Assembly: GCF_030297015.1 (NCBI RefSeq)
Contig: NZ_AP028056.1
Coordinates: 506,939-570,938, forward strand
Direction of reading: 5' to 3'
DNA from: Brooklawnia propionicigenes
Lineage (GTDB): Bacteria > Actinomycetota > Actinomycetes > Propionibacteriales > Propionibacteriaceae
Length of the DNA stretch: 64,000 nt
Part shown: positions 1 to 64,000 of the stretch, in pieces
Numbering within the stretch: the stretch's first letter is position 1
Layout: every line of letters begins with the position of its first letter
The notes under the pieces: generated by a model
What the model saw: only the letters and a program-made list of their open reading frames with translations
Databases searched by the model: none
Told to the model about the DNA's origin: nothing
Made by a program: the position numbers and the translations under genes

Positions 1-116
1 GCCTTGATGCGGCCATCATCGGTGATGACGTCGCCGTCGAGCGGCACGTTGAAGTCACAGCGGATGACGACACGCTTGCCGCGAACATTGTCCAGCAGTT
101 CATTCACTGATCGCAC
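1..116 (-). CDS. pgk: Phosphoglycerate kinase, N-terminal part (runs off the window)
   Basis: Reading leftward from 116, the frame begins [20 protein letters not shown] and continues into [19 protein letters not shown], the hallmark N-terminus of phosphoglycerate kinase, including the conserved R.DFNVP substrate-binding segment. The enzyme interconverts 1,3-bisphosphoglycerate and 3-phosphoglycerate with ADP/ATP in cytosolic glycolysis. Only about 38 codons are present. I chose the GTG at 116 because AGAGGA lies about 7 nt upstream; an in-frame GTG at 107 is the alternative. An ATG at 103 is out of frame. It follows gapA on the same strand, the usual gap-pgk order, although a hairpin separates them. 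Confidence 0.93.
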
Positions 117-153
117 AGTGGATCCTCTTCTTTGTGGTGATGACGGGTGGGAA

Positions 154-192
154 GAAAACGGGGGCGTGCCAGCAGACTGCCGACACGCCCCC
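154..192 (-). terminator. Hairpin terminator or attenuator between gapA and pgk
   Basis: GGGGGCGTG at 160-168 pairs perfectly with CACGCCCCC at 184-192, and a further imperfect GCA/TGC pairing lies inside. Read on the minus strand the stem is followed by GTTTTCTTC, a T-rich tail, so it looks like an intrinsic terminator for gapA. Because pgk starts only about 40 nt further on, it may act as a partial terminator that lets some gapA transcripts continue. Confidence 0.7.
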
Positions 193-224
193 CTTGCTAT
201 TCACGACCTAGGTTGTAGGCCCGA

Positions 225-1265
<1,041 letters not shown>

Positions 1266-1357
1266 CTATTTCAGACTGAATGGTCGCCATCTATCGTACC
1301 GAACGTCAGCGTTTGAAGTAACGGCCCGGGGATGGTGCTTCAACGATATTGCGATGA

Positions 1358-2341
1358 CTACTCTTCGTCCAGCATTTCCGGGGTCAAAGCTGCCTGAGTG
1401 GACGGGATATCTTGCTCAGCAGCAGCTTTGTCGGCCATCGCCAGCAGCCGGCGGATACGCCCGGCGATCGCGTCCTTGGTCAGCGGCGGATCGTGTAGCT
1501 GCCCGAGCTCTTCAAGGCTGGCCTGCTTGTGTTCGAGCCGCAACAGCCCGGCCTGCCTCAGATGGTCGGGCACCTCGTCGCCGAGGATCTCCAGCGCGCG
1601 CTCGACACGTGCACCGGCAGCCACCGCAGCCCGGGCGGAACGCCGCAGGTTCGCGTCGTCGAAGTTGGCCAGCCGGGTCGCCGATGCCCGCACCTCGCGG
1701 CGCACCCGGCTCTCCTCCCAGGCCAGCACGGAGGCGTGGGCGCCCATCCGGGTGAGCAGCGCGGCGATCGCGTCCCCATCACGGACGACGACCCGGTCGA
1801 CCTGGCGCACCTCACGTGCTTTCGCCGCGATATCGAGCCGGCGGGCCGACCCGACCAGCGCCAACGCGGCTTCCGAGCTGGGGCAGGTGATCTCGAGAGC
1901 CATGGACCGTCCGGGTTCGGTCAATGAGCCGCGGGCCAAGAACGCGCCGCGCCATACTGCGACCTGTTCGCTGATGCCGGCACCGACGACCTGAGCGGGC
2001 AGCCCGCGGGCGGGATGCCCACGGGAGTCGATCAGGCCGGTTTGGCGGGCCAGGGCCTCCCCCTGGCGTGTCAGGCGGAGCACGTAGCGGGTGGTGCGGT
2101 GGATGCCGGAACTGGCAAGCACCAGCACCTCGCAGTCGTAACCGAACAGGTCGGTGATGGCCTGGCGCAGCCGGCGCGCGGCGGCGCCGCTGTCAAGCTC
2201 GGCCTCGATCACGATGTGCCCGCTCACCACATGCAGACCGCCCGAAAACCGGAGCATGGTGGCCAGTTCGGCAGCGCGGGTCTCGGGCTTCTGGACACGC
2301 ACGGTCGCCAATTCTGATTTCACCTGCTGCGTCAAAGCCAC
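1358..2341 (-). CDS. whiA: WhiA, sporulation/division transcription regulator
   Basis: The product has the WhiA N-terminal domain derived from LAGLIDADG endonucleases ([10 protein letters not shown] at the start, [18 protein letters not shown]) and a C-terminal helix-turn-helix (LRHKQ-like [32 protein letters not shown]). In actinobacteria WhiA is a DNA-binding regulator of division and development; in Bacillus it affects division without a clear regulon. I chose the GTG at 2341 (327 aa), which gives the canonical N-terminus; a TTG at 2359 would add six residues. It lies downstream of yvcK and rapZ, the conserved neighbourhood of whiA across Gram-positives. Confidence 0.93.
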
Positions 2342-2410
2342 TTTGGCATCATCCCACAATCATCTGGTCGAAAGGGTGGAGCGAACGGAGCCCGTGCGCA
2401 CGTCCTGCGG

Positions 2411-3346
2411 TCAACTGCCCATGACCTGGCGGAACACCGCCGCCAACCGCTGGGGATCGTGCCGGGCGCTGCCGTCACAGCAGCGCAGATCCGCCACCAC
2501 CAGCTCAGCACCGAGCACCCCGGCGAAGGTACGCAGATTCCGGTCGTCGGCCCCGAAACTGCTATCGGCGACCACGGCGTCGAAGCGCAATCGCGGAGCG
2601 TGTTCGGCCAGGATCTCCAGATGCTGGGCGGCACCGATGCCTTTGGTCTCTTCCTCCGGCTCGATGTTGAGGGTCAGTATCCGGTGGGCCGACGAGCTGA
2701 CGATTGCCTCGGCAAGCTCGGGCACCAACAGGTGCGGCAGCACCGACGTGAACCACGACCCGGGGCCCAAGACGATGTAGTCGGCATCGTGCACCGAGGC
2801 GATAGCTTCGGGGCAGGCGGGCGGATTGGCCGGCACCAGCCGCACGGCGGCCACATCGCCCGAGGTGACGGCCACCTCATGTTGACCCTGCACCACCACC
2901 GGTTCATCCGGGTGCAGCGGATCGGCACCGATGACATCGGCTTCGATGGTGAGGGATTCGAGTGACATCGGCAGCACCCGTCCGCAGACATTGAGCAGTC
3001 CGGCGACCATATCGAGTCCCTGCACGGCGTCGAACTGCTGCCAGATGCCCTCGATGAGCAGATTGCCGATGGCATGCCCGTTCAGCGGACCCGAACTGTG
3101 AAAACGCGACTGCAAGACCGAGGCCCACTGGCGTCCGAGCGGATCATCGCCGCACAGCGCCGCCAGGGCCATCCGCAGATCACCCGGGGGCAGCCCGCCC
3201 AGTTCGCGGCGCAGCCGCCCGGACGATCCCCCGTTGTCCGCCACCGTCACCACGGCCACCAGCTCGTCGGTGATCTGCCGCAGGGCCTGCAGGGACGCGG
3301 ACAGTCCGTGCCCGCCGCCCAAAGCGGTCACCTTGGGAGGACTCAT
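2411..3346 (-). CDS. yvcK: YvcK/GlmR family UDP-sugar-binding protein (CofD-like fold)
   Basis: The 311-aa protein begins MSPPKVTALGGGHGLSASLQ and carries TVADNGGSSGRLR, motifs diagnostic of the YvcK branch of the CofD superfamily. In Bacillus and Mycobacterium these proteins bind UDP-GlcNAc and adjust carbon flow into peptidoglycan precursors and gluconeogenic growth; an F420-related transferase role is not expected. The ATG at 3346 follows GGGGCGGGA. It overlaps the rapZ stop by 4 nt (ATGA), so the two are translationally coupled. whiA is next, completing the conserved rapZ-yvcK-whiA trio. Confidence 0.93.
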   Translation of the reverse strand: MSPPKVTALGGGHGLSASLQALRQITDELVAVVTVADNGGSSGRLRRELGGLPPGDLRMALAALCGDDPLGRQWASVLQSRFHSSGPLNGHAIGNLLIEGIWQQFDAVQGLDMVAGLLNVCGRVLPMSLESLTIEADVIGADPLHPDEPVVVQGQHEVAVTSGDVAAVRLVPANPPACPEAIASVHDADYIVLGPGSWFTSVLPHLLVPELAEAIVSSSAHRILTLNIEPEEETKGIGAAQHLEILAEHAPRLRFDAVVADSSFGADDRNLRTFAGVLGAELVVADLRCCDGSARHDPQRLAAVFRQVMGS

Positions 3347-4242
3347 TCCCGCCCCAAATCACGGTGGAGAACCGAAACCTGCACCCCCTCGGCCCGCAGT
3401 CGTGCTGCGAAAGCCTCGCTCATGGCGGTGCTGCGGTGCTTACCCCCCGTGCATCCGATCGCGATGGTCGCCTGGCGCTTGCCCTCCCGGAAATAGCCTG
3501 GGCCGATGATGTCGATGAGGCTGACCAGCTGATCGAGGAACTCGGCGGCGCCCGGCTGGGCCAGCACGTACTCGCTGACCTCTCGAGACAGCCCGGTCTG
3601 CGGGCGCAGATAGGGAACCCAGTGCGGGTTGGGCAGGAAACGCACGTCGAAGACCATGTCCGCGTCCACGGGAACGCCGTTCTTGAAACCGAAGCTCATG
3701 ATCTGGAACCGGGTTGCCTGGTCGTCGCCCGAACCGTAGATGTGCCCGACCCGGTGAGCGAGTTGGTGCACGTTGAGGTTGGAGGTGTCGATGACCACGT
3801 CGGCATCGGCGCGCAGGTTGCGCAGCATCCGCCGTTCCTTGGCGACGGCCTGGATGATGCTGCCGCCGCCCTGCAGCGGCAGCGGGCGCCGCGACGACTC
3901 CTGCCGACGCACGATCGCGACATCGCTGGCCTCGAGATAGCAGATCTCGCAGCGGATGCCCTGCACCTCGAGCTGGGCGAGACTGCGGGGCAGCTGATCG
4001 AACATCTCGCGAGATCGCACGTCCAGGCCGACGGCGACTCTGTTCTGTCCGCCGCGGCGGGCGGTCTCGACGAGCTGGGAGAGCATACTGGGCGGCAGGT
4101 TGTCGACGACGAACCAGCCGAGGTCTTCCATCGCGTGGGCGGCGGTACGGCGCCCCGCTCCGGACATCCCGGTGATGATGACAACGCGCGGGGACGCGGA
4201 TTCCGGCTGGCTGGAGGTCTGCGGCTCGCTCACAAGTCCCAT
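3343..4242 (-). CDS. rapZ: RapZ-family nucleotide-binding protein (RNase adapter family)
   Basis: The product has an N-terminal P-loop (VVIITGMSGAGRRTAAHA, residues about 18-35), LEDLGWFVVDNLPP-type sequence, the Walker B-like DVVIDTSNLN region, and the C-terminal IGCTGGKHRSTAMSEAFA domain that in E. coli RapZ senses GlcN6P. The P-loop lysine is replaced by Arg, as in other actinobacterial members. Outside enterobacteria the RNA-adapter role is not established; a link to amino-sugar metabolism is inferred from yvcK beside it. I took ATG at 4242 (299 aa); a GTG three codons later also has a GGGA upstream. A much longer open frame upstream lies over uvrC and is spurious. Confidence 0.92.
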   Translation of the reverse strand: MGLVSEPQTSSQPESASPRVVIITGMSGAGRRTAAHAMEDLGWFVVDNLPPSMLSQLVETARRGGQNRVAVGLDVRSREMFDQLPRSLAQLEVQGIRCEICYLEASDVAIVRRQESSRRPLPLQGGGSIIQAVAKERRMLRNLRADADVVIDTSNLNVHQLAHRVGHIYGSGDDQATRFQIMSFGFKNGVPVDADMVFDVRFLPNPHWVPYLRPQTGLSREVSEYVLAQPGAAEFLDQLVSLIDIIGPGYFREGKRQATIAIGCTGGKHRSTAMSEAFAARLRAEGVQVSVLHRDLGRE

Positions 4243-4285
4243 TATTGCCTGTCTGTGAGCGACCCGGGTTCGGCTTGGGTGATCG

Positions 4286-6271
4286 TCAGACTTCGGTGAC
4301 CTCGCCGGTGGCGGTATTGATGGCTTCGCCGGCAACTTCCTGGGCGAGAGCATCCAGCACGGCCTGTGCGGTTGACGGGCCGAAACCGGGCAGTGCGAGC
4401 AGATCGTCCAGGCTGGCCGCCCGCAGCTTCTTGAGGCTGCTGAACTGCGTGAGCAGGGTCTTGCGCCGCACCTCCCCCAGTCCGGGAACGGCATCCAGGA
4501 CCGACTCGACCATCGCCTTGGAACGACGGTTGCGATGGTGGGTGATGGCGAAACGGTGCGATTCGTCACGGACCCGCTGCAACAGGTAGAGGGCCTCGGA
4601 GGTGCGCGGCAGGATCAGCGGGAAGTCCTCACCGGGGATCCAGATCTCTTCCAGCCGCTTGGCCAGGCCGATCAGCAGGACCTCGTCGGCCAGTCCCAGA
4701 TCATCGAGCACCTGCTGGGCAGCGTTCACCTGCGGCAGGCCACCGTCGACCACCACCAGCGCCGGCGCGTAGGCGAACTTGCGCGGCGCGCCGGTGTTGG
4801 CGTCGATCAGGCTGGGGCCGTCGTCGCTGCCCGCGGCGGCCTCGGCCATCTCGGCACGGTCGGCCAGCAGCCGGTTGAACCGGCGCCGCAGCACCTCGTC
4901 CATGGCGGCGACATCGTTGGAGCCCTCGAAACTCTTGATGACGAATCTCCGGTACTCCGACTTGCGGGCCATGCCGTCCTCGAAGACGACCATCGAACCG
5001 ACCACTTCGGTGCCCTGCAGGTGGCTGATGTCGAAACCCTCGATGCGCAGCGGGGGCAGAGCCATGCCCAGGGCCTCCTGCAGTTCGGCCATCGCCTCGC
5101 TGCGGGTCGCCAGATCGGATGCGCGCTTGGTCTTGTGCAGGATGAGCGCCTGCTCGGCGTTGCGGGTGACGGTCTCGAGCAGCGTCTTCTTGTCGCCGCG
5201 CTGCGGGACGTGGATGTTCACCCGTGCGCCGCGCTGTTCGCTCAGCAGTTCGGCCAGCAGATCGACCGACGCGGGCGCGACCGGGACGATGATCTCGGGC
5301 GGAATGGTGCCCCCGGTGCGGGTCTCGGAACCCTGATTGTCGGCATAGAAGGTGAACAGGAAGCCTTCCATGAGTTCGGCAAGGTCGGTCTCGTCCGCCC
5401 GGTCGGCGACCCAGCCACGCTCGCCGTGCACCCTGCCGGAACGCACGTGGAAAATCTGCACGGCCACTTCGAGCGGATCCGCCGCCACCGCGAAAACGTC
5501 GGCATCGGTGCCGTCGGGCAGCACGATGGCACTCTTCTCGGTGGCCTGCCGCAGCGCGTCCCGGGCATCACGCAAGACGGCGGCTCGCTCGTACTCCATC
5601 GAGGCCGCCGCCTCCTCCATCTGTTTGGTCAGTTTGCGTTCCAGCCCGCGGCTGTTGCCCGACCAGAAGGCACAGAAGTCGGCGGCGATCTCCCGATGCT
5701 CGGCCGCGGTCACCCGTCCGACACACGGCGCCGCGCATTTGCCGATGTGCCCGAGCAGGCAGGGTCGTCCGGAGGCGTGTGCATCCCGGAAGACACCATT
5801 GGTGCACGATCGCATGGGAAAGACGCGCAGCAGCAGATCGACGGACTCCCGCACCGCCCAGGCCTGTCCGAAAGGCCCGAAATACCGGTAGCCCTTGCGT
5901 TTGGCGCCGCGACCGACGAAGACCCGCGGAAACTCCTCGCTCCAGGTCACGCACAACCACGGATAGCTCTTGTCGTCGCGGTACTTGATGTTGAACCGGG
6001 GATCGTACTGCTTGATCCAGGTGTATTCGAGTTGCAGCGCCTCGACCTCGTTGTGCACCACCGTCCACTCGACCTTGCTGGCGGTGCGCACCATCGTCTG
6101 CGTCCGGAAATGCAGGCTTGCAGGGTCGGCGAAGTAGGAGTTCAGCCGGTTGCGCAGGTTAATGGCCTTGCCGACGTAGATGACCTGCCCGTTGGGGTCG
6201 CTGAACCGGTACACGCCCGGCTCGGTCGGGATGGATCCGGGTGCGGGCCGGTAACTGGCTGGGTCTGCCAT
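4286..6271 (-). CDS. uvrC: Excinuclease ABC subunit C
   Basis: This 661-aa protein starts [20 protein letters not shown] and shows the GIY-YIG nuclease domain (GVYRF...VIYVGKA, residues about 18-100), a UvrB-interacting UVR motif around residues 205-240, the RNase H-like second nuclease domain ([23 protein letters not shown]) and C-terminal tandem helix-hairpin-helix sequence ([23 protein letters not shown]). UvrC makes the dual incisions in nucleotide excision repair after UvrA/UvrB mark damage. The ATG at 6271 sits 1 nt after the uvrA stop, so uvrA-uvrC is an operon. uvrB lies 6 kb away on the same strand. Confidence 0.96.
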
Positions 6272-6272
6272 C

Positions 6273-9281
<3,009 letters not shown>

Positions 9282-9410
9282 CGTATGCGCCGGGTCTGAC
9301 AGTTTTCCGCGCCAAGCGTACGGCAACGCTTCCATGCCGCCCGGCTGGACAACCATACTGAAAGATGATCGACTTGCAAACGCAGGTCAGGGACGAATCG
9401 GGGTGATGGG

Positions 9411-10145
9411 GTGGCTTGGGATCTTGCCCGACAGGAGGCACTCAGCACGTTCGCCCCGGTGGCCGAGGTGCGCAAGATCAAGTTGGAGGCCACCCAGCGG
9501 TTGCTGGGTGACACGATCTCGCTGAGCGAACGCGCATGGCAGGAGCCCGGACGGCTGCCCGGCTGGACGCGCGCTCATGTGGCAACGCACCTGGCGCGCA
9601 ACGCCGACGCTTTCGTCCGCGCGATCGACTCGGTGCTGACCGGACGCCGCGGCCTGATGTACGACTCGGACGACGACCGCGAGTTGGCCATCGAACGCGG
9701 CTCGGAACGCAGCGGCCTGGAACTTCAGATCGACCTGGACACCAGTGCCGGCAATCTCAGTGAGCGCCTGGACCTGCTGGACTCGGTGCCCGGCAGACTG
9801 ACCGTCGAGCTCAGTCCCGGAACCTTCTTGCGCTCCGATCTGCTGCCGCTGGCCAGACTGTACGAGGTGATCATTCACCACGTCGATCTGGATTGCGGTT
9901 TCGAGGTCAGCCAGATCAACCCGCTGACCGCGCGCTGGCTGCTGGAGTGGAGCGTGCTGTCCTACCAAGCGCCCTACGGCATGGCGGTGCGGCTGGTCTC
10001 GACGTCGGGTTTCACGGCGGTGCTGGGCGCCAGCAATTCGGAGACCGTGATCAGCGGACCCGATGCGGTGCTGCTCGGCTGGCTGACCGGACGGCTGAGC
10101 GCGGCCGAAGCACTCCATCTTCCTGCTCAGCCGCCGCTGATCTGA
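9411..10145 (+). CDS. Maleylpyruvate isomerase-family mycothiol-dependent enzyme (DinB fold)
   Basis: The 244-aa product has the layout of the actinobacterial mycothiol-dependent family: an N-terminal DinB-like four-helix bundle with [19 protein letters not shown] (first metal-binding His) and a second His pair in [13 protein letters not shown] near residue 150, followed by a C-terminal domain. Family members use mycothiol as cofactor in isomerisation or transferase reactions. The exact substrate cannot be read from sequence, and the nearby genes do not form an aromatic degradation pathway. The GTG at 9411 follows a G-rich stretch that can serve as ribosome-binding site. It is divergent from uvrA and 51 bp upstream of the MBL-fold gene. 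Confidence 0.82.
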
Positions 10146-10196
10146 GCCAGCCACGATCATTGCCGGAAGCCGACACGATTCCACCGAGGAGTACCG

Positions 10197-10859
10197 ATGA
10201 CCGGACTGTTCCATACCTCAGCGCACGATTCCCCCGTCCGCTTCGATGCCGGAAACGTGAGTTGCACGAAGGTCAGTGTGGGTCCGATGGACAACAACGC
10301 CTACCTGCTCGACGCCGGTGGCCCTGTCGTCCTCATTGATGCCGCCGATGACGCCCCACGGCTGTTGGAGCTGATCGGTGACGGCGGACTCGCGGCGGTG
10401 ATCACCACCCACCGCCATCACGATCACGTGGGCGCTCTGGCCGAAGTTGTGCGCACCACCGGTGCGCAGGCATGGACGGGGGCCCCCGACGTCGAGGCAA
10501 TCGAGCAGCAGACCGGAGTGCGCTCGATACCGGTGTGGACCGGCGACCTGATCGAGGCAGGCGGCATCCGGCTCGAGGTGATCGGTTTGGTGGGGCACAC
10601 TCCCGGATCGATCGCTCTGGTGCTGCGCTCAGGTCGTGCGGACGAGCCCGTGAACATCTTCACCGGCGATTCGCTGTTCCCCGGCGGGGTTGGCGCGACC
10701 GGTTCGGCACAGCAGTTCAACTCGCTGCTGGCAGACGTGAGCACCAAGATCTTCGACCGTTTCGACGATGAGACGATCATCCATCCGGGTCACGGCGATT
10801 CGACCACCATCGGGGTGGAGCGCCCTCAGCTGGCGCAGTGGCGTGCCCGGGGCTGGTAG
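10197..10859 (+). CDS. MBL-fold metallo-hydrolase, glyoxalase II-like
   Basis: This 220-aa cytosolic protein has the metallo-beta-lactamase zinc motif THRHHDHVGAL near residue 65, a second His in GLVGHTPGSIAL, an Asp in FTGDSLFPGG and a final His in IIHPGHGDST, the full set of binuclear metal ligands. The order and size match hydroxyacylglutathione hydrolase-like proteins. In mycothiol-using bacteria such enzymes probably act on mycothiol or other thioesters; that is inference from the adjacent mycothiol-dependent enzyme. The ATG follows GAGGAG with a 6-nt gap. A strong hairpin lies 25 bp after the stop. Confidence 0.88.
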   Translation: MTGLFHTSAHDSPVRFDAGNVSCTKVSVGPMDNNAYLLDAGGPVVLIDAADDAPRLLELIGDGGLAAVITTHRHHDHVGALAEVVRTTGAQAWTGAPDVEAIEQQTGVRSIPVWTGDLIEAGGIRLEVIGLVGHTPGSIALVLRSGRADEPVNIFTGDSLFPGGVGATGSAQQFNSLLADVSTKIFDRFDDETIIHPGHGDSTTIGVERPQLAQWRARGW

Positions 10860-10884
10860 CGGCAGGCGACCTCAGCAGACACAG

Positions 10885-10925
10885 GACTGCGGGCGACCGG
10901 ATGGGGAATCCGGTCGCCCGCAGTC
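10885..10925. terminator. Bidirectional terminator, perfect 18-bp stem
   Basis: GACTGCGGGCGACCGGAT (10885-10902) pairs without mismatch with its complement at 10908-10925 around the loop GGGGA. It lies between the convergent MBL-fold gene and terC, so it probably ends transcription from both sides. There is no T-run on either side, as with many GC-rich actinobacterial hairpin terminators. Confidence 0.85.
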
Positions 10926-10942
10926 TGTAATGATCCGGCTGG

Positions 10943-11947
10943 TCAGGCCTCGATCGGGGTGTCGTCGTTCTTGCGCTTGGTCTTGAGCAGCGACAGCACC
11001 GCGGTTATCGCGATCGTCAGGACGATGACCAGCAGCGAGAGCAGCGTCGGGACCTCGAAGCCGATCCAGTGGTAGTGGTGCATGGCGTGCAGTACCAGCT
11101 TCACCGCGATGAAGCAGAGGATGAACGCCAGACCCAGTGACAGGTAGACCAGCCGCTGCAGCAGATTGCCCAGCAAGAAGTAGAGCTGGCGCAGGCCCAT
11201 CAGAGCGAAGAAGTTGGCCGTGAAAACCAGATAGGGCTCTTGCGTGAGGCCGAAGATCGCGGGAATCGAGTCGAGCGCGAACATGATGTCGACGCTGCCC
11301 AGGGTCGCGATCACGAAGAACAGGGGTGTGAACAGTCGTTTGCCGTCGATCTTCACCGACAGGTGGGTCCCGTGGTACTCCTCCGTGGAGGGCACGACAC
11401 GCTTCACGAATCGCATGAGTGCGGTGTCGGCTTCGTTGTGCGAGTCTTCTTCGCTGTCATGTTTGCGGTAGTCGATCACCAGCTTGATGCCGGTGTAGAG
11501 CAGGAACGCACCGAAGATGAAGAAGACCCAGGCGAACCGCTCGATCAATGCCGCGCCGGCCAGGATGAAGATGCCGCGGAAGACCAGCGCCAAGATGATG
11601 CCGCACATCAAGGCGAACTGCTGGTACTTGCGGGGCACGCCCATGCTGCCGAGGATGATGATGAAGACGAAGAGGTTGTCGATCGACAACGAGTACTCGG
11701 TCAGGTATCCCGAGAAGAACTCGACGGCATAGTGCCAGCTCGTCTTGCCGGATTCGGGCAAGGGGTGGGCAAACAAGCCGATGCCGACGCCGAACAGGAT
11801 CGCAGCTGAGACGAAGCCCGTGATGGTAAGGGCGCATTCCTTCATGGAAGGCTCATGGGGATGCTTCATCATGTGCCGGACATCAAGTGCCAGGACAGCG
11901 GTCAGGACAGTCAGAGTGACGATCCATGCCACCGGTGTTACGTGCAT
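10943..11947 (-). CDS. TerC/Alx-family integral membrane protein
   Basis: This 334-aa protein has about nine hydrophobic segments and family motifs including SLSIDNLFVFIIILGSMGVP and VDIMFALDSIPAIFGLT, with membrane-embedded acidic residues. TerC/Alx proteins are implicated in manganese export and loading of secreted metalloproteins, and historically in tellurite resistance. The segment around residue 180 (RKHDSEEDSHNEAD) forms a charged cytoplasmic loop. The ATG at 11947 has GGAAGG 8 nt upstream. A candidate manganese riboswitch lies just upstream, which supports a role in manganese homeostasis. Confidence 0.9.
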   Translation of the reverse strand: MHVTPVAWIVTLTVLTAVLALDVRHMMKHPHEPSMKECALTITGFVSAAILFGVGIGLFAHPLPESGKTSWHYAVEFFSGYLTEYSLSIDNLFVFIIILGSMGVPRKYQQFALMCGIILALVFRGIFILAGAALIERFAWVFFIFGAFLLYTGIKLVIDYRKHDSEEDSHNEADTALMRFVKRVVPSTEEYHGTHLSVKIDGKRLFTPLFFVIATLGSVDIMFALDSIPAIFGLTQEPYLVFTANFFALMGLRQLYFLLGNLLQRLVYLSLGLAFILCFIAVKLVLHAMHHYHWIGFEVPTLLSLLVIVLTIAITAVLSLLKTKRKNDDTPIEA

Positions 11948-11975
11948 CGGGTTACCTTCCGATTAGAGGGACGTC

Positions 11976-12072
11976 TGGAGGTCTCACCACTGATCTTCCA
12001 GATCATACGAACTGCGACATTCGCGGGTAAGGCTAAGGCGTCGAAGATTCCCTACGGGGGTACCAACCTCCA
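11976..12072 (-). promoter_or_regulatory. Candidate yybP-ykoY manganese riboswitch before terC
   Basis: On the minus strand the leader opens with UGGAGGU (12072-12066) that pairs with ACCUCCA (11982-11976), a 7-bp P1. It encloses a CCC/GGG helix and, near the 3' side, the hairpin UGAUCUGGAAGAUCA followed by GUGGUGAGACCUCC. A small hairpin followed by a GC(A/G)AGACCU-like strand closing P1 is the conserved core of the yybP-ykoY family, which typically sits upstream of TerC/Alx-type genes. The aptamer ends about 28 nt before the terC ATG, close to its GGAAGG ribosome-binding site, suggesting translational control. I recognised this by eye only. Confidence 0.6.
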
Positions 12073-12128
12073 TGTGGACTTGTAGGAGTCGACGAACACC
12101 TTGCGGCGCCTGCCTGCCGACCCAGGTG

Positions 12129-12134
12129 ACTATA
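12129..12134 (-). promoter_or_regulatory. Extended -10 promoter element for terC leader
   Basis: On the minus strand the sequence reads TGC-TATAGT, an extended -10 hexamer, about 57 nt before the candidate aptamer. No clear -35 is seen at the right spacing, which fits an extended -10 promoter or one needing an activator. Confidence 0.45.
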
Positions 12135-12169
12135 GCATCGAGGGCATCTGGGAGACAGTTGCACAGAAG

Positions 12170-12200
12170 ATTCTGCAAACAATGCAGCAAATTCTGCAAA
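12170..12200. repeat. Two ATTCTGCAAA direct repeats, 21 bp apart
   Basis: ATTCTGCAAA occurs at 12170-12179 and again at 12191-12200, exactly two helical turns apart, in an AT-rich patch between the uvrB stop and the terC promoter. An inverted relative, TTGCACAGAA, lies at 12159-12168. The position, about 35-70 bp upstream of the terC -10, suggests a regulator binding site, though part of it could instead be uvrB 3' sequence. Confidence 0.45.
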
Positions 12201-12231
12201 AGATCTGGGGCCAGTGCAGCCGGCGCCGCGA

Positions 12232-14322
12232 TCAGCGTGCCGCCTCTACCATCTGACGCAATTCCTTCTTCAGATCGGCCACCTCGTCACGCAGCCGCGC
12301 CGCCAGCTCGAACTGCAGCTCGGCCGCCGCCTGATGCATCTGCTCGGTGAGCTCTTGAATCAGGTTGGCCAGTTCTGCCGCAGGCAGGCCGGCGGTGTCC
12401 AGATCGCGCAGCTGATCGGCCAACACCGGGGAGGCGCCGCCACGCCTGCCTCTGTTCTGTGCCCCGGAGACCCAGTACTGGGTGTCGGCGTCCTCACGGG
12501 CCATCAGATCGGTGATGTCGGCGATGCGTTTGCGCAGTGGCTGCGGATCGAGCCCGTGTTCGGTGTTGTAGGCCACCTGCTTGGCGCGGCGGCGGTTGGT
12601 CTCGTCGATCGCGCTGCTCATCGATGGCGTGATCTTGTCGGCATACATGTGCACCTGACCGGACACGTTGCGGGCGGCTCGTCCGATGGTCTGGATCAGC
12701 GAGCGCTCGGAGCGCAGGAAACCCTCCTTGTCGGCGTCCAGGATCGCGACCAGCGAGACCTCCGGCAGGTCGAGACCCTCACGCAGCAGGTTGATGCCGA
12801 CCAGCACGTCGTACTCCCCGAGCCGCAACTCGCGCAGCAACTCGACCCGGCGCAGCGTGTCGACCTCGGAGTGCAGATAACGGGTGCGAACACCGCGCTC
12901 CATCAGGTAGTCGGTCAGGTCCTCGGCCATCTTCTTGGTCAGCGTGGTGACCAGCACCCGCTCATCGCGTTCGGCGCGTATTCGGATCTCGCCCAGCAGA
13001 TCGTCGATCTGGCCCTTGGTCGGCTTGACGATGACCTCGGGGTCGATCAGCCCGGTCGGGCGGATGATCTGCTCGACGACCCCATTGCTCCTGGCGACCT
13101 CGTAGGGTCCGGGGGTGGCCGACGAGTAGACGGTCTGCCCGATGCGCTCGGTGAATTCCTCGAAGCGCAGCGGCCGGTTGTCCATCGCGCTGGGCAGCCG
13201 GAATCCATGCTCCACCAGGGTGCGTTTGCGGCTCATGTCACCCTCGTACATGCCACCAATCTGCGGGACGGTGACGTGAGACTCGTCGATGACGAGAACG
13301 AAGTCCTCGGGGAAGTAGTCGAGCAGACAGTTGGGGGCGCTGCCGGGAGCGCGCCCGTCGATATGCCGCGAGTAGTTCTCGATGCCCGCGCAGGTGCCGA
13401 TCTGGCGCATCATCTCGATGTCGTAGCCGGTGCGCATCTGCAGCCGCTGTGCCTCGAGGAGCTTGTTCTGCGACTCCAGCTCTTTGAGCCGCACCTCCAA
13501 CTCGGCCTCGATGCCGGCTATCGCCCGCTCCATCCGCTCCGGCCCGGCAACATAGTGCGATGCCGGGAAGACGTACATCTCGTCGTCGGTGCTGAGCAGC
13601 TCACCGGTGGTCGGGTGCATCGTCGACAGCGCATCGATCTCGTCGCCGAACAGCTCGACACGCACGGCATTGGATTCGTACATCGGGAAGATCTCCAGCG
13701 TGTCGCCGCGCACCCGGAACGTGCCACGAGTGCCCGCGAGGTCGTTGCGCACGTACTGCATCTCGACCAGCTTGTGCAGCAGCGAGGTCCGGTCGATCTC
13801 GTCGCCGACATGCAGGCTGAGCATCGAATCGACGTACTCCTGCGGGGTACCCAGGCCATAGATGGCCGAAACGGTCGCCACCACGATGACGTCGCGCCTG
13901 GTCAACAGGGAGTTCGTCGCCGAATAGCGGAGCCGCTCGACCTCCTCGTTGAGGCTGGAGTCCTTCTCGATGAAGGTATCGGTCTGCGGCACGTACGCCT
14001 CGGGCTGGTAGTAGTCGTAGTAGCTGACGAAGTACTCCACCGCATTCTCGGGAAAGAACTGCCGCAGCTCTGCCGTGTACTGCGCGGCCAGCGTCTTGTT
14101 GGGCTGCATCACCAACATCGGACGCTGCAGCCGCTCGGCGAGCCAGGCGATGGTCGCGGTCTTCCCGGTGCCGGTCGCACCGAGCAGGATGACATCGTTC
14201 TCGCCGGCCTTGAGCCGGCGTTCGAGCTCGTCTATCGCGGCCGGCTGGTCGCCGGCCGGCTGAAACTCGGAGTGCACCTTGAACGGTGCCAGCCGACGGG
14301 TGATCTCTTCTACCGGACGCAT
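12232..14322 (-). CDS. uvrB: Excinuclease ABC subunit B
   Basis: The 696-aa protein begins [20 protein letters not shown] and has helicase motif [19 protein letters not shown], the beta-hairpin [22 protein letters not shown] (motif II), QTIGRAARN (motif VI) and a C-terminal UVR domain ([20 protein letters not shown]...[14 protein letters not shown]) that contacts UvrC. UvrB receives damage sites from UvrA and opens DNA for incision. Length is normal. The ATG at 14322 is chosen from the family N-terminus; longer upstream frames are not conserved. The gene is on the same strand as the HD-domain gene 70 bp upstream. Confidence 0.96.
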
Positions 14323-14392
14323 ACCCTCAAGGCTAGGCGGCGGTACTGACGTTTTCGCTGCTGTCGGCTCCCGGGGGATCAGCTGATGGCGA

Positions 14393-14992
14393 TCAGCCTC
14401 TGGTGATGGCGCGCAGCTCGGCCGCGATGTTGGCCTCCGCTCGGGCCTGCCACAGCGCCCGCGCCCGTGGTGTGGCATAGATCACGCCACGGCGCTGCAG
14501 CCCTCGCAAGTGCCACAAGCGGATCAATCGCCACTGGTCGTCGGGCACGCCCGCGTTCTCCCGGCGCAGATCGGCCACGGACTCACGGTAACGCTCGGCG
14601 CGCGCCCCGAAGATCGCCAGATCCGCGTCCGAGACCCGCTGAGCGGCCGAATCGCTCGGCCATGGCCGGTGGTGCTCGGTCACCCGGACCAGCCGCGCCA
14701 CCTCATCGACCACGCCCGCGCGCTCGCCTTCCTCGCCGAGCAGTTGCCGGGCCAGCCGCGCCGATGACCGCTCGTCACTGCCCCGCCGCCCCTGATAGAC
14801 GGCATCGTGGAACCACAGCGCCAGTTCCTCGACATCACCGCCGTCCAGCCGATCCAAGGCTTGCAGGCACTCGGCCAGATGGCGCGGATCGTGGTAGCAG
14901 CGATGCGGCTCCTGCCAGCGGATCAGCAGCTCGGCACCCAGACCGTGCAATCGTGGAAAGCGCCGATTCCAGCGCATCACCAACTCGTCCAC
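14393..14992 (-). CDS. Predicted HD-superfamily metal-dependent phosphohydrolase
   Basis: The 199-aa protein shows the HD signature [13 protein letters not shown], then ALWFHDAVY and a downstream SDADLAIFG that supplies the last metal-binding Asp. This arrangement matches the uncharacterised family of predicted HD phosphohydrolases (COG4339 type). The substrate is unknown; relatives hydrolyse phosphate esters or nucleotides. The protein is soluble and Arg-rich. The start is a GTG at 14992, with an in-frame ATG five codons later as alternative. It lies 15 nt downstream of the small membrane protein gene and is probably cotranscribed with it. Confidence 0.8.
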
Positions 14993-15007
14993 TCAGACCA
15001 CCCGCGC

Positions 15008-15376
15008 TCAGATCACCTGGAGAGCCCAGCGGCTCAGACCGCCCAATCCCGCAGCGACCAGCAGGCTGACAAAAGTGCCGATGATGAAACGTTCGGACGC
15101 GACCTTGCTGCCGGTCTTCAGCTCGGGATAGCGTCCGATGCCCTTGAGCGCCAGCGCGATCGCGATGCCTTCGGGGAAGCCGGTCAGCACCGTGGCGAAG
15201 ACCGCCGTCCGCTCGACACGACCGATCCACTCCCCTCCCCGCAAGACCGCGGTCTCGGCGGCCGGGCTCAGCCTCCCGAAGACCCAGGTCACCGCGACGC
15301 CACCCCACCAGACCGCGGTCGCGCCCGCGACAAGCACGATCGCGGCCTGAATGATCGCCAGCACGGCCGCGTTCAT
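15008..15376 (-). CDS. Small integral membrane protein, partner of SatD
   Basis: I do not recognise a named family. The 122-aa product has about three hydrophobic segments: residues 4-33 (AVLAIIQAAIVLVAGATAV and WWGGVAVTWVFG), 58-80 (AVFATVLTGFPEGIAIALAL) and 97-117 (FIIGTFVSLLVAAGLGGLSR). The ATG at 15376 overlaps the satD stop as ATGA, which is why I prefer it to a GTG at 15385. In streptococci SatD is encoded beside a membrane protein SatE, so this may be the local counterpart, but no sequence similarity to SatE is claimed. Confidence 0.7.
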   Translation of the reverse strand: MNAAVLAIIQAAIVLVAGATAVWWGGVAVTWVFGRLSPAAETAVLRGGEWIGRVERTAVFATVLTGFPEGIAIALALKGIGRYPELKTGSKVASERFIIGTFVSLLVAAGLGGLSRWALQVI

Positions 15377-16035
15377 TGTGACCACGCCATTGCCGCCGCC
15401 AGAGTGATCGTGGCCAGGCCGGCAAGACGATTGAGTTCGTCATGTCCGGCCGCGGTCAGACGCTGCGAGACCGCGGCCTGCGTGATGCCCAGTTGCTGCG
15501 CCACGACACGCTGCGTGCTCCCCCGCTCGATCAAATCGACCACCTCCCAGCCCTCGGCCGTGCGTCGCCCGGCCAGCGCCCGCAGCGCAATCAGCGCCGA
15601 TTCGGCATACCAGGCTGCCTTCTGGAAACCACCATAAGTGGCCACGCCGACATTTCCGCGGCCTTGGTCGGGAAGGGCGCTCAGCAGCCGCAGCGACTGG
15701 GTGGCTCGCCGGGCTTCGATGGCCTCTCGTGCCACTAGGTAGGCCGGGCCCCGCGCCTGCCGGGTGGAGGCAGGCAGGGGTTCGTCGATCGCTCCGATGC
15801 CGATACCGATCCGCCAACCGCCCATCCGGGTCAGGCGGAGCACGACATCGACCACGGCCTGCGGCGCAGCACACACTCCCTGCACCTCGTCACCGGCGGT
15901 GCGCTCGAACTGGAAGACCAGCCCGTCGACACCGGCCAGCTCGGCCAACGCGTCGGGCACCAGATCAGGCCGCCGGCGGGAGGCGTGCTGGTCGACATTG
16001 ATCACCGCCACCGGATGCCCGCCATGTTTCGTCAT
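15373..16035 (-). CDS. SatD-family protein with C-terminal helix-turn-helix
   Basis: The 220-aa protein starts VAVINVDQHASRRRPDL and has FQFERTAGDEVQGV and MGGWRIGIGIGAIDEPLP, the pattern of SatD-family proteins, whose N-terminal domain resembles nucleotidyl-cyclase-like folds. Its C-terminal third contains a helix-turn-helix (GSTQRVVAQQLGITQAAVSQRL, about residues 170-192) followed by a hydrophobic tail. The biochemical role of SatD is not known. A DNA-binding domain suggests it regulates itself or its membrane-protein neighbour. No ribosome-binding site precedes the ATG; TAAACT ends 6 nt before it, so the mRNA may be leaderless. coaE ends 34 bp upstream. Confidence 0.75.
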   Translation of the reverse strand: MTKHGGHPVAVINVDQHASRRRPDLVPDALAELAGVDGLVFQFERTAGDEVQGVCAAPQAVVDVVLRLTRMGGWRIGIGIGAIDEPLPASTRQARGPAYLVAREAIEARRATQSLRLLSALPDQGRGNVGVATYGGFQKAAWYAESALIALRALAGRRTAEGWEVVDLIERGSTQRVVAQQLGITQAAVSQRLTAAGHDELNRLAGLATITLAAAMAWSQ

Positions 16036-16069
16036 GACACTAGTTTAGCCTGACACCTTATATCACACG
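16036..16069 (-). promoter_or_regulatory. Short AT-rich promoter/operator region of satD
   Basis: Within 34 bp, and into the coaE stop codon, the minus strand has TTATA-N8-TATAA and two GTGTCA copies spaced 15 bp, with TAAACT positioned as a -10 for a leaderless satD message. SatD carries a helix-turn-helix, so autoregulation here is possible. Confidence 0.35.
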
Positions 16070-16678
16070 CTATAAGCTTCTGACCTTTTTGTTCAATGCG
16101 TCCCAGACGACCTCGACCTGCTGCCGCAATTGGTCGTACGAACCGGAGTTCTCGATCACCCAGTCGGCCACCTCGAGCCGCTCGTCGCGGCTGGCTTGCG
16201 CGTTCACCCGCGCCCGCGCCTGCTGATCGTCCAGATCGCTGCGCGCCTTCAGCCGGTCGACCTGGGTATCGATCGGAACGTCGACGACGATCACCCCGTC
16301 GAAGCCATCCTGCAGGCCGCCCTCGACCAGTAATGGAATGACCGAGATGACGATGGACCCGTCGGGCGCGGAGGCGATCAGTTCTGCGCGACGGCGGCGC
16401 ACCTCGGGGTGGACGATGCCGTTGAGATCAGCCCGCGCCTGGGCGTCGGCGAAGATGATCGTCCCGAGCGCCTGCCGATCCAGGCTGCCATCGGCGGCCA
16501 GCACCGCAGGGCCGAAACGCTCGACGATCGCCTCCAGACCGGGCGTGCCCGGTTCGACGACCTCTCGGGACAGCACGTCCGAATCGATGAGGATCGCACC
16601 CCGCTGAGCCAGGAGACGGGCGACGGTGGTCTTCCCGGCGCCGATGCCGCCGGTCAGCGCGACACTGAGCACGCTCAT
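16070..16678 (-). CDS. coaE: Dephospho-CoA kinase
   Basis: The 202-aa product begins MSVLSVALTGGIGAGKTTVA, the P-loop of CoaE, followed by LIDSDVLSREVVEPG, the IIHPEVR-like GIVHPEVRRR and a C-terminal VDVPIDTQVDRLKARSDL lid/core region. It phosphorylates the 3'-OH of dephospho-CoA, the last step of coenzyme A synthesis. Size is normal for the single-domain enzyme; many mycobacterial homologues carry an extra C-terminal domain that is absent here. The ATG overlaps the ferrochelatase stop (ATGA), so the two are coupled. Confidence 0.95.
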   Translation of the reverse strand: MSVLSVALTGGIGAGKTTVARLLAQRGAILIDSDVLSREVVEPGTPGLEAIVERFGPAVLAADGSLDRQALGTIIFADAQARADLNGIVHPEVRRRRAELIASAPDGSIVISVIPLLVEGGLQDGFDGVIVVDVPIDTQVDRLKARSDLDDQQARARVNAQASRDERLEVADWVIENSGSYDQLRQQVEVVWDALNKKVRSL

Positions 16679-17793
16679 GGCCGCGCCCCCTGGTGATGCG
16701 GGCGGACCGGCGCGGGGCAGCAGTCCGGCGGGCAGCTGTCCGGCCAGGCACCGTAGCGGCCGATGTGGGCACGATCGCCGCGACCGCTCTGGCGTTCCTC
16801 GATCATGTCCGCCAATGCGGTTACGAACTTCGGGTGCGTGCCCGGTGTGGCCGCCCGGGCGTACCCGAGCCCGAGCCCGGCGGCGGTGGCTGCGGCCTCG
16901 ATATCGAGATCCCAGATGACTTCCATATGGTCGGAGATGAAACTGATCGGAACCGTCACGACTGCCTTGCGGCCCAGGCCCGGCAGTCCGGCGATCGCGT
17001 CATTGACGTCCGGCTCCAGCCAGGGCTGGGCGGCCGGCCCCGACCGAGACTGCCAGGCGAGCTGCCAATGCGTCACTTCCGGTCCGCCCGCGGCGCGCTG
17101 GAGAAGATTCACCGCCTGCACGACCTGCTCGGCAACCTGCCGGTGTTGCGCAAGATAAGCCCCACCGGTCGCCTCGCGCCAGGCACCGAAACCGGAACTC
17201 ATGGCGGCTCCGATCGGCAGCGAGTGTCCGGTGAAGATGACCTCCACGTCAGCACTGGTCAGGGTCGGATCGTGGCTGCTCAGCCGGCCGAGGGCAGCCA
17301 CCAGGCCGTCCGCGAATGGCGTCACGAAGCCCGGGTGATTGAAGAACTGCCGGACCTTGTCGACCTTCAGCTCGCCGGTCAGCCCGGTCTGCACCAGCGC
17401 CGCATCAAGATCGTCGCGATACTGCCGACACGACGAATACGATGCATAGCCGCTGGTCAGCACCGCCAGAATCCGCTGGCATCCGCTTTGGTGCGCCTGC
17501 TGAACGGCGTCGGTCAGATACGGGGACCAGTTGCGATTGCCCACCCAGATCGGCAACCGGTGGCCGCGGGCAGCCAGCTCTGCGCCCAGCGCAGCGGCCA
17601 GCGCATCGTTCTGGGCGTTGATCGGGCTGGCGCCCCCGAAGTGGTAGTAGTGCTCAGCCACCAGCTCCAGGCGCTCGGACGGGATTGCGCGTCCGCGAGT
17701 CACATTCCGCAGGAACGGCATGACGTCGTCCGGGACACGAGGACCCCCGAAGGATACGAGCATGATCCCGTGGTAAAGGCCAGCAGCGAGCAT
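16675..17793 (-). CDS. hemH: Ferrochelatase, actinobacterial coproporphyrin type
   Basis: The product (372 aa from ATG 17793) has MLVSFGGPRVPDDVMPFL, GNRNWSPYLTDAV, EVIFTGHSLPIGA with the catalytic His of ferrochelatase, and VVTVPISFISDHMEVIWDLD with the conserved acidic patch. The C-terminus has closely spaced cysteines (DSCPPDCCPAP) matching the [2Fe-2S] ligands of actinobacterial ferrochelatases. In this phylum the enzyme usually inserts iron into coproporphyrin III (CpfC), giving coproheme that must then be decarboxylated. It overlaps coaE by 4 nt and diverges from a radical SAM gene 86 bp away. No good ribosome-binding site was seen. Confidence 0.92.
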   Translation of the reverse strand: MLAAGLYHGIMLVSFGGPRVPDDVMPFLRNVTRGRAIPSERLELVAEHYYHFGGASPINAQNDALAAALGAELAARGHRLPIWVGNRNWSPYLTDAVQQAHQSGCQRILAVLTSGYASYSSCRQYRDDLDAALVQTGLTGELKVDKVRQFFNHPGFVTPFADGLVAALGRLSSHDPTLTSADVEVIFTGHSLPIGAAMSSGFGAWREATGGAYLAQHRQVAEQVVQAVNLLQRAAGGPEVTHWQLAWQSRSGPAAQPWLEPDVNDAIAGLPGLGRKAVVTVPISFISDHMEVIWDLDIEAAATAAGLGLGYARAATPGTHPKFVTALADMIEERQSGRGDRAHIGRYGAWPDSCPPDCCPAPVRPHHQGARP

Positions 17794-17879
17794 GAACCCG
17801 AGCCTAGTGTGCGAATCCCAATGGCTGTGGGTTAGGGTCATCTGGTTGATTCACCAAGGATGGAAGAAGGCGAGGGCCC

Positions 17880-19034
17880 ATGGCTGGGCATCCAAGTGGT
17901 ATCGGTTCGGTGAAACCGGTCAACTGGGCGTATGACCGCGCACCGATGATCATCTATTGGGAGCTGACCAATGCCTGCGGGCTGGCCTGCAAGCACTGCC
18001 GGGCCACCGCAATGCCCGAACCGGCGCCGGGCGAACTGACCACCGAGGAGTGCCTCCAGGTGCTCGACACGATCGCCGGCTTCGGGTCGCCGCTGCCGCA
18101 CATCGTAATGACCGGCGGTGACCCCCTGCGCCGACCGGATCTGGAGATCCTCATCAAGGCCGCAATCGACCGCGGTGTGGGTGTCTCGCTGGCGCCCGCG
18201 GTCACACCACTGCTCACCGCCGAGCGGATTGCTTGGATGAAAGATCTGGGAGTCGGGGCGATCTCGCTGTCGCTGGACGCCTCCAACGCGCTCGCCCATG
18301 ACGGCTTGCGGCAGGTGGCCGGCACCTTCGACGCCACCTTGGAAGCGCTTCGGCAGGCGGCTGCGGTTCAGCTGCCGGTGCAGGTGAACACGCTGGTCAG
18401 TGCGGACAATGCGGACGATCTCGAAGCGATGTACCAGCTGTTGAGCGCCGAGAAGCTCATGCAGTGGTCGCTCTTCTTCCTGATCTCGGTCGGACGTGGC
18501 ACCCAGCTCACCGAGCTCGATCCCGGCGAGGCCGAGCGGCTGCTGATGCACTGGGGAGCACGCTCGGCGACCGCCCCGTTCCGCATCAAGACCACCGAGG
18601 CCATGCAGTACCGCCGGATTCTGGCCCAGCGCATGTTCGCCGAGGGGAAGACCCGCGAACAGATCGAGGCCAGCCGGGCGTCCGCGGGCTTCGGCATCCG
18701 CGACGGCAATGGTGTGGTGTTCATCTCGCATCTGGGCAAGGTGACACCGTCGGGATTCCTGCCGATCGAGGTCGGTTCGGTGCGCGAACAGAGCCTGGTC
18801 GAGATCTACCGGGACGCTCCGCTGATGCGTCAGCTGCGCCGCCCCGAGCAGTTCAAGGGACGCTGTGGCGTCTGCGAGTTCCACCGCTGGTGCGGCGGTT
18901 CGCGAGCCCGCGCCTGGGCGCGTACCGGGGATCCACTGGAGACCGATCCGATGTGCCCCTACCAGCCGAACCATCGCTATGCCGAGGCCATGCAGGCAAC
19001 CGCACAGCCAGCCGACGCTCAGCCCGTTGGCTGA
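17880..19034 (+). CDS. Radical SAM/SPASM protein (AhbD/NirJ-like; TIGR04053-type)
   Basis: The 384-aa protein has the radical SAM cluster motif CGLACKHC (residues about 33-40) after IIYWELTNA, the GGDPL SAM-binding motif, and a C-terminal SPASM-type cysteine region (RCGVCEFHRWCGGSRARAWA ... DPMCPY) for an extra Fe-S cluster. This layout matches COG0535-type enzymes such as heme-synthesis AhbD and NirJ and the TIGR04053 group; I favour the latter from general appearance. Its divergent position beside ferrochelatase suggests a tetrapyrrole role, perhaps coproheme decarboxylation, but that is inference. GAGGG lies just before the ATG. A perfect 14-bp hairpin follows. Confidence 0.85.
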   Translation: MAGHPSGIGSVKPVNWAYDRAPMIIYWELTNACGLACKHCRATAMPEPAPGELTTEECLQVLDTIAGFGSPLPHIVMTGGDPLRRPDLEILIKAAIDRGVGVSLAPAVTPLLTAERIAWMKDLGVGAISLSLDASNALAHDGLRQVAGTFDATLEALRQAAAVQLPVQVNTLVSADNADDLEAMYQLLSAEKLMQWSLFFLISVGRGTQLTELDPGEAERLLMHWGARSATAPFRIKTTEAMQYRRILAQRMFAEGKTREQIEASRASAGFGIRDGNGVVFISHLGKVTPSGFLPIEVGSVREQSLVEIYRDAPLMRQLRRPEQFKGRCGVCEFHRWCGGSRARAWARTGDPLETDPMCPYQPNHRYAEAMQATAQPADAQPVG

Positions 19035-19099
19035 CTGCGGCAGGCGCTCGGCGTCCTGGTGGCACGGCTGAGCGCCCATCCAGCAGATGCACACAACGC

Positions 19100-19131
19100 A
19101 GCGGCCCCGGACCAACAGGTCCGGGGCCGCT
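19100..19131. terminator. Bidirectional terminator, perfect 14-bp stem
   Basis: AGCGGCCCCGGACC (19100-19113) pairs fully with GGTCCGGGGCCGCT (19118-19131) around an AACA loop, between the convergent radical SAM gene and rpsA. There is no T-run on either side. Confidence 0.82.
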
Positions 19132-19164
19132 CCGCTTGATCAGTGAGTCGATCAGTCAGTTGCT

Positions 19165-20610
19165 TCAGCTACCGCTGGTCAGCTTGTTGCGCAGAGCCTG
19201 CAGAGCCTCATCGGAAGCCAGCGAGCCCTCCACCGGAGTGGCATCGGAGGTGTACTCGGTGGCCTCGGCGCGGGCGGCGGCAACAGCCGACTCCTCGGCG
19301 TCGGCCGCCTGCTTCTTCAGCGCGAGCCAACGGGCCTGTGCTTCGGCGTATTGGGCCTCCCAGGCCGCCTGCTGCTCCTCGAAGCCCGGCTTCCACTCGT
19401 TGGTCTCCGGATCGAAGCCCTCGGGGTAGATGTAGTTGCCGTTCTCGTCGTAGCTGGCGGTCATGCCGTACAGCGACGGATCGAAATCGTCCGCAGCGAT
19501 GTCGACGCCCTGGTTCGCCTGCTTCAGCGAGAGCGAGATGCGGCGGCGTTCCAGATCGATGTCGATGATCTTCACCATGACCTCGTCGCCGACCGCGACG
19601 ACCTGCTCCGGGATCTCCACGTGACGCTCGGCCAGCTCGGAGACGTGCACCAGGCCCTCGATACCGTCCTCGACCCGCACGAACGCACCGAACGGAACCA
19701 GCTTGGTGACCTTGCCGGGCACGATCTCACCGATCTGGTGGGTGCGGGCGAAGGTCTGCCACGGGTCTTCCTGGGTGGCGCGCAGCGACAGCGAAACCCG
19801 CTCGCGGTCGAGCTCGACGTCCTTGACCTCGACGGTGACCTGCTGGCCGACCTCGACGACCTCGCTCGGATGGTCGATGTGCTTCCAGGACAGCTCGGAG
19901 ACGTGCACCAGGCCATCCACACCACCAAGGTCGACGAACGCGCCGAAGTTGACGATGGACGAGACGACGCCCTTGCGGATCTGGCCCTTCTGCAGCTGGT
20001 GCAGGAACGACTGACGGACCTCCGACTGAGTCTGCTCCAGCCAGGCGCGACGGCTCAGCACCACGTTGTTGCGGTTCTTGTCGAGCTCGATGATCTTGGC
20101 CTCGAGTTCCTGGCCCACGTAGGGCTGCAGGTCGCGGACCCGGCGCATCTCGACCAGGGAGGCAGGCAGGAAGCCGCGCAGCCCGATGTCGACGATAAGA
20201 CCACCCTTGACCACCTCGATGACGGAGCCGGTGACCACGCCGTCGGATTCCTTGATCTTCTCGATGGTGCCCCAGGCGCGCTCGTACTGGGCGCGCTTCT
20301 TGGACAGGATCAAGCGACCTTCCTTGTCCTCCTTCTGCTGGACGAGGGCTTCGACCTCGTCGCCCACCTTGACAACGTCGAACGGATCGACATCGTGCTT
20401 GATGGACAGCTCTTTGGAGGGGATGACGCCTTCAGTCTTGTAGCCGATGTCGAGGAGGACCTCGTCGCGATCGACCTTGACGACGGTGCCAGTGACGATG
20501 TCTCCGTCGTTGAAGTATTTAATAGTGGAATCGACCGCGGCCTCGAAGGCTTCTGGCGTGCCGATGTCGTCGATTGCGACCTTGTTCGAGGCCTCAGTGG
20601 AGGAGGTCAT
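19165..20610 (-). CDS. rpsA: 30S ribosomal protein S1
   Basis: The 481-aa product starts MTSSTEASNKVAIDDIGTPE and has four S1 RNA-binding domains, beginning near residues 35 (DGDIVTGTVVKVDRDEVLLD), 124, 205 (GQIRKGVVSSIVNFGAFVDL) and 291 (IVPGKVTKLVPFGAFVRVED). Four domains with a long acidic, Ala-rich tail is the actinobacterial form; E. coli has six. S1 binds mRNA leaders on the 30S subunit. The ATG at 20610 has GGAG 8 nt upstream; longer upstream frames are spurious. A consensus-like promoter sits about 115 bp upstream. Confidence 0.97.
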   Translation of the reverse strand: MTSSTEASNKVAIDDIGTPEAFEAAVDSTIKYFNDGDIVTGTVVKVDRDEVLLDIGYKTEGVIPSKELSIKHDVDPFDVVKVGDEVEALVQQKEDKEGRLILSKKRAQYERAWGTIEKIKESDGVVTGSVIEVVKGGLIVDIGLRGFLPASLVEMRRVRDLQPYVGQELEAKIIELDKNRNNVVLSRRAWLEQTQSEVRQSFLHQLQKGQIRKGVVSSIVNFGAFVDLGGVDGLVHVSELSWKHIDHPSEVVEVGQQVTVEVKDVELDRERVSLSLRATQEDPWQTFARTHQIGEIVPGKVTKLVPFGAFVRVEDGIEGLVHVSELAERHVEIPEQVVAVGDEVMVKIIDIDLERRRISLSLKQANQGVDIAADDFDPSLYGMTASYDENGNYIYPEGFDPETNEWKPGFEEQQAAWEAQYAEAQARWLALKKQAADAEESAVAAARAEATEYTSDATPVEGSLASDEALQALRNKLTSGS

Positions 20611-20726
20611 GTAGTAGGGCTCCGATTGCTGGTTTATATGTTCGGTTGGACGCACCACGACCACGCAGCTTCTGCTGCACGCGCCGCCTACTCGGTCCGA
20701 GACGACACAGGCCGCAATGCCTTTTA

Positions 20727-20756
20727 ATACTAGGCGCGCGCAACAAAGGGGGTCAA
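20727..20756 (-). promoter_or_regulatory. Strong sigma70-type promoter of rpsA
   Basis: On the minus strand TTGACC (20756-20751) and TAGTAT (20732-20727) are separated by 18 nt, close to the vegetative consensus. Transcription would start near 20720 and give a leader of about 110 nt. The 270-bp region up to the divergent sortase gene also holds the sortase promoter, which I could not define. Confidence 0.68.
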
Positions 20757-20880
20757 TCCGGGGTCCGACACCGGTCGCAGCATCTTGACCGATGATGCAA
20801 CCTCGGTCTGTCGGCTGGTGATGGGAGCTTTGATAGGTTCGATAAGCATATCGTCTCGCTCGAAGTAGGGAAGCGTTCAG

Positions 20881-21606
20881 ATGCCTCATCGGAATACCAG
20901 GATCGCGATCGTCATCGTGGTGATCGTCCTCATTGCTGGACTGGCGATCATGGTGGGCGTCCGGCTTCACCAGCCTGGTGACACGAACCAGGTGGCGCTC
21001 GGCGAGCCCAGCCAGATCGCTGCCGGCCCCGAGACATCCCAGGCCTCCGAGACGACCGAACCGGCCACCTCCACCAGTGCCGTGCCGGAGAGCTGTCCCT
21101 CCGACCCGCAACCGATCGCCAGCCCCGTGCAGATGACGCTGATCGGGCACGGTATGGAACTGCCGATGCTCAGCCTCGGCATGGATGCCTCAGGGGCGGC
21201 GCCCGAAGCTCCTCCCGGCAACGAGGGCTACACCGTCGCTTGGTTCAATCAGGGCCCGCTGGTCGGATCGTCCGAGGGCAAGGCAGTGCTCAGCAGCCAC
21301 ACCTTCCAGTACGGCGGTGCGCTGGGCAACCAGCTCAACAACGGCCTGCTGAGTCTCGGCGACATCGTCAAGATCAGCGGGTCGGACGGCTCGGCGGCCT
21401 GCTACCGGTACTCCGGCAGCACACATGTCATGGTCGCCGACTACGACCCCACCTCCGACATCCTCTACGACTACTACGGCGACCCGAAATTCGCCCTCAT
21501 CGTCTGCTCGGACTACACGTCCGGCGGTGACGCGCTGGGCCGCATGATCTACTACGGTGACCTGATCGGCGGCGATGAGGCCGCCCAGGTCGGCGGCGGC
21601 AGCTGA
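20881..21606 (+). CDS. Class F-type sortase domain protein
   Basis: The 241-aa protein has an N-terminal membrane anchor (residues 8-27, IAIVIVVIVLIAGLAIMVGV), a Thr/Ser/Pro/Glu-rich linker (about 35-75) and a C-terminal sortase-like domain. Catalytic residues are visible: His in VLSSHTFQYGG, Cys in ALIVCSDY and Arg in GRMIYY. Small single-anchor sortases of this kind in actinobacteria are placed in class E/F; the substrate motif is unknown and no LPXTG-like substrate lies nearby. AGGGAAG is 8 nt before the ATG. It is divergent from rpsA and convergent with polA. Confidence 0.8.
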   Translation: MPHRNTRIAIVIVVIVLIAGLAIMVGVRLHQPGDTNQVALGEPSQIAAGPETSQASETTEPATSTSAVPESCPSDPQPIASPVQMTLIGHGMELPMLSLGMDASGAAPEAPPGNEGYTVAWFNQGPLVGSSEGKAVLSSHTFQYGGALGNQLNNGLLSLGDIVKISGSDGSAACYRYSGSTHVMVADYDPTSDILYDYYGDPKFALIVCSDYTSGGDALGRMIYYGDLIGGDEAAQVGGGS

Positions 21607-21645
21607 TTCTGCGCCTCCAGGACTCTTCCGCCCGCCGGGATGCTC

Positions 21646-24351
21646 CTAGTGTGCGGCGTCCAACCAGGTCGGGCCGTATCCGATCGACACGTCCAGCGGA
21701 ACCATCAGGTTGGCAGCGCCGGCCATCTGCTCACGTACCAACTCGGTGACCTGTTCGCGTTCGCCCGGACCGACCTCCAGCACCAGTTCATCGTGAATCT
21801 GCAGCAACACCCGTGATTTCAGGCCGGACGACGTCAAGGCGGTGTCCAGCCCGATCATGGCGATCTTGATGATGTCGGCCGCCGATCCCTGGATCGGCGC
21901 ATTGAGCGCCATCCGCTCGGCCATCTCACGACGCTGCCGGTTGGACGAGATCAGATCCGGCAGGTAGCGGCGGCGGCCGGCCAGGGTCTCGGTGAATCCG
22001 GTGCGGCGGGCCTGCGCGACGACGTCGTTGAGGTAGTCACGCACCCCTCCGAAGGTGGTGAAGTAGTCGTCCATCAGTTCGCGGGCCTCGGCCACCGAGA
22101 CCCCCAGCCGGGTGGACAACCCGTAGGCGGACAGCCCGTAGGCGAGTCCGTAGTTCATCTGCTTCACGCTGGCCCGCTGGACGCCGGTGACCTGGTCGGC
22201 AGGCACCCCGAAGACCTTCGAGGCCGTGACGGTGTGGAAGTCGACACCACTGCGGAAGGCCTCGATGAGGTCCTCGTCGCCCGAGGCGTCGGCCATCACC
22301 CGCATCTCGATCTGCGAGTAGTCGGCGCTCATCAACGCCTCGTAGCCCTCACCGACGCAAAACGCCGAGCGGATTCGGCGCCCGGCCTCGGTGCGGATCG
22401 GGATGTTCTGCAGGTTCGGATCAGCGGAACTGAGTCGTCCGGTCGCTGCGATGGTCTGCAGATACGTGGTGTGCACCCGGCCGTCGTCGGCTACCGACTT
22501 GCGTAGCCCCTCCACCGCCTGACGCAGCTTGGTGGCATCGCGGTGTGCCAGCAGATGCTCCAGGAAGGGATGCCCCGTGCGGGCGTAGAGGCCCTCGAGC
22601 GCCTCCGCGTCGGTGGTGTATCCGGACTTGATCTTCTTGGTCCGCGGCAGGTCGAACTGGTCGAACAAGACGGCCTGCAGCTGCTTCGGCGATCCGAGAT
22701 TGACCTGCTGGCCTACCAGATCCCAGGCGGCCTGCTCGGCCGAACGCACCCGGGCGTCGAATTCGTGGTACAGCTGGTCGAGCACCTCGCAGTCCAACGC
22801 GATGCCGGTGCGTTCCATGCGAGCCAGGATCCGTTGCAGCGGCAGCTCGAGGTCGTTGAGCAGCCGCAACTGACCGAGACTGTCGAGTTCGGCGGTCATC
22901 GTCGTGCTCAGGTCGACGACCGCCCGGGCTCGCAGCATCGCCGCCTGGGACTCGTCATCGTCGGAGCTGTCGCCGAAGTCGAGGGTCTGCTGGCCGACCG
23001 CTCCCTCACCGGACGAATCGACCCGCAGTTCACGCTTGAGGTACCTGATGGACAGGTCGGCCAGGTCGTAGCTGCGCTGATCGGGACGCAACAGGTACGC
23101 GACCAGTTCGGTATCACAGACCAGTCCGTTCAGCTGCCAGCCCTGTTCCCAGACGGCCAGCATCGGTCCCTTGGCCGAGTGCAGCGCCTTCGGGTAGGCC
23201 GGGTCGGCCAGCCAATGCGCCAGCGCCTGCTCGTCGGGGGCATCCAGATCGGCGACATCGATCCAGCAGGCTGTCCCGTCGGAGCCCGCCAGCGCCAAGG
23301 CAGTGATCTCGCCGCGTCCCGACCCCCAGCGGCCGGAGGGGTCCACGCCGGTCAGCGGGCCATGCGCGTGCTCGGCCAGCCAGCCGGCCAGCTGCCCGGC
23401 CGCCAACCGCTCCCCGGCAAGCTCGAATCCGGACTGCTCGGCGACGTTGTCGTCATCGGGGAAGGCCTCGAGCAGCCGCTCCCGCAGCACCCGGAATTCC
23501 AGGGCATCGAAAAGCTGGTGGACGGCAGTGCGGTCCCAGCCGTGCAGCTCGAGATCCGTCAGCCCCAGATCCAGCGTCAGATCGTTGACCAGGCGGTTCA
23601 GGTGCCGGTTGCGGCGCACATCCTCGATGTGTTCCCTGAAGGATGCGCCTGCTTTACCCGGCACCTGGTCGGCGCGGGCCAGCAGGTTCTCCAGCCCGCT
23701 GAAGCTCGCCAGCCATTTCGCGGCGGTCTTCACCCCCACTCCGGGGACTCCGGGCAGGTTGTCGCTGGTCTCCCCCACCAGAGCGGCCAGTTCGGGATAG
23801 CGCTGGGGGCCGACGCCGTACTTGGCTTCGATGGCCTCGGGGGTCATCCGGGCCAGTTCACTGACGCCGCGCACCGGGTAGAGAACCGTCGTGTTGTCAT
23901 CCACGAGCTGGAACGAGTCACGGTCGCCGGTGACGATGATGTTCTCCCAGCCACGTTCATCGGCCTGCCGGCTGAGTGTGGCGATGATGTCATCGGCCTC
24001 GTAGCCGTCCAGCGACAGGTGCGGGATGTTGAGCGCGTCCAGCACCTCACAGATCAGCGCCACCTGGCCATTGAACTCGTCCGGGCTCTTGGAGCGGGTC
24101 GCCTTGTAATCCTGGTATTCGACAGTGCGGAAGGTGCTCCGGGAGACATCGAAAGCCACCGCCACATGAGTGGGCCGCTCATCTCTGAGGATGTTGATGA
24201 GCATCGAGGTGAACCCGAAGACCGCGTTGGTGTGCTGCCCGGTCGCCGTCGCGAAGCTGTCGACCGGCAGGGCGTAATACGCCCGGTAGGCCATCGAGTG
24301 GCCGTCAATGAGCATCACCTTGGGCTGTGCGCTGGTCACTGGAGAGTTCAC
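21646..24351 (-). CDS. polA: DNA polymerase I
   Basis: The 901-aa protein has an N-terminal 5'-3' exonuclease/flap domain (VMLIDGHSMAYRAYYALP, VAFDVSRSTFR, GYEADDIIATLSRQA, ending about residue 300), a middle 3'-5' exonuclease-like domain that lacks the first DTE motif and so is probably inactive, as in other actinobacteria, and a C-terminal polymerase with SADYSQIEMRVMADASGD, RRASVKQMNYG-like sequence and LLQIHDELVLEV. It fills repair gaps and removes Okazaki primers. I use GTG 24351; TACAGT ends 7 nt before it, which fits a leaderless mRNA. A longer upstream frame overlaps the divergent thioesterase. Confidence 0.96.
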   Translation of the reverse strand: MNSPVTSAQPKVMLIDGHSMAYRAYYALPVDSFATATGQHTNAVFGFTSMLINILRDERPTHVAVAFDVSRSTFRTVEYQDYKATRSKSPDEFNGQVALICEVLDALNIPHLSLDGYEADDIIATLSRQADERGWENIIVTGDRDSFQLVDDNTTVLYPVRGVSELARMTPEAIEAKYGVGPQRYPELAALVGETSDNLPGVPGVGVKTAAKWLASFSGLENLLARADQVPGKAGASFREHIEDVRRNRHLNRLVNDLTLDLGLTDLELHGWDRTAVHQLFDALEFRVLRERLLEAFPDDDNVAEQSGFELAGERLAAGQLAGWLAEHAHGPLTGVDPSGRWGSGRGEITALALAGSDGTACWIDVADLDAPDEQALAHWLADPAYPKALHSAKGPMLAVWEQGWQLNGLVCDTELVAYLLRPDQRSYDLADLSIRYLKRELRVDSSGEGAVGQQTLDFGDSSDDDESQAAMLRARAVVDLSTTMTAELDSLGQLRLLNDLELPLQRILARMERTGIALDCEVLDQLYHEFDARVRSAEQAAWDLVGQQVNLGSPKQLQAVLFDQFDLPRTKKIKSGYTTDAEALEGLYARTGHPFLEHLLAHRDATKLRQAVEGLRKSVADDGRVHTTYLQTIAATGRLSSADPNLQNIPIRTEAGRRIRSAFCVGEGYEALMSADYSQIEMRVMADASGDEDLIEAFRSGVDFHTVTASKVFGVPADQVTGVQRASVKQMNYGLAYGLSAYGLSTRLGVSVAEARELMDDYFTTFGGVRDYLNDVVAQARRTGFTETLAGRRRYLPDLISSNRQRREMAERMALNAPIQGSAADIIKIAMIGLDTALTSSGLKSRVLLQIHDELVLEVGPGEREQVTELVREQMAGAANLMVPLDVSIGYGPTWLDAAH

Positions 24352-24442
24352 CTGTCCGACTGTAGCCGGGAGTCTTGGCGACCCGGAGACCACGGGCGCC
24401 GGGGCAGGCGCGAAGTGCCGCAGTTGTGCCACAGTGAACCCC

Positions 24443-24841
24443 ATGACCGAATCCGAAATCGCCCAGTTCGACGTTCCCGACAGCCCCTTCGACACCAAGC
24501 TGGGGTTGGAGATCACCGAGCGCAGCGCCGAGCGGGTGTGCGGACGTGCTCCCGTGGCGGGCAATACGCAGCCCTACGGCCTGTGGCACGGTGGCGCGTC
24601 CGCAGTGATGGTGGAGACGCTGGGATCGCTGGGCGGGGCGGCGCATGCCGGTGCGGGCCGCCGCGCGGTCGGCACCGAACTGAACATCAGCCATCTGCGT
24701 AGCGCACGATCAGGCTGGGTGCACGGGGTGGCGACCGCTCTGTATCTCGGCGCCACCAGCGCCGTCTACCAGGTGGAACTCACCGACGACGACGGACGTC
24801 TGCTGGCCTCCGGCAGACTCAGCTGCCGGATCCTCGACTGA
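24443..24841 (+). CDS. PaaI/MenI-type hotdog thioesterase
   Basis: The 132-aa product has the hotdog-fold signature GLWHGGASAVMVETLGSLGG, with the HGG turn and the catalytic acidic residue in VETLGS, as in 1,4-dihydroxy-2-naphthoyl-CoA hydrolase (MenI) and PaaI-family thioesterases. TELNISHLRSARSGWV and GRLSCRIL complete the fold. It should hydrolyse an aryl- or acyl-CoA thioester in the cytosol. A menaquinone role is plausible, as such actinobacteria rely on menaquinone, but no men genes are nearby. The ATG at 24443 is chosen from the family length; it is divergent from polA. Confidence 0.85.
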   Translation: MTESEIAQFDVPDSPFDTKLGLEITERSAERVCGRAPVAGNTQPYGLWHGGASAVMVETLGSLGGAAHAGAGRRAVGTELNISHLRSARSGWVHGVATALYLGATSAVYQVELTDDDGRLLASGRLSCRILD

Positions 24842-24852
24842 GGGCCAGCGGC

Positions 24853-25464
24853 CTACGAGCGGCTCGCTTTGGCGTGGTCGATGACCCCTTCGGCCACTTC
24901 GCGCATCGACTTGCGAAGATCCATGGCTGTCTTCTGGATCCAGCGGAACGCCTCCGGCTCGGTCAGGCCGAGGCTCTCCTGGAGCAGACCCTTCGCCTGA
25001 TCGACGATCTTGCGGGACGCAAGACGCTCTTCGAGGTCCTCGATCTCATCGTCGAGCGCCCGGATCTCGGCGAAACGCGCCATGGCGATCTCGATCGCCG
25101 GCACCACATCGGAAGCATCGAACGGCTTCACAACATAGGCCATTGCGCCGGCTTCACGGGCCTGCTCGACCAGGTCGCGCTGGCTGAACGCCGTCAGCAT
25201 GACCACCGGCGCGATGCGCTCGGATGCGATGATTTCAGCCGCAGCGATGCCGTCCATCTTCGGCATCTTGACATCCATCACCACAAGATCCGGCTCGAGC
25301 TCACGAGCCAGTTCAACTGCCTTCTCGCCGTCTCCGGCCTGTCCGACGACCTCGTACCCCTCGTCATTGAGCAGTTCGACAAGATCGAAACGGATCAACG
25401 CCTCGTCCTCGGCGACCAGCACGCGCGGATGCTTGGCCGCACTTGCCTTCTTGCTGTCACTCAC
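24853..25464 (-). CDS. pdtaR: ANTAR-domain response regulator (PdtaR type)
   Basis: The 203-aa protein has a receiver domain (RVLVAEDEALIRFDLVELL, phospho-acceptor Asp in DLVVMDVKMPKMDG, Lys in YVVKPFDASD) and a C-terminal ANTAR RNA-binding domain (LASRKIVDQAKGLLQESLGLTEPEAFRWIQ...). In actinobacteria PdtaR works with the histidine kinase PdtaS and binds paired stem-loops in mRNA to antiterminate transcription. No kinase gene is adjacent. The start is GTG 25464 with GAGGGA 6 nt upstream. It is 11 bp from the convergent thioesterase stop. Confidence 0.93.
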   Translation of the reverse strand: MSDSKKASAAKHPRVLVAEDEALIRFDLVELLNDEGYEVVGQAGDGEKAVELARELEPDLVVMDVKMPKMDGIAAAEIIASERIAPVVMLTAFSQRDLVEQAREAGAMAYVVKPFDASDVVPAIEIAMARFAEIRALDDEIEDLEERLASRKIVDQAKGLLQESLGLTEPEAFRWIQKTAMDLRKSMREVAEGVIDHAKASRS

Positions 25465-25698
25465 AGTGATCCCTCATATCCGCAGGTCCGGGCGTTCCGG
25501 ACGATCCATCCATCGCTTCTTTGCCTGGGCAGCCGAGGACGGCGCCATTGCCCAGCGCGCTTCAGAGCCTATCGCACTGAACGCCATAGCCGGGCGCCCA
25601 TGATCATGAAATTGCGGCAACACGCTCTGATCGGGGCGTTCGTGGTGCCGGATGGCACTCCCGTAGCTGATGTGCCACAATAGTGCGGGTTGACATCA

Positions 25699-25781
25699 GC
25701 CCGGGTGGCGGAATGGTATACGCGGACGGCTCAAACCCGTCTGGCTGAAAGGCTGTAGGGGTTCGACTCCCCTCCCGGGCA
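25699..25781 (+). tRNA. tRNA-Leu (anticodon CAA)
   Basis: The acceptor strand GCCCGGG (25699-25705) pairs with CCCGGGC (25774-25780) and the discriminator is A. The anticodon stem GACGG/CCGTC encloses CTCAAAC, giving anticodon CAA. A long variable arm and the T-arm AGGGGTTCGACTCCCCT are present, as required for leucine class II tRNAs. CCA is not encoded. It reads UUG codons. The 234-bp gap upstream, back to pdtaR, shows only a weak CAATAG-like -10. Confidence 0.95.
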
Positions 25782-25827
25782 CTGATGATCGGGCCACCAG
25801 GCACCAGCCCGACGAGCACCGAATGAC

Positions 25828-25870
25828 GAACTCCCGCAGCCGTGACCTTCCGGTCCGGCTGCGGGAGTTC
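25828..25870. terminator. Hairpin terminator between tRNA-Leu and pyk
   Basis: A 15-bp stem (GAACTCCCGCAGCCG, 25828-25842, with its complement at 25856-25870) continues past a bulged T as GACC/GGTC around a TTCC loop. It sits between the tRNA on the plus strand and pyk on the minus strand and could serve both. TCTCTGTT follows on the plus side. Confidence 0.8.
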
Positions 25871-25903
25871 TCTGTTGGTCAGGACGTGAGTTGTGGTCCC
25901 GGG

Positions 25904-27319
25904 TCAGTCGCGTTCCTTGATGCGGTGCACCCGCAGGGTATTCGTCTTGCCGATCACGCCGATCGGTGAACCGAAGACGATCACCACAGGATCGCCGACC
26001 TTCGCCAGGCCCAGGTCCTGCATGATCTCGTTGACCGCGACCACCATGTCCTCATTGCTCGGATAGGACGGCGTGGTGAAGACCTGGGCGCCCCAGCACA
26101 ACGTCAGCCAGTGGGCCGTCTTTTCCTCCGGGGTGAAGACCACCAGCGGAATCTCGGCACGGAGCCGGGACATCCGGCGAGCGGTATCACCCGACTGGGT
26201 GAATGCCACCATGTACTTCGCTCCCAACTGCTGCGCAGCCTGGGCGGCAGACATGGCGATCACGCCACCGGTGGTGTGGGGATCCCACTTGATCTTGCTG
26301 ATCTCCTTGATGCCGTGTCGTTCGGTGTTCTCCACGATGCGGGCCATCGTCAGGACGGTCTCGACCGGGTAGGCCCCAACAGAGGTCTCACCCGACAGCA
26401 TGACCGCGTCCGCGCCGTCCAGCACCGCGTTGGCGACATCGGAAGTCTCCGCGCGAGTCGGGCGTGGCGCACTGATCATCGAATCAAGCATCTGGGTCGC
26501 AACGATCACCGGCTTGGCCCACTTGCGGGCCTTGCGGATGATCCGCTTCTGCACCAGCGGAACTTCTTCCAGCGGCAGTTCGACACCCAGATCACCGCGA
26601 GCCACCATGAAGCCGTCGAAGGCGTCCACGATTTCGTTGAGGTTCTCCACCGCCTGCGGCTTCTCGATCTTGGCGATCACCGGGAGGCGGACGCCCTCCT
26701 CGTCCATGATCTCGTGCACGCGGTTGATGTCATCGGCTCGGCGCACGAATGACAATGCGATCATGTCGAAACCGTTCTGCAACGCCCAGCGCAGATCGGC
26801 CTCATCCTTGTCACTCAGAGCGGGCACATTGACAGCAACGCCGGGCAGATTGATGCCCTTGTGGTTGCTGACCGGGCCCGCGACCGTGACCTTCGTGACA
26901 ACGTCATTGTCGGTGACTGAAACGGCCTCCAGGCCGACGCGTCCGTCATCGATCAAGATCGTATCGCCCGGCTTGACGTCACCGGGCAGGCCCTTGAAGG
27001 TGGTGGATGCCCGATGGGCGTCCCCGTCGATATCGTCGGTTGTGATGGTGAATTCCTGGCCGTAGGTCAGGTTCACCTTGCCTTCCACGAAGTTGCCCAG
27101 GCGGATCTTCGGACCCTGCAGATCGGCCAACAGGCCGACCGTCTTGCCCACCGCCTGCGCCGCAGCGCGGGTCTCGTCCAAACGCTTCTTGTGCTCGGCA
27201 TGGTCGCCGTGGCTCATGTTGAAACGGGCTACGTCCAAACCCGCTGTGATCAGCTCTTCCATCCGCTCCTGGGTCGACGTCGCCGGCCCGAGCGTACACA
27301 CGATCTTTGCTCTACGCAC
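25904..27319 (-). CDS. pyk: Pyruvate kinase
   Basis: The 471-aa enzyme starts (V)RRAKIVCTLGPATSTQERME and has ARFNMSHGDH, DLQGPKIRLG (phosphoenolpyruvate-site Arg and metal ligands), the B-domain about residues 70-165, VIAKIEKPQAVEN with the catalytic Lys, MVARGDLGVELP and MLSGETSVGAYPVE, plus the C-terminal allosteric domain. It converts PEP and ADP to pyruvate and ATP, ending glycolysis. The start is GTG 27319; TAGGGT lies 6 nt upstream as a possible -10, so the message may be leaderless. A bidirectional hairpin lies beyond its stop. Confidence 0.97.
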   Translation of the reverse strand: MRRAKIVCTLGPATSTQERMEELITAGLDVARFNMSHGDHAEHKKRLDETRAAAQAVGKTVGLLADLQGPKIRLGNFVEGKVNLTYGQEFTITTDDIDGDAHRASTTFKGLPGDVKPGDTILIDDGRVGLEAVSVTDNDVVTKVTVAGPVSNHKGINLPGVAVNVPALSDKDEADLRWALQNGFDMIALSFVRRADDINRVHEIMDEEGVRLPVIAKIEKPQAVENLNEIVDAFDGFMVARGDLGVELPLEEVPLVQKRIIRKARKWAKPVIVATQMLDSMISAPRPTRAETSDVANAVLDGADAVMLSGETSVGAYPVETVLTMARIVENTERHGIKEISKIKWDPHTTGGVIAMSAAQAAQQLGAKYMVAFTQSGDTARRMSRLRAEIPLVVFTPEEKTAHWLTLCWGAQVFTTPSYPSNEDMVVAVNEIMQDLGLAKVGDPVVIVFGSPIGVIGKTNTLRVHRIKERD

Positions 27320-27395
27320 GGCACTACCCTAGCTGAGATCGCCAGTGAAACCAGAAAACAGCAGTAAACCTATTGCCAACCGACAATGCCGGGGA

Positions 27396-28319
27396 TCACG
27401 ACTCGGCGCGCAGCAGCCGAAGCGCGGAGAGCAGATCAGGACTCGGTTCGGAACTGAAGGTCACGTACTCGCCGCTACCCGGATGAATGAAACCGAGCCG
27501 CACGGCGTGCAACCACTGCCGCTGCAAGCCGAGGCGGGCAGCCAGCACCGGGTCGGCGCCATAGAGCGGGTCTGCGACACACGGATGGCCGATCGCCGAC
27601 AGATGCACCCGGATCTGATGGGTGCGGCCGGTCTCCAGGTGCACCTCGAGCAGGGTCGCCGCGCGCAGCACTTCCACCGCCTCGTAATGGGTGACCGAAT
27701 GCCGCCCCCCGGCGATTACCGCGAACTTCCAGTCATGGCCCGGGTGCCGTGCGATCGGGGCGTCGATGGTTCCGCTGAACGGATCGGGGTGGCCCTGGGC
27801 CAACGCCAGATAAGTCTTGTCGACGCTGCGGTCACGGAAGGCTTGCTTGAGCACCGAATACGCGTGCTCACTCTTAGCCACGACCATCAGCCCCGAGGTG
27901 CCGACATCGAGGCGTTGGACGATGCCTTGGCGCTCAGCCGCCCCCGAGGTGGACACCTGGACTCCGGCGGCGGCCAGATGAGAGACCACGTCGGGCCCGG
28001 TCCAGCCCAGCGACGGGTGAGCAGCGACCCCGGCCGGCTTGTCGACGACGACCAGTTCGGAATCCTCGTGAACGATGCGCAGCCCGTCGGCGAGCACCGG
28101 AACGACCTTGGCCTGGCGCACCGGCTCGCTGATGTCGACCTCCAGCAGATCCCCGGCATGCACTCGTCCCGATGCCCGGGTGACCACCGAGCCGGCCAGC
28201 TGCACGGCCCCCGCGTCGATGAGGTCAGCGATCCGCGAACGGCTCAGCCCGGTCATCCGGGCAGCGGCCACATCGATGCGCTCATCGTCCAGGCCATCGG
28301 GCACCAGCAGCAGCGCCAT
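27396..28319 (-). CDS. rluD: RluD-family rRNA pseudouridine synthase
   Basis: The 307-aa protein has an N-terminal S4 RNA-binding domain (ERIDVAAARMTGLSRSRIADLI, residues about 12-75) and the RluA/RluD catalytic domain with QRLDVGTSGLMVVAK (catalytic Asp), DKTYLALAQGHP and LETGRTHQIRVHL. Members isomerise uridines of 23S rRNA. It is the usual downstream neighbour of lspA. The ATG at 28319 overlaps the lspA stop by one base (TGATG), so translation is coupled. Confidence 0.93.
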   Translation of the reverse strand: MALLLVPDGLDDERIDVAAARMTGLSRSRIADLIDAGAVQLAGSVVTRASGRVHAGDLLEVDISEPVRQAKVVPVLADGLRIVHEDSELVVVDKPAGVAAHPSLGWTGPDVVSHLAAAGVQVSTSGAAERQGIVQRLDVGTSGLMVVAKSEHAYSVLKQAFRDRSVDKTYLALAQGHPDPFSGTIDAPIARHPGHDWKFAVIAGGRHSVTHYEAVEVLRAATLLEVHLETGRTHQIRVHLSAIGHPCVADPLYGADPVLAARLGLQRQWLHAVRLGFIHPGSGEYVTFSSEPSPDLLSALRLLRAES

Positions 28320-28909
28320 CAGCGACGCTCCGAGCGGAACGACCAGATGATCAACAAGATCGCAGCACCGGTGATGCACATATCGGCCACATTGAAAATG
28401 GCGAAGCCGCGTATGGCAATGAAGTCGACGACGTGACCGAGAAAAGGACCCGGATCGCGGAAGAGCCGATCGGTGAGGTTGCCCGCGACACCGGCTATCA
28501 GCCAGCCGATGCCCACCGCGGCCAGCCAGCTGCGTACCCTGGGTGCAGCGAACGCCAGCAACCCTGCGAGCACACCCAAGGCGAGCACAGAGAGCACGAC
28601 GGTGAACTGGGTGCCCATGCTGAACGCCGCGCCCGGATTGAAATGCAGCGAGAACCACAACAGGCCGGGGATCACCTCGACAGGCTGGCCCACGGTCAGC
28701 CTGTCGACCGCCAGATGCTTGGTGAACTGATCGAGCGCATACAGCAGCGGCACCATAACAGCCATCAGGATGCGGAATCTTCGGGGTGTCGGCGAGGTGC
28801 TGGTAGCACCTGTCGGCACCCGGACTGGCGCGCTCTCCCCATCCACCTCACTCGGCTGGGGAGTCGAAGCGGCTATCGCCTCTCCTGGCGCTGCTTGCAG
28901 GTCACGCAC
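28319..28909 (-). CDS. lspA: Lipoprotein signal peptidase (signal peptidase II)
   Basis: The product has four hydrophobic segments and the two catalytic Asp motifs of type II signal peptidase, AGVAGNLTDRLFR and FAIFNVADMCITG, plus FNPGAAFSMG. It cleaves prolipoproteins after diacylglyceryl transfer in the cytoplasmic membrane. The N-terminal 50 residues are Pro/Ser/Thr-rich and precede the first membrane helix (RILMAVMVPLLYALDQ). The GTG at 28909 overlaps the upstream DksA-type gene by 37 nt. In-frame GTG codons at 28846 and nearby would avoid that overlap, so the start is uncertain. Confidence 0.93.
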   Translation of the reverse strand: MRDLQAAPGEAIAASTPQPSEVDGESAPVRVPTGATSTSPTPRRFRILMAVMVPLLYALDQFTKHLAVDRLTVGQPVEVIPGLLWFSLHFNPGAAFSMGTQFTVVLSVLALGVLAGLLAFAAPRVRSWLAAVGIGWLIAGVAGNLTDRLFRDPGPFLGHVVDFIAIRGFAIFNVADMCITGAAILLIIWSFRSERR

Positions 28910-29298
28910 ATCGTGGCGCGCGGGAAGGCCTCCAGCCGGGCTTTGCCGATCGGCTTGCCGCAGTTCTCGCAGTACCCGTAGGTGCCGGCCTCGAGTGCCT
29001 TGACGGCCTGCTCGGTCTGGTCGAGCATGTTCCGCTGATTGTTGTGCAGCGACAGCTCCTGGTCGCGTTCGAAATTGGACGAGCCGACATCGGCCGGATC
29101 GCGGCCGGCCCCGTCGCTGCCCTCGGTCATCAACTCGGCCAACTCGGCCTGGGCATGGGCGACAGCGGCCCGCAGCCGGTCACGTTCCTCGATCAGCTCC
29201 GCACGAACCGCAGCCACCTCTTCGGCGGTCCAGGGATCCTCGCCATCGAGAACCGGCAGAGCGGTAAGCACCGCCTCGTCAGGTTTGGTGGTTGCCAT
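28873..29298 (-). CDS. TraR/DksA-family zinc-finger protein
   Basis: The 141-aa protein has an N-terminal coiled coil (EEVAAVRAELIEERDRLRAAVAHAQAELAEL), the linker SNFERDQELSLHNNQRNML, and a C-terminal four-Cys zinc finger YCENCGKPIGKARLEAFP ... CVTCKQRQ. DksA-type proteins insert into the RNA polymerase secondary channel and modulate initiation, often with ppGpp; in actinobacteria their function is less clear. The ATG at 29298 follows GAGGAG with 5-nt spacing. It is followed by lspA, a common actinobacterial arrangement. Confidence 0.9.
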   Translation of the reverse strand: MATTKPDEAVLTALPVLDGEDPWTAEEVAAVRAELIEERDRLRAAVAHAQAELAELMTEGSDGAGRDPADVGSSNFERDQELSLHNNQRNMLDQTEQAVKALEAGTYGYCENCGKPIGKARLEAFPRATMCVTCKQRQERR

Positions 29299-29365
29299 CA
29301 ATTCTCCTCGTACGTTTAGCGGGCAGTGTACACCTCACTACGCGCCATGCAACTGAGCGGATACG

Positions 29366-29404
29366 CCGACGCCCCCGACACCTGTAAGGGTGCGGGGACG
29401 CCGG
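29366..29404 (-). terminator. Imperfect hairpin downstream of divIVA
   Basis: CCCCCG-a-CACC (29372-29382) pairs with GGTG-CGGGG (29389-29397) around TGTAAG, with further outer pairing to 29404. It lies just after the divIVA stop and before the DksA-type gene. The stem has a bulge and a mismatch and no T-run, so terminator function is likely but not certain. Confidence 0.5.
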
Positions 29405-29415
29405 AGAGTAGAGGT

Positions 29416-30588
29416 TCAGTTCAGTTCTTGGCGGCTCTCATCGACCAGGGCGTCCAGCCGCGGGGTCGAGACATGCGGCTGACCCAACCCGTACATCGCA
29501 TCGGTGTCGGGACGCTGACTCGGGCTGATCGATGTCTGGCCCAGCTGGTCGATCTGCGACTGGAGGAATCCGTTGAAGGTGCGACGGTAATTCTCCTCGT
29601 AGTCGCGCAGCTGATTGACACGATCAACCAAGACGTCGCGATCGTTCTCCAAACCGGTGAACAGCTCGGCACGGCGCTCGCGAACCTCGGCGTCCAGCCG
29701 GTCGGCGCGTCCGCGGGCCTCACCCAGAATGCGGTCTGCCTGCTGGCGGGTCTCGGTGTCCAGCTGCTCGGCGCGCGCCTTGGACTCACGGTCCAGCTGA
29801 TCGGCGCGCGAACGCGACTCGTGATCGAGTTGCTCGGCGCGGGCCCGGGCTTCGGCGGTGGTGCGCTCGGCCTGACCCACAGCCTCGGTGATCCGGCGGT
29901 GAGCCTCGGCATCGGCGTCGGCCAGCAGGGTCTCGGCCTGCTCGGTGGCCAGTTCGACCAACCGGACAACCGCCGAGCTGGCCTCGGAACTCGTGGTGAC
30001 CCGAATCTGGCGGACATCGCCGTCGGAGCCGTCCAGCACCTGCCGCGGCGCCGGGGCCGGCGCCTGCTGGGCGGCCTCCGCGCGCTGCTGGGCCGCCGCC
30101 AATTCCTGCTGGCTGTTGTTCAGCTGGCCACGCAGTTCCTCGAGCTGACGGTGCAGGTTCTCGTTCTCGGCGCGCAACTGCTCGCCGCCGGTCTTCGACA
30201 GGTCGCTGCTGGCCCGCAGCTCGTCCAGCTGTCCGCGCAGCTGAGCGACCTCACTGCTCAGCCGCTCGTTCTCCTGGTGAAGCTGGCTGCTCGCCGTTTG
30301 CAGCGAAGCGTGCTCGTTGCGCAGGGCATCCAACTCGCCAGCCAGGCGGCTGGACGCGGCTTGCGCGTTCTTCAACTCGTTGCGCAGGGCATCATCAGCT
30401 TCACTGGAGGCAGCCTCGCCACCAGAGCCACCGGCACGTAACTGCTCCAGTTCCTCGGTCAGCTGGGCATAACTGATTTCCAGCTTGTCCATGAAGTTGT
30501 CTACCGCGCTGGCCCGATATCCGTCCTCGCTTGGCTTACGCGCCATCGGGAAGCGAATATTGCGGACCTCATCGAGGGACAGAGTCAT
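29416..30588 (-). CDS. divIVA: DivIVA/Wag31 polar scaffold protein
   Basis: The 390-aa protein begins MTLSLDEVRNIRFPMARKPS and GYRASAVDNFMDKLE, the DivIVA N-terminal membrane-curvature domain, followed by two long coiled coils (about residues 40-175 and 205-345) joined by a Gln/Ala/Pro linker. Residues about 244-309 form an 11-residue periodic repeat with Leu/Ile at 254, 265, 276, 287, 298 and 309. In actinobacteria Wag31/DivIVA recruits cell-wall synthesis to poles. The ATG follows GGAGTAAGAG. It closes the sepF-yggT-divIVA block downstream of ftsZ. Confidence 0.94.
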   Translation of the reverse strand: MTLSLDEVRNIRFPMARKPSEDGYRASAVDNFMDKLEISYAQLTEELEQLRAGGSGGEAASSEADDALRNELKNAQAASSRLAGELDALRNEHASLQTASSQLHQENERLSSEVAQLRGQLDELRASSDLSKTGGEQLRAENENLHRQLEELRGQLNNSQQELAAAQQRAEAAQQAPAPAPRQVLDGSDGDVRQIRVTTSSEASSAVVRLVELATEQAETLLADADAEAHRRITEAVGQAERTTAEARARAEQLDHESRSRADQLDRESKARAEQLDTETRQQADRILGEARGRADRLDAEVRERRAELFTGLENDRDVLVDRVNQLRDYEENYRRTFNGFLQSQIDQLGQTSISPSQRPDTDAMYGLGQPHVSTPRLDALVDESRQELN

Positions 30589-30660
30589 CTCTTACTCCAG
30601 ATCAGCAGGCTCAATTATCCGGACGAGCCAGGTAGCCCGACCCTTTTGTGTTCGTCTTCG

Positions 30661-30678
30661 AGTGCGCCGTGGCGCACT
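30661..30678. terminator. Short perfect hairpin downstream of yggT
   Basis: AGTGCGCC (30661-30668) and GGCGCACT (30671-30678) form an 8-bp stem around two bases, in the 168-bp gap between the yggT stop and the divIVA start. It could terminate yggT transcription or be a palindromic protein site; the tight loop makes a terminator less certain. Confidence 0.45.
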
Positions 30679-30756
30679 TATGACCTGTTCAGGTTACTCC
30701 ATGGGGCTCTGATACGCCTGACCACGACGCACAATGCGTGCCCGACTGGGCCTGAA

Positions 30757-31047
30757 TCAGAAGAAAACCTGGACGATCACGCGCTGTAGCACGTAGACGC
30801 CGATGAAAACTGCCATAAAGGCTATGTCGAGACTTACGCCGCCGAGATTGAGCGGGGGGATGATCTTGCGCAGCGCGCGGATAGGAGGATCGGTCAACGT
30901 ATAGATGATCTCGAACAGCGAAGCGAGGATACCTCGGGGACGCCAGCGCGGAGCGAACATCGGAATCCAGCTGATGATCATTCGCGCGAGCAGCAGCCAG
31001 ATGTAGACCTGGAGCAGCATGTACAAGAGCCAGCCGGCAGTCTGCAT
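30757..31047 (-). CDS. YggT-family membrane protein
   Basis: The 96-aa protein has two hydrophobic segments, residues 5-28 (GWLLYMLLQVYIWLLLARMI) and 70-95 (VSLDIAFMAVFIGVYVLQRV), around the YggT signature TDPPIRALRKIIPP. YggT proteins are small membrane proteins with a suspected role in division or osmotic response, almost always encoded next to sepF in Gram-positives. ATG 31047 lies 12 bp after the sepF stop, so both are in one transcript. Confidence 0.92.
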   Translation of the reverse strand: MQTAGWLLYMLLQVYIWLLLARMIISWIPMFAPRWRPRGILASLFEIIYTLTDPPIRALRKIIPPLNLGGVSLDIAFMAVFIGVYVLQRVIVQVFF

Positions 31048-31059
31048 CGGTAGGAAACC

Positions 31060-31563
31060 TCAACTCTGGTTGTAGAAACCGCCCTTGATGCGTTCCTTAT
31101 CTTCGGCGGTCACGTTGACATTGTTCGGCGAGAGCAGGAAGACCTTACTCGTTACACGTTCAATCGTGCCACGAAGTCCAAAGATCAGCCCAGCCCCGAA
31201 GTCGATGAGACGCCGCGCGTCGGCGTCCTCCATGTCGGTCAGGTTCATGATCACGGGCACGCCGTCGCGGAAGTGCTCACCGATCGTCCGAGCCTCGTTG
31301 AAGGCCCGCGGATGGACGGTGATGATGCGGCCGAGGTCGGCCTTGACCGGATCGGAAACGCGAGTTTCGACATCTGCGGCATCACGGTAGTGGTCCTGCT
31401 GCGCCGGGCGGCGGTTGATGGGTGTCACGGCCGATACCTCCTCGCTGCGCTCGTAGCCATAGATCGGTTCGCTGAACTGCTCGACGTCGTCGCCGTAGCG
31501 CTCGTCCTCCTCATCCCGGACCAATCCGAGCCACGCCGCCGCTTTCCGAATCGTCTGCGCCAT
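31060..31563 (-). CDS. sepF: SepF, FtsZ membrane-tether/division protein
   Basis: The 167-aa product starts MAQTIRKAAAWLGLVRDEED, an amphipathic membrane-binding helix, followed by a variable charged linker and the SepF core (ITVHPRAFNEARTIGEHFRDGVPVIMNLTDMEDADARRLIDF, about residues 80-150). SepF binds the FtsZ C-terminus and, in actinobacteria lacking FtsA, is the main FtsZ anchor. It is 100 bp downstream of pgeF; I see no strong promoter in that gap. Confidence 0.94.
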   Translation of the reverse strand: MAQTIRKAAAWLGLVRDEEDERYGDDVEQFSEPIYGYERSEEVSAVTPINRRPAQQDHYRDAADVETRVSDPVKADLGRIITVHPRAFNEARTIGEHFRDGVPVIMNLTDMEDADARRLIDFGAGLIFGLRGTIERVTSKVFLLSPNNVNVTAEDKERIKGGFYNQS

Positions 31564-31663
31564 TGTGAACCCTTTCACGCTCGACTGAGGAGTATCCCGC
31601 AACCGAGTCGAGCCTACCTGGACAAGGCGTGAAGGCCGCGAAGATCGCCACGCGACACGCCCG

Positions 31664-32434
31664 CTATTCAGCGAGCCAGACCAGACCGATCTGGCGGCCG
31701 GCACCGGGACCGTCACCGCGGTGGGAGAACAGGCTCGTGCTGGTCAGCGTGCACGGATCCGCGCGATGAACCTCCACCCCCAGATGTTCGAGTTGTGCCT
31801 CGGCACCGGCGCCCAGATCAATGGCCGGACTCCCCCAGCTCGTGACCGCTGCACACTCGGGAATCCGTTCGGCAGCATCAGCAGCCATCTGAGCAGGCAC
31901 TTCGTAGCAGTCGCCGCAGATGTGCGGGCCGATCCACGCCGTGATCCGGCGAGCGCCCGCATCGCCCATCGCTGCGACCGCTGCAGGCAGCACACCCTCG
32001 AGCAGGCCCACGCGCCCGGCATGGGCCCCGGCGACGATGCGCCGGGCCGGATCGGCCAGGATCACCGGAACACAGTCGGCGACCCGGATCATCACCGCCA
32101 ATCCCGGCGTGGTGGACACGATGGCGTCCGCCACCGGCAGCCGCGCCACACCTGGCGCGCCGTTGCCGATCCAGCCGTCGGACGACCAATCGCGTCCGTC
32201 ATCGTCTGCCAGATGCACGGCGGTGCCGTGGATCTGGTGAACGGCCACGATCGGGGTGATCCCGGCGGCCTGTCGCACCCGGCTCATATTCGTGCGCAGA
32301 TGGTCGATCTCGTCCAGGTCGCTGCGTCCGAGATTGAGGCGGCCCAGCGCACCCTCGGACACGCCACCCAGCCGATCGGTGAATGCGACGCCTACTCCAC
32401 CGTTGCCGGCGGGGTCGATGAACTCGGCGAACAC
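31664..32434 (-). CDS. pgeF: PgeF/YlmD multicopper-oxidase-like (LACC1-family) protein
   Basis: The 256-aa protein has VAVHQIHGTAVH, MIRVADCVPVILADP and VAGAHAGRVGLLEGVL, the His-Cys-His zinc site of the YfiH/LACC1 family. Family members act as purine nucleoside phosphorylases/adenosine deaminases, and E. coli PgeF edits wrongly built UDP-MurNAc-dipeptide, which suits its place beside the mur genes. The start is GTG 32434, 7 nt after the ftsZ stop. The commonly following yggS gene is missing here. Confidence 0.9.
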   Translation of the reverse strand: MFAEFIDPAGNGGVGVAFTDRLGGVSEGALGRLNLGRSDLDEIDHLRTNMSRVRQAAGITPIVAVHQIHGTAVHLADDDGRDWSSDGWIGNGAPGVARLPVADAIVSTTPGLAVMIRVADCVPVILADPARRIVAGAHAGRVGLLEGVLPAAVAAMGDAGARRITAWIGPHICGDCYEVPAQMAADAAERIPECAAVTSWGSPAIDLGAGAEAQLEHLGVEVHRADPCTLTSTSLFSHRGDGPGAGRQIGLVWLAE

Positions 32435-32441
32435 GCCGCGC

Positions 32442-33620
32442 TCACTTCATGAAATCGGGGATGTCCAGGTCGTCATCATCGTCGGCGACCGGAGCCACTA
32501 CAGGACGCTTGGTCATGTGCGTCGGTTCGTTGTGGCCGTCGTCGGACGCCGAGAAGTTCGGTGTGAACCGACGCTGCTCGTCGGACCGATTGATCATCGG
32601 CTCGGCCTTGGGCTGCGGACGAGTCTCCGGCTGCTGAGCGGCGGCTGCGGGCTTCGCCTTGGGTGTCGGCTGGCCGGAATCGAAGCCTGCCGCGATGACA
32701 GTGACGCGCACCTCATCGCCGAGCGCATCGTCGATGACCGTGCCGAAGATGATATTCGCCTCGTCGTGTGCGGCTTCCTCAATGAGGTTCGCGGCCTCGC
32801 TGACTTCGAACAGGCCCAGATCCGAACCGCCCGCAATCGACAGCAGCACGCCGCGCGCTCCGTCGATGCTGGCCTCCAGCAACGGGCTGGAGATGGCCTG
32901 CTCGGCCGCCTCGCGCGCCCGGTCGTCACCACGGGCCGAACCGATGCCCATCAAGGCCGACCCGGCGTTGCTCATGACCGACTTGACGTCGGCGAAGTCG
33001 AGATTGATCAGGCCGGGTGTCGTGATGAGGTCGGTGATACCCGACACGCCTTGCATCAGTACCTGGTCGGCCTGCTTGAAGGCGTCCAGGATGGCGACCC
33101 GCACATCGGTCATCTCGAGCAGCTTGTCATTGGGGATGACGATCAGGGTGTCGACCTCGTCGGCCAGGTTCGCGATGCCCGAGTCCGCCTGATTGGCTCG
33201 GCGGCGTCCCTCGAAGGAGAACGGCCGGGTCACCACCCCTATGGTCAGTGCACCCAGCGAACGGGCGATCTTGGCCACCACCGGGGCCCCACCGGTACCG
33301 GTGCCACCGCCCTCGCCGGCGGTGACGAAAACCATGTCGGCGCCCTTCAGCGCGTCCTCGATCTGGTCGGAGTGATCCTCGGCCGCCTGGCGGCCCTTCT
33401 CGGGATCAGCACCGGCACCCAGACCGCGGGTCAGGTCCCGGCCGATGTCGAGCTTGACATCGGCGTCGCTCATCAGCAGCGCCTGGGCATCGGTATTGAT
33501 CGCGATGAACTCAACACCCTTGAGGCCCGACTCGATCATCCGGTTGACGGCATTGACACCACCGCCACCGACGCCGACCACCTTGATGACTGCCAAGTAA
33601 TTCTGCGATGCAGTGGCCAC
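32442..33620 (-). CDS. ftsZ: Cell division protein FtsZ
   Basis: The 392-aa tubulin homologue starts (V)[20 protein letters not shown] and has the GTP-binding tubulin signature [13 protein letters not shown], the T7 synergy region [11 protein letters not shown], a Gln/Pro-rich linker (about residues 310-378) and the conserved C-terminal peptide [10 protein letters not shown] that binds SepF and other partners. It polymerises into the Z-ring. The start is GTG 33620, preceded by GGGGCGGA; the longer open frame upstream is not conserved. It follows ftsQ with a 319-bp gap that should carry its own promoter. Confidence 0.97.
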
Positions 33621-33848
33621 CAGTCCGCCCCATTCCCTGCCAGTGCTCAAAGCACCGATTCGTCTGTTCGCTCGTTCGGCTCGTCCGCGCCCCGGTTCCG
33701 ATCCTTCCGGCCCCGTGGCTGCACCCATTCTGCACTGCCGATCGAAGCAATTCCGCCAAGTGAGCGACCAAATCCGCGGCCGGTTCGTCGGCAGATGGCC
33801 TTTTGAGGCAGGCAATGACATGCTCACCCGCTCAGACACGCGAAACTC

Positions 33849-33878
33849 ACAGTACGAAAGCAGCCAAAGTGCTGTCCA
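33849..33878 (-). promoter_or_regulatory. Candidate ftsZ promoter
   Basis: On the minus strand TGGACA (33878-33873) and TACTGT (33854-33849) are 18 nt apart. The -35 is one base from TTGACA; the -10 fits only the loose actinobacterial TANNNT pattern. Confidence 0.4.
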
Positions 33879-33892
33879 CACCGGGACACGCT

Positions 33893-33929
33893 CAAACCTC
33901 GATAACCTCAAGTACAGGTCGAGGCTTTG
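33893..33929 (-). terminator. Hairpin after ftsQ
   Basis: CAAACCTCGA (33893-33902) pairs with TCGAGG-c-TTTG (33919-33929) with one bulged base, and an inner CCT/AGG pairing caps it. It lies 11 bp beyond the ftsQ stop and may partially terminate the mur-fts transcript before ftsZ, whose expression could then rest on its own promoter. Confidence 0.55.
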
Positions 33930-33939
33930 GGACCCGAGT

Positions 33940-34668
33940 TCAGCGGATTGCCGGATGCCCGGGCGCCGATACATCGAAAACCGTGCCCGGCTGGGCCAGC
34001 AGCACCGGCAGCAGGGCCGCCTTCTCGTCCGAGAGGCTGGCGTTGCCCCAGACGATCTGCCGTCCGTCGGCCAGCTCGATCACGATGTGGTCGATGGTGG
34101 AGGCCGTCACCTGGGTGGTCTGCGCGACCACATCGGCGGGCAGCGCCGAGACCACGGTGGCGACGTCGGCCAGCATCCGCTGTTCGTCACCGGCGGTATC
34201 GGCGACCACGCCCTCGACAGGCTCCGATGCGGTGTGGAAAATCTTCCCGCTAGCATCCACCCATTGATAGCTGCCCGCATTGATGCGCTGATAAACCATC
34301 GTGCGTTCGATCACCTCGATGCCCAATTCATGCGGCCAATTGCGGTGCAACACCACGTCGGCCACCTCGGGCAATGCCAGCAGCCGCTGGCGGATGGCGT
34401 CGGCCGGGATGCGCGTGAGCGGCGTGCCGAGGGGCACTCGCGCGGTCTGGACGATCTCGTCGGTGGTGGTCAGCTGGGTACCGGTGACGGTGACCTCACG
34501 GGTGGCCAGGGCGGACGAGAAGAGCGCCACCCAGGCCAGCACCGCGAGGACCACCAATGCGGCGCCGATGATGATGGCCCGCTTGCGCCGGGCGCGCTGC
34601 TGGGTCTTGCGGCGCAGGTCGAGCCGAGGCCCCAGGTCGGTGCGTCCGCTGGTCCCGTTGGCCGTCAT
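33940..34668 (-). CDS. ftsQ: Cell division protein FtsQ
   Basis: The 242-aa bitopic membrane protein has a basic cytoplasmic N-terminus, one membrane helix (residues 31-53, [20 protein letters not shown]), a POTRA domain ([28 protein letters not shown]) and the FtsQ beta domain ([25 protein letters not shown]). It links FtsB/FtsL to the divisome. The ATG overlaps the murC stop (ATGA). Confidence 0.94.
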
Positions 34669-36116
34669 CCCCGACTGACTCGCTTTTTCAGCTGATCGAC
34701 GAGCAGCGGACCGACCAGCGTGACATCGCCCGCGCCCAGCGTCATCACCAGGTCGCCCGGACGCACCAGGTCAGCCAGCACCCGCGGCAATTCGGCCTTG
34801 TCGGGGACGTAGTGCACCTCGGTCGTCGATCCGGCGTGGGCTTTCGCGGCGTTGGCGATCAGCGCCCCACTGACACCCGGCATCGGTTCTTCGCGGGCGC
34901 CGTAGACGTCGGTGACGATCGCGATATCGGCCAGGCAAAGCGCCCGGCCGAACTCCTCGGCGAAATCGCGGGTACGGCTGTACAGATGTGGCTGGAAGCA
35001 GGCGACCAGGCGTCCGGAGCCCCGGGCCCGGAGCGCGGCCCCCAGCGAGGCACGTAGTTCGGTCGGATGGTGGGCATAGTCGTCGTAGATGCGCACCGGC
35101 GCGGCGTCCGGGTCATCGCTCAGCGGCTGGCTGGCGATCAGCTGGAAGCGGCGCAGCGTGCCGGTGAACTGCGCAGCGGCGGCCAGCAGATCGGCGGCGT
35201 CGATTCCGAGCAGGCGTCCGACCGCGAAGGCCGCGGCAGCGTTGGCCAGGTTGAAGCGTCCCGGCACCTGAAGATCGAGTTGGTGGGTCCGTCCCTCGGC
35301 GTGCAGCCGAGCCGACGAGGCGGTGTCCTTGAAACGCAGATCGGACAGCCGGTAGTCGGCGTCGGCCGCCTCACCGTAGGTGATCACCTTCACCACCCCG
35401 GCCTTGCGCAACTCGGACGCCAGATCGCGCGACCCCGGGTCATCGGCGTTGATGACCACCGAGCGCACGGTCGGGCCGTGCGCGAAATCGCGGAATCCTT
35501 CGTGGTAGGCCTTGGCGGTGCCCCAGTTGTCGAGATGATCTGCCTCGATGTTGGTGATGACGGCGATCTCGGTGGGGTACTGCAAGAAACTGCCGTCGGA
35601 TTCGTCGGCCTCGATCACCAGCACGTCGCCGGAACCGAGGTGGGCGCTGCGGCCGGTCGCGGCCAGCGGCGAACCGATGACGTAGCTCGGATCGGCCCCG
35701 GCGTGAGCGAGCATCGTGGCCGTCATGGCGCTGGTGGTGGTCTTGCCGTGGGTGCCCGCGACCGATACCCCGCGGCGTCCGATCATCAGTGCCGCCAGCG
35801 CGGCGCTGCGGTGCCACAGGCGCAGTCCGGCCGCTTTGGCGGCGACCACTTCGGAGTTGTTCTGGCGGATGGCCGAGGAGACCACCACCGTGTCGATGCC
35901 GTTCAGGTGAGCAACGTCGTGGCCGACCGCGGTCGCGATGCCGAGCTCCGAAAGCTGATGCAGGACCGGCGAGTCGGAGCGGTCACAGCCGGAGACCGGC
36001 ATGCCTAGCTCGTTGTACACCTCGGCGATTCCGCTCATGCCGGCACCGCCGATGGCGATGAAATGGATCGCCCCCGCCTCGGCTGCGGGCAACACCTCAA
36101 TGATCTGGCGCAACAT
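34665..36116 (-). CDS. murC: UDP-N-acetylmuramate-L-alanine ligase
   Basis: The 483-aa enzyme has HFIAIGGAGMSGIAEV (N-terminal UDP-binding), the ATP-binding VAGTHGKTTTSAM, VIEADESDGSFLQY and YDDYAHHPTEL motifs of MurC. It adds L-Ala to UDP-MurNAc with ATP. ATG 36116 is chosen because AGGAG is 7 nt upstream; a GTG one codon earlier overlaps the murG stop as GTGA. Unlike many Gram-negatives, no murB or ddl follows; ftsQ comes next. Confidence 0.96.
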   Translation of the reverse strand: MLRQIIEVLPAAEAGAIHFIAIGGAGMSGIAEVYNELGMPVSGCDRSDSPVLHQLSELGIATAVGHDVAHLNGIDTVVVSSAIRQNNSEVVAAKAAGLRLWHRSAALAALMIGRRGVSVAGTHGKTTTSAMTATMLAHAGADPSYVIGSPLAATGRSAHLGSGDVLVIEADESDGSFLQYPTEIAVITNIEADHLDNWGTAKAYHEGFRDFAHGPTVRSVVINADDPGSRDLASELRKAGVVKVITYGEAADADYRLSDLRFKDTASSARLHAEGRTHQLDLQVPGRFNLANAAAAFAVGRLLGIDAADLLAAAAQFTGTLRRFQLIASQPLSDDPDAAPVRIYDDYAHHPTELRASLGAALRARGSGRLVACFQPHLYSRTRDFAEEFGRALCLADIAIVTDVYGAREEPMPGVSGALIANAAKAHAGSTTEVHYVPDKAELPRVLADLVRPGDLVMTLGAGDVTLVGPLLVDQLKKRVSRG

Positions 36117-37228
36117 CACCGTTCTCCTGCCTGTGCGGCGTCGAGGACCACATGGGCGACTCTGGCCGCCGCATCAGGACGCATGAGTTTCTGGGCTGCG
36201 GCCGACATCGCCGCGAGCTTGCCGGGTGCCGCGAACAGCGCCGTGACTTCGCTGACCAGCCGGTCGGCGGTCAGCTCGGCGTCGTCGATGCAGATGGCTG
36301 CCGAAGCGTCCACCAGCGGTTTGGCGTTTCGGGCCTGCTCGCCGTTGCCGATGGGCAGCGGCACCATGATGGCAGGTAATCCGACGGTGGCGACCTCGAC
36401 CACGGTGCCGGCACCCGAGCGGGCCAGCATCAGATCGGCGGCCGCGTAGGCACGCTCCATGGCGTCCACATAGCCGACCGGAACGTAACGAGCACCGGTG
36501 GTCTGGTCGACACGTTCGGTCAATCCGTCATGGTAGTTCTTCGGGCCCCACACATGCAGCACCTGGATGCCCGCGGCGAGCAGCCGGTCGGCGGCGTCCA
36601 CGGTGGCATCGTTCAGGCTACGGGCCCCCTGTGATCCCCCGCTGACCAGCAACACCGGCAGATCGGGGGCCAGGCCGAACGACTGCCGGGCCGAAGCCGC
36701 CGCAGCGGTGCGTCCGGCCTCCGCCAGGTCGGTGATCGCCCGGCGCACCGGCAGGCCCTCGAAGCGTGCGCCCTTCAGCTCGGTGCCGGGGAACGACGTC
36801 AGCACCGCCACCGCGAAACGGCTGGCGATCTTGTTGGCCAGCCCCGGCAGCGCGTTCTGCTCATGAATCACCACGGGAATCTTGAGGCGGCGGGCGGCCA
36901 GATAGGCGGGCAGCGATGCGTACCCACCGAACCCGCAGACCACATCGGCGTCATGTGCGCGCAGGATCTTCTTGGCCTGGCGAACCGCCCCGGCCAGCCG
37001 TCCCGGGACCCTGAACAGGTCCAGGTTGATCTTGCGTGGCAGCGGAACCGCCGGGACCAGTTCGAGATCGAGTCCGGCTTCGGGGACGACGCGGGTCTCC
37101 AGGCCACGCGCCGTGCCGATGCAGGTGATCTGGGTGTCCGGTGCTATCGCTGTGATGGCCTGCGCGGTCGCGATCAGCGGTGACGTGTGGCCCGCGGTAC
37201 CACCGCCGGCCAGAATGACGTTCACCAT
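36116..37228 (-). CDS. murG: Lipid II synthase MurG (GlcNAc transferase)
   Basis: The 370-aa GT-B glycosyltransferase begins MVNVILAGGGTAGHTSPLIA, has the G-loops GFGGYASLPAYLAA and LLVSGGSQGARSLND, and the UDP-GlcNAc site RSGAGTVVEVATVGLPAIMVPLP. It adds GlcNAc to lipid I on the cytoplasmic face of the membrane to make lipid II. GGAGAAACAG precedes the ATG. The stop overlaps the murC start region. Confidence 0.96.
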   Translation of the reverse strand: MVNVILAGGGTAGHTSPLIATAQAITAIAPDTQITCIGTARGLETRVVPEAGLDLELVPAVPLPRKINLDLFRVPGRLAGAVRQAKKILRAHDADVVCGFGGYASLPAYLAARRLKIPVVIHEQNALPGLANKIASRFAVAVLTSFPGTELKGARFEGLPVRRAITDLAEAGRTAAAASARQSFGLAPDLPVLLVSGGSQGARSLNDATVDAADRLLAAGIQVLHVWGPKNYHDGLTERVDQTTGARYVPVGYVDAMERAYAAADLMLARSGAGTVVEVATVGLPAIMVPLPIGNGEQARNAKPLVDASAAICIDDAELTADRLVSEVTALFAAPGKLAAMSAAAQKLMRPDAAARVAHVVLDAAQAGER

Positions 37229-37262
37229 CTGTTTCTCCGATCGTCTGATTCAGCCGGTGATC

Positions 37263-38579
37263 TCATCGGCGGGTGTCGACAACGCTGGTCATTCTAGGCT
37301 GACGGGTTTTGCGCCCGGCAGCCAGCAGTCTGGCTGCCTCGGGCTCTTGTCGGGCGGCTCCCAGCAAAATGCCGACGGCTACCAGGTTGGCCAGCAGGGC
37401 CGAGCCGCCCTGACTCAGGAACGGCAGCGGGACGCCGACCACCGGCAGCAGCCGCATCACGACGAAGATGTTGACCAGCGCCTGAATGACGATCCACGCC
37501 GTCATGCCGCTCGCAGCGTAGGCGAGCAGCCTGTTGGACGACCGGGCCGCGATTCGAAGCCCGGTGAACGCCAGGACGAAGAACAGGCAGAGTACGATCA
37601 GCGTCCCGACCAGGCCCATCTCCTCGCCGAGCACCGCGAGCACGTAGTCGGTCTGGGCACCGTTGTACAGGCCGCCCCATTTCTGGCGGGAATGGCCCAG
37701 GCCGACGCCCCACCAGCCACCCGAAGCCAGCGCATAGATGGCATTCATCGGCTGATCGCTGACGGCATCGCTGGGGTTCACGAAGCTGAAGAGCCGGTGC
37801 ATACGCTCGGGATCGGTCACCACCATCAGTCCGATCACCACGGCGCCGACCGAACCGAGCGCAGCGATCACCCGCATCGGGGCCCCGACGAACCACAGCA
37901 CCGCGAACATGATCAAGGCGATGATCACCGCGGTGCCGAGATCCTTCTGCAACAGCACCATGCCTTCGATTACGAGGAAACCGAGCAGGAAGGGGAACAA
38001 CAGCCGCCTGGGGTCGCTGAGTGTCTTCGTCCGGTTGGCCAGCACGGCCGCCGACCAGAGAATCAGGGCCGCTTTGGCGAACTCGGACGGCTGGATCGTC
38101 CCCAGGGGACCGAGCCGTAGCCAGGAACGGTTACCGTAGGCGTCCTCGCCCAGCGGAGTGAAGACCAGGGCCAGCAGCACGATGCTGAAGATCATGCCCA
38201 GCCAGCCGAGCACTGCATATGCCGATGCGCTGCGCCGCGACAGCCACCAGGCCGCTGGTATGCCCATGGCCAAGAAGACCAGCTGTCGCACCAGGTAGTA
38301 GTAGGCGTCGCCCTGATTGGTGACCGACGACCACACCGAGGAGGCCGAGAGCACCATCAGCACGCCGAGTCCGACCAACAGCGCAGACGAGACGAGCACC
38401 AGGTAGTAGTCGGCGAGCGGCTGGGACAGCACGCGGGCGAGGTTCCCCTCGCCATGGCTCCCGAAGTCGGCCAGCCCGCCCTCCAGCCCGCGCTTGCGGC
38501 GCTTGGCGGCTGCCGGGCGGCTCGCGGCGGCCGGGCCTGCCGGCCGGCCGGGCTTGCGGACCTCGGACGCGACGCTCAT
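37263..38579 (-). CDS. ftsW: Lipid II polymerase/division protein FtsW (SEDS family)
   Basis: The 438-aa protein has a basic, Ala-rich N-terminus (about 45 residues) and ten hydrophobic segments with SEDS motifs: [34 protein letters not shown]-type and [23 protein letters not shown] proteins polymerise glycan strands together with a class B PBP, here probably ftsI. The ATG at 38579 overlaps the murD stop (ATGA). The much longer open frame upstream is an artefact of high GC. Confidence 0.95.
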
Positions 38580-40075
38580 TGCCGCACTCCACCGCCGGGC
38601 AGCCCGCGGACGGCTGCGGCGAAGTCGTCGCCGCGTGCGGCGTAACCGGGCCACATGTCCTTGCTGGCGCCTCCGGGTGCCAGCAGCACGGTGTCTCCTC
38701 GCTCGGCGAAGGCGGCTGCGGCCTGCACGGCCTCGGTCATCGCGCCCTTCGCATCGTGGCGGTCGATGACCACCACGGGCACACCAGGAGCGTGCCGGGC
38801 CAAGGCGTCGGCCACCACCTGCCGGTCGACACCCAGCACGATCGCCGCCCGCAGTTTCGATGCGTGGGCGGTCACCAGGTCGTCGAAGCTGGTGCCCTTC
38901 GTCTGTCCGCCGGCGATCCACACGATCGAATCGAAGGCCCGCATGGACGAGTTGGCCGCGTGCGGATTGGTGGCCTTCGAGTCGTCCACCCAGGTGACCC
39001 CGTCGATCGTCGCGACGGTGGCGATGCGATGGCCGCCCAGTTTCAGGTTGCGCAGACCCGCGGCCACGGCGGGCCCGGGCACGCCGAAGCTGCGGGCGAG
39101 CGTGGCCGCGGCCAGGGCGTTCTCGATGTTGTGCGGGGCGTTCGGGTGCACGTCGGCGACGTTGGCCAGCGGCAGCGCCGAATCGTGACGCTGCGCGACG
39201 AACGCGCGGTCGACCAGCAGATCGTCCACGATGCCGAGCATCGAGATCGACGGGATGCCGAGCGTGAAACCGATCGCCCGTGCTCCCTCGATCACCTCGG
39301 CATCGGCCACCATCTTCTCGGTGACCGGCTCGGCGACGTTGTAGACGCAGGAGTGCCTGACGTTGTGATAGATGCGAGCCTTGTCGGCGCGGTAGCCGTC
39401 CATGGCGGCATCGGGATCGCCGAGCCATGGCCCGTACCACTCCAGGTGGTCGGCGTGCAGATTCAGCACCGCCGCCGAATGGAGTTCGAGCGAATGGGTC
39501 CAGTGCAACTCGAAGCTGGACAGCTCCACGGCGAAGACGTCATAGGGGATCTCGTCGTTGATCGCCTCGATGATCGGGCGCCCGATGTTGCCGACAGCGG
39601 CCGACTTCAGGCCTGCCGCGCGCAGCATCGAATCGAGCATCTGGACCGTCGTGGTCTTGCCGTTGGTGCCGGTCACGCCCAGCCAGGGGACGATGCGGTC
39701 GGGGTGCATCAGCCGCCAGGCGAGTTCGACGTCGCCCCAGATCGGCACGCCGGCCGCCGCGGCGGCAGCCAGCAGCGGGTAGTCGGGGCGCCAGCCCGGC
39801 GAGGTGATGACCAGATCGATATCGTCCGGCAGGGTTGCCGAGGAGCCGGGACCGAGCCGCACGGTCGCGTCGAGGTGCTCGAGCAGGGTGGCTTTCTCGC
39901 GGTTCTCGTCGGAGTCGAGATCGTCGAGCACGATCACCCGGGCACCCAGTTCGAGCAGCGCGTCGGCTGCCGCGAAGCCGGAGGTGCCCAGCCCGGCCAC
40001 CACCACCGCGGCCTCGCGCCACGGCGAGTAGCGGTCGGCGATCCGAAGCCACGCCAGGGGCCTGTCGGTTGTCAT
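38576..40075 (-). CDS. murD: UDP-N-acetylmuramoyl-L-alanine-D-glutamate ligase
   Basis: The 499-aa enzyme has an N-terminal Rossmann segment ([22 protein letters not shown]), the ATP loop [27 protein letters not shown] and [12 protein letters not shown]. It adds D-Glu to UDP-MurNAc-L-Ala. It is slightly longer than E. coli MurD. AGGAGG lies 6 nt before the ATG. It sits 66 bp downstream of mraY and overlaps ftsW. Confidence 0.96.
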
Positions 40076-40141
40076 CTTCGTCCTCCTGGGGAAGTAGGAA
40101 CGGATCTGTTCAAACGTCTGTCAGCGGTCTTCTCGGACCGG

Positions 40142-41215
40142 CTATTGGCCCAGTATCCACTGGGCATAGAAGACCGAAAGCCCCGTGACGACCGACACGC
40201 CGCAGATGATCCAGAATCGGATCACCACGGTCACCTCGTCCCAGCCGAGCAGCTCGAAATGGTGGTGCAGCGGCGCCATCTTGAAGACCCGCTTGCCGTG
40301 GGTCAGTTTGAAGTAGCTGACCTGGATCGCCACCGAGGACGCCTCGAGAACGAAGAGCAGGCCGATGATGATCAGCAGCAGTTCGGTGCGGGTGAGGATC
40401 GCCAGGCCACCCACGGCGCCGCCGAGGGCCAGCGACCCGGTGTCGCCCATGAAGATCTTGGCCGGTTTCGCATTCCACCACAGGAATCCGAAACAGGCTG
40501 CGGCCAAGGCTGCCGAGATGACCGCCAGATCCCAGGGATCGCGGACCTGGTAGCACATCGGGCCGGCGGTCGAGCCGGGCCGGCACCACTGGTTGCGCTG
40601 CCAGATGTTGATCAGGGTGTAGGCGCCGAAAACCATGGTCAGCGCGCCGGTGGCGAGCCCGTCGACACCGTCGGTGAGATTCACGGCGTTCGAGGACGCG
40701 ATCACCATGAAGGTCATCCACACGATCGCCGCCACCAGCGGCAGCCGCAACCATTCGATGTCGCGGGTGAAGGAGATGGCGGTGCTGGCGGGGGTGTCGC
40801 CGTAGGCATTCGGCCCGAACAGTGCTGCGGTACCGAAGGCGGCGCCGATCACCAACTGGCCCAGGAGTTTCCCCCGGGAGGTCAGCCCCAGCGAACGCTT
40901 GTGGCTGATCTTCGTCCAATCGTCGATGAAGCCGAGCAGCCCGCAGGCGACCAGCAGGCCGAGCAGCAGCAGGCCCGAATACGACGGGAGTTCCAGGTTC
41001 ACCAGATGAGCCAGCGCATAGGCCAGCACCACCGCGAGAACGATGGCCAGCCCACCCATGGTCGGGGTGCCACGTTTGGCGCTGTGGGTGGCCGGCCCGT
41101 CGTCGCGGACGAACTGGCCGTAGCCGCGGCGCACCAGGAAGCCGATGAAGGCCCGCGTGCCGATCAGTGTCCCGGCCAGAGCGACGACCCCGGCAACGAT
41201 GATCAGTTTCATCAT
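40142..41215 (-). CDS. mraY: Phospho-MurNAc-pentapeptide translocase MraY
   Basis: The 357-aa membrane enzyme has about ten helices and the conserved GTPTMGGLAI, LGFIDDWTKISHKRSLGLT, NLTDGVDGLATG and MAPLHHHFELLGWDE motifs with catalytic Asp and His residues. It transfers phospho-MurNAc-pentapeptide to undecaprenyl phosphate, forming lipid I. ATG 41215 directly abuts the murF stop; AGAGGAATAG within murF acts as ribosome-binding site. Confidence 0.96.
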   Translation of the reverse strand: MMKLIIVAGVVALAGTLIGTRAFIGFLVRRGYGQFVRDDGPATHSAKRGTPTMGGLAIVLAVVLAYALAHLVNLELPSYSGLLLLGLLVACGLLGFIDDWTKISHKRSLGLTSRGKLLGQLVIGAAFGTAALFGPNAYGDTPASTAISFTRDIEWLRLPLVAAIVWMTFMVIASSNAVNLTDGVDGLATGALTMVFGAYTLINIWQRNQWCRPGSTAGPMCYQVRDPWDLAVISAALAAACFGFLWWNAKPAKIFMGDTGSLALGGAVGGLAILTRTELLLIIIGLLFVLEASSVAIQVSYFKLTHGKRVFKMAPLHHHFELLGWDEVTVVIRFWIICGVSVVTGLSVFYAQWILGQ

Positions 41216-42658
41216 CTATTCCTCTCCGCCCACCAGCTGGTCGGCCACCTCGTCCAGACTGAGGCCTCGGCTTGCTTTCACCAGCACAACGTCTCCGGGC
41301 TGCAACTCCAGCGAGCCGGCCACGGTCTGCACTTCCGCGATCCGGGCGCGAGCACCGACGCGCTCGGCGCCGCCGACGATATCCTGCGCGTGCTCGCCCA
41401 GCGCGACGATCTCGTCGTAGCCCAGCTCTGCGGCCAGCTGACCGATGCCGGCATGCAGCTCGGGCGAGGTCTCCCCCAGCTCGAGCATGTCGCCGATGAC
41501 CGCGATCGTGCGCGCCTGCGGCCGGGAAGCCCGGCGCCGCTCGCCGATCGCGGCAACCGCACGCAGGGCAGCCGCCATGGATTCCGGATTGGCGTTGTAC
41601 GCATCGTTGATGACCGCTGCCCCATTCGGCAGTTCGTGCAGTTCCATCCGCCACCGCGCACGGGCGGTGGCCTGGTTGAGTGCCGCGGCCACCGTTTCGA
41701 GTGGCACCCCCAGGACGAGCGCGGCGGTGGCTGCGGCCGTGGCATCGGCGACCTGGTGCTCGCCGATCAACCGCAGCTGCACCTTGGCGCTGTGTGCGGT
41801 CGCTCCGGGTCCGGTGACGGTCAGCACGAAGGAGTAGCGGTCGAGATCGTCCGGCTTCAGATCCGTGGCCCGGACGAACAGTTCGGCGTCGACGGGTTCT
41901 GTGCCGCCGACCATGAAGCGGGCGATGCGGGCTTGGGTGCGTGGCGCCATGGCATCGACGAACGGGTCGCCGGCATTGAGAACGGCCCAGCCGTCCGGGT
42001 CGAGCGCCTCGACGATCTCCCCCTTGGCTTCGGCGGTCCTCGCCTTGCTGCCGAACTCGCCGAGGTGCGCGGTGCCGATGTTCAGCACGATGGACACGCT
42101 GGGGTGCACGATCGAGCAGAGGTAGGCGACGTCGCCGATCGCCCGGGCGCCCATCTCGCTGACCAGATAGCGGGTCCGCTCGTCGATCTGGCAGACGGTG
42201 AGCGGATTGCCCAGCTCGTTGTTGTGGGAACCGGCCGGGCTGACCGTTGGGCCGACGGCGGCCAGGATCTGGGCCAGGAGGTCTTTGGTGCTGGTCTTGC
42301 CGGCGCTGCCGGTGATCGCGACCGTCTGTAGACCGGCGGCCCGGGCCTCCGCGTGCAGGCTACGGGCCAATGCGGTGAGGCCTTGCTGGGCGTCCTCGCA
42401 GACCAGTTCGGCCAGCGGGGCATCGACCTGGTGGGTCACGATGGCCGCGGTTGCTCCGAGCGCGGCGGCTGCAGCCACATAGTCATGGCCGTCGACGTTC
42501 TCGCCGGGCAACGCGACGAACAGTGCTCCTGAGGTGGCCTGGCGGCTGTCGATCACGACAGCGGGGCCAACGACCGTGTCGGGGTCTGCGGTCACGGTGC
42601 ACGGCTCACCGCCTGCTTCGATGAGTGCAGCCAACTCTGCTGCGCTGCGCGTCCTCAT
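41216..42658 (-). CDS. murF: UDP-MurNAc-tripeptide-D-alanyl-D-alanine ligase
   Basis: The 480-aa enzyme begins MRTRSAAELAALIEAGGEP and has the ATP loop VAITGSAGKTSTKDLL, SEMGARAIGDV and VINDAYNANPESM of MurF. It adds D-Ala-D-Ala to the UDP-MurNAc-tripeptide in the cytosol. The ATG at 42658 overlaps the murE stop (ATGA); a longer frame upstream is not conserved. mraY follows without a gap. Confidence 0.96.
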   Translation of the reverse strand: MRTRSAAELAALIEAGGEPCTVTADPDTVVGPAVVIDSRQATSGALFVALPGENVDGHDYVAAAAALGATAAIVTHQVDAPLAELVCEDAQQGLTALARSLHAEARAAGLQTVAITGSAGKTSTKDLLAQILAAVGPTVSPAGSHNNELGNPLTVCQIDERTRYLVSEMGARAIGDVAYLCSIVHPSVSIVLNIGTAHLGEFGSKARTAEAKGEIVEALDPDGWAVLNAGDPFVDAMAPRTQARIARFMVGGTEPVDAELFVRATDLKPDDLDRYSFVLTVTGPGATAHSAKVQLRLIGEHQVADATAAATAALVLGVPLETVAAALNQATARARWRMELHELPNGAAVINDAYNANPESMAAALRAVAAIGERRRASRPQARTIAVIGDMLELGETSPELHAGIGQLAAELGYDEIVALGEHAQDIVGGAERVGARARIAEVQTVAGSLELQPGDVVLVKASRGLSLDEVADQLVGGEE

Positions 42659-44247
42659 GATGGGCCTCCTGGGGCTTGGCTGATCTGCGCCCACCTATCC
42701 TGCGTGACTGCGACGTCGTCGAAGTCGATCGTCCGATCAGCGAACTGCTGGCTGCGTTCGTGGCCTTTGCCGAGTATGACGACGACATCTCCCGCCCGGG
42801 CCAGCCGCAGTGCCTGCTCGATGGCCGTGGCCCGGTCACCGCCGTCGTAGGCCTCGACCCGGGCATCATGGCTGCCGGGTGCGGCGGACGCGATGGCCTC
42901 GCGGGCGCCGGCCAGCACCCGGGCGCGGATGGCGGCCGGGTCTTCGGAGCGCGGATTGTCATCGGTCACCAGCACGATGTCGGCGCCGTGTACCCCGACC
43001 GCCCCCATCGGTTCGCGTTTGTCGGGATCGCGGTCACCGCCGGCGCCGAAGACCGCTATCACTCGCCGGCCGGTGAAGCCCGGATGGCTGAATGCGGACA
43101 ATGCCGAGGCGATCGCCTGGGGGGTGTGGGCGAAGTCGACATAGACGTGCGGCGCCGCCTCGCCGTCCAGCGGCACCGGCTGCATGCGTCCGGGGATGAC
43201 CGCGGCGGCCAGTCCGGGCAGTGCGGCGGTCATGTCGTAGCCGGCCTGATCGATCATGGCCAGCGCGGTCGCCGCATTGCGCACGTTGTACTCGCCGGGC
43301 AGGCAGGTGAACGCGTCGAGTTGCGCGCCGTCGTGGGCCAACGTGAAACGAGATCCCGGACCGTGCGGCTGCCAGGCCACCACCCGGTAGTCGCAACCGT
43401 CACTCAGCCCGACGCTGACCGCCGGCAGCCCGAGTTCGGCCGCCTGTCTCATCAGCCTGCGTCCGGCCTCGTCGTCGCCGTTGATGACCGCGCGCTTGGC
43501 GTAACCAGGGGTGAACAGCTGAGCCTTGGCCTGGTAGTAGGCCTCCATCGTGTGGTGGAAATCCAGGTGATCGCGGCCGAGATTGGTGAATCCGGCGACG
43601 TCGAACTGGATGCCTGCCACCCGGTTGAGCGCCAGGGCATGCGAACTGACCTCCATGGCCATCACATCGGCACCGCGAGCCGCCAGCGTCGCGATGATCG
43701 CCTGCAGATCGGGCGCCTCGGGAGTGGTGATCGTCGAATGGTCGATCTGGACCGGCTCCCCGCCGACCAGGAACCCCAGCGTTCCGATGCTGCCCACCCG
43801 GTGCGCAGCCGCGTCCAGCGCCGAGGCCAGCATCAGCACCGTCGTGGACTTGCCGTTGGTTCCGGTCACTCCGAAGCTGGTCATATTGCGCGCGGGGTGG
43901 CCCCACACCCTGGCCGAGGCGATCGCCATCACGTAGCGAGGATCGTCGCAGACCACCACCGGCAGGTGCTGACCGTCGGCGAGCCGGGCGCCGGCGGGGT
44001 CGCTCAGCAACGCGACCGCACCGGCGCTGCGGGCCGCCTCGGCGAACAACGCGCCGTGGCTGCGGGTGCCGGGAAGGCCGACATAGAGGTCGCCAGGACG
44101 AACCCGGCGGGAGTCGAAACTGACCCTGCTGACGATCGGATCGGCGTCCGGCAGCTGCACCGGCAGCCCCGCCAGTAGCTGCGAGAGCGGCTGCGGGAAG
44201 GTCTGCGGTGCCGGCTGCGCCTGGCTGTGCTGTTCTTCGCTTGCCAC
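42655..44247 (-). CDS. murE: UDP-MurNAc-dipeptide-diaminopimelate ligase
   Basis: The 530-aa enzyme has SFDSRRVRPGDLYVGLPG, the ATP loop [27 protein letters not shown] and the substrate-selecting TDDNPRSEDP. The DNPR motif indicates that a diaminopimelic acid, not lysine, is added at position 3; sequence alone does not separate meso- from LL-DAP. The start is GTG 44247, 2 nt after the ftsI stop. Length is slightly above E. coli MurE owing to a 20-residue Gln/Pro-rich N-terminus. Confidence 0.96.
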   Translation of the reverse strand: MASEEQHSQAQPAPQTFPQPLSQLLAGLPVQLPDADPIVSRVSFDSRRVRPGDLYVGLPGTRSHGALFAEAARSAGAVALLSDPAGARLADGQHLPVVVCDDPRYVMAIASARVWGHPARNMTSFGVTGTNGKSTTVLMLASALDAAAHRVGSIGTLGFLVGGEPVQIDHSTITTPEAPDLQAIIATLAARGADVMAMEVSSHALALNRVAGIQFDVAGFTNLGRDHLDFHHTMEAYYQAKAQLFTPGYAKRAVINGDDEAGRRLMRQAAELGLPAVSVGLSDGCDYRVVAWQPHGPGSRFTLAHDGAQLDAFTCLPGEYNVRNAATALAMIDQAGYDMTAALPGLAAAVIPGRMQPVPLDGEAAPHVYVDFAHTPQAIASALSAFSHPGFTGRRVIAVFGAGGDRDPDKREPMGAVGVHGADIVLVTDDNPRSEDPAAIRARVLAGAREAIASAAPGSHDARVEAYDGGDRATAIEQALRLARAGDVVVILGKGHERSQQFADRTIDFDDVAVTQDRWAQISQAPGGPS

Positions 44248-44249
44248 GG

Positions 44250-46178
44250 TCAGTAGGTGAGGGGGTCGGTGTAGGCGGGCACATCGGTCGACGGAGCGAT
44301 GCCGTATCGGGGCAATGCCTGCATCATCATCTGGCGTGCGGTTGGAAAGGCCACGGTGCCACCGTAGTAGCCATTGACCGGTTCGTCGATCACGACGTAG
44401 ACCAGAATCTGCGGATCCTCCGCAGGGGCGACCGCGACATAAGAACCCGTGTAGCCGCCGTTGTAGTTGCCGTACTGATCGGCCTTCTGCGCGGTTCCGG
44501 ATTTGCCGGCCATCCGGTAACCGTCGATCGTCTTCGAATCCGCCGTAGTCATCTCGGGCGAAGCCACGCTGGCCTCCATCATGTTGACCACGGCCGCCGA
44601 TGCCTCCGGACTGATGACTCTGCGAGGCTCGGCGCGGTCGAAGCTGATAGCGTCTCCGGCCGCCGTGGTGGCGGAGGCGATGACCGTCGGCTGGTGATAG
44701 ACGCCACCGTTGACGATCGCGGAGATGGCCGACGCTTCCTGCAGAGCGGTCACCGACAGGCCCTGGCCGAAGGAGATCTGGTCGCGGGTGTAGTCGGCCA
44801 TATCGGTGCCGGGAAGGATGCCCAGCGCGCCGCCGGTCTCGCCGGGCAGTTCGATACCGGTGGAGGTACCCAGCCCGAACGACGCCAGGTAGTTCGACAG
44901 GGTCGCCTTGTCCATCTGGCGCGCCAACTCGACGGTGCCGATGTTGGACGATTGCGCGAGCACACCGCGAGCCGTGAGATCGAGGGTGCCGTGCGACCAG
45001 GCATCCCGGATCGGGGCATCACCGGACAGGATCTGCTCGGGCACCTGCACCTTGGTGTCGGGAGTGATCAAGCCGGCATCGAGCAGGGCGGCCATGGTGA
45101 GCACCTTCTGCACCGAACCCGGTTCGTAGGCGTCGGTGACCACGCGGTTGCCCAGATCGTCCGCGTCGGCCGAGCCCGGATTGTTGGAGTCGAAGGTGGG
45201 CACCGTGGCCATCGCGAGGATCTCTCCGGTGTCGACAGCCTGGACCACGATGGTGCCGCTCTTGGCCTGCGCACTGGCCACCGCGTTGGCGAGGCTGGTC
45301 TCGGCCATCCACTGCAGTTCGGAGTCGATCGTCAAGGTGTAGGTGGCGCCGTTGACCGGCTCGATCAGGGTGCTGTCGCCCAGTGGAATGGTGCCGTAGC
45401 GCGACGACTGGTAGGTCTGCTTGCCATCCGTGCCGCTCAGGTACTGGTTCTGGCCGTACTCCAGACCCGCGGCGCCCTCATCGTCGTAGTTGACGAAGCC
45501 GAGCACATTGGAGGCCAGCGTCCCATTCGGGTAGTAGCGCACCGGGTCGGGCGCGGAATAGATCCCGTACCAGCCACCGGCGGTCAGCTCGGCTGCCATC
45601 TGCTGGTAGACCGCGGCCGAGACCTTGCGGGCGATCAGCTCGTACTGGTTGGGTCCGCCGTCGGCGGTACGGGTGTCGGTCAGCTGCGTGAGGTAATCGT
45701 CCTTGTTCCCGCCCAGATACTTGACCAGGATCTCCGCGATCGCTGCAGGTGCCTTGTCGGCCTTGGCGCGCTGGTCACTGGTCATGTGGTCCGGGTCATA
45801 CCCATTGGACGAGATCGAGTACGGATCGGCAATCACCGAGAACGCCGGCTGCGTCTCGGCCAGCACCTCACCGTTGCGGTCGTAGATCACCCCGCGATCG
45901 GCCTTCAGCACCTGCGATTGGCTCAGCTGGGCGGCCGCAGCCTGGGCATTGGCGTCCGCATCGATGCCCTGCAGCAGCAGGGCGCGACCCGACGCCAGGC
46001 TGATCATGATCGCAACGAAAACGAAGAAGATCGTGATCCGCTTGTTGGTGGAAGCGATGGGCAATCCGGGACGCGCGCGGCGCCGGGAGTTCTTGCCCAT
46101 CGGTGTCGCCGTGCGGGACCTGCCGGCTGTCGACGAGCGGCTGGCAGCGGAGGATCGGGTATTGCGTGGGCTACTCAC
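44250..46178 (-). CDS. ftsI: Septal penicillin-binding protein (FtsI/PBP3-like transpeptidase)
   Basis: The 642-aa class B PBP has a basic N-terminus, one membrane helix (about residues 46-68, ITIFFVFVAIMISLASGRAL), a dimerisation domain (VLKADRGVIYDRNGEVLAET) and the transpeptidase motifs YEPGSVQKVL (SxxK), AQSSNIG (SxN) and MAGKSGTAQK (KSG). It crosslinks septal peptidoglycan together with FtsW. The start is GTG 46178, overlapping the ftsL-like stop as GTGA. Confidence 0.96.
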   Translation of the reverse strand: MSSPRNTRSSAASRSSTAGRSRTATPMGKNSRRRARPGLPIASTNKRITIFFVFVAIMISLASGRALLLQGIDADANAQAAAAQLSQSQVLKADRGVIYDRNGEVLAETQPAFSVIADPYSISSNGYDPDHMTSDQRAKADKAPAAIAEILVKYLGGNKDDYLTQLTDTRTADGGPNQYELIARKVSAAVYQQMAAELTAGGWYGIYSAPDPVRYYPNGTLASNVLGFVNYDDEGAAGLEYGQNQYLSGTDGKQTYQSSRYGTIPLGDSTLIEPVNGATYTLTIDSELQWMAETSLANAVASAQAKSGTIVVQAVDTGEILAMATVPTFDSNNPGSADADDLGNRVVTDAYEPGSVQKVLTMAALLDAGLITPDTKVQVPEQILSGDAPIRDAWSHGTLDLTARGVLAQSSNIGTVELARQMDKATLSNYLASFGLGTSTGIELPGETGGALGILPGTDMADYTRDQISFGQGLSVTALQEASAISAIVNGGVYHQPTVIASATTAAGDAISFDRAEPRRVISPEASAAVVNMMEASVASPEMTTADSKTIDGYRMAGKSGTAQKADQYGNYNGGYTGSYVAVAPAEDPQILVYVVIDEPVNGYYGGTVAFPTARQMMMQALPRYGIAPSTDVPAYTDPLTY

Positions 46179-46786
46179 GGGTTTACCTCCCCCGCCGCCG
46201 GCTGAGTGGTCTCGGAGTTCGTGGACTCGTCGGTCTGCTCGGTGCCGTCCTGATCGCCAGCCGTCGTCGTGGGTTCGGTCGTGTGTTCGGTCGAGGACTC
46301 GGTGGAGGGCTCGGTGGAGGGCTCGGTGGTGGAGGTCGGCTCGGGCGCGGGCGTCGTGACGGGCACGCTGACCGGCGCCGGCGGCACCATGCCCGGCAAC
46401 TCGTTACCGCTCACCTCGGTGGGCACCCCGAGGATCTCGCCACTCGGCATCTTGATGAACGCCGGATTCGGGTTGGGCCGCATGCCCAGTGCCCACGCCT
46501 GGTCGGCCAGATTCTGGGACGAGCGCAGATCCTGCGCCTGCGCGACCAGAGCGGCTTCCTGGTAGCGCAGCTCGGCTTCCTGACTCTGTAGCGCCGCCAG
46601 CTCACCCGACTGGGTCTGAATCGTGGTCGACAGCACCAGCACTCCGGTGAGTCCTCCGCCGAGCAGCACTGCGATGAACAGAATGAACGGCAACTGAGCC
46701 AGCTGATGAGACTGCCTGGGCACGGCCCGCAGCACTGTCGGCTGGCTGTCCGATCCGGGCGTGATCGGTGCGTGCAAAGCGCTCAT
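46175..46786 (-). CDS. FtsL-like bitopic division protein with long acidic Thr/Pro tail
   Basis: The 203-aa protein lies exactly where ftsL sits in dcw clusters. It has one membrane helix (residues 31-53, LAQLPFILFIAVLLGGGLTG), a short extracellular coiled coil (QTQSGELAALQSQEAELRYQ and on, about 57-92) and the FtsL/DivIC-like ADQAWALGMRPNPNPAFIKM. Unlike E. coli FtsL it continues with about 70 residues rich in Thr, Ser, Glu and Pro that look disordered. It overlaps rsmH and ftsI by 4 nt each. The FtsL assignment rests on position and topology. Confidence 0.8.
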   Translation of the reverse strand: MSALHAPITPGSDSQPTVLRAVPRQSHQLAQLPFILFIAVLLGGGLTGVLVLSTTIQTQSGELAALQSQEAELRYQEAALVAQAQDLRSSQNLADQAWALGMRPNPNPAFIKMPSGEILGVPTEVSGNELPGMVPPAPVSVPVTTPAPEPTSTTEPSTEPSTESSTEHTTEPTTTAGDQDGTEQTDESTNSETTQPAAGEVNP

Positions 46787-47826
46787 CGGGCCTCCTTGAG
46801 GATGGGCACATGACCGGGACGGATGCGCTTCACCACGCGCAGCCGGGCCGATGCGGCCCTCGGGTTGCTCGCGATCTCGTCGGCGGTAGGCTTCTCGGCT
46901 CCCCGGGTGAGCGGCTCGAATCGGGCCAGCAGCGGCTCGGGAACCACCGGCAACCGCGGCGGCGCGGCGTCGCTGATGGCCGCGGCGAAGGTCTGCTTGA
47001 CCAGGCGGTCCTCCAGCGAGTGGTAGGCCAGCACGGCTATGCGTCCGCCGACCGCGAGCCTGCCGAGGGCATCGGGCAGCAGCCCGGCCAGGGCGTCCAA
47101 TTCACCGTTGACTTCGATGCGCAGGGCCTGGAAGGTGCGCTTGGCCGGATGTCCCCCGCCGTGCCGGACGGCGGCCGGCAGCGCAGCGGAGATCACGTCG
47201 ACCAGACGGGCCGATCTGCTGAACGGCTCGCGGGCGCGTTCGGTGACGATGGCCCGGGCGATCCGCTCGGCATGCGGTTCCTCCCCGTAGCGACGCAGGA
47301 TCCGCACGAGTTCGGCCTGGCTGGAGGTGTTGAGCACCTGAGCGGCGGTCCGCGGGTTGCGGGCGTCCATCCGCATGTCCAGCGGCGCATCGGCCGCATA
47401 GGCGAAGCCGCGATCACGCTGATCGATCTGCAGGCTCGACAGTCCGAGGTCTGCCAGCAGCGAATTGATCTCGGCGATGCCCAGATCGTCCAGCACGTCG
47501 GCGAGTTCGTCGAAGCGGGCCTGCACCAGCTCAAAGCGTCCGGCGAACCGGTGCAGGGTGCGCTCTGCGATCGCCAGAGCGTCGGCGTCCTGATCGATGC
47601 CGATCAGCCGGGCATTCGGGCAGTCGGCGAGGATCGCGCTGGCGTGGCCGGCCATGCCGAGAGTGACATCCACGTGGATGGCTCCGGGCGTCTGGAGAGC
47701 AGGTCCGAGCAGTGCGGTGATGCGTTCGCGCATCACCGGGGTGTGCACGACTGCCCCGTGGTCATCGACGGCCAGCGGTGCAGGATCGGGCGGGTTACGG
47801 GCGGCGACGGGCTCGCTCACATCCAT
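46783..47826 (-). CDS. rsmH: 16S rRNA (cytosine(1402)-N(4))-methyltransferase
   Basis: The 347-aa SAM-dependent enzyme has HTPVMRERITALL, the SAM motif HVDVTLGMAGHASAIL, DLGLSSLQIDQRDRGFAY, QALRIEVNGELDAL and VLAYHSLEDRLVKQTF, all typical of RsmH (MraW). It methylates N4 of C1402 in 16S rRNA. The ATG at 47826 has GGGAGG 4-5 nt upstream. It is preceded by a strongly structured 171-bp gap after mraZ. Confidence 0.96.
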   Translation of the reverse strand: MDVSEPVAARNPPDPAPLAVDDHGAVVHTPVMRERITALLGPALQTPGAIHVDVTLGMAGHASAILADCPNARLIGIDQDADALAIAERTLHRFAGRFELVQARFDELADVLDDLGIAEINSLLADLGLSSLQIDQRDRGFAYAADAPLDMRMDARNPRTAAQVLNTSSQAELVRILRRYGEEPHAERIARAIVTERAREPFSRSARLVDVISAALPAAVRHGGGHPAKRTFQALRIEVNGELDALAGLLPDALGRLAVGGRIAVLAYHSLEDRLVKQTFAAAISDAAPPRLPVVPEPLLARFEPLTRGAEKPTADEIASNPRAASARLRVVKRIRPGHVPILKEAR

Positions 47827-47851
47827 CGTTCCTCCCGAGCAGTAGTCGTCG

Positions 47852-47957
47852 GCTGTGCCGCCTGGTTTCAATCCGGACTCCAGAACCCAGAGCCGCCTGG
47901 CATCGGGGAAGTGATGCCAGGAAGCTGTGAGCCCGGATTGAAGCCGGACGACACAGC
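47852..47957 (-). ncRNA. Nested hairpin leader of rsmH (candidate mraW RNA motif)
   Basis: Between mraZ and rsmH the 29-nt arms 47852-47880 and 47929-47957 pair with 24 Watson-Crick pairs, two wobbles and three mismatches. Inside lies a perfect 9-bp hairpin, CCTGGCATC (47896-47904) with GATGCCAGG (47913-47921); on the transcribed strand its loop reads ACTTCCCC. A conserved structured RNA called the mraW motif is described upstream of mraW (rsmH) genes in actinobacteria, and position and size agree; I could not compare the consensus. The motif ends 26 nt before the rsmH ATG. Confidence 0.65.
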
Positions 47958-47997
47958 AGTGTCATTGCCTTTCTCCGTTCTGGACGAAGCGACCCGA

Positions 47998-48426
47998 TCA
48001 CAGGATCGGGAAGATCTCTTCGTTCAGCTCGGCGAAGGAGGCCTCCTGCGCAGCGGAGTATTCCTCCCATGCCTGCGGGTTCCAGACCTCGACCCGATCG
48101 ATGGCCCCCACCACGACGATGTCCTTGTCCAGACCCGCGTAGTCACGCAGCACGGCCGGCACCGAGATGCGGCCCTGCTTGTCCGGCACTTCATCGCTGG
48201 CCGAGGACGCCAGCATGCGCTGAAAATCACGCACCTGACGCACCGTGGCCGGAGCTGAGGCCATCTGCTGAGTCTTCGCGACGAACGTGGCCATGGGATA
48301 GATCGCCAGACAGCGATCCTGTCCCCTGGTCACCACCAGCCCCTCGGCCAGCTCGTCCCGGAACTTCGCAGGCAGGAAGAATCGGCCCTTGTCGTCGAGC
48401 TTGGGAGTGTGCGTTCCGAGAAACAT
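47998..48426 (-). CDS. mraZ: Transcriptional regulator MraZ
   Basis: The 142-aa protein starts MFLGTHTPKLDDKGRFFLPA and has two SpoVT-AbrB-like repeats (KLDDKGRFFLPAKFRDEL, and DKQGRISVPAVLRDYAGLDK with DIVVVGAIDRVEVW). MraZ forms rings that bind short direct repeats upstream of its own operon and represses dcw transcription. The repeats are present just upstream. ATG 48426 is picked from the conserved N-terminus. Confidence 0.95.
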   Translation of the reverse strand: MFLGTHTPKLDDKGRFFLPAKFRDELAEGLVVTRGQDRCLAIYPMATFVAKTQQMASAPATVRQVRDFQRMLASSASDEVPDKQGRISVPAVLRDYAGLDKDIVVVGAIDRVEVWNPQAWEEYSAAQEASFAELNEEIFPIL

Positions 48427-48441
48427 CGGCACCACCCCCAG

Positions 48442-48506
48442 CTCCACATCGGGACCTCGTCCTCCACTTGGCCCCACCTTACTCCATTTAGCTCCACCTG
48501 CATCCA
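48442..48506 (-). promoter_or_regulatory. MraZ operator: 10-bp-phased TGG(A/G)G boxes
   Basis: On the minus strand TGGAT, TGGAG, TGGAG, TGGGG and TGGAG start at 48506, 48496, 48486, 48476 and 48466, each exactly 10 bp apart, with a further TGGAG in register at 48446. MraZ is known to bind TGGG-like repeats about 10 bp apart before mraZ, so this is its likely operator. The boxes cover the region where the mraZ promoter should lie. Confidence 0.8.
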
Positions 48507-48680
48507 ACTCGCTGCCACAATCTCGGCTGTTTCACCACCACGACCGGCCGCGGCCGCCGCACGACGCGGGGACGTTGGGCGGGCGCGGGTACGATGATTG
48601 GCGGCCTGGCAGGTTCCGCAGGCAGGACCGAAAGTCCGCTGCGTGACCGCCAACTCATCTACCGAGGGGATCCCGGTTCC

Positions 48681-49658
48681 GTGACAGCTCAACGTGTCTT
48701 GACCCCAAAACTCGACGTCCCGCAGGTGCAGCGGACCGCTGAGGCCATGCGGACGGCCATCGCGAGTGTCATCGAGGGCAAGACCGAACAGATCGATCTG
48801 GCGATCCTGGTGCTGTTCGCCGGCGGTCACCTGCTCATCGAGGACGTGCCGGGAGTCGGCAAGACCATGTTGGCGAAGGCCCTGGGACGTGCCATCGACT
48901 GCCGGGTGCGCCGGATCCAGTTCACCCCCGACCTGCTGCCCTCCGACATCACCGGCGTCTCGGTGTACAACCAGGAGACCCGCGAGTTCGAATTCAAACC
49001 GGGCGGCGTCTTCGCGAACATCGTGGTGGGCGACGAGATCAACCGCGCCTCACCCAAGACCCAATCGGCGTTGCTGGAGGCCATGGAGGAACGTCAGGTC
49101 AGCGTCGACGGCCAGACGCACCGGCTTCGTCCGCCGTTCATGGTGGTCGCCACCCAGAATCCGATCGAGATGGAAGGCACCTATCCGCTCCCCGAGGCCC
49201 AGCGCGACCGGTTCATGGCCCGCATCGAGATGGGTTACCCCACCCGCGGCGCCGAACTCGAGATGCTCAGCGCCCACGGCGCGGCCAATCCGCTGGCCAG
49301 CCTGCAGCCAGTCACCGACGGCGCCACGCTGACCAAACTTGCGGCGGGCATCGGCGAGGTCCACGTCTCGCAGGCCGTCAAGGAATACATCGTCGACATC
49401 GTGGACGCCACCCGCTCCAGCAGCGATCTGCGGCTGGGTGCCTCTCCGCGCGCTGGGCTGCAGCTGCTGCGTGCGGTGCGGGTGCGGGCCGCAGTGACCG
49501 GCCGCGACTATGTCATTCCCGACGATGTGCAGGCGCTGCTCGCCTCAGTGCTTTCGCATCGCGTGCTGCTGACCTCAGCGGCCCGGCTGGCCGGACGCTC
49601 GGGTGCGGACGCGGTGACCGCGGCCGCAGCTACCGTGGCGCTGCCGCGGAGCATCTGA
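48681..49658 (+). CDS. MoxR-family AAA+ ATPase
   Basis: The product (325 aa from GTG 48681) has Walker A in LIEDVPGVGKTMLAKALG, Walker B in VVGDEINRASPKTQSALLEA, MEERQVSVDG, VVATQNPIEMEGTYPLPEAQ and the sensor-2 region LGASPRAGLQLL. MoxR ATPases act as chaperones with DUF58/von Willebrand-type partners. It is 2 bp upstream of a DUF58 gene and then a transglutaminase gene, the standard trio. The start is uncertain: GAGGGG is 13 nt upstream of this GTG and an ATG at 48594 is possible. Confidence 0.92.
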   Translation: MTAQRVLTPKLDVPQVQRTAEAMRTAIASVIEGKTEQIDLAILVLFAGGHLLIEDVPGVGKTMLAKALGRAIDCRVRRIQFTPDLLPSDITGVSVYNQETREFEFKPGGVFANIVVGDEINRASPKTQSALLEAMEERQVSVDGQTHRLRPPFMVVATQNPIEMEGTYPLPEAQRDRFMARIEMGYPTRGAELEMLSAHGAANPLASLQPVTDGATLTKLAAGIGEVHVSQAVKEYIVDIVDATRSSSDLRLGASPRAGLQLLRAVRVRAAVTGRDYVIPDDVQALLASVLSHRVLLTSAARLAGRSGADAVTAAAATVALPRSI

Positions 49659-49660
49659 TC

Positions 49661-50902
49661 GTGCAGGCCTGGCGCCGCCTCACCCCGCGCGGACGCATCG
49701 TCGGCGTCTTCGGCCTGCTGGCCGGTCTGGCCGGGGTGGTGTTCACCCAGCGCGATCTGTTCTGGCTGGGGGCTTTCGCCTTCGCGGTGGTGATCGGTGC
49801 GCTGTTGATGGTCTCCTGGCCGGTCAAGGGGCTGCGCCACGAACGCCGTCTCGCGGTGACCAGTGTCCCGGTCGGCACCGAGTTCGGAGTCTGGCTCACG
49901 CTGACCAGTTCGGGTGGCGGCCTGCCGAGAATGCTGCATTTCGAGGACGTGGTGCCGCCATCGATGGGTATTCGTCCGCGTTTCGCCTTATCGGGTGGGA
50001 TTCCATCGGACGGCTACCGAGTCGGCTACCGGCTCACCGGAGCCCAGCGCGGCCGCTTCCGGATCGGCCCGTTGCTGGTGCGCAGCCTTGATCCGTTCGG
50101 CTTGGCGCGCAATGACATGGCGTTCGTGACCACCACCGAGATCGCCGTGACTCCCAAGATCTACGAGCTGGGCGGCTTGCGGGCGGGCAGTTCGGGCTCG
50201 TCGGCCGAAGCCCGCAGTGCGCGTGCCGGGCTGGTCGGTCAAGACGACGTGCTGGTCCGCGAATACCGGCGCGGCGATGACGTGCGGCGGGTGCACTGGC
50301 GTTCGACGGCGCGGGCGGGAGAACTGATGGTGCGCCGCGAGGAACAATCGTGGCAGCCCACCACCCGGCTGCTGGTCGACAACCGGCGCTGCGCTCATGT
50401 GGGTGGCGGTCCCGACAGTTCGTTCGAATGGGCGGTGTCGGCTGCCGCGTCGGCCGGGCTCGCGCTGCTCGGCGCCGGTTCCATCCTGGAACTGGCCGAT
50501 GCCGACGGGCTGAGCCTCAGCCCGGATTCGGATCGCAGCGTCCGCTCGCAGCAATTGCTGTACGAACTGACAGATATCACCCTGACCAGCGCAGAGTCGC
50601 TGGCCGCCGGACTGTTCGCCGGCGGCGAGAACCGGCTGCCGAGCTCATCGGTGCTGGCAGTGCTCGGTCAGCTGACCGATGCGGATCTGGCGACCCTGAT
50701 CGAGGCGACGCCACGATCGGGCTCGGCACACGCCCTGTTGCTGGACGTGCAGTCGTTCGCGGGAGGCAGCAGCCGCTCGGCGCAGGCCCGATACGCCGTC
50801 GAGTTGGCCAACCGCGGCTGGATGGTCACTCTGGTGACCGGTTCAACGACGGTGCCGCAGGCCTGGACGGCCCTGCACGAGGCCACCGAGGTGCTGGCAT
50901 GA
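49661..50902 (+). CDS. DUF58-domain protein
   Basis: The 413-aa protein has two N-terminal membrane segments (residues about 11-30 and 34-53), an extracellular or membrane-proximal beta domain and the DUF58 core DDVLVREYRRGDDVRRVHWRSTARAGELMVRREEQ (about 190-225), followed by a von Willebrand A-like region. It is thought to be a partner of the MoxR ATPase. The start is GTG 49661 right after the moxR stop, and its stop overlaps the next ATG (ATGA). Confidence 0.9.
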   Translation: MQAWRRLTPRGRIVGVFGLLAGLAGVVFTQRDLFWLGAFAFAVVIGALLMVSWPVKGLRHERRLAVTSVPVGTEFGVWLTLTSSGGGLPRMLHFEDVVPPSMGIRPRFALSGGIPSDGYRVGYRLTGAQRGRFRIGPLLVRSLDPFGLARNDMAFVTTTEIAVTPKIYELGGLRAGSSGSSAEARSARAGLVGQDDVLVREYRRGDDVRRVHWRSTARAGELMVRREEQSWQPTTRLLVDNRRCAHVGGGPDSSFEWAVSAAASAGLALLGAGSILELADADGLSLSPDSDRSVRSQQLLYELTDITLTSAESLAAGLFAGGENRLPSSSVLAVLGQLTDADLATLIEATPRSGSAHALLLDVQSFAGGSSRSAQARYAVELANRGWMVTLVTGSTTVPQAWTALHEATEVLA

Positions 50903-53058
50903 TCGGCTCGCTGCGCAACTCGATCGCCACGGCTGTCGCTGCTTTTCTGGGCGCGGTTCCCCTGGTCCAGCTGAGTGCCGACCCCCGGCTGTTGCCCGGC
51001 GCGGCTGTGGTGGTGGTCGTCCTGACCGGGCTGGGCTGGCTGGCTCGCCGGCTGTCCCGCCTGACCTGGCCGGGCACAGTGGCACAGCTGCTGGCGGGCT
51101 TCATCATGGTGTGGATCGGATCGGCGTCCGCGTCCGGCGCGGCCGGCCAGACCCGGCCCTGGCAGGTCTTCGCTCTGACCTGGAATCAGGCCGGCGCGCA
51201 CATCTACGGCCAGTCGGTCCCGATGGCCGCCGACGACGCCACTCTCGTGCTGCTGTTGACCGGCGTCGGCGTGCTCACGATCGCGATCGATCTGGCCTTC
51301 ATCGCAGTGCGCAGCGTTCTGCTGGCGGCACTGCCGCTGCTGGGCGGCTATCTCACCTCGATGATCGTGCTGGACGAGGCCGTGGGCATCGGTTCGATCG
51401 TGGCGGTCTGCTCAGGCTGGCTGCTACTGCTGGCCTCCCGCACGATCGATCACGAGCAGCGCTGGCCACGCGGACTCAGCAGCAAGGACGACGCGAAGTT
51501 CAATGCGCGCGGCTTCACCGGGCTTGCCGCCGGCCTGGGGATCGTCTCGATCGCCACCGCAGTGGTTGCGGGCTTGGCGATACCGCCCGATGGCCAGAGC
51601 TGGCTGCCCCGGGGCAACGTGGGCAACAATCAGTCGATCGATCTGATCGACCCCACGATCCAGCTCAACGAGAACCTGCATCGTCCCGACGAACGACCGG
51701 TACTGTCGTACACCACCTCGGCCCCGGACGGCGTGCGGCTGCGCAGCACCGCGTTGACCGCGATGAATGCCGATGGCTGGCAGCTGCAACAGATGGACCT
51801 GCTGCCGGGCACCCCGGAGGCACCCTCATTGAGTGGCACACAGACCCCTGTCACCACGCAGATCGCGATCGGCGATTTCCAGTCGAACTATCTCCCGGCC
51901 CCCTATCTCCCGCTGAGCTGGGATGTCGATGGATCGTGGAGCTACGATCCGCGCACCCTCACCGTGCTCAATGTCGACCGGCGCCGCAACAATCAGGCCG
52001 TGGCCGGACTCTCGTACTCGGTCGACAGCCTGCTGGCCCAGCCCGACGCCGACGAATTGGCGAATGCGACGGCGGACAGCATCGATGACACCGGCCTGGA
52101 CGACGACGTGCCTTCCGAGATCATCGACCTCGCCCATCAGATCACCGACGGCGCGCAAAGCGACGGCGCGAAGGCGCTGGCGCTGCAGAACTGGCTGAAC
52201 GATCCCGCTCGGTTCACCTACGATCTGAACGCGCCGGAGGGCACCGGCTACGAGGTGCTGGTGAACTTCTTGTTCAACGACCGTCGCGGATACTGCATCC
52301 ATTTCGCTTCGTCGATGGCGCTGATGGCCAAAGCCGTGGGAATCCCGGCCCGAGTCGCGGTCGGGTTCACCGCGGGCACCCAGCAGGCGGACGGCTCCTG
52401 GCTGGTAACCTCGCACAATATGCATGCCTGGCCGGAGCTCTACTTCGCCGGCCTCGGCTGGGTCGGTTTCGAACCGACGGTCTCGCTGGGCAGCCAGCAG
52501 CCGCCGCAGACCGAGCCCACTCCGCAGACCCCCGAGGCCGAGCCGACTCCGCAGGCGCCGGAGAACCCCGAAGACACTCCCGCTCCCGATGTGCCGGCCC
52601 CGCTGCCCTCGCCGGTCGCGCGAATATCGATCGATCCGCGGGTGCTCGCTGGCATACTGGCCGGCCTGGTGGCCCTGGCAAGCCCAGCGCTGGCGCGGAT
52701 GGGCATCCGGCGCAAGCGGCTGGCGTCCAGCGACGCCGGCGACCGGGTGGCCGGCGCCTGGCGTGAACTGCAGGCAACTGCGGTGGATCTGGGCATGCCC
52801 TGGCCCGCGGCGACCCCGCGGCAGGTGGCCGCCATGGCGTGGCCCGGGTTGGATGCCGAGGGACGAGCCGCTTTGCGCCGCATCGCCCTACTGGTGGAAC
52901 GACGACGCTACGCCGCTGCCCCGCCGCCGGTGGCCGAGGTGGCCACCGATGTGGGCCTGATCAGCGCGCAGTGGTATTCGTCGGTCAGCAAGGGCAGGCG
53001 GCTGGCCGCCCGCATGTTGCCCAGATCGCTGTTTCTCGGACGCAAGAGGCGCGTCTGA
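50899..53058 (+). CDS. Transglutaminase-like membrane protein (TgpA-type)
   Basis: The 719-aa protein has about six N-terminal membrane helices (residues 8-220), an extracellular transglutaminase core and a Pro/Thr/Glu linker (about 535-575), then another helix (LAGILAGLVALASPALARMG) and a cytoplasmic DUF4129-like tail. Catalytic Cys is in RRGYCIHFASSMALMAKAVG, His in TSHNMHAWPELYF, and the third site is Glu in GWVGFEPTVS where many enzymes have Asp. Substrate is unknown. It completes a moxR-DUF58-transglutaminase operon. Confidence 0.9.
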   Translation: MIGSLRNSIATAVAAFLGAVPLVQLSADPRLLPGAAVVVVVLTGLGWLARRLSRLTWPGTVAQLLAGFIMVWIGSASASGAAGQTRPWQVFALTWNQAGAHIYGQSVPMAADDATLVLLLTGVGVLTIAIDLAFIAVRSVLLAALPLLGGYLTSMIVLDEAVGIGSIVAVCSGWLLLLASRTIDHEQRWPRGLSSKDDAKFNARGFTGLAAGLGIVSIATAVVAGLAIPPDGQSWLPRGNVGNNQSIDLIDPTIQLNENLHRPDERPVLSYTTSAPDGVRLRSTALTAMNADGWQLQQMDLLPGTPEAPSLSGTQTPVTTQIAIGDFQSNYLPAPYLPLSWDVDGSWSYDPRTLTVLNVDRRRNNQAVAGLSYSVDSLLAQPDADELANATADSIDDTGLDDDVPSEIIDLAHQITDGAQSDGAKALALQNWLNDPARFTYDLNAPEGTGYEVLVNFLFNDRRGYCIHFASSMALMAKAVGIPARVAVGFTAGTQQADGSWLVTSHNMHAWPELYFAGLGWVGFEPTVSLGSQQPPQTEPTPQTPEAEPTPQAPENPEDTPAPDVPAPLPSPVARISIDPRVLAGILAGLVALASPALARMGIRRKRLASSDAGDRVAGAWRELQATAVDLGMPWPAATPRQVAAMAWPGLDAEGRAALRRIALLVERRRYAAAPPPVAEVATDVGLISAQWYSSVSKGRRLAARMLPRSLFLGRKRRV

Positions 53059-53075
53059 GCGGCCGGTCGGCGGCT

Positions 53076-54209
53076 TCAGCCAGCCGCACCGAGCTTGATC
53101 AGGCGCATCGCGGTCGCCGCGGCCCGTTCCAGATTGTTGGGGCCGTCGGCCAGTGCATCCGCCAGAGTCCCTGGCCCGGGCATGATCGGGACGACCGCTT
53201 CGAAACCCCGGCCGACCAGGTCGTCGGCGCCACGACCCAGCGTGCCGGCGAAGGCGATGACGGGGACGCCGTAGCGTCCGGCGACATCGGCAACCCCGGC
53301 CGGAGTCTTGCCCGACAGCGTCTGGAAGTCCATGCCGCCTTCACCGGTCAGCACGAAGTCGGCGCCGTCGATCGCCTCCGCGAGGTGAGCGGCCTCCGCG
53401 ACGACCTCGGCCCCGCGACGCATCCGGGCGCCGATGGCCAAGAATGCCGCGCCCAGGCCCCCGGCCGCACCGGCTCCCGGTTCCTCACGCACATCGGGAG
53501 CTCCAGCGGCCACCAGCGCCTCGGCCACTTTCTCGAGAATCCCGTCGAGGTAGCGGACATCGTCGGGGCCGGCCCCCTTCTGCGGACCGAAAACCGCCGC
53601 CGACCCATGCGGGCCGAGCAGCGGGTTGGTGACGTCGCACGCGAGGTCGATCTCGACATCGGCCAGCCGAGGATCCAGCCCGCTGAGATCAGCTCGGTCA
53701 AGATCGGCCAGAGCGGCCGGGTTCGGGGCCAGCTCGCTGCCGTCGGCCGCCAGCCATTTCACTCCCAGGCCGGCCAGCATGCCCGCCCCGCAGTCGGTGG
53801 TCGCGCTGCCACCGAGCCCGATGATGAAGCGGTTGGCCGCGTTGTCCAAGGCGTCACGGACCAGATCGGCCACACCCAATGAGCTACTGTGCAGCACATC
53901 TCGTTCGTCCGGGTTGATCTGCCCGATCCCGACCGCACTGGCGACTTCGATGATGACCAGACCGTCGGGTGTCAGGCCATAGCCAGCCTCAATGGGGCGG
54001 CCGAGCGCGTCGTGCGTCGAGATCATCCGCCACCGGCCGTCCAATGCGGAGACCAGTGCGTCGGTGGTTCCCTCGCCGCCATCGGCCATCGGGACTTCGA
54101 CGCACTGCGCATCCGGAAACACCGTACGTACGCCTGCAGAGATCGCTGCCGCCGCTTCGGCTGCGGTCATCGATTCCTTGAACGAGTCCGGCGCCACAAC
54201 AACTTTCAT
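53076..54209 (-). CDS. Glycerate kinase (GarK/GlxK family)
   Basis: The 377-aa protein starts MKVVVAPDSFKESMTAAEAA and has VPMADGGEGTTDALV, FIIGLGGSATTDCGAGML, GPQKGAGPDD and TGEGGMDFQTLSGKTPAGVA, all hallmarks of type I glycerate kinases, which phosphorylate D-glycerate to 2- or 3-phosphoglycerate and feed glycolysis. It is convergent with the transglutaminase gene, 17 bp away, where a weak GCGGCT/AGCCGC hairpin lies. No other glyoxylate genes are nearby. Confidence 0.93.
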   Translation of the reverse strand: MKVVVAPDSFKESMTAAEAAAAISAGVRTVFPDAQCVEVPMADGGEGTTDALVSALDGRWRMISTHDALGRPIEAGYGLTPDGLVIIEVASAVGIGQINPDERDVLHSSSLGVADLVRDALDNAANRFIIGLGGSATTDCGAGMLAGLGVKWLAADGSELAPNPAALADLDRADLSGLDPRLADVEIDLACDVTNPLLGPHGSAAVFGPQKGAGPDDVRYLDGILEKVAEALVAAGAPDVREEPGAGAAGGLGAAFLAIGARMRRGAEVVAEAAHLAEAIDGADFVLTGEGGMDFQTLSGKTPAGVADVAGRYGVPVIAFAGTLGRGADDLVGRGFEAVVPIMPGPGTLADALADGPNNLERAAATAMRLIKLGAAG

Positions 54210-54293
54210 TCTTGTTACCCGTTATCTCCGCACCCTTGCGGACCTGTGTCGTCAGACGATCTGCGACGCTACCTACTTGCTTGCCTCAGATTG

Positions 54294-54665
54294 TCAGAAG
54301 CCGCCCTCTTGGCGACGACGCCAACGGTCCTCCATCTTGCCCATGAAGGGCTCAGAATTGGGTGGCGGAGTGCGCTTACCGCGCGCATCCGAATCCGTGG
54401 CTTTGCGCCACGAGCCCAAGGCGATCACGGTGGCAACCAGCATGGCGATGAAACCGATCACGCTGACAGCCCAGCTCGTCTGCATACCCACAACCAGCAA
54501 GACCAGGCCAACCACAAAAAGCACGCCAGCCAATGTTGCCCGGCGCCCATGTATTTGACGAGGGGTGCTGGATGAACCGAGGGTCTGAGCGAGTTTCGGA
54601 TCGTCCGCAGCCAAGGAAGCTTCGAGCTGTTCTAGGAGCCGCTGCTCCTCTTCTGAAAGCGCCAT
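54294..54665 (-). CDS. DUF3040 small membrane protein
   Basis: The 123-aa protein begins MALSEEEQRLLEQLEASLAADDPKLAQTL, the DUF3040 signature, followed by two membrane helices (residues about 44-61 and 66-84) and a basic tail. The family is actinobacterial and often encoded near division genes; function is unknown. GGAGGGGAA is immediately before the ATG. Its upstream region has unusual repeats. Confidence 0.88.
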   Translation of the reverse strand: MALSEEEQRLLEQLEASLAADDPKLAQTLGSSSTPRQIHGRRATLAGVLFVVGLVLLVVGMQTSWAVSVIGFIAMLVATVIALGSWRKATDSDARGKRTPPPNSEPFMGKMEDRWRRRQEGGF

Positions 54666-54690
54666 TTCCTCCCCTCCTTTGCCTCGCCGC

Positions 54691-54712
54691 GGTGACCACC
54701 TGTGCGGTCACC
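54691..54712. repeat. Inverted repeat GGTGACC-N8-GGTCACC
   Basis: GGTGACC (54691-54697) and GGTCACC (54706-54712) form a 7-bp perfect inverted repeat 26 bp before the DUF3040 start codon. It could be an operator or a leader hairpin. Confidence 0.55.
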
Positions 54713-54722
54713 AAACGTCTTG

Positions 54723-54753
54723 TTATAAGTGTAGATGGTCTTATAAGTGTAGA
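54723..54753. repeat. 13-bp direct repeat TTATAAGTGTAGA, 18-bp period
   Basis: TTATAAGTGTAGA occurs at 54723-54735 and 54741-54753, separated by TGGTC. On the minus strand each copy contains a TATAA-like hexamer, so the pair may be tandem -10 elements or a repeated regulator site for the DUF3040 gene. Confidence 0.6.
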
Positions 54754-54964
54754 GGCCCGAAGGTCGCTCTCACGACGGCTTGTTACCAAGAGGTGACCAC
54801 CGCCCACCCGCGCAGTGGTTGCGGCGGTCCCTGACCTCCCCTGAGGTAGCGGACGAAAGCCCCGCAGACACCCGGACGCCCGGGCCAATCCGCGTACGAC
54901 ATCCCGCACTGCCTTGCGAGATGTCCGGAACGCGTATCAGGCGCGCCACGCACCGACTCGTGGA

Positions 54965-55895
54965 TCAGTCGGCGAGGACCGGATCTGACGTCACGGCCAC
55001 GTATGCCCACACGTCCAACCCGAGCGGAGAGAGCCCGTTGATGACGGCGCGGCGGACCTCGTCTTCCTGCGCGATGCTCCAGGTGTCCGGCGCGACGACG
55101 AAGTCCACTTCGACGTAGATCTTCTGCCCCACCTTACCGGCTCGAGTAATCGGGCTGGGGAGGCCGAACTCGGCACGAACGGTCTCGATCACGGTGATGA
55201 TGCGGGCTGCCAACTCTGGCGGCGGTGCGCCCTCGAGCAGTTCGTTCATCCCCGACCGGATGAGTCGCACCGGCACCGCGGCGAGCACCAGGCAGGCAAT
55301 GATGACAAGGATCGGGTCCGCGAAACGGGCGACATCGCGTAGTGGCGTTGTGAGGAGGATGGCTACCGCGATCGCACCCACGAACATGACGACGCTGAGC
55401 ACTGATCCCGCCTGCCATTGCGACGCCTCGGCGGCAATCAGGTCGGATCCCGGAGCCGACCTGCGCAGCCACCGTGCGACGCCGAATCCGACCAGCCCGG
55501 TGACAAGTCCGTACAAGGATATGACGACAACGTTCACCTCGCTTCCGCCGTCGCGGATGACCACGAGTGCATCTCCGAGCGCCAGTACGAGCGTCCCGGC
55601 CAGCGCGAGCCCTTGAATCACGACCATCAGCGGGGCAAGCGCGTCGCGGCCGAACGGGAAGCGGCGAGTGGGCCCCGCCGTTGCGGCGAGCGGCTTGCAG
55701 GGACGCCCACGAGAGGATCAGCCCGACCGCCATATAGGCGCCGTCGAACACGATGATGCGTATGCCGCTCACGACGCCCACGGCCAGCGCGGCGATCGCC
55801 AGCACCACTGATAAAAGCAGGGATGCTGTGAGAGCACGTAGTTCGCGTCGACGAAGCTCGCTGAGTGCGCTATCTCCGACCAGCACACTGCTCAT
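54965..55895 (-). pseudogene. Cation diffusion facilitator transporter, frameshifted
   Basis: The N-terminal frame (from ATG 55895: MSSVLVGDSALSELRRRELR..., with IIVFDGAYMAVGLILSWASL) and the C-terminal frame (PTRRFPFGRDALAPLMVVIQ..., ending at 54965) are parts of one cation-diffusion-facilitator protein of about 310 aa that exports divalent metals. They join if one base is removed from the run of four G (minus strand) at 55673-55676. As it stands, translation leaves the frame after SLQAARRNGG. The rest is intact (membrane helices, cytoplasmic C-terminal domain), so this could be a recent lesion, a phase-variable tract or a sequencing error. Confidence 0.82.
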
Positions 55896-56030
55896 GGCGT
55901 CACCCTAGCCCAATCCAGCGGGAGCCTACGTTCTGAGCCGGGTATCACTCTGAGCGGCCCCGTCGATCGTGTTATTTGCACCGTGACCTGTCAGTGATCC
56001 CACGATTTGCCGAGCTTCGTTGCCGCGCGG

Positions 56031-58199
56031 CTAGGGATCTATCAGCTCGGCAATGGTGGTCGTCCGGCGTCTGATGATGGCTACCGCGCTCGCTGCCAGA
56101 CCGACGAGCAGCCAGAACACCAGCTGGAAGACACTGACAACCGTGCCGCTGGACCCAGTGATCAAGGAGCGCATCGCGTCCAGGGCGGGCGCCATCGGGG
56201 AGATCGCTCTCACAGTGGCGAAGACCCCCGGTATCGCATTGGTGATCATCGGCGCCATGGCCACGATCACCAGGCCTAGCGAGACGAATCGTCCGGCGCT
56301 GCCGAGCCATGCGACCAACGCATGGTTGACCGCCACAAAAGCAAGCCCGGCAAGCAGCGTGATCCCAAGCAGTCCTATCAGCGTGCCGAACGGCAGACCC
56401 ATCGCGATCTGACCGATCGCGGTGACTGCCACTGCCTGGATGCCGACCACGATCACCCCCGGCAGCATCGCCTCGGCGACCAGATAGGCCGATGGACGCG
56501 CCGAGCTCAGCAGCTGCTTGCTCAGCGCCCGCACCACCACGAAGGTGGCCATCGCCCCTGCCCACAGCGCGAGCACCATCAGCGCCGTCGCCCAACCGGT
56601 GCCCACGGTCGCGGTACCCAGCAGATTGCCCGTGGCCACCGGCGAGGAGACCACCTCCGACAGGTTCTGGCGATCCGAATCGCTGTAGGACGGGATCTGG
56701 TCCTTGCCCGCGGCAAGTCCATCGGCGAACTGGCTGGTGCCATCGGCCAGCTGTGCCCCGCCGTCGGCGAGTTGAGCCATACCGTCCGCCAGTTGTCCGG
56801 CACCGTCGTTCAGCTGCGTCATGCCATCGCTGAGCTGCGCGGCACCATCGGCCAACTGGCTCGCACCATCAGCACTCTGCTGGATGCCGTCCACCAGCGG
56901 TGCCATTCCCGCCGCGAACTCGCTCACCCCACCCGACAGCTGTTGGGCGCCCGTCTTCAGCTCCTCGCCACCGTCGCGCAACTGAGTCAAGGTATCCAAG
57001 ACGTTGATACCGCCTTCGGGAAGCTGGACGCCGGCCAGTTGATCCGGCAGCGCGTCCAGTGTCTCGATAACCGGACCGAGGGTGTCGTCGGCGCGCACCT
57101 GGTTCATTGTGTCGTTGGCACTGCCGATACCGAGCCGGATCGCCTCGTAGTACGAATCGCAGCCACCTTCCACGGCCTGCAGGTCCGGCGGGCAGGGGAA
57201 TCGCCGCGCGAGTTCGTCCCTGCTCATGTCATTGAGGGCCTCCAACTGGGCGACACCGTCCTGCACCTGCCGCATCGTCGCGACCGCCTGGTCCAGGCCC
57301 TCCTGGTCGCCCGAGATCCGCTGGACGATCTCCACCAGCTGCGGGTAGTCGGCGAGCACATCGATCGCGGGGTCGACGATCTGATTGATTCCATCGACAT
57401 ACTGCCCGACACCGTCGGACAGTTGCGCTGAGCCGTCGGCCAGCTGAGCGGCACCATCGGGCAGGGCCGCCACCGAACCGGCCATGGTGTTCAGGCCGCC
57501 GGCCAGCTGGGATGTTCCGCCGGAAAGCTGTGCCGCGCCGTCCGCCGCCTGCCCGACGCCGGCGGCGAGCTGCCCCGCGCCGCCGGCGCTCTGGTTGAGA
57601 CCATCGGCCAGCTGCGCACTGCCCTCGGCCAGTTGAGAGGCAGCATCGGCCATCGTGACGAACTGCTCCCCCATCTGATTGAAGCCGATGTAGATCTGAT
57701 CGAGATAGGCCGTCGTCAGCGTTCCATTGAGCACCCGGGCCGCTTCCTGAGCGACCACCTTGCCCAGCGTGGCATCGGCGATGCCGGCGACCGGCGAGGT
57801 CTCCACCTGGATCGTCGCTTGGTGTGCGTCGGCCGCGGGCCCTGCATATGAGGTTGCGGCCGCCGAGAACTCCTGCGGGATGACCACCATCGCCGCGTAC
57901 TTGCCGGTCTTGAGGCCGGCCCGGGCGCCGTCCAGCGTCGCCTGCTCCCAGGCCAGGTTCTGCACTCGGTCCGAGTCGACCAGTGCTGCGGTGAGCTGGC
58001 GTCCCATCGGAACGATCTGCCCGGCCAGCTCGACCGCCTCGTCCTGATTCACCACCGCTGCCCGTACGGTGTCGAGCCGCTGGTCGCTGCTCCAGGTCGC
58101 CCACAGCAGTCCGCCGAGCACCAGCACCGGAACCAGGATCAGGCCCAGCCAGGTCGTCCAGCGGCTCGGTTTGGCGGCGTTCACTCGTTCGATGGTCAT
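56031..58199 (-). CDS. YhgE/Pip-family membrane protein with heptad rods
   Basis: The 722-aa protein has one N-terminal helix (residues 17-37), an extracytoplasmic region and about five C-terminal helices (from about 530). The outer region contains two blocks of seven-residue repeats of the type QLADGAA (about 188-272 and 405-500), predicted to form helical rods, and a Cys pair (FPCPPDLQAVEGGC) that may be a disulfide. This matches YhgE/Pip (phage infection protein) membrane proteins, which often partner ABC- or MMPL-type exporters. Its ATG overlaps the MMPL stop (ATGA), so the two are coupled. Confidence 0.9.
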   Translation of the reverse strand: MTIERVNAAKPSRWTTWLGLILVPVLVLGGLLWATWSSDQRLDTVRAAVVNQDEAVELAGQIVPMGRQLTAALVDSDRVQNLAWEQATLDGARAGLKTGKYAAMVVIPQEFSAAATSYAGPAADAHQATIQVETSPVAGIADATLGKVVAQEAARVLNGTLTTAYLDQIYIGFNQMGEQFVTMADAASQLAEGSAQLADGLNQSAGGAGQLAAGVGQAADGAAQLSGGTSQLAGGLNTMAGSVAALPDGAAQLADGSAQLSDGVGQYVDGINQIVDPAIDVLADYPQLVEIVQRISGDQEGLDQAVATMRQVQDGVAQLEALNDMSRDELARRFPCPPDLQAVEGGCDSYYEAIRLGIGSANDTMNQVRADDTLGPVIETLDALPDQLAGVQLPEGGINVLDTLTQLRDGGEELKTGAQQLSGGVSEFAAGMAPLVDGIQQSADGASQLADGAAQLSDGMTQLNDGAGQLADGMAQLADGGAQLADGTSQFADGLAAGKDQIPSYSDSDRQNLSEVVSSPVATGNLLGTATVGTGWATALMVLALWAGAMATFVVVRALSKQLLSSARPSAYLVAEAMLPGVIVVGIQAVAVTAIGQIAMGLPFGTLIGLLGITLLAGLAFVAVNHALVAWLGSAGRFVSLGLVIVAMAPMITNAIPGVFATVRAISPMAPALDAMRSLITGSSGTVVSVFQLVFWLLVGLAASAVAIIRRRTTTIAELIDP

Positions 58200-60889
58200 C
58201 GCACTACTCCTCCAGCAAGCGCCGCGAGTTGTGGGCTGAGCCGCAGCACGCGGTAGTCGCCCGGCAGATAGCTCTCGGGGTCGGTCCCGGGCCCCACACC
58301 CAGCACCCAGGTAGTCGGCGGCGCATCCTTGTCGATGGGCACCGCGAGGGCCTCGGACAGCGCCGAAAGCACCGCCCGTGGCAATTCGTCGAGCGCCGGG
58401 ACGAAAACGATTCCGCCCTTGCCACAGTCGAGTTCACCGGCAGGGTCGGCGGTCGTGGCCAGCAGCAGCGGCGCACGGGTGCGCACCAGGGAGCCCTCCT
58501 CCGGAAGGACATGACCCAGCACCTTGGCTTCGCCGTCGCTGAACCTTGCGCGGCCCGACAAACCGAACATCAACGCGAGTCGCGCCGATCGGTCGCCCTC
58601 GATGACCAGCAGCTCGCCCGGGTCGACGCTGATGTCGAGGTTCGAGAAGAGCACCCGGTCACCGCTCGCAGCCAGCAGCCGCTCGGCGTGGATCGCCGAG
58701 GCATCGTCGGACGAAGGCCACGCCGCGAGTTTGGTCTGGTGGGCGAGCGCCTCGCCCTCGACATCGATCACCGGCAGCCTGCGGTCCAGCCAGGCCGGCA
58801 GCCACCAGACCCGGGAACCGGCCAGCTTCATCAGGGCGGGGCCGAGCGTCATCCTCACCAAGAAGGCGTCGATGGCGACACCGAGAGCCAGGCCGAGCGC
58901 AATCGGTTTGATGGCACCGATGCCGGTGGGCACGAAGAAAATGAAGACCGACACCATGATCAGCGCCGCGGCGATCACGACTTTGGACGAGTGGACGAAG
59001 CCGTCCTCGATCCAGCTGCGGTTGCCGTGCATGTACTCCTCGCGCATCCGGGAGGTCAGGAAGACCTCGTAGTCCATGGCAAGGCCGAACAGAATGCCCA
59101 TCAGAATGATCGGCAGAAAACTGATGATCGGTCCGGGTTCGCTGAGATTGATCAACGAAGCCCCGACACCGTCATTGAAAACCACGGTGACCAGCCCGAA
59201 CGCGGCCAGCACGCTGAGCAGGTAGCCGACCGCGGCCTTGATCGGCACCACGATGGATCGGAAGGCCATCATCAGCAGGATCAGCGACAGGCCGACCACG
59301 AACAGACCGAAGGGCAGCAACGCGGCACCCAGCTTGGCCGTGATGTCGATCTGCACGGCGACCAGTCCGGTGACCGCGGTATCGACACCGTACTCGTCCA
59401 GCCAGTGCTGGTGCTGGTTGCGCAGATTGTGCACCAGATCGGCCGTAGCGGGGTCATCGGGCCCGGTGGTCGGGATGACCTGGATCATGGCGGTGTCGGC
59501 GTTGGCGTTGGGTACGGCCGCCGCCACCATCTCGACGCCGTCCATCGCCTCCACCTCGGCGCGCATGCCGTCGAGGATCGCCATCGGGTCATTGGATTCG
59601 ACGATCGATCCGGTGATCACCAGCGGGCCATTGAATCCGATCCCGAACTCCCGGCTGACCAGGTCGAACGCTACCCGGTCGGGCGCGCCTACCGACGAAC
59701 GGCCGGAGTTGGGCAGCGCCATTTCGATATTGCGGGCGGGCAGAGCGAGCGTACCCAGGCCCACCACGACGATCAGAACCGTTACCAGCGGCCATCTGGT
59801 GACCACGCGCACCCACCACCGTGCCAGCCGTCCGGGCCTGCGATTTTCCAGCCGACGTGCCTTGCGGGCGCCGGGGCGCAGCCGGTCGCCGAGGAGTCCG
59901 AGCAGCGCAGGCAGCAGGGTGAGCGCGAGACAGACCTCGATCCCCACACCGACCGCGGTGAACATGCCCATGACCGACAGGAACGGCAGTCCGACGATAC
60001 TCAGGCCGACCAGGGCGATGATGACGGTCAGGCCGGCGAAGACCACCGCGGACCCACTGGTCGCGACGGCCCGGGCAGCGGACTCCTGGGCGTCCATGCC
60101 CTTGAGCAGCTGGTCGCGGTGCCTGGAGATGATGAACAAGGAGTAGTCGATGCCGACCGCGAGGCACAGCATCACCACGAGGATCAGCGCGGTCGAACTC
60201 ACCGTGGTGATGCCCGCCGCGATCATCACGATGCACACCGCGATGCCCACCCCGATCAGCGCCGAGACGATCGGCATGAAGGCGGCCAGCAGCCCCAGGA
60301 CAGCGGTCAGCACGATGATCGCCACCAGCACGCCGAGCCCGTCGACCACGGAGATGTGAGGCATCTCGACCGAGAAGACGTCGCCGCCCACCGCCACGGT
60401 CGAACCGGGCAGCAACTCGGTGATCTTCTGGGCGGCATCGGTGAGTTCGGCGCGCTGCTCGTCGGTGAACGTGGAGGTCGAACCTTCCACCAGCACGCGC
60501 ACCAGGGCGTGCGAGCCGTCGTCCGAGACGAGGCCCTTGACGTAGTCGCTGTACGGGAGTTGGACACCCTTGACGAAGTCGAGATCGCTGTCGAGGAAGT
60601 CGACGTACGACTCCATCGCCTGACGTGCTTGGTCCGAGTCGATCCGGGTACCGTCCGGCGCCCCGACGACGATCGTGGCCGAAGCATCGGCGGCTTCGGG
60701 GAAGGTGACCGACAGCATCTCGAGGGCGCGCCCCGAACTCGATCCGGGAATGGTGAAAGTGTCGTCGAAGGCACCGCCGATGGTCAGCGCGAGAACGCCG
60801 AACAGTGCCAGCAGTGCGAGCCAGATCGCCAGCACGCGGCCTCCGAGCCGGAAACAGGCGCGTCCCAGGCGGTACAAGAATGCTGACAC
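58196..60889 (-). CDS. MMPL/RND transporter with degenerate ABC ATPase-like C-terminal domain
   Basis: This 897-aa protein has two RND halves of about six helices with large extracytoplasmic loops. The proton-relay Asp-Tyr pairs of MmpL proteins are visible in LAVGIDYSLFIISRHRD and FGLAMDYEVFLTSRMRE. After the last helix (about residue 690) residues about 735-885 resemble an ABC ATPase start, LLAASGDRVLFSNLDISVDP then GELLVIEGDRSARLALMFGL and DGEAKVLGH, but the GxxGxGKS loop is lost. The start is GTG 60889 with GGGAG 8 nt upstream. Two palindromes in the upstream gap suggest repression by the divergent TetR protein. Substrate unknown; lipids or envelope compounds are likely. Confidence 0.88.
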   Translation of the reverse strand: MSAFLYRLGRACFRLGGRVLAIWLALLALFGVLALTIGGAFDDTFTIPGSSSGRALEMLSVTFPEAADASATIVVGAPDGTRIDSDQARQAMESYVDFLDSDLDFVKGVQLPYSDYVKGLVSDDGSHALVRVLVEGSTSTFTDEQRAELTDAAQKITELLPGSTVAVGGDVFSVEMPHISVVDGLGVLVAIIVLTAVLGLLAAFMPIVSALIGVGIAVCIVMIAAGITTVSSTALILVVMLCLAVGIDYSLFIISRHRDQLLKGMDAQESAARAVATSGSAVVFAGLTVIIALVGLSIVGLPFLSVMGMFTAVGVGIEVCLALTLLPALLGLLGDRLRPGARKARRLENRRPGRLARWWVRVVTRWPLVTVLIVVVGLGTLALPARNIEMALPNSGRSSVGAPDRVAFDLVSREFGIGFNGPLVITGSIVESNDPMAILDGMRAEVEAMDGVEMVAAAVPNANADTAMIQVIPTTGPDDPATADLVHNLRNQHQHWLDEYGVDTAVTGLVAVQIDITAKLGAALLPFGLFVVGLSLILLMMAFRSIVVPIKAAVGYLLSVLAAFGLVTVVFNDGVGASLINLSEPGPIISFLPIILMGILFGLAMDYEVFLTSRMREEYMHGNRSWIEDGFVHSSKVVIAAALIMVSVFIFFVPTGIGAIKPIALGLALGVAIDAFLVRMTLGPALMKLAGSRVWWLPAWLDRRLPVIDVEGEALAHQTKLAAWPSSDDASAIHAERLLAASGDRVLFSNLDISVDPGELLVIEGDRSARLALMFGLSGRARFSDGEAKVLGHVLPEEGSLVRTRAPLLLATTADPAGELDCGKGGIVFVPALDELPRAVLSALSEALAVPIDKDAPPTTWVLGVGPGTDPESYLPGDYRVLRLSPQLAALAGGVVR

Positions 60890-60915
60890 TGATGCTCTCC
60901 CATCGACCGAGCTCC

Positions 60916-60948
60916 GATACGGAAGTGTATCCGATACATCTTTGTATC
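60916..60948. promoter_or_regulatory. Tandem palindromic TetR operator GATAC-N6-GTATC (x2)
   Basis: GATAC-GGAAGT-GTATC (60916-60931) and GATAC-ATCTTT-GTATC (60933-60948) are two identical-armed palindromes with a 17-bp period, centred in the 109-bp gap between the divergent MMPL and tetR starts. They very probably bind the TetR-family regulator and control both directions. Confidence 0.82.
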
Positions 60949-60998
60949 CGCGCGCCGCGGCGTCCGATAGACTGATGGGGCCAACCAGCGGAGGAACC

Positions 60999-61631
60999 AT
61001 GACGGCAACGGCACCGATGAGCACCAAGCGCGCCCAGACGCAGGACAGGCTGATGGACGCCGCCACTGCCCTGTTCGCCGAGAAGGGTGTGCTCGCTGCC
61101 TCGGTCGAGGAGATCTGCGAGCGGGCGGGATTCACCCGGGGAGCGTTCTATTCCAACTTCGAATCCAAGGACGAACTCCTGCTCGCCGTCGTGCAGCGCA
61201 AGCGTGAGGCGATCCTGAAAGCGGCCACCGACGCCATCGATTCGATTCCCGACGAGCCCATCGAGCCGCAGACGCTGGACGAGATCATCAAGCAGGCGCT
61301 GCTGATCTTCCAGGCAACCCATCCGATCGACGAGCAATGGCTGCTCGCCCGCAGCGAGATCCGGCTGCATGCCCTGCGCAACCCCTCGGTGCGCCAGGCC
61401 GTCCGGCTGGTCGACAGCAGCCTGGACGAACTGCTGATCGAGGCGATCCAGGCCGTGGTGGACCGGCATGGAGTCGTCATGACCGTGCCGCCCGGGCAAC
61501 TGGTCATCTTGCTGACCGCCTATCAGGAGGCGCTGGCAACCAGCGCCATGCTCACCGGTGAGAACAGCTTCGAGCCTCTGATCGCCGAGCGTTCGGCACA
61601 ACTCATCCGCGCGCTGCTCCGGATCAGCTGA
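60999..61631 (+). CDS. TetR-family transcriptional regulator
   Basis: The 210-aa protein has the TetR helix-turn-helix (RLMDAATALFAEKGVLAASVEEICERAGFTRGAFYSNFESKDEL, residues about 17-60) and a C-terminal ligand-binding domain. GGAGGAACC is right before the ATG. It diverges from the MMPL-YhgE operon over two tandem palindromes, so local repression of the exporter and itself is the natural model. The inducer is unknown. Confidence 0.93.
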   Translation: MTATAPMSTKRAQTQDRLMDAATALFAEKGVLAASVEEICERAGFTRGAFYSNFESKDELLLAVVQRKREAILKAATDAIDSIPDEPIEPQTLDEIIKQALLIFQATHPIDEQWLLARSEIRLHALRNPSVRQAVRLVDSSLDELLIEAIQAVVDRHGVVMTVPPGQLVILLTAYQEALATSAMLTGENSFEPLIAERSAQLIRALLRIS

Positions 61632-61762
61632 CCGGGGACGCCGGCCCGCGACCGTATGGCCTGACCTTTTCCCTCGGATCCGCTCCTGGGCTCAGACAGC
61701 TGACTAGTCTTCTCAGTGGGCACACAGCCACGCCTAGAGGCAACGCGACCAGGAGGACGATG

Positions 61763-62536
61763 ATGTCAGCCCGCGCTCGAGTGGACACGGTTGCGCAGCC
61801 AGGCCGAGGCGCGATCCAGGTGGGACCGCCGCCCGCCACGAGCAGCCCCCGGCACCGTCATCGGCTGCCGTCGTGGGCGCTGAAGGTCACCATGGCGGTC
61901 ACCGGTGTCGTCTGGGCGGCCTTCGTCGCTATTCATCTGTTCGGCAATCTCAAGATCTTCCAGGGCCCTGAGGCCTACAACCACTACGCGCACTGGTTGC
62001 GCGAGGCGTTCTATCCGCTGATGCCCAAGCAGTCGGTGCTGCTGGCCATGCGTGCTGTGCTCGGGGCCGCCCTGCTGATGCATGTGGGCTGCGCAGCCAT
62101 CATCTGGCGGCGTGGACGCCAGGCCCGTGGCACTCACCGGGTGAAGATTCGCGGGCCGCGGGCCTGGGGTGCCCGGTTGATGCCGGTCACCGGCATCCTC
62201 ATTTTGTGCTTCATCGCGCTGCATGTGCTCGATCTCACGCTCGGCTGGGGCGTGCAGTCGTCCGGCTTCAGCCAAGCCACCGCAGACGAGAGCTTCGCCT
62301 ATCAGAACCTGGTGGCGAGCTTCCAGCGTCCGCAGATGGCGATCTTCTACAGCGCGCTGATGGCGGTGCTGGCCATCCATGTGGCGAAGGGATTTACCAC
62401 GGTGGCCTCCGATCTGGGTGCCATGGGTCACCGCTGGCGAGCGACGCTCGCCGTCATCGGCGGACTGCTGGCAGTGGCGATCCTGATCGGCAACGGAGCA
62501 ATACCGGTGCTGGTGCTGACGGGAGTGATCTCATGA
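61763..62536 (+). CDS. sdhC: Succinate dehydrogenase cytochrome b subunit
   Basis: The 257-aa membrane protein has five hydrophobic segments and several heme-ligand candidate His residues (FVAIHLFGNLKIF, LLMHVGCAAI, IALHVLDLTLGW, LAIHVAKGF), fitting the diheme cytochrome b558 type found with SdhA/SdhB in Gram-positives. AGGAGG is 6 nt before ATG 61763; an ATG one codon earlier is possible but too close. Its stop overlaps the sdhA ATG. In propionibacteria this complex can run as fumarate reductase in the propionate pathway. Confidence 0.93.
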   Translation: MSARARVDTVAQPGRGAIQVGPPPATSSPRHRHRLPSWALKVTMAVTGVVWAAFVAIHLFGNLKIFQGPEAYNHYAHWLREAFYPLMPKQSVLLAMRAVLGAALLMHVGCAAIIWRRGRQARGTHRVKIRGPRAWGARLMPVTGILILCFIALHVLDLTLGWGVQSSGFSQATADESFAYQNLVASFQRPQMAIFYSALMAVLAIHVAKGFTTVASDLGAMGHRWRATLAVIGGLLAVAILIGNGAIPVLVLTGVIS

Positions 62537-64000
62537 CGTTGGGCAATAGGGTCCGCGACCAGCTCGGACGAATCACCAGCCGCACCCCCGCCGACACGTC
62601 CGTCTTCGTCGCACCCGCGAGCACGGTCCCCGGGGCGCGAGTCGGATACGACCTCGACGGCCGGGTTCCCGCCGGCGATCCGTCGACCGCCTGGGACCGG
62701 CGGCGAGCCGAGTACAAGCTGGTCAGCCCCCTCAACACCAAGAAGATGACCGTCGTGGTGGTGGGCACCGGATTGGCCGGTTCGGGCGCGGCGGCCGCCC
62801 TGGGCGAACTCGGTTACGACGTGCACGCCTTCACTTACCACGACGCCGCTCGCCGCGCACACTCGGTGGCCGCGCAAGGTGGCATCAACTCGGCCCGTGC
62901 CAAGAAGGTGGACGGTGACTCGCTGCAGCGATTCGTCACCGACACCGTCAAGGGTGGCGATTTCCGGGCACGTGAGGCCGACGCGTTCCGGCTCGGCGCC
63001 CAGTCGGTGCGGGTGATCGACCACATGAATGCCATCGGCGCGCCGTTCGCCCGCGAATACGGGGGCACCCTGGCCACCCGGTCGTTCGGCGGCGTGCAGG
63101 TCTCGCGGACCTACTACACCCGCGGCCAGACCGGCCAGCAGTTGCAGGTCGCCGGCGCCCAGGCCCTGCAGCGCCAGGTCGCCCGCGGCACGGTCAAGCT
63201 GCACACTCGCACCGAGATGCTCGACCTGATCGTCGATGCCGGCGTCTGCCGGGGCGTGGTGGTGCGTGATCTGGTCTCCGGCCAGGTGTGGGCGCAACCG
63301 GCGCATGCCGTCATCTTGGCCAGCGGCGGCTACGGATCGGTCTACTTCCACTCGACGCTGGCGATGAACTGCAACGCATCGGCATCATGGCGGGCCTGTC
63401 GGCACGGCGCCTTCCTGGCGAATCCGTCGTTCGTGCAGTTCCATCCGACCGCCCTGCCGATCTCGAGCCACTGGCAATCCAAGACCATTCTGATGTCCGA
63501 ATCGCTGCGCAACGACGGACGCATCTGGGTGCCGAAAACCCCGGGCGATTCCCGTCCGGCCGGCAAGATCCCCGACAAGGACCGGGATTACTATCTGGAA
63601 CGCAAGTATCCGGCGTTCGGAAATCTGGCGCCTCGCGATATCTCGTCGCGCGCCGCGAAGGAGCAGATCGATTCCGGTCATGGCGTCGGCCCGCTGTCGA
63701 ACTCGGTCTACCTGGATTTCTCCGATGCACTGCATTCCCTCGGACGCGAGGCGATCGCGCAGCGCTACGGCAATCTTTTCGAGATGTATGAACGGGCGAC
63801 CGGCGAAGACCCGTATGTCGTGCCGATGCGCATTGCTCCTGGTGCACATTTCACCATGGGTGGCCTGTGGAGCGATTTCAACCAGATGACCGCGCTGCCC
63901 GGGCTTTTCGTCGGCGGGGAGGTCGGTTGGGCCTATCACGGCGCGAACCGGCTCGGTGCCAACTCGTTGCTGTCGGCCTGTGTGGACGGCTGGTTCACGC
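62533..64000 (+). CDS. sdhA: Succinate dehydrogenase/fumarate reductase flavoprotein, N-terminal part
   Basis: The open frame from ATG 62533 to the window end (489 codons) encodes the FAD subunit: VVVVGTGLAGSGAAAALGEL (FAD-binding), RRAHSVAAQGGIN with the His that carries covalent FAD, VQFHPTAL, and GLFVGGEVGWAYHGANRLGANSL near the end. A 75-residue N-terminal extension precedes the FAD domain, usual for this subtype. It oxidises succinate to fumarate or the reverse. It overlaps sdhC by 4 nt (ATGA). The C-terminus and sdhB should lie beyond the window. Confidence 0.95.
   Translation, partial: MTLGNRVRDQLGRITSRTPADTSVFVAPASTVPGARVGYDLDGRVPAGDPSTAWDRRRAEYKLVSPLNTKKMTVVVVGTGLAGSGAAAALGELGYDVHAFTYHDAARRAHSVAAQGGINSARAKKVDGDSLQRFVTDTVKGGDFRAREADAFRLGAQSVRVIDHMNAIGAPFAREYGGTLATRSFGGVQVSRTYYTRGQTGQQLQVAGAQALQRQVARGTVKLHTRTEMLDLIVDAGVCRGVVVRDLVSGQVWAQPAHAVILASGGYGSVYFHSTLAMNCNASASWRACRHGAFLANPSFVQFHPTALPISSHWQSKTILMSESLRNDGRIWVPKTPGDSRPAGKIPDKDRDYYLERKYPAFGNLAPRDISSRAAKEQIDSGHGVGPLSNSVYLDFSDALHSLGREAIAQRYGNLFEMYERATGEDPYVVPMRIAPGAHFTMGGLWSDFNQMTALPGLFVGGEVGWAYHGANRLGANSLLSACVDGWFT

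Follow-up and report, generated by a model that had tools for sequence, protein, structure and literature searches.

The window analysed here, 64,000 nucleotides of the Brooklawnia propionicigenes genome, encodes an RND/MMPL transporter that ends in a tail resembling an ABC nucleotide-binding domain (NBD), and the catalytic motifs of an ABC ATPase are missing from this tail. Directly downstream lies a gene for a YhgE/Pip protein. We lean moderately towards the reading that the tail is a cytosolic adaptor, derived from an NBD that has lost its ATPase activity, which would dock on YhgE/Pip and tie it to the RND pump. The fold, the motif loss, the clade of fused pumps, the gene neighbourhood, the kinship with YhgE-associated NBD proteins and the purifying selection are computed results.

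The pump gene runs on the minus strand from a GTG at 60889 to a stop at 58196 (58196..60889; 897 aa) and was assigned by its open reading frame (ORF), Pfam and NCBIfam. Pfam MMPL (PF03176) matches the protein in two stretches with 271.4 bits (cut-off 20.5), so the MMPL/RND ORF called in the first-pass annotation is real. The RND/MMPL part covers residues 1-712 (58754..60889, minus strand) and contains the Asp-Tyr pairs D248-Y249 and D606-Y607, which are invariant across an alignment of 52 fused proteins. These pairs are presumably the proton-relay positions, as in MmpL3, and because of their invariance proton drive is to be expected. The two RND halves, the Asp-Tyr pairs and the domain architecture are shared with MMPL/RND exporters (TIGR00833, MmpL3, HAE3), whereas the NBD-like C-terminal domain is an addition outside the models searched, and the pump scores under the curated NCBIfam cut-offs of the MmpL3 and ActII models.

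The tail (residues 713-897; 58199..58753, minus strand, as are all its parts) consists of a linker with a conserved W-P and the NBD-like domain. Fold prediction, structure comparison and alignment place an ABC NBD fold core without the helical subdomain at residues 729-888 (58226..58705). The prediction is confident, and the predicted structure matches NBDs over tail residues 17-176. The first-pass annotation had described the tail as the first third of an ABC ATPase; the likeness is borne out by the predicted fold and by weak NCBIfam ABC matches, but the extent is not: what is missing lies between the Q-loop region and the Walker B place. The residues named there were found where they had been put. 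EGDRSARL (residues 764-771; 58577..58600), noted as replacing GxxGxGKST, does occupy the Walker A place (GxxGxGK[ST]) in the alignment, with Arg 770 at the Lys position. The Walker B place reads IVFVPALDEL (residues 827-836; 58382..58411), with Pro at the Asp position. The conserved stretch G-x-x-K-V-x-G-x-x-L-P-x-x-x-x-x-V-R (residues 786-805; 58475..58534) forms the Q-loop side of the domain. From the Q-loop Arg to the Walker B place there are 28 residues in the window tail versus 84-105 in 26 stand-alone kin, and the LSGGQ signature is gone together with the helical subdomain. The spacer lengths come from a MAFFT alignment; a short-profile alignment misplaced them in some full-size domains.

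Searched alone, the window tail matches no Pfam model at E 1, and its NCBIfam matches to ABC models are weak (CcmA, E 1.8e-4, 21.1 bits, cut-off 195). ABC_tran matches six of 41 family tails with an E of at most 0.1 (lowest 7.8e-7), a full-size fused relative (L141) matches NodI (E 1.6e-13), and a stand-alone NBD (L146) matches DrrA (E 1.3e-13). No NBD match of the window tail or its kin attains its NCBIfam cut-off. The NBD fold is what the tail has in common with ABC ATPases, in particular those of the ABC-2 type (NodI, DrrA), and also with CcmA. General ABC models match some of the tails and stand-alone kin, and no Pfam or NCBIfam model is specific to either. No account of the fusion was found among the open-licence papers listed, in agreement with the earlier remark, whose author knew of no described family with this fusion. 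The parts are of known kinds, and the hybrid is, as far as we could search, undescribed within that literature. Fold prediction and structure comparison give an ABC NBD fold from which the catalytic motifs are missing. At the level of sequence and fold, the tail can therefore be read as a pseudo-ATPase attached to an RND pump, as had been suggested, and it most likely no longer hydrolyses ATP.

The motifs were compared in 175 of 186 domains, those with X residues, tails below 140 aa or identical sequences being dropped. The P-loop of 149 distinct fused domains is GK[ST] in 15, GR[ST] in one and neither in 133; that of 26 stand-alone domains is GR[ST] in 22, GK[ST] in two and neither in two. 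None of the 45 full-size domains (19 fused and 26 stand-alone) has LSGGQ or a Glu following the Walker B Asp place, and four of the 45 have a switch-region His, the region being taken crudely. In lacking LSGGQ and the catalytic Glu, all 45 full-size tail relatives differ from ABC ATPases, and the window tail also lacks the P-loop, the Walker B Asp and the helical subdomain. These facts indicate that the catalytic parts were lost, or were never present, before the shrinkage. The 143 fused proteins comprise 113 short ones without a P-loop, 14 full-size ones without, ten short ones with K, five full-size ones with K and one short one with R; P-loop loss and shrinkage are each found without the other among them. 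Two loci with the frame broken in the tail (L198 and L228) are excluded from the tree, the full-size motif count and the size counts. The stand-alone YhgE-associated NBD proteins L146-L165 mostly have GSGRT or similar, the Walker A Lys being replaced by Arg, and are without LSGGQ and the catalytic Glu; they may be a pseudo-ATPase clade of their own.

The partner gene (56031..58199, minus strand) encodes 722 aa, and its start overlaps the pump stop by 4 bases. The protein matches the N-terminal YhgE/Pip model TIGR03061 (107.4 bits, cut-off 96.15) and PF12698 ABC2_membrane_3 over their cut-offs and contains nine stretches of xxxLxxG repeats. In these matches and in the heptad stalk repeats it is like YhgE/Pip proteins, the kin of Pip, YueB and EsaA, and it also matches the EsaA N-terminal model (E 2.2e-13). 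Unlike them, it stays under the cut-off of the C-terminal model TIGR03062 (70.6 bits, cut-off 102.2, E 1.3e-19). YhgE/Pip proteins are known mainly as phage receptors and kin of type VII secretion. No account of an RND partner for them was found among the open-licence papers listed. In one paper (PMC12584985), a YhgE/Pip gene is named as a recombination hotspot, in a context unrelated to the fusion.

The tail, in a query including a few residues of the pump end, matches 116 of 147 same-family genomes at E 1e-5, a set that contains its own genome and species. In 111 of the 116, the match lies within an open frame of at least 772 residues; the architecture is thus found in other Propionibacteriaceae, where the first-pass annotation had suggested looking for it. 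The other 31 genomes, at least four of them from the window's own genus, show no match, so the fusion is dispensable. It is also present outside the Propionibacteriaceae. The named loci include Propionibacterium, Cutibacterium avidum, Microbacterium, Bifidobacterium, Brevibacterium, Amycolatopsis, Nocardioides and Dermabacter. For the locus study, 60 of the 116 matching genomes were taken, and a tail profile was built from 41 of the 60 tails. Class-wide, with up to 11 candidates per genome scored, this profile matches 200 of 296 genomes at E 1e-6, a tally that is not a fusion count because ordinary ABC ATPases score too. Phylum-wide, it matches nine of 198 genomes at E 1e-12, with no new fusion by frame length besides the window. 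On plasmids, the pump protein matches 251 records, the ten matches listed spanning the RND part only (to residue 717-732), and the stand-alone NBD matches four records weakly.

The fusion is closely linked with YhgE/Pip. In the same-family sample, the pump and a YhgE/Pip match are found in 60/60 stretches and a TetR-like match in 52/60. YhgE/Pip accompanies 20/20 fusions of the class-wide sample, which was hand-picked from the class-wide profile list along with 20 stretches with non-fused matches. Among at least 80 loci in the scan of named genomes, 73 have a tail of at least 140 residues and YhgE, five have neither, and two at contig ends (L224, L243) were set aside. The 73 were classed by length; 70 match the tail profile, and L198, L228 and L235 do not. 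On the same strand and no more than 600 bases downstream, YhgE homology begins in 59/60, 20/20 and 72/73 loci of the three sets, which overlap; the two remaining loci have broken frames that read on. As a control, 40 unfused relatives from the class sample were hand-picked without known fusions, so their missing tail is by choice and only the missing YhgE is a result: a separate YhgE ORF is found in 0/40 stretches. After the RND part, 38 of them have at most 52 residues, and two have an unrelated extension. The unfused MMPL proteins L314 and L315 end in another kind of C-terminal extension, about 155 residues long and with no tail-profile match. Three genomes contain both kinds of pump. Fused L140 and L145 are accompanied by YhgE, and unfused L320 and L335 are not; the third is the window's genome, where an unfused pump at 2,945 kb is far from both YhgE genes (157 and 564 kb). 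A read-through fusion of pump, tail and YhgE in a 1876-aa ORF (L051:2760-8387) was rejected, because it is a frame change inside the tail that lets the three read as one ORF.

The best-scoring non-fused matches in the class-wide profile search are stand-alone NBD proteins. In 20 stretches, which hold 21 of 40 non-fused matches (to E 4e-12), YhgE/Pip adjoins the match in 20/20, in one of them twice, and no RND gene of the fused-pump family was found. PF00005 finds 89 places in the window's genome, and 150 of 157 candidates were scored with the tail profile. The best non-self match is a 283-aa NBD (44.7 bits, next best 28.4), which ranks 88th by PF00005 (31.2 bits, over the cut-off of 25) and adjoins the only other YhgE gene of the genome. 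Its P-loop is intact (GDEGSGKS), and LSGGQ is absent. With this YhgE gene it makes up a second, unfused pair in the genome, at about 155.7-158.7 kb, in which the NBD overlaps the YhgE/Pip ORF (L276:2697-5733). By sequence comparison, the tail is closest to the YhgE/Pip-associated NBD proteins. With the fusion tied to a downstream YhgE/Pip and the kin of the tail associated with YhgE, an adaptor is a more specific proposal than the "regulatory or scaffold" role first put forward. An NBD-like protein is adjacent in ten of 20 YhgE-centred loci and in none of the other ten, which include six tandem YhgE pairs, so some YhgE proteins do without one. The tandem pairs (L288-L293) suggest an NBD-free arrangement.

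A tree of the RND part was built by a quick method from 84 of the 143 fused pumps, thinned at 72% identity, and from 14 unfused pumps, the first of the 45 left after thinning at 60%. Of its 95 inner branches, 26 are weakly supported and are drawn open. One branch splits the 84 fused from the 14 unfused pumps (SH-aLRT 100). The fewest changes on the tree are one for the fusion, two for domain size and five for the P-loop. The simplest reading is one fusion and then repeated P-loop loss, although the counts do not separate loss from gain. The first-branching fused group (nine Microbacteriaceae-type rows) is full-size without a P-loop, so the tree alone shows no P-loop ancestor; it is the stand-alone kin that point to one.

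The tail domain is under constraint. Its dN/dS is 0.12-0.50 in 14/14 pairs versus 0.09-0.33 for the pump, several pairs sharing a row and dS reaching 1.8; it exceeds the pump value in nine pairs, falls below it in three and equals it in two. In 117 short P-loop-less tails, Arg at column 68 is kept in 117, Gly at column 67 in 113, Pro at column 84 in 112, Arg at column 91 in 111 and the linker Trp in 113. Information peaks at 2.1 bits each in three segments: the linker helix, the Q-loop-side strand and the helix that follows the lost P-loop. It is 1.6 bits at Walker B, about 1.2 at the Walker A loop and lower in four other segments. No stop lies within any listed tail match of the 116 genomes, and frames are broken inside the tail at three loci (L051, L198, L228). 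The domain is maintained, but apparently not as an ATPase.

Under the adaptor reading, a proton-driven MMPL/RND exporter would have gained an NBD-like partner of YhgE/Pip as its C-terminal domain, probably once and long ago. In most lineages sampled, the window's included, the fused domain may then have lost the P-loop and the helical subdomain and retained a core with G-R after the P-loop helix and LP..VR on the Q-loop side. The C-terminus of RND proteins after TM12 is cytosolic, and it is on this side that an NBD would come into contact with an ABC-2-like permease. The tail would probably dock, as a cytosolic adaptor, on the ABC-2-like membrane part of YhgE/Pip. With YhgE/Pip held to the pump, the long extracytoplasmic stalk of YhgE/Pip could act together with the proton-driven export. 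The docking, the complex, the ATPase loss, the energy source, the direction of transport and the ancestral P-loop are what we infer here. Several facts count against an adaptor. The tail-YhgE distance correlation given the RND part (partial r 0.19, 113 loci) is below the tail-TetR control (0.29), which gives no specific co-evolution signal, and tail-YhgE co-evolution was rejected. The dN/dS of the tail exceeds that of the pump in most pairs, half of the YhgE-centred loci do without an adjacent NBD, GK[ST] is retained in 15/149 fused domains, and the fusion is dispensable. Deletion of the helical subdomain also removes part of the classical docking groove. A bolder version, less likely than not, is that YhgE/Pip, as the membrane partner in a system of the ABC-2 type, swapped its ATP motor for a proton-driven RND pump with the dead NBD as the physical joint, making a hybrid of two transporter superfamilies.

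The tail might instead act as a sensor, binding a nucleotide or another ligand without hydrolysing it and gating the pump; YhgE would then simply be co-expressed. This is unlikely. In its favour, most of the 175 domains have Arg (109) or Lys (18) where the Walker A Lys belongs, GSGKT is retained in some fused forms, and the domain is constrained. However, the window tail has neither the glycine loop nor the Walker B Asp, the Walker A loop of short P-loop-less tails has 1.18 bits against 2.13 and 2.09 in the two segments after it (though four others are lower), and the link with YhgE is left unexplained. It is rather improbable that the tail serves the RND part only, in stability, oligomerisation or positioning, the tie with YhgE being inherited operon order. 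The co-evolution result and the conserved linker Trp agree with such a role, but 38/40 unfused relatives, chosen as unfused, are viable with at most 52 residues after the RND part, and the stand-alone kin adjoin YhgE with no RND gene of the same family in the 20 stretches. That the tail is an inert ABC ATPase remnant in the course of being lost is very improbable: the repeated P-loop loss, the lost helical subdomain and the often higher dN/dS of the tail fit it, but the dN/dS range, the matches free of stops (the three broken frames aside), the invariant Arg at column 68 and the confident fold prediction argue against it.

RND and ABC exporters are regarded as two distinct superfamilies that differ in their energy source. 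In the fusion, an engine domain of the ABC type is covalently joined to a pump of the proton-driven kind, in one clade that extends over many actinobacterial families, and in this clade ATP chemistry appears to have been lost repeatedly with the fold and the partner gene kept. The stand-alone NBD, the full-size fusions with and without a P-loop and the shrunken ones with and without it form a natural series, a test ground for how a transporter changes its energy source. If the hybrid proposal is true, the proton gradient would pay for transport work on an ABC-like permease. The fusion also offers a first functional handle on YhgE/Pip proteins.

On the other side of the pump gene, a divergent TetR-family regulator (60999..61631, plus strand) encodes 210 aa from the chosen start. 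An imperfect palindrome (60911..60953; arms of 21 nt, 71% complementary) sits between the two genes and is a candidate TetR operator. Antisense to the pump gene, an 885-residue open frame (window 58229-60886, plus strand) resembles a high-GC shadow ORF. Beyond the TetR gene are genes (window 61760-63999, plus strand) that, judged from their translation, are succinate dehydrogenase/fumarate reductase-like.
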